From positions 1 through 10,339 of the forward strand of contig NZ_JADEXF010000039.1 of assembly GCF_015207245.1 (NCBI RefSeq): 10,339 bases of DNA, written 5' to 3'. Of this stretch, positions 1 to 10,339 are shown piece after piece (position 1 is the stretch's first letter; each line of letters starts with the position of its first letter). A model generated the notes under the pieces. That model worked only from the letters and a program-made list of their open reading frames with translations, was not told the DNA's origin and did not search any database. A program made the position numbers and the translations under genes. The stretch is from Nostoc cf. edaphicum LEGE 07299 (GTDB lineage Bacteria > Cyanobacteriota > Cyanobacteriia > Cyanobacteriales > Nostocaceae).

Positions 1-1197
1 ATGCTTCTGTGGATTGGGCAACTGGTGTCCCAGTTAGCAGATAAAGTTTTCTTCGTTTTAATGATTGCTCTGCTGGAGAACTACTCACCGCTTCCTGGGT
101 TGGCACAAAACTCAATGTACTCAACCTTGATGCTGTCCTTTACAATACCAGCAATTTTGTTTGGCTCTGCTGGTGGTATCTTTGTTGACCGTTTGCCAAA
201 AAAGCTGATTATGATTGGTTCAGACATTGTGCGGGGAATACTAACGCTGTGTCTTCCTTTCTTACCACGAGAGTTCCTGATTCTATTAATCTTGACTTTT
301 GCCATTTCCTCAGTGACGCAGTTTTTTGCACCGGCTGAACAAGCAGCCATTCCCTTGTTGGTGAAGCGAGAAAATTTGTTGGCAGCCAATGCGCTGTTTA
401 GCAGCACCATGATGGGAGCTTTAATTGTTGGCTTTGCGATCGGTGAGCCGATTCTGAGTTTGTCAAAAAGCTTGATGGGAGAACAATACGGTCAAGAGCT
501 TGTAGTTGGTGGACTATACATATTATCGGCTGCGATCATGCAGCCAATTAAGTTTAAAGAACACAAACCCCACCAAGAACATCAAGCATCAAATAACCCT
601 TGGGCTGAATTCACTGAGAGCCTGCGGTATCTCAAGAAAAACCGTTTGATATTGAATGCCATGCTGCAACTGACAACTTTATATTGTGTGTTTGCAGCCT
701 TAACGGTGTTGACAATTCAATTAGCCGAGGAGTTTGGCCTTAAAGAAAAACAGTTTGGCTTTTTCTTAGCAGCAGCAGGGGTAGGTATGGTCTTTGGCGC
801 GGCGATTTTAGGTCATTGGGGTGATAAATTGCATCACAAGCCTCTACCTTTAATTGGATTTTTGATAATAGCACTAGTTTTAGGGGTGTTCACTTTTACA
901 CATAACTTGTTGCTAGCGCTAACACTCTGTGGATTTTTAGGTGTAGGCGCTTCCTTAATTGGTGTTCCTATGCAAACTTTAATTCAACAGCAAACACCGC
1001 CTACCATGCATGGTAAAGTATTTGGCTTTCAAAATCATGCCGTTAATATCGCTCTGGCGTTACCTCTGGCCATTACTGGGCCATTAACTGATGCTCTGGG
1101 CTTGCGAACTGTGCTGGTAGCAATGAGTATTGTTGTCGTAGTTGTCGGTGTTTGGGCTTGGAAAAATACTCGCAGAGTCTTGCAAGACGTAATTTAA
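1..1197 (+). CDS. MFS transporter (MFS_3/EntS-like type), probably 5'-truncated by the window edge
   Basis: Integral membrane protein of the major facilitator superfamily, expected in the cytoplasmic membrane as a proton-driven exporter; the substrate cannot be read from sequence. The visible 398 residues contain roughly eleven hydrophobic segments. A motif-A loop lies after the second one (GGIFVDRLPKK, residues 58-68) and a weaker copy in the second half (GHWGDKLHHK, 271-280). A hydrophilic central loop (about 184-210, rich in His, Lys and Glu) separates the halves. The frame is open from base 1 and the protein begins almost directly inside the first helix (LLWIGQLVSQLADK), whereas relatives usually have a cytoplasmic N-terminus before it. 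Met1 is therefore probably internal and the real start lies upstream. The gene ends 132 bp before ilvB on the same strand. The call as MFS is secure; drug, siderophore or metabolite export cannot be separated. Confidence 0.9.
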   Translation: MLLWIGQLVSQLADKVFFVLMIALLENYSPLPGLAQNSMYSTLMLSFTIPAILFGSAGGIFVDRLPKKLIMIGSDIVRGILTLCLPFLPREFLILLILTFAISSVTQFFAPAEQAAIPLLVKRENLLAANALFSSTMMGALIVGFAIGEPILSLSKSLMGEQYGQELVVGGLYILSAAIMQPIKFKEHKPHQEHQASNNPWAEFTESLRYLKKNRLILNAMLQLTTLYCVFAALTVLTIQLAEEFGLKEKQFGFFLAAAGVGMVFGAAILGHWGDKLHHKPLPLIGFLIIALVLGVFTFTHNLLLALTLCGFLGVGASLIGVPMQTLIQQQTPPTMHGKVFGFQNHAVNIALALPLAITGPLTDALGLRTVLVAMSIVVVVVGVWAWKNTRRVLQDVI

Positions 1198-1317
1198 TTA
1201 ATGTAGGCTAATAGTCTAGCTTTATATTTAATATAAGAATTAATAAGATTTTGATTGAAGTTTTCAATTAAAATGAAATCTTAAATACAGAATCCAGCAT
1301 TAACTTTAGCTATAGTC

Positions 1318-1332
1318 TGAGGTTTGACCGTG
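1318..1332 (+). promoter_or_regulatory. Shine-Dalgarno and GTG start of ilvB
   Basis: TGAGG at 1318-1322 is complementary to the 16S 3' end and lies 7 nt before GTG 1330. A possible TTG start at 1324 would have only 1 nt of spacing, so the GTG is preferred. This shortens the longest open frame by two residues. The choice rests on spacing only. Confidence 0.6.
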
Positions 1333-3243
1333 CGTTCACGAAGTGTCTCCGCAGGAGAATCGCTCTCCCAAATCAGTCTCCCACAAACCGAGAATCACAA
1401 ACAGTCTCGTGCTTCTAGCCCGCCAGCCTTGCCCAAACGAGCATCTGGCGGTTTTGCTCTGCTTGACAGCCTTCATCGCCACGGCGTTGATTATATTTTT
1501 GGTTATCCCGGTGGGGCAATTCTACCAATTTACGACGACCTGTATAAGGTGGAAGCAACTGGTGCTATGAAGCACATTCTCGTGAGGCACGAACAGGGTG
1601 CAGCCCACGCTGCTGATGGTTACGCCCGTGCCACAGGAAAAGTAGGAGTCTGCTTTGGTACTTCGGGACCAGGAGCAACTAATTTGGTGACAGGCATCGC
1701 CACAGCCTACATGGATTCAATCCCGATGATTGTGGTTACAGGACAGGTAGCACGTCCGTCGATTGGTACAGATGCGTTTCAAGAAACCGATATTTACGGA
1801 ATTACGCTCCCAATCGTCAAGCACTCCTATGTGGTGCGTGACCCTAAAGATATGGCGCGAATTGTCGCCGAAGCCTTCCACATCGCTAGCACTGGGCGTC
1901 CGGGGCCAGTTTTGATTGATGTCCCCAAGGATGTAGCTTTAGAAGAATTTGACTATGTACCTGTAAAACCAGGTTCAGTGAAGTTACGCGGTTATCGTCC
2001 CACTGTGAAGGGAAATCCCCGGCAGATTAATGCCGCGATCCAGTTGATTACTGAAAGCCGCCGTCCGCTATTGTATGTGGGTGGTGGTGCGATCGCAGCG
2101 GGTGCCCATGAAGAAATCAAACAACTAGCTGAATTATTCGATATCCCTGTCACCACAACCTTAATGGGGATCGGTGCATTTGACGAACATCATCCCCTAG
2201 CTTTGGGAATGTTGGGGATGCACGGCACTGCTTACGCTAACTTTGCCGTTAGTGATTGTGACTTGCTGATTTGCGTTGGCGCTAGATTTGATGATCGCGT
2301 TACAGGCAAGTTAGACGAATTCGCCTCCCGCGCTAAAGTAATTCACATCGACATCGATCCCGCAGAAGTCGGCAAAAACCGCATTCCCGAAGTGCCCATT
2401 GTCGGCGATGTGCGGAATGTGTTAGTAGACTTATTGCGTCGCTGCAAAGAAATAGGGGTAAAGGCTACACCTAATCAAAACCAAGAATGGCTAAATCTAG
2501 TTAACCGTTGGCGCGAAGAGTATCCCCTAATCGTGCCGCATCATCTCGACAGCATTTCACCCCAAGAAGTGATTGTAGAAGTCAATAGCCAAGCACCTCA
2601 CGCTTTCTACACCACAGATGTCGGACAACATCAAATGTGGGCAGCACAATTCCTGAAGAATGGCCCAAGGCGCTGGATTTCTAGCGCTGGTTTGGGAACG
2701 ATGGGTTTTGGCTTACCTGCGGCAATGGGCGCTAAAGTAGCGTTTCCTGATGAAGAAGTCATTTGTATCAGCGGTGATGCTAGTTTCCAAATGTGTTTGC
2801 AAGAACTTGGTACGCTTGCACAGTATGGGATAAATGTCAAGACAATAATTCTTAACAACGGCTGGCAAGGGATGGTGCGCCAGTGGCAGCAAGCCTTCTA
2901 TGGTGAGCGTTACTCATGCTCCGACATGGAAATAGGGATGCCAGACGTAGAGTTGTTGGGAAAAGCTTATGGCATTAAAGGCATGATAATCAGCGATCGC
3001 AGTCAATTAAAAGATGCGATCGCTGAAATGCTGGCACACAAAGGGCCAGTAATCTTAAATGTCCACGTCACCAGAGACGAAAACTGCTATCCAATGGTAG
3101 CCCCTGGTAAGAGCAACGCTCAAATGGTCGGCTTGCAGAAACAACCGCCAAAAGCAGCAGCCGAGCCAGTGTATTGTAGCAACTGCAATGCCAAAAATGC
3201 TCCTACCCACAACTTCTGTGCTGAGTGTGGGACGAAGCTGTAA
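1330..3243 (+). CDS. ilvB: Acetolactate synthase (acetohydroxyacid synthase) large, catalytic subunit
   Basis: Thiamine-diphosphate enzyme that condenses two pyruvates to 2-acetolactate, or pyruvate with 2-oxobutyrate, opening valine, leucine and isoleucine synthesis in the cytosol; it normally pairs with a small regulatory subunit IlvN, absent here. Numbered from the TTG at 1324: N-terminal ThDP domain with the PGG loop (62-64) and catalytic Glu90 ([20 protein letters not shown]); central FAD domain with [10 protein letters not shown] (321-330); C-terminal ThDP domain with the GDASFQM...NN cofactor motif (484-512) and Trp521 in VRQWQQ. No in-frame ATG precedes the conserved part. GTG at 1330 is chosen because TGAGG at 1318-1322 sits 7 nt before it; the TTG at 1324 has no usable spacing. 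Two oddities: a Ser/Pro-rich N-terminal extension of about 40 residues, and a C-terminal tail with two CxxC pairs (C618/C621, C632/C635), as in a zinc ribbon, joined by a Pro/Ala linker. Family length without these is about 550-600 residues; this product is 637. Confidence 0.96.
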
Positions 3244-3271
3244 CGCTTTTTGATAATTCAAAACCAAAGAG

Positions 3272-3335
3272 GTAGGGGAGCAAGGAGAAGGGGAGAAAGA
3301 TGTAGGAATATCCCCCTAATTCCTGCCCCCTTTAC
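3272..3335 (+). repeat. Imperfect inverted repeat downstream of ilvB
   Basis: GTAGGGGAGCAAGGA (3272-3286) can pair with TCCTGCCCCCTTTAC (3321-3335) with a few mismatches or bulges, around a purine-rich interior. It begins about 30 bp after the ilvB stop and could end ilvB transcription, although no clean T-run follows directly (TTTAC closes the arm). GGGGAG-type purine tracts are common between Nostoc genes, so it may be only an intergenic repeat. Confidence 0.35.
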
Positions 3336-3388
3336 TCTTGCGTAGGTGTTGCTTAATCTTGCAGATTAGGTTGAGGTAAAAAGATATT

Positions 3389-3492
3389 TTATAAGTAATT
3401 TACTAAATCGCTTTGACTGTTGAAATCTAACAGCGCCTCAGCTAACTCTTCTAGTTGAGTAATCATGATGTGCGAATCTGCTGTTCTATCCT
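3389..3492 (-). pseudogene. Frameshifted C-terminal remnant of a DUF4351/Rpn-family (PD-(D/E)XK transposase-like) gene
   Basis: Reading the minus strand from 3466 gives a 25-residue open frame containing QLEELAEALLDF followed by SDLVNYL and a stop at 3389-3391. This matches, from memory, the C-terminal DUF4351 signature of the Rpn-like nuclease/transposase family that is abundant in filamentous cyanobacteria (pattern ...QLE.LGEALLDF....DL..WL). The residues normally just before it appear in another frame immediately upstream (IEQQIRTS, about 3466-3489), so a one-base change breaks the frame. Nothing recognisable of the N-terminal nuclease domain is present. It is read as a dead gene fragment; family assignment is moderately sure because only about 33 residues are available. 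Confidence 0.5.
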
Positions 3493-3585
3493 TGGTTCTC
3501 AATTGCAGCAAAAATTAATTGTTGTCTGTCTTATCTAATAGGAATGGGTTGTAGTTTAAGAATGTCTACAGCTAAACTCAAATCG

Positions 3586-3645
3586 AGCAAACCTAAATCA
3601 TTTGTGAAAAATAAGAACTCCGACTTGGTTGAAAAGTCGGGTTTC
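3586..3645 (-). repeat. Nostoc-type dispersed palindromic repeat (CCGACTT hairpin)
   Basis: CCGACTT (3620-3626) and AAGTCGG (3634-3640) form a perfect 7-bp stem with a 7-nt loop. On the minus strand it is followed by a stretch including CACAAATGATTTAGG. Both the hairpin and this flank resemble a short repeat I recall as common between genes of Nostoc and Anabaena. The stem is directly visible; membership in a repeat family is from memory. The minus frame through it is open but reads as repeat rather than as a protein. Confidence 0.5.
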
Positions 3646-3689
3646 TGTGGATTTATATTCTCAATATTTACTTAATATATTCAGACTTA

Positions 3690-3712
3690 GTGTATATTGC
3701 TGAAATATACAC
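3690..3712. repeat. Perfect 9-bp stem-loop
   Basis: GTGTATATT (3690-3698) is followed, after the 5-nt loop GCTGA, by its exact reverse complement AATATACAC (3704-3712). No T-run follows on either strand, so it is not an ordinary terminator. No gene is adjacent; the function is unknown. Confidence 0.5.
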
Positions 3713-3871
3713 GCATTGATTAACTAAAACTACTTTATCAAACTTAGGTTTTATTAAAAATTCATATACTTTTTGCTTTAGTTAGTTAAATATGCGAGTT
3801 AGAGTTGATTTTATATAAATCAGTTTTGTCAAAAAGTTCAGTAACATTCCTCTTTTATTAACAAGTTAAAT

Positions 3872-3897
3872 ATCACTAGAATATTAATGGTAGTGAT
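3872..3897. repeat. 7-bp inverted repeat ATCACTA/TAGTGAT
   Basis: ATCACTA (3872-3878) and TAGTGAT (3891-3897) are perfect inverted copies separated by 12 bases. The layout would suit either a hairpin or a dyad for a DNA-binding protein. No promoter or gene is clearly attached to it. Confidence 0.35.
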
Positions 3898-3986
3898 GGC
3901 TTAGTTGATTAAGAAAACGTCAATTATTCCAGGTGTATCTATTTCTAACTCTCTTTCAGGCAGATTCAGGAGTCTTAAAATAACCG

Positions 3987-4038
3987 CTCTCTTTCTTTTA
4001 CAAAAGAGAGTTTAGCTTCCCCTTGATTGAGGGAGGTT
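3987..4038. repeat. Tandem double hairpin (CTCTCTTT and CTTCCC stems)
   Basis: First hairpin: CTCTCTTT (3987-3994) pairs with AAAGAGAG (4003-4010), perfect 8 bp with an 8-nt loop, followed by TTTAG. Second hairpin: AGCTTCCC (4014-4021) pairs with GGGAGGTT (4031-4038) using two wobble pairs. The CTCTCT...AGAGAG module also occurs in the terminator at 4575-4601. The pair resembles a repeat/terminator family I remember from Nostoc genomes (a GAGAGG hairpin followed by a CTTCCC hairpin). No gene ends here on either strand. Confidence 0.45.
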
Positions 4039-4087
4039 AGATTCTTGTTAGCGAATTAATGTACTAAGCATTAATAGTCTATTCATT

Positions 4088-4137
4088 TAGAAATCGCTGT
4101 GTTCAAGTTTTCTTGGGCAACAGCGTCATGATTTCTA
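4088..4137 (+). ncRNA. Possible structured RNA or repeat: three-step stem-loop
   Basis: Three nested complementary segments line up in one 50-nt hairpin: TAGAAAT (4088-4094) with ATTTCTA (4131-4137), CGCTGT (4095-4100) with ACAGCG (4120-4125), and CAAG (4104-4107) with CTTG (4112-4115) around a TTTT loop. That gives 17 Watson-Crick pairs, a 5-nt bulge (TCATG) and a small internal loop. It lies about 90 bp before the small secreted-protein ORF. It might be a leader structure, a small RNA or a mobile palindromic repeat; no known family is recognised and the strand is a guess. Confidence 0.3.
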
Positions 4138-4224
4138 TTGGAAAATTGCACTTTTATTTATAACTGAGAACAAACACAACTTCTTTAAGCTTTGAATATT
4201 TATCAACCCATTTTACCAATCCCC

Positions 4225-4539
4225 ATGCAACAATATATTTCTCATTTGCTCATACTGGTATTAGGAACAAGTTCAACTTTCCTCGTTACTCCATCTCAAG
4301 CTCAAACTCCGGTAAAAACCAACAGTCAAAATTCTGAAAATGTTACTTCCATATCTTCAAATTCACCTTCGGCTACCCAATTGAGTGATTTTGCTAATTC
4401 TACTAATAGTAAACCACCTCTTTTTTTTGAGGCAGCTAATAACTCTTCTGTTCCTAATGCCAATAGAACAGCAAATAAGCCTCGTACACGGCTTCCTATA
4501 TTCAGCAGAATTTTTCCTACGCCTTCAATGCAGCAATAA
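4225..4539 (+). CDS. Small secreted Ser/Asn/Thr-rich protein of unknown function
   Basis: A 104-residue protein with a plausible Sec signal peptide: hydrophobic core at about residues 8-20 (LLILVLGTSSTFL) and a probable cleavage after PSQA or PSQAQ near residues 26-27. The mature part (about 78 residues) is low in complexity, rich in Ser, Asn, Thr and Pro, without cysteines or a recognised domain, and ends in a basic stretch (KPRTRLPIFSRIF). It is therefore likely exported and disordered. ATG 4225 is used; the frame is open back to a TTG at 4192, which would place 11 polar residues before the signal peptide. No good ribosome binding site precedes either start. A strong terminator-like hairpin follows 35 bp after the stop, supporting a real single-gene unit. 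It is not recognised as a known family. Its neighbour mysD has its own promoter-like sequence, so a functional link is not implied. Confidence 0.55.
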   Translation: MQQYISHLLILVLGTSSTFLVTPSQAQTPVKTNSQNSENVTSISSNSPSATQLSDFANSTNSKPPLFFEAANNSSVPNANRTANKPRTRLPIFSRIFPTPSMQQ

Positions 4540-4574
4540 TTATTTGCATTCGTACAAGAGGTCTAATATACTTT

Positions 4575-4603
4575 AACCTCTCTCCTAAAAGAAGAGAGGT
4601 TTT
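4575..4603 (+). terminator. Terminator-like hairpin after the small secreted-protein gene
   Basis: AACCTCTCT (4575-4583) and AGAGAGGTT (4593-4601) form a perfect 9-bp stem with a 9-nt loop, followed by a short T-run (TTTT at 4600-4603, partly in the stem). It is placed correctly to end transcription of the upstream ORF and insulate the ligase gene. The T-run is short, and the same CTCTCT/AGAGAG module appears at 3987-4010. Confidence 0.6.
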
Positions 4604-4655
4604 GAATGTTACTCCCCAACGCTTATAGGAAAGTACTGTTTTTGTTAGATATATA

Positions 4656-4684
4656 TTGGACTCAACTGAGAACCGCTATATAAA
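4656..4684 (+). promoter_or_regulatory. Putative sigma-70-type promoter of the MysD-like ligase gene
   Basis: TTGGAC (4656-4661) and TATAAA (4679-4684) are separated by 17 bp. Transcription from about 4691 would leave a leader of roughly 20 nt with the Shine-Dalgarno AGGAAG (4699-4704), 7 nt before ATG 4712. The -10/-35 match is good, but in AT-rich DNA such matches also arise by chance. Confidence 0.45.
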
Positions 4685-4711
4685 TTCTAATACTACATAG
4701 GAAGATAAATC

Positions 4712-5764
4712 ATGCCAGTACTTCGTATCCTTCATTTAGTTGGGTCTGCATACAATAATTTTTACTGTGATTTATCACGCCTTTACGCCCAAGACTGTCT
4801 TGCAGCAACGGCAGATCGATCGCACTATGAATTTCAGATTGCATACATCACACCCGATCGCCAATGGCGATTTCCTGCTTCCCTCAGCCAAGAAGATATT
4901 GCTGATACCAAACCGATGACTCTGTTTGCTGCCATAGAGTTTATAACAGCGCAAAACATTGACCTTGTGTTACCACAAATGTTTTGTATTCCTGGAATGA
5001 CTCACTACCGCGCCCTATTCGACCTGCTGAAGATCCCTTATGTCGGCAATACTTCAGAGATCATGGCGATCGCAGCGCACAAAGGCAGAACCAAAGCAAT
5101 TGTTGAAGCCGCAGGGGTAAAAGTGCCTCGTGGAGAACTGCTTCGCCAAGGAGACGTTCCGACAATTACACCTCCAGCGATCGTCAAACCCGTAAGTTCC
5201 GATAACTCTTTAGGGATAGCCTTAGTCAAAGAGGCTACTGAATATGACGCTGCTTTGAAGCAAGCATTTGAATATGCTTCGGAGGTCATTGTAGAAGAAT
5301 TTATCGAACTCGGTCGAGAAGTCAGATGCGGCATCATTGTCAAAGATGGGGAACTAGTGGGTTTACCTCTTGAAGAGTATCTGTTAGACCCTCACTCCAA
5401 ACCCATCCGCAACCATGCAGATAAACTCCAACAAACGGACGATGGCAACTTGCGTTTCGCCGCTAAAGATAACAAGAAGTCTTGGATTGTAGACCCTAAC
5501 GATCCGATTACCCAAAAGGTTCAGCAAGTAGCTAAGAAGTGTCATCAGGCTTTGGGTTGTCGTCATTACAGTTTATTTGACTTCCGCATCGACCCAAAGG
5601 GAGAACCTTGGTTCTTAGAAGCCGGATTGTATTGTTCTTTTGCCCCCAAAAGTGTGATTTCCTCTATGGCAAAAGCAGCCGGAATGCCTCTAAATGAGTT
5701 ATTAATCACAGCTATCAATGAAACTTTGGGCAGTAATCAAAAGGTGTTGCAAAATTGCTCGTGA
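4712..5764 (+). CDS. mysD: MysD-like ATP-grasp ligase (D-Ala-D-Ala ligase homologue) of mycosporine-like amino acid synthesis
   Basis: Predicted cytosolic ATP-dependent ligase. MysD enzymes join an amino acid (Ser, Thr, Gly and others) to mycosporine-glycine, giving disubstituted MAA sunscreens such as shinorine or porphyra-334. The 350 residues follow the D-Ala-D-Ala ligase layout: N-terminal Rossmann-like domain (about 1-115), central ATP-grasp domain with Lys159 in IVKPVSSDNSLG and EEFIELGREVRCG (195-207), then the metal-binding end FDFRIDPKGEPWFLEAG (289-305). True Ddl enzymes have E-x-N in the last motif; here it is EAGLYCSF, which I associate with MysD-type proteins and not with peptidoglycan synthesis. 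Start, RVRILHLVG-like opening (actual: PVLRILHLVGSA) and end resemble Nostoc MysD proteins as I remember them. The start has a good Shine-Dalgarno. The usual partners mysA, mysB and mysC are not adjacent: upstream is noncoding DNA plus a small ORF, and the next gene converges from the other strand. Confidence 0.8.
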   Translation: MPVLRILHLVGSAYNNFYCDLSRLYAQDCLAATADRSHYEFQIAYITPDRQWRFPASLSQEDIADTKPMTLFAAIEFITAQNIDLVLPQMFCIPGMTHYRALFDLLKIPYVGNTSEIMAIAAHKGRTKAIVEAAGVKVPRGELLRQGDVPTITPPAIVKPVSSDNSLGIALVKEATEYDAALKQAFEYASEVIVEEFIELGREVRCGIIVKDGELVGLPLEEYLLDPHSKPIRNHADKLQQTDDGNLRFAAKDNKKSWIVDPNDPITQKVQQVAKKCHQALGCRHYSLFDFRIDPKGEPWFLEAGLYCSFAPKSVISSMAKAAGMPLNELLITAINETLGSNQKVLQNCS

Positions 5765-5805
5765 ATTTATCGCTATAGGTTTTTCTGCTTGTAGTGGGTA
5801 GGAGA

Positions 5806-5830
5806 GCGATCGCTAATTAAGTGCGATCGC
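5806..5830. repeat. Twin HIP1 octamers between convergent genes
   Basis: Two copies of GCGATCGC lie at 5806-5813 and 5823-5830, only 9 bp apart, in the spacer between mysD and the glycosyltransferase gene. HIP1 is a frequent cyanobacterial palindrome; most copies elsewhere in this window are inside genes. Confidence 0.7.
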
Positions 5831-5872
5831 TTTACCAACACCTGCCGTAGGATACCCAAATGACTGTAGGAC

Positions 5873-5892
5873 AAACCTTTTAAAAGGTTTTT
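5873..5892. terminator. Bidirectional terminator between mysD and the glycosyltransferase gene
   Basis: A perfect 18-bp palindrome (5873-5890: AAACCTTTT then AAAAGGTTT) folds as a 7-bp stem with a TTAA loop. T-runs follow it on the + strand (5888-5892), and its A-rich left arm gives T's on the minus strand. It lies 108 bp after the mysD stop and 26 bp beyond the glycosyltransferase stop, as expected for a shared terminator of convergent genes. Confidence 0.6.
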
Positions 5893-5916
5893 AATTCCTA
5901 GTTAGTGGTTGTTAAA

Positions 5917-7179
5917 TTAATGCGTAACTATTTCCTCGAAGAGGGATAAGTAACGAGATGCTTGTAACTCGATCGCAAATTCTTGTTCGGCTTTCTCACG
6001 AGCGCGATCGCGAAGTTTTTGATGCCGTTCTTTATCTTCTATTACCCAGATAATACCATTTGCTAAGTCATCATAACTAAAACATTGCGCTCGATATCCA
6101 TTTTTTTGATGTTCAACTATATCTTTGAGTCCCGTTGAATCAAAAGAAACCACAGGTGTACCGCAGGACAAGGATTCACAAGCAGTCAGTCCATAAGCTT
6201 CTTCAATTGAGGGCACAATCATCACATCCGAAGATGCATACAAAAGCGCTAGTTTATTCTCATCATCAACTTTGCCTAAGTAATGCACCTTAAAACCTAA
6301 ATCAACTGGATCTTGAGGTTGAGATGAACCAAAAACAATCAGTTCAATCTGATCTTTCCACTCAGACTGGTTCAATTTTTGTAATGCTGATTGCAATAGA
6401 TCAAATCCTTTTCTGAAATTGCTAGTTGCGTTGATTGCTCCGAATAGAATTAGTTGCTTATTTTGCGGGAGGCTCAGTAAGTTTCTGGCTACTTGACTCT
6501 TTGTTGGTTTATAAATGCTGAGGTCTAAGCCGTGAGGAATAACTCTGATGTCACTATTTTCAAATAGTGAACTGGATTTAGCACATTCAGCAAGCCAATT
6601 ACTAGGAGTGACAATAGTAAGCTTGAGATTTTGCCATGCTTTAATTTTACGTTGCCAAACCCAGCGAGATAAATCCCAGCTTTGCTTGCTACCGAGTTGA
6701 GGGCAATTTCCACAATATTTTGTATAGCGATCGCACCCTAGAGAATAGCAGCATCCACCTGTGAATGCCCACATATCATGAAATGTCCAAACAATGGGCT
6801 TATTGAATTTTGCCAGTGCTTCAATTGGTATAAATCCGTCACATATCCAATGCAGGTTAATGATGTCTGGCTCAAGTTTAGCAATTTGCGATGTAACTGT
6901 ATTAGGGAGCCATTGCAGCCGGAAAAATGTAGGGTTACGTTGCCTATTTTTATAAAGTTTTACTGGTAAATCATTTAAAATCGGATGAGCTTTCCAGATT
7001 GTTTTGCCTAACTTATTGGGAGAACTAATTAGAGTAGAGTCAGCTATTCTTTTATCTTGAATTAGCATCTGAGAATCAATTTCTAACCTCAGTAGTTCCT
7101 GATGTAGCCGATAAGCAGCACGAGCAGCTCCCGCTCCTCCCTTGGGATCATAAGTGTTAACCAATAGAGGCTTAATCAT
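5917..7179 (-). CDS. GT4-family (GT-B fold) glycosyltransferase
   Basis: A 420-residue retaining glycosyltransferase predicted to use a nucleotide-sugar donor in the cytosol or at the inner membrane face. N-terminal acceptor domain: GGAGAARAAYRLHQ (14-27) and TFHDMWAFTGGC (132-143) with His134. This is followed by a Cys cluster (C143, C144, C149, C156, C159, in a CCYSLGC...CGNCPQL pattern) typical of one GT4 subgroup acting on surface polysaccharides and possibly metal-binding. C-terminal donor domain: IPHGLDL (214-220), a glycine/lysine site near SNFRKGFD (253-260), and the E-x7-E motif Glu327/Glu335 in EAYGLTACE, followed by SCGTPVV. The length is normal. It is the last of three minus-strand genes, 120 bp after the PhyH-type oxygenase, and converges on mysD. 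Proximity makes it a candidate to glycosylate a mycosporine-like amino acid; homology alone would suggest exopolysaccharide or another glycan. Start ATG 7179 gives a complete N-terminus but has no clear Shine-Dalgarno. Confidence 0.88.
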   Translation of the reverse strand: MIKPLLVNTYDPKGGAGAARAAYRLHQELLRLEIDSQMLIQDKRIADSTLISSPNKLGKTIWKAHPILNDLPVKLYKNRQRNPTFFRLQWLPNTVTSQIAKLEPDIINLHWICDGFIPIEALAKFNKPIVWTFHDMWAFTGGCCYSLGCDRYTKYCGNCPQLGSKQSWDLSRWVWQRKIKAWQNLKLTIVTPSNWLAECAKSSSLFENSDIRVIPHGLDLSIYKPTKSQVARNLLSLPQNKQLILFGAINATSNFRKGFDLLQSALQKLNQSEWKDQIELIVFGSSQPQDPVDLGFKVHYLGKVDDENKLALLYASSDVMIVPSIEEAYGLTACESLSCGTPVVSFDSTGLKDIVEHQKNGYRAQCFSYDDLANGIIWVIEDKERHQKLRDRAREKAEQEFAIELQASRYLSLFEEIVTH

Positions 7180-7299
7180 TGTTAATTTAATTATTTATTC
7201 ACTAACAGAAAGTTTAAGGCTACCAAAACACGATCCGCAGATGGTTAAATATTAGTACAAATCATCTTCCAATTCGATCAAATTATTCATTTGTAGCAA

Positions 7300-8103
7300 T
7301 TAGTGATGCAGTTCAACTCTCGGAAATATATCGCAGTCTATCGGCTCACCAGGTTTTTTGGCTTTGAATGAATTCAATTCTGGTAGATCAATTTCTTCAA
7401 CAGGTCTGAAAGGCCATGCTTTCGGGCGATGATAGTAAGTAATATCATCGCCAGTCCAATTCGTGACTACCGCACGTCGTTGTGTAGAAGATATGTTGGT
7501 TACTGAATGATGAATTGTCAGAAAATGATGAACCAAGCAATCTCCAGGCTCCATATCCCAAGATAAAATTTCTTGCGGTTCTGGCTCTACAAACCAAGAG
7601 GGGTTTGATCCTTCACGTAACTCTTTGCCCCATCGATGAGAGGCTTTGATATACTCTAATCGACCATTTTCTTGGTTGACACTATCTAAAGCCAGCCAAA
7701 TCTTACAACACTGCCAGCCTTGTATCGGCCAGTAAGGTAGGTCGTTATGCCACCCAACACGGCTGTTTGTTTTCGGCTTTTTAACAAAGAAACCGTCAGT
7801 CAAAAAGTTGAGTTTTTCTGATTTCAAGACTTGAGCGGCGAGCGTGGCTAGCGGAGATTCAAAAGCTAAAGCACGGAAATCAGCATCAGTAAGCCATAAG
7901 CTACTGCTATGTTCCACATGACCGTTTGATTTGGGGATGCCTTTAACTTCCAATGGGCCAGGGATTAATGCATTCTTGTCAACTGCTGTTCGCATCCGTT
8001 CTACCCAAATGTCATCCAAAACATTTTTGACGCAGATAACACCGTCTCGCTGGAAAGCTTCAACTTGTTGGCTGGTAATTTTTGATCTGTCTACCTTAAG
8101 CAT
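7300..8103 (-). CDS. PhyH (phytanoyl-CoA dioxygenase) family Fe(II)/2-oxoglutarate oxygenase; MysH candidate
   Basis: A 267-residue soluble non-heme iron oxygenase that should couple 2-oxoglutarate decarboxylation to substrate oxidation. The facial triad is visible: His119 and Asp121 in GWHNDLPYW, and the distal His198 in TIHHSVTN. Arg209 lies 11 residues after His198, the spacing that holds the 2-oxoglutarate carboxylate in PHYH. ENGRLEYIKASHRWG (145-159) and MEPGDCLVHHF (184-194) are typical PhyH core strands. The length is usual for the family and the N-terminus (SKITSQQVEAFQRDGVICV) is a complete PhyH start. MysH, which converts glycine-bearing MAAs to palythines, belongs to this superfamily, and a mysD-like gene lies 1.5 kb away, so MysH is a reasonable candidate. 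I cannot confirm orthology by sequence, and PhyH proteins have many other substrates. It lies between an MFS gene (201 bp upstream) and the glycosyltransferase gene (120 bp downstream), all on the minus strand. No clear Shine-Dalgarno precedes ATG 8103. Confidence 0.85.
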   Translation of the reverse strand: MLKVDRSKITSQQVEAFQRDGVICVKNVLDDIWVERMRTAVDKNALIPGPLEVKGIPKSNGHVEHSSSLWLTDADFRALAFESPLATLAAQVLKSEKLNFLTDGFFVKKPKTNSRVGWHNDLPYWPIQGWQCCKIWLALDSVNQENGRLEYIKASHRWGKELREGSNPSWFVEPEPQEILSWDMEPGDCLVHHFLTIHHSVTNISSTQRRAVVTNWTGDDITYYHRPKAWPFRPVEEIDLPELNSFKAKKPGEPIDCDIFPRVELHH

Positions 8104-8304
8104 TACGAAAAAATGAATAAAGTCAGCTTTATAAAATAACAGATTTCTCTAATCTGCTTGAGCGAATATTAATTTTGTCACTATTTTGGAAATCTTTTTT
8201 AATGTAGAGTAAAGATGTAAGTTAGCAGTTCTTCCTATAGATGGATAAATCTCCAAGTTGAGTACAACTTTTTTTGTTCATATCCGTAACCAAGAAATTT
8301 AATC
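8104..8304. other. Spacer between the MFS and PhyH genes, with two small hairpins
   Basis: AAGTTG (8255-8260), loop AGTA, CAACTT (8265-8270), then five more T's form a terminator-like hairpin, but its T-run serves the + strand, where no gene ends. For the minus-strand MFS gene it is only a hairpin 35 bp past the stop. A second hairpin, CAGATT/AATCTG (8140-8156), lies about 37 nt before the PhyH start, inside its likely leader. Whether the MFS and PhyH genes share a transcript cannot be decided. Confidence 0.4.
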
Positions 8305-9750
8305 CTAACTACCCAAATCTTTTTTAACAATGAGTGGCACAAGTGAAGCTAATCGTAATACACCAGATACAATAAATACTTCTGCTATGCCAAAAGATCC
8401 AGCAAATTGAGCGATGAAGCCACCGATAGTTGCTCCTAAAGCACCACTTGCTCCAGCAACAGCTGCTGCTGTTGCAAAATAGATAGACTGATTTTTTACT
8501 GGTGCAATTTCTATCTGAAGATTGTTGTTACACAAGTCAACTCCTCCCCAATTAGCTCCAATAAAAATGTGTAACAGCGGCAACCATAGCCAGAGATCGA
8601 GAGGACTAGAACCCATCTTCAGCCACAGCCAAGGTATGACTGCAATTAGAATTCCAGTAGAAATTAGAATCGGACGATTGCCTAGTTTATCTGCTAATCT
8701 ACCCCACACGATGAGCATTAGCATGTGTGCCCCTGCTCGCAGGCTATTGTAGAAAGTTACCCAACTCACATCCAAGTTCAGTGTGTCTAGCAGGTAGAGA
8801 TTAAAAAACGGGGCACTCAGATTAACAGCAAATGTCCATGAGCCGAAATAAAGTAGAAACACCAAAAAATTAGAGTTTTTCCAAATGCTATTATCTATCT
8901 TATTTTGAGGAGTTGGCATTTGCGGCAGAGAGATTGGTTCAGATATCTCACCAGGTTCATTTTGTACCGAGTCCGACTGAATCTCACTAGTTTGAGATGA
9001 GTTAGCATAATAAGTATTTTGTAGTTGAGGGTTTATATCAACCTGAAAATACTGACACCCCAAGCTCACAATTCCAAAGATAATGCCTAAGAGCAAAACC
9101 ACCCCATAACCTTGAATAGCTCCCCCGTACCAATGTGATACGGCTAGACCGGCTATTGGTAAACCGACCAACTCGGTTAAGTTGGCAAGGCTATTGCGTA
9201 GCCCGAAATATCTACCTCGTAATTGCCGTGGGACTAACATTGCTATCCAACTCAACCAAGATGCGGCTCCTAGTCCTCCTAAAAAATGGCTGCATACGAG
9301 AATCAAAAGCGACAATATCACTAGTTGATTGGAATTAAGCCCTCCCCAACTAAAGCTAACAATGCCAATTACTAAAATCAGCCATAGTAGCCGACCAATC
9401 CCATGAGTGCGAAGGGAATACTGAAAGCGGCTAGTGCTGCGTTCAGACAAATAAGCACCCATCGGCTGAAAGAGATTCACCAACATGGGGATAGAACTCA
9501 CCATGCCAAATACCACTGGACTGGCATCCAACCCCACCAAGAAATTACCTAGCAAAATTCCGCCAGTACCAATAGAGAAAACTGCTGCGAAAACACCATC
9601 GACAGTAGAGGCGCTCAAACTCCTGCGAATACCATCTTTAGAAATACGAGGGCTGAATGTTGAGGTAGGAGAGAGTGTTGTTGATGGTGAAGCAATCTGA
9701 GCAACTTCTATAGAAAGAGGCGCACCTGTTTCAATTTGAGAAGCATCCAT
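8305..9750 (-). CDS. MFS transporter with a long central loop
   Basis: A 481-residue major facilitator protein of the cytoplasmic membrane with about twelve hydrophobic segments in two halves. The N-terminal 45 residues are hydrophilic and Ser/Thr-rich, predicted cytoplasmic. Motif-A-like loops are MGAYLSERSTSR (97-108) and, clearer, WGRLADKLGNRP (349-360). PRQLRGRYFGLRNSLAN (174-190) is a loop typical of this cyanobacterial MFS group. A polar, Gln/Ser/Pro-rich loop of about 55 residues (236-290) joins the halves, longer than usual. The substrate is unknown. It is first of three minus-strand genes (MFS, PhyH oxygenase, GT4), so export or import of the product they modify is a natural guess, though the 201-bp gap leaves the operon open. 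ATG 9750 has no strong Shine-Dalgarno; a promoter-like sequence lies 50-77 bp upstream. Confidence 0.88.
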   Translation of the reverse strand: MDASQIETGAPLSIEVAQIASPSTTLSPTSTFSPRISKDGIRRSLSASTVDGVFAAVFSIGTGGILLGNFLVGLDASPVVFGMVSSIPMLVNLFQPMGAYLSERSTSRFQYSLRTHGIGRLLWLILVIGIVSFSWGGLNSNQLVILSLLILVCSHFLGGLGAASWLSWIAMLVPRQLRGRYFGLRNSLANLTELVGLPIAGLAVSHWYGGAIQGYGVVLLLGIIFGIVSLGCQYFQVDINPQLQNTYYANSSQTSEIQSDSVQNEPGEISEPISLPQMPTPQNKIDNSIWKNSNFLVFLLYFGSWTFAVNLSAPFFNLYLLDTLNLDVSWVTFYNSLRAGAHMLMLIVWGRLADKLGNRPILISTGILIAVIPWLWLKMGSSPLDLWLWLPLLHIFIGANWGGVDLCNNNLQIEIAPVKNQSIYFATAAAVAGASGALGATIGGFIAQFAGSFGIAEVFIVSGVLRLASLVPLIVKKDLGS

Positions 9751-9790
9751 AAATCTAGTATTTAAGAAAATAATTAGGATTTACGCATCA

Positions 9791-9800
9791 TACATATGTA
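9791..9800. promoter_or_regulatory. 10-bp palindrome TACATATGTA at the predicted transcription start
   Basis: TACATATGTA (9791-9800) is a perfect palindrome overlapping the end of the predicted -10 box and the likely start site of the MFS transcript. That position suits a repressor operator. Short AT-rich palindromes occur by chance, so this is only a candidate. Confidence 0.25.
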
Positions 9801-9827
9801 CTATACTAACTTTGGGCTTTTGATCAA
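9800..9827 (-). promoter_or_regulatory. Putative promoter of the minus-strand MFS gene
   Basis: On the minus strand TTGATC (9827-9822) and TATAGT (9805-9800) are 16 bp apart, a good sigma-70-like pair. Transcription would start near 9793, giving a leader of about 43 nt before ATG 9750. It is the best promoter candidate upstream of the three minus-strand genes. Confidence 0.45.
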
Positions 9828-9911
9828 CCGCAGGGATAGTCTGTACGATCATCAGATATTGTGTTTTTCATTTCAAGAGTTGATATACCCGATTTGCCAT
9901 TACGAATCTAT

Positions 9912-10339
9912 CTAATGTTTGTAAACTAAGAAACCCGCGATCGCATCCAAAAGTGCTTCTGGCTCATCTGCGCGGATCAAATGACTGCTATTCTCAAAAA
10001 TTCTCAAATCTGCATTAGGAATTACCTGAGCAATTTCTTCAGAAAATTCTGGAGCGCAAATCCAGTCATGCCGACCTGCAATAACTAAAGTAGGTGCAGT
10101 AATTTTGTGTAGCTGGTCAAGAATATTGTAGTTGCGGAGGAAACCGCCAAAAGCAACATTAATCGCATCAACTGAAAGAATATTCCGCTGCCAAGTAATG
10201 GCTGAGGTGGTGGAGTTATATTTTAGCGAATACATTGATCCCAACACTTGAAAATATTGTCTTAACTGTTCCTCATTTTCAAAATTTCCATCCCAAAGCC
10301 TTTGAGCGCTTGCTTTTTGTTCTTCAGTTCCCTTTGATG
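9912..10339 (-). CDS. Alpha/beta hydrolase, C-terminal part (gene continues past the right edge)
   Basis: The minus-strand frame is open from the window edge to a stop at 9912-9914, giving the last 141 residues. They hold the lid-like segment (LRQYFQVLGSMYSLKYN), the acid strand with the catalytic Asp in VIAGRHDWICAPEFSEEIA, and the catalytic His in ENSSHLIRADEPEALLDAI. This is a normal C-terminus of the alpha/beta hydrolase fold, closest by eye to the proline-iminopeptidase-like (S33) group. The nucleophile elbow (GxSxG) lies outside the window. A shorter reading from a GTG at 10247 would lack half the lid and is not the true start. The gene ends 161 bp before the MFS start on the same strand; the MFS gene appears to have its own promoter. 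The precise substrate is unknown. Confidence 0.85.
   Translation of the reverse strand, partial: SKGTEEQKASAQRLWDGNFENEEQLRQYFQVLGSMYSLKYNSTTSAITWQRNILSVDAINVAFGGFLRNYNILDQLHKITAPTLVIAGRHDWICAPEFSEEIAQVIPNADLRIFENSSHLIRADEPEALLDAIAGFLVYKH

Follow-up and report, generated by a model that had tools for sequence, protein, structure and literature searches.

The window analysed here is one whole contig (C342, 10,339 bases) of a cyanobacterial draft assembly that totals 5.0 Mb in 997 contigs and is 72.7% complete. It encodes an ATP-grasp ligase, a GT4 glycosyltransferase, a PhyH-family oxygenase and an MFS transporter (Table 1), which a reading made from the sequence alone had proposed might ligate, glycosylate, oxidise and export an MAA. 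All four reading frames are open and full length where that reading had placed them, with mysD convergent to the other three, and the four proteins have Pfam matches above cut-off (Dala_Dala_lig_C, Glycos_transf_1/Glyco_transf_4, PhyH and MFS_1). The nearest relative is Nostocales cyanobacterium LEGE 12452, to which the proteins of the MAA-side genes are 93–97% identical. The truncated hydrolase gene at the end of the window is 97% identical to its counterpart in one locus of genome G050 (L111 and L245), and the hydrolase is the MFS-side neighbour in two relatives. Upstream of its MFS gene, at 9896–9899, the window lacks about 0.5 kb that LEGE 12452 has and about 0.4 kb that G050 has. No RNA family reached its gathering score in the window.

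Table 1. Features of the 10,339-base window.
Feature	Position	Strand	Basis or remark
MFS1, ilvB and small ORF, outside the MAA cluster	1–4659	+	co-located in four relatives, not beside mysD
ilvB, acetolactate synthase	1324–3243	+	within left part of window
Small ORF	4192–4539	+	within left part of window
Short repeat, up to about 23 bp, probable false join	4660–4682	+	alignment ends in relatives
mysD, ATP-grasp ligase predicted to add Ser/Thr to mycosporine-glycine	4712–5764	+	PF07478, 80 bits; 350 aa
mysG, GT4 glycosyltransferase, MysG1 orthologue	5917–7179	-	91% to mysG1-position gene; 420 aa
mysH, Fe(II)/2-oxoglutarate oxygenase predicted to make palythines	7300–8103	-	MysH homology, PF05721; 267 aa
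MFS transporter, mys-linked clade MFS-A, candidate glycosylated-MAA exporter	8305–9750	-	PF07690; 481 aa
Alpha/beta hydrolase gene, end only	9912–10337	-	96% to L004:622–1041, beside MFS-A

The oxygenase, which had been assigned to the superfamily of MysH, proves to be MysH itself. It carries the HxD...H and distal Arg that we take to be the Fe(II)/2OG ligand motif of MysH. A solved MysH (PDB 9c9n/9pze) matches it with 538.6 bits over residues 1–266, the next solved relative being SnoK with 42 bits, and the window's WHNDLPYW, TIHHSVTN and QRRA stretches align with 9c9n. The four PDB entries (9c9n, 9ci4, 9pyo and 9pze) represent the same enzyme, aligned over residues 1–266, although their sequences are not identical to the window protein and belong to another MysH. 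We kept 80 of 116 MysH relatives, of which 54 were non-cyanobacterial by title, at most 42% identical and set aside; none of these 54 loci gave a MysD, GT4 or MFS match above 60 bits. One locus (L026 = L242, genome G203) has a 64% identical MysH without another MAA gene nearby, and mysC on another contig.

The ligase is a D-Ala-D-Ala-ligase-like ATP-grasp protein of the type encoded beside mysC in relatives, and is 93% identical to the product of the mysD next to mysABC in LEGE 12452 (L004). In the genome that we take to be Nostoc sp. UHCC 0302 (G214), the gene at the mysD1 position encodes a protein 87% identical to the window MysD and the gene at the mysD2 position one that is 81% identical. 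Because MysD1 is reported to prefer Thr (PMC11378024), palythine-Thr can be offered as a weak guess for the core of the window's product.

The glycosyltransferase can be placed more precisely than its family suggests. G214 carries, in the published order, mysA, mysB, mysC, a Core-2/I-branching glycosyltransferase gene at the mysJ1 position, mysD, a GT4 gene and mysH. The window GT4 is 91% identical over 417 residues to the protein encoded at the mysG1 position and 70% identical to that at the mysG2 position, and the tree unites it with the former in one clade (support 100/99). By these measures of identity and phylogeny, the window GT4 is the orthologue of MysG1. The UHCC 0302 cluster mysABCJ1D1G1H (PMC11378024) thus shares its mysD, mysG (GT4), mysH order with the window (identities 91% for GT4, 87% for MysD and 82% for MysH); it differs in having mysJ1 and in retaining only an MFS remnant beside mysH. 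In 2024, experiments in E. coli were reported in which MysG1 glucosylated palythine-Thr, the glucose sitting on C7 by NMR; when mysG1 was omitted, only MAAs without sugar were obtained (PMC11378024). The earlier remark that no gene was established for the sugar transfer is therefore outdated: such a gene is published, and the window gene is its orthologue.

Not every mysH locus has this enzyme. The sequence-only reading had suggested asking whether the four genes stay together across Nostocales. A full-length GT4 gene is present in 6 of 26 mysH loci, so the four-gene set is not universal. Short GT4 fragments occur beside mysH in L020 (10812–10925), and L116, L119, L120 and L121 contain extra matches to window positions 6657–6769; these fragments are perhaps remnants of a second mysG. 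In four further loci (L172–L175) the GT4 copies are 68–75% identical and group with the mysG2-position gene, and no mysJ match was found in these loci, which span about 1.5 kb on each side.

The transporter belongs to a very common group of proteins, with a match at E 1e-90 or better in 190 of 217 genomes of the family. Its close copies are distributed quite differently from its distant ones. Copies at least 76% identical occur in 26 genomes besides the window's own (the copy in G050 is broken), and in 23 of these 26 no more than 10 kb separates them from mysC, mysD or mysH, the exceptions being G047, G051 and G214. Of copies below 72% identity, only 4 of 53 among the matches listed lie within 10 kb of mys genes, a count for which the 53 copies were taken by hand and the mysC and mysD rows used in part, so that low-identity links may be missed. 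All four belong to one locus type, in genomes G054 and G055, and none of ten further copies below 72% among the matches listed is near mysD. The close copies form a clade, which we call MFS-A, with 100/100 support and 28 rows of a 53-row tree: 23 mys-linked copies, three unlinked ones and two Amazonocrinis-type copies beside a 66% identical MysH. At this Amazonocrinis-type locus (L027 = G054; L240 in G055), the MysH gene is flanked by two MFS copies, the first inside the wider MFS-A clade and the second outside it; the mysC of G055 is about 120 kb distant. By its phylogeny and gene neighbourhood, MFS-A is a clade that split from a widespread MFS paralogue and sits beside mys genes. The claim that only proximity links the window's genes thus fails, as their grouping recurs in relatives and is not due to chance. 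The named loci and the genomes overlap (L004/G030, L007/G018, L027/G054, L026/G203), and these counts are not to be added together.

The exceptions are varied. In G026, G038 and G124, MFS-A lies beside mysC and mysD and no mysH was found (G026 also has mysJ); the broken MFS-A of G050 is linked to mysC and mysD, again with no mysH found. In UHCC 0302 (G214), the MFS gene adjacent to the cluster is a remnant, and a 76% identical copy lies about 0.3 Mb away, while mysJ, mysG and mysH are kept. In NIES-2108, MFS-A, mysH, mysJ and a broken mysD lie beside a gene for an eCIS_core-domain protein (L239, G018:C168), and mysABCD is on L113. Against a strict association, L021 has mysJ and mysH without MFS-A, L270 combines mysJ and mysABCD and shows no transporter within 3 kb, and five genomes with a mysH at least 80% identical lack an MFS-A copy (G065, G068, G069, G094 and G158).

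MAA clusters do not seem to carry transporters as a rule. Among 40 mysC loci, six had a protein with at least seven predicted membrane segments within 3 kb, compared with nine of 40 background windows, and we rejected such a rule. The 40 loci were chosen by hand, and none has an MFS-A copy of 76% or more; two are cut short by contig ends, and one genome, G055, has a copy of the wider MFS-A clade elsewhere. The background consisted of two overlapping 11 kb windows from each of 20 arbitrary regions, and the simple hydropathy count does pick up MFS and MATE proteins. Other transporters occur in individual clusters: Nostoc sp. HK-01 has a different MFS gene, G074 an EamA protein gene near mysC, and two Chroococcales loci (L028 and L029) have mysABCD, mysH, a GT4 gene of the same wider clade and a MATE gene, with no MFS-A. 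Brasilonema MAA clusters are reported as mysABC-methyltransferase-transporter-dioxygenase-mysE (PMC9918943) and, like the cluster in the window, contain a transporter gene alongside one for a dioxygenase; they are of the NRPS type, unlike the window, and the passage describing them names no transporter family.

A narrower association is apparent within mysH clusters. A transporter of the MFS-A or MATE type is present in 16 of 18 loci with MysG or a full-length MysJ-type gene and in 3 of 8 without (p 0.014, for loci that are related and not independent). The 26 loci comprise 24 of the 26 named mysH loci together with UHCC 0302 and HK-01; we excluded L026 and L027, which lack mysABCD, and also L243, which duplicates L009. 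Three of the 18 glycosyltransferase loci have MysJ-type genes that are only 29% like MysJ1, L006 (a MysJ fragment) was scored as without a glycosyltransferase, and L084 (a different MFS) as without a transporter. This is only suggestive that transporters go with mysH clusters holding glycosyltransferase genes, not with MAA clusters generally.

Is MFS-A an exporter? Its conserved linkage to mys genes, as a distinct transporter clade, in 23 of 26 genomes makes it a good candidate for the exporter of glycosylated MAAs. There is, though, a sizeable possibility that it serves another step, such as the supply of sugar or amino acid or the uptake of MAAs, or that it is a passenger. The direction of transport cannot be read from sequence, paralogues are widespread, three of the 26 genomes have the copy unlinked, and NCBIfam gives the window protein weak, generic transporter matches only. 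A PDB sequence search of the protein found only lactose permease (E 0.07), and an AlphaFold2 model built from 41 rows had a mean pLDDT of 56.7, too poor for a fold search. These alternatives fit less well with the tightness of the linkage across relatives and with a clade of its own. Moreover, two clusters that have a related GT4 carry a MATE gene in its place, and the linked copy is broken in G050, where no mysH was found.

The window also appears to lack the first three genes of the pathway. As the sequence-only reading had noted, mysA, mysB and mysC are absent: MysA and MysB gave only chance-level matches in any stretch of the window, as did MysC outside the ligase, bar one 24-residue match (E 0.003). 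The search of the genome for these genes that it had recommended returned no mysC, no mysA and, for mysB, only a 41% partial match plus weaker ones in the 72.7%-complete assembly. Two DHQ synthases of the assembly were considered as MysA and rejected, as both are only 29% identical to it; the one on C640 has tyrA-, DsbA- and trpE-like neighbours.

From this absence a split MAA locus without mysABC had been put forward as possible, which is probably wrong. In LEGE 12452 (L004, genome G030), the hydrolase, MFS, mysH and GT4 genes face mysD, mysC, mysB and mysA, and all are contiguous. The gene directly upstream of mysD is mysC in all nine mysD loci that we fetched from relatives, and mysA and mysB are likewise upstream in eight of them, the ninth ending at a contig end. 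The left part of the window is kept together in four relatives, away from mysD: two of them have it on a different contig from the mysD part, and the others, G050 and G022, on the same contig at distances of about 0.54 Mb and 0.69 Mb respectively. Alignments of the left side stop at window position 4685–4686 in the four relatives; of the nine mysD-side loci, eight start to align at 4660 and one at 4669.

The two sets of alignments meet on a short repeat, ACTCAACTGA[G/T]AACCGCTATA (4660–4682). Its first 21 bases, with up to one mismatch, have seven copies in the assembly and none in the control; the repeat is present in the loci of several relatives, and in LEGE 12452 two copies differ by one base. 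Since mysC adjoins mysD in relatives, the left part lies elsewhere, and the two meet on a short repeat, in an assembly that is 73% complete and broken into 997 contigs, the window is most likely a chimeric contig in which the ilvB and mysD sides were joined at this repeat. This dispersed repeat may give rise to false joins in draft genomes of Nostoc. Neither of the lost arms, mysABC and the sequence following the left part, was found in the 72.7%-complete assembly; the search for the latter gave nothing beyond a 65% match spanning about 0.65 kb. This fits an incomplete draft, yet a deletion as well, and counts against a chimera to that extent.

A genuine split is the unlikely alternative. Recombination at the short repeat would then have relocated or deleted mysABC, leaving the four genes to use mycosporine-glycine from another locus. 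Such arrangements have precedents. The published MAA clusters of Nostoc sp. UHCC 0926 are discontiguous, with genes over several loci as appears to be the case here (PMC10510106), NIES-2108 (L007/L239, G018) has its mysABCD on a different contig from its MFS-A, mysH, mysJ and broken mysD, and the Amazonocrinis-type genomes G054 (= L027) and G055 combine an MFS of the same clade with a 66% identical MysH. The UHCC 0926 clusters come from a complete genome, however, whereas the split in the window is probably an assembly artefact: the junction is shaped like a join made by a short-word assembler, the missing arms fit a completeness of 73%, and all nine loci fetched from relatives keep mysC upstream of mysD. 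An MAA locus that looks split in a draft genome should be checked for a false join.

Polysaccharide loci commonly encode GT4 enzymes. That the GT4, PhyH and MFS genes form an exopolysaccharide pathway lying near mysD by chance is nevertheless highly improbable and largely refuted by sequence already: relatives of the GT4 occur in 134 of 217 genomes of the family (mostly 51–60% identical among the matches listed) and a double role for MysG1 in EPS is suggested by the very paper that describes it (PMC11378024), but the window's PhyH protein is MysH, its GT4 is 91% identical to the protein at the MysG1 position, and the copies at least 86% identical in six relatives all lie within 1.5 kb of mysH.

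We are fairly confident that the window holds the downstream half of a glycosylated palythine-type cluster, in which mysABCD faces mysG-mysH-MFS, with putative export by the MFS protein and a probable chimeric join in place of mysABC. The proposal of ligation, oxidation and glycosylation of an MAA was sound, being upheld by the identity of MysH, by a GT4 orthologous to MysG1 and by the recurrence of the genes in relatives. By homology to characterised enzymes, MysD would join Ser or Thr to mycosporine-glycine, MysH would trim the glycine to give a palythine and MysG would add glucose; the MFS protein would move the glycosylated palythine from the cytoplasm towards the sheath. The absence of mysABC would most likely reflect a contig join at 4660–4682 in an incomplete assembly rather than a true split. 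A more specific version, which we hold to be evenly balanced, is that MFS-A arose by duplication of a widespread cyanobacterial MFS gene as a dedicated exporter of glycosylated palythines and that Chroococcales MAA clusters with a related GT4 independently acquired a MATE protein to do the same.

Much of this is already published, namely the cluster type, MysH, MysG and discontiguous MAA clusters; the mys-linked MFS transporter clade is new here. In the open-access papers searched, a scope that leaves out Chen 2021 on MysH, we recognised no description of an MFS exporter in mys clusters. The main text of the UHCC 0302 MysG1 paper (PMC11378024) contains none of the words transport, export and MFS, and that of PMC10510106 does not contain the word transport.

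The organism may also make a second sunscreen. Genes resembling aroB (for a DHQ synthase), dsbA, tyrA and trpE lie together elsewhere in the assembly (L002, G000:C640), an arrangement that we take to be part of a scytonemin cluster. With this gene group, the organism of the window may make both an MAA and scytonemin.

For studies of how Nostoc places glycosylated sunscreens in the sheath, a transporter clade tied to MAA clusters that bear glycosyltransferase genes provides one gene to delete or express. If MFS-A and MATE proteins do export glycosylated palythines, glycosylation would serve as the label that sends an MAA out into the extracellular matrix.
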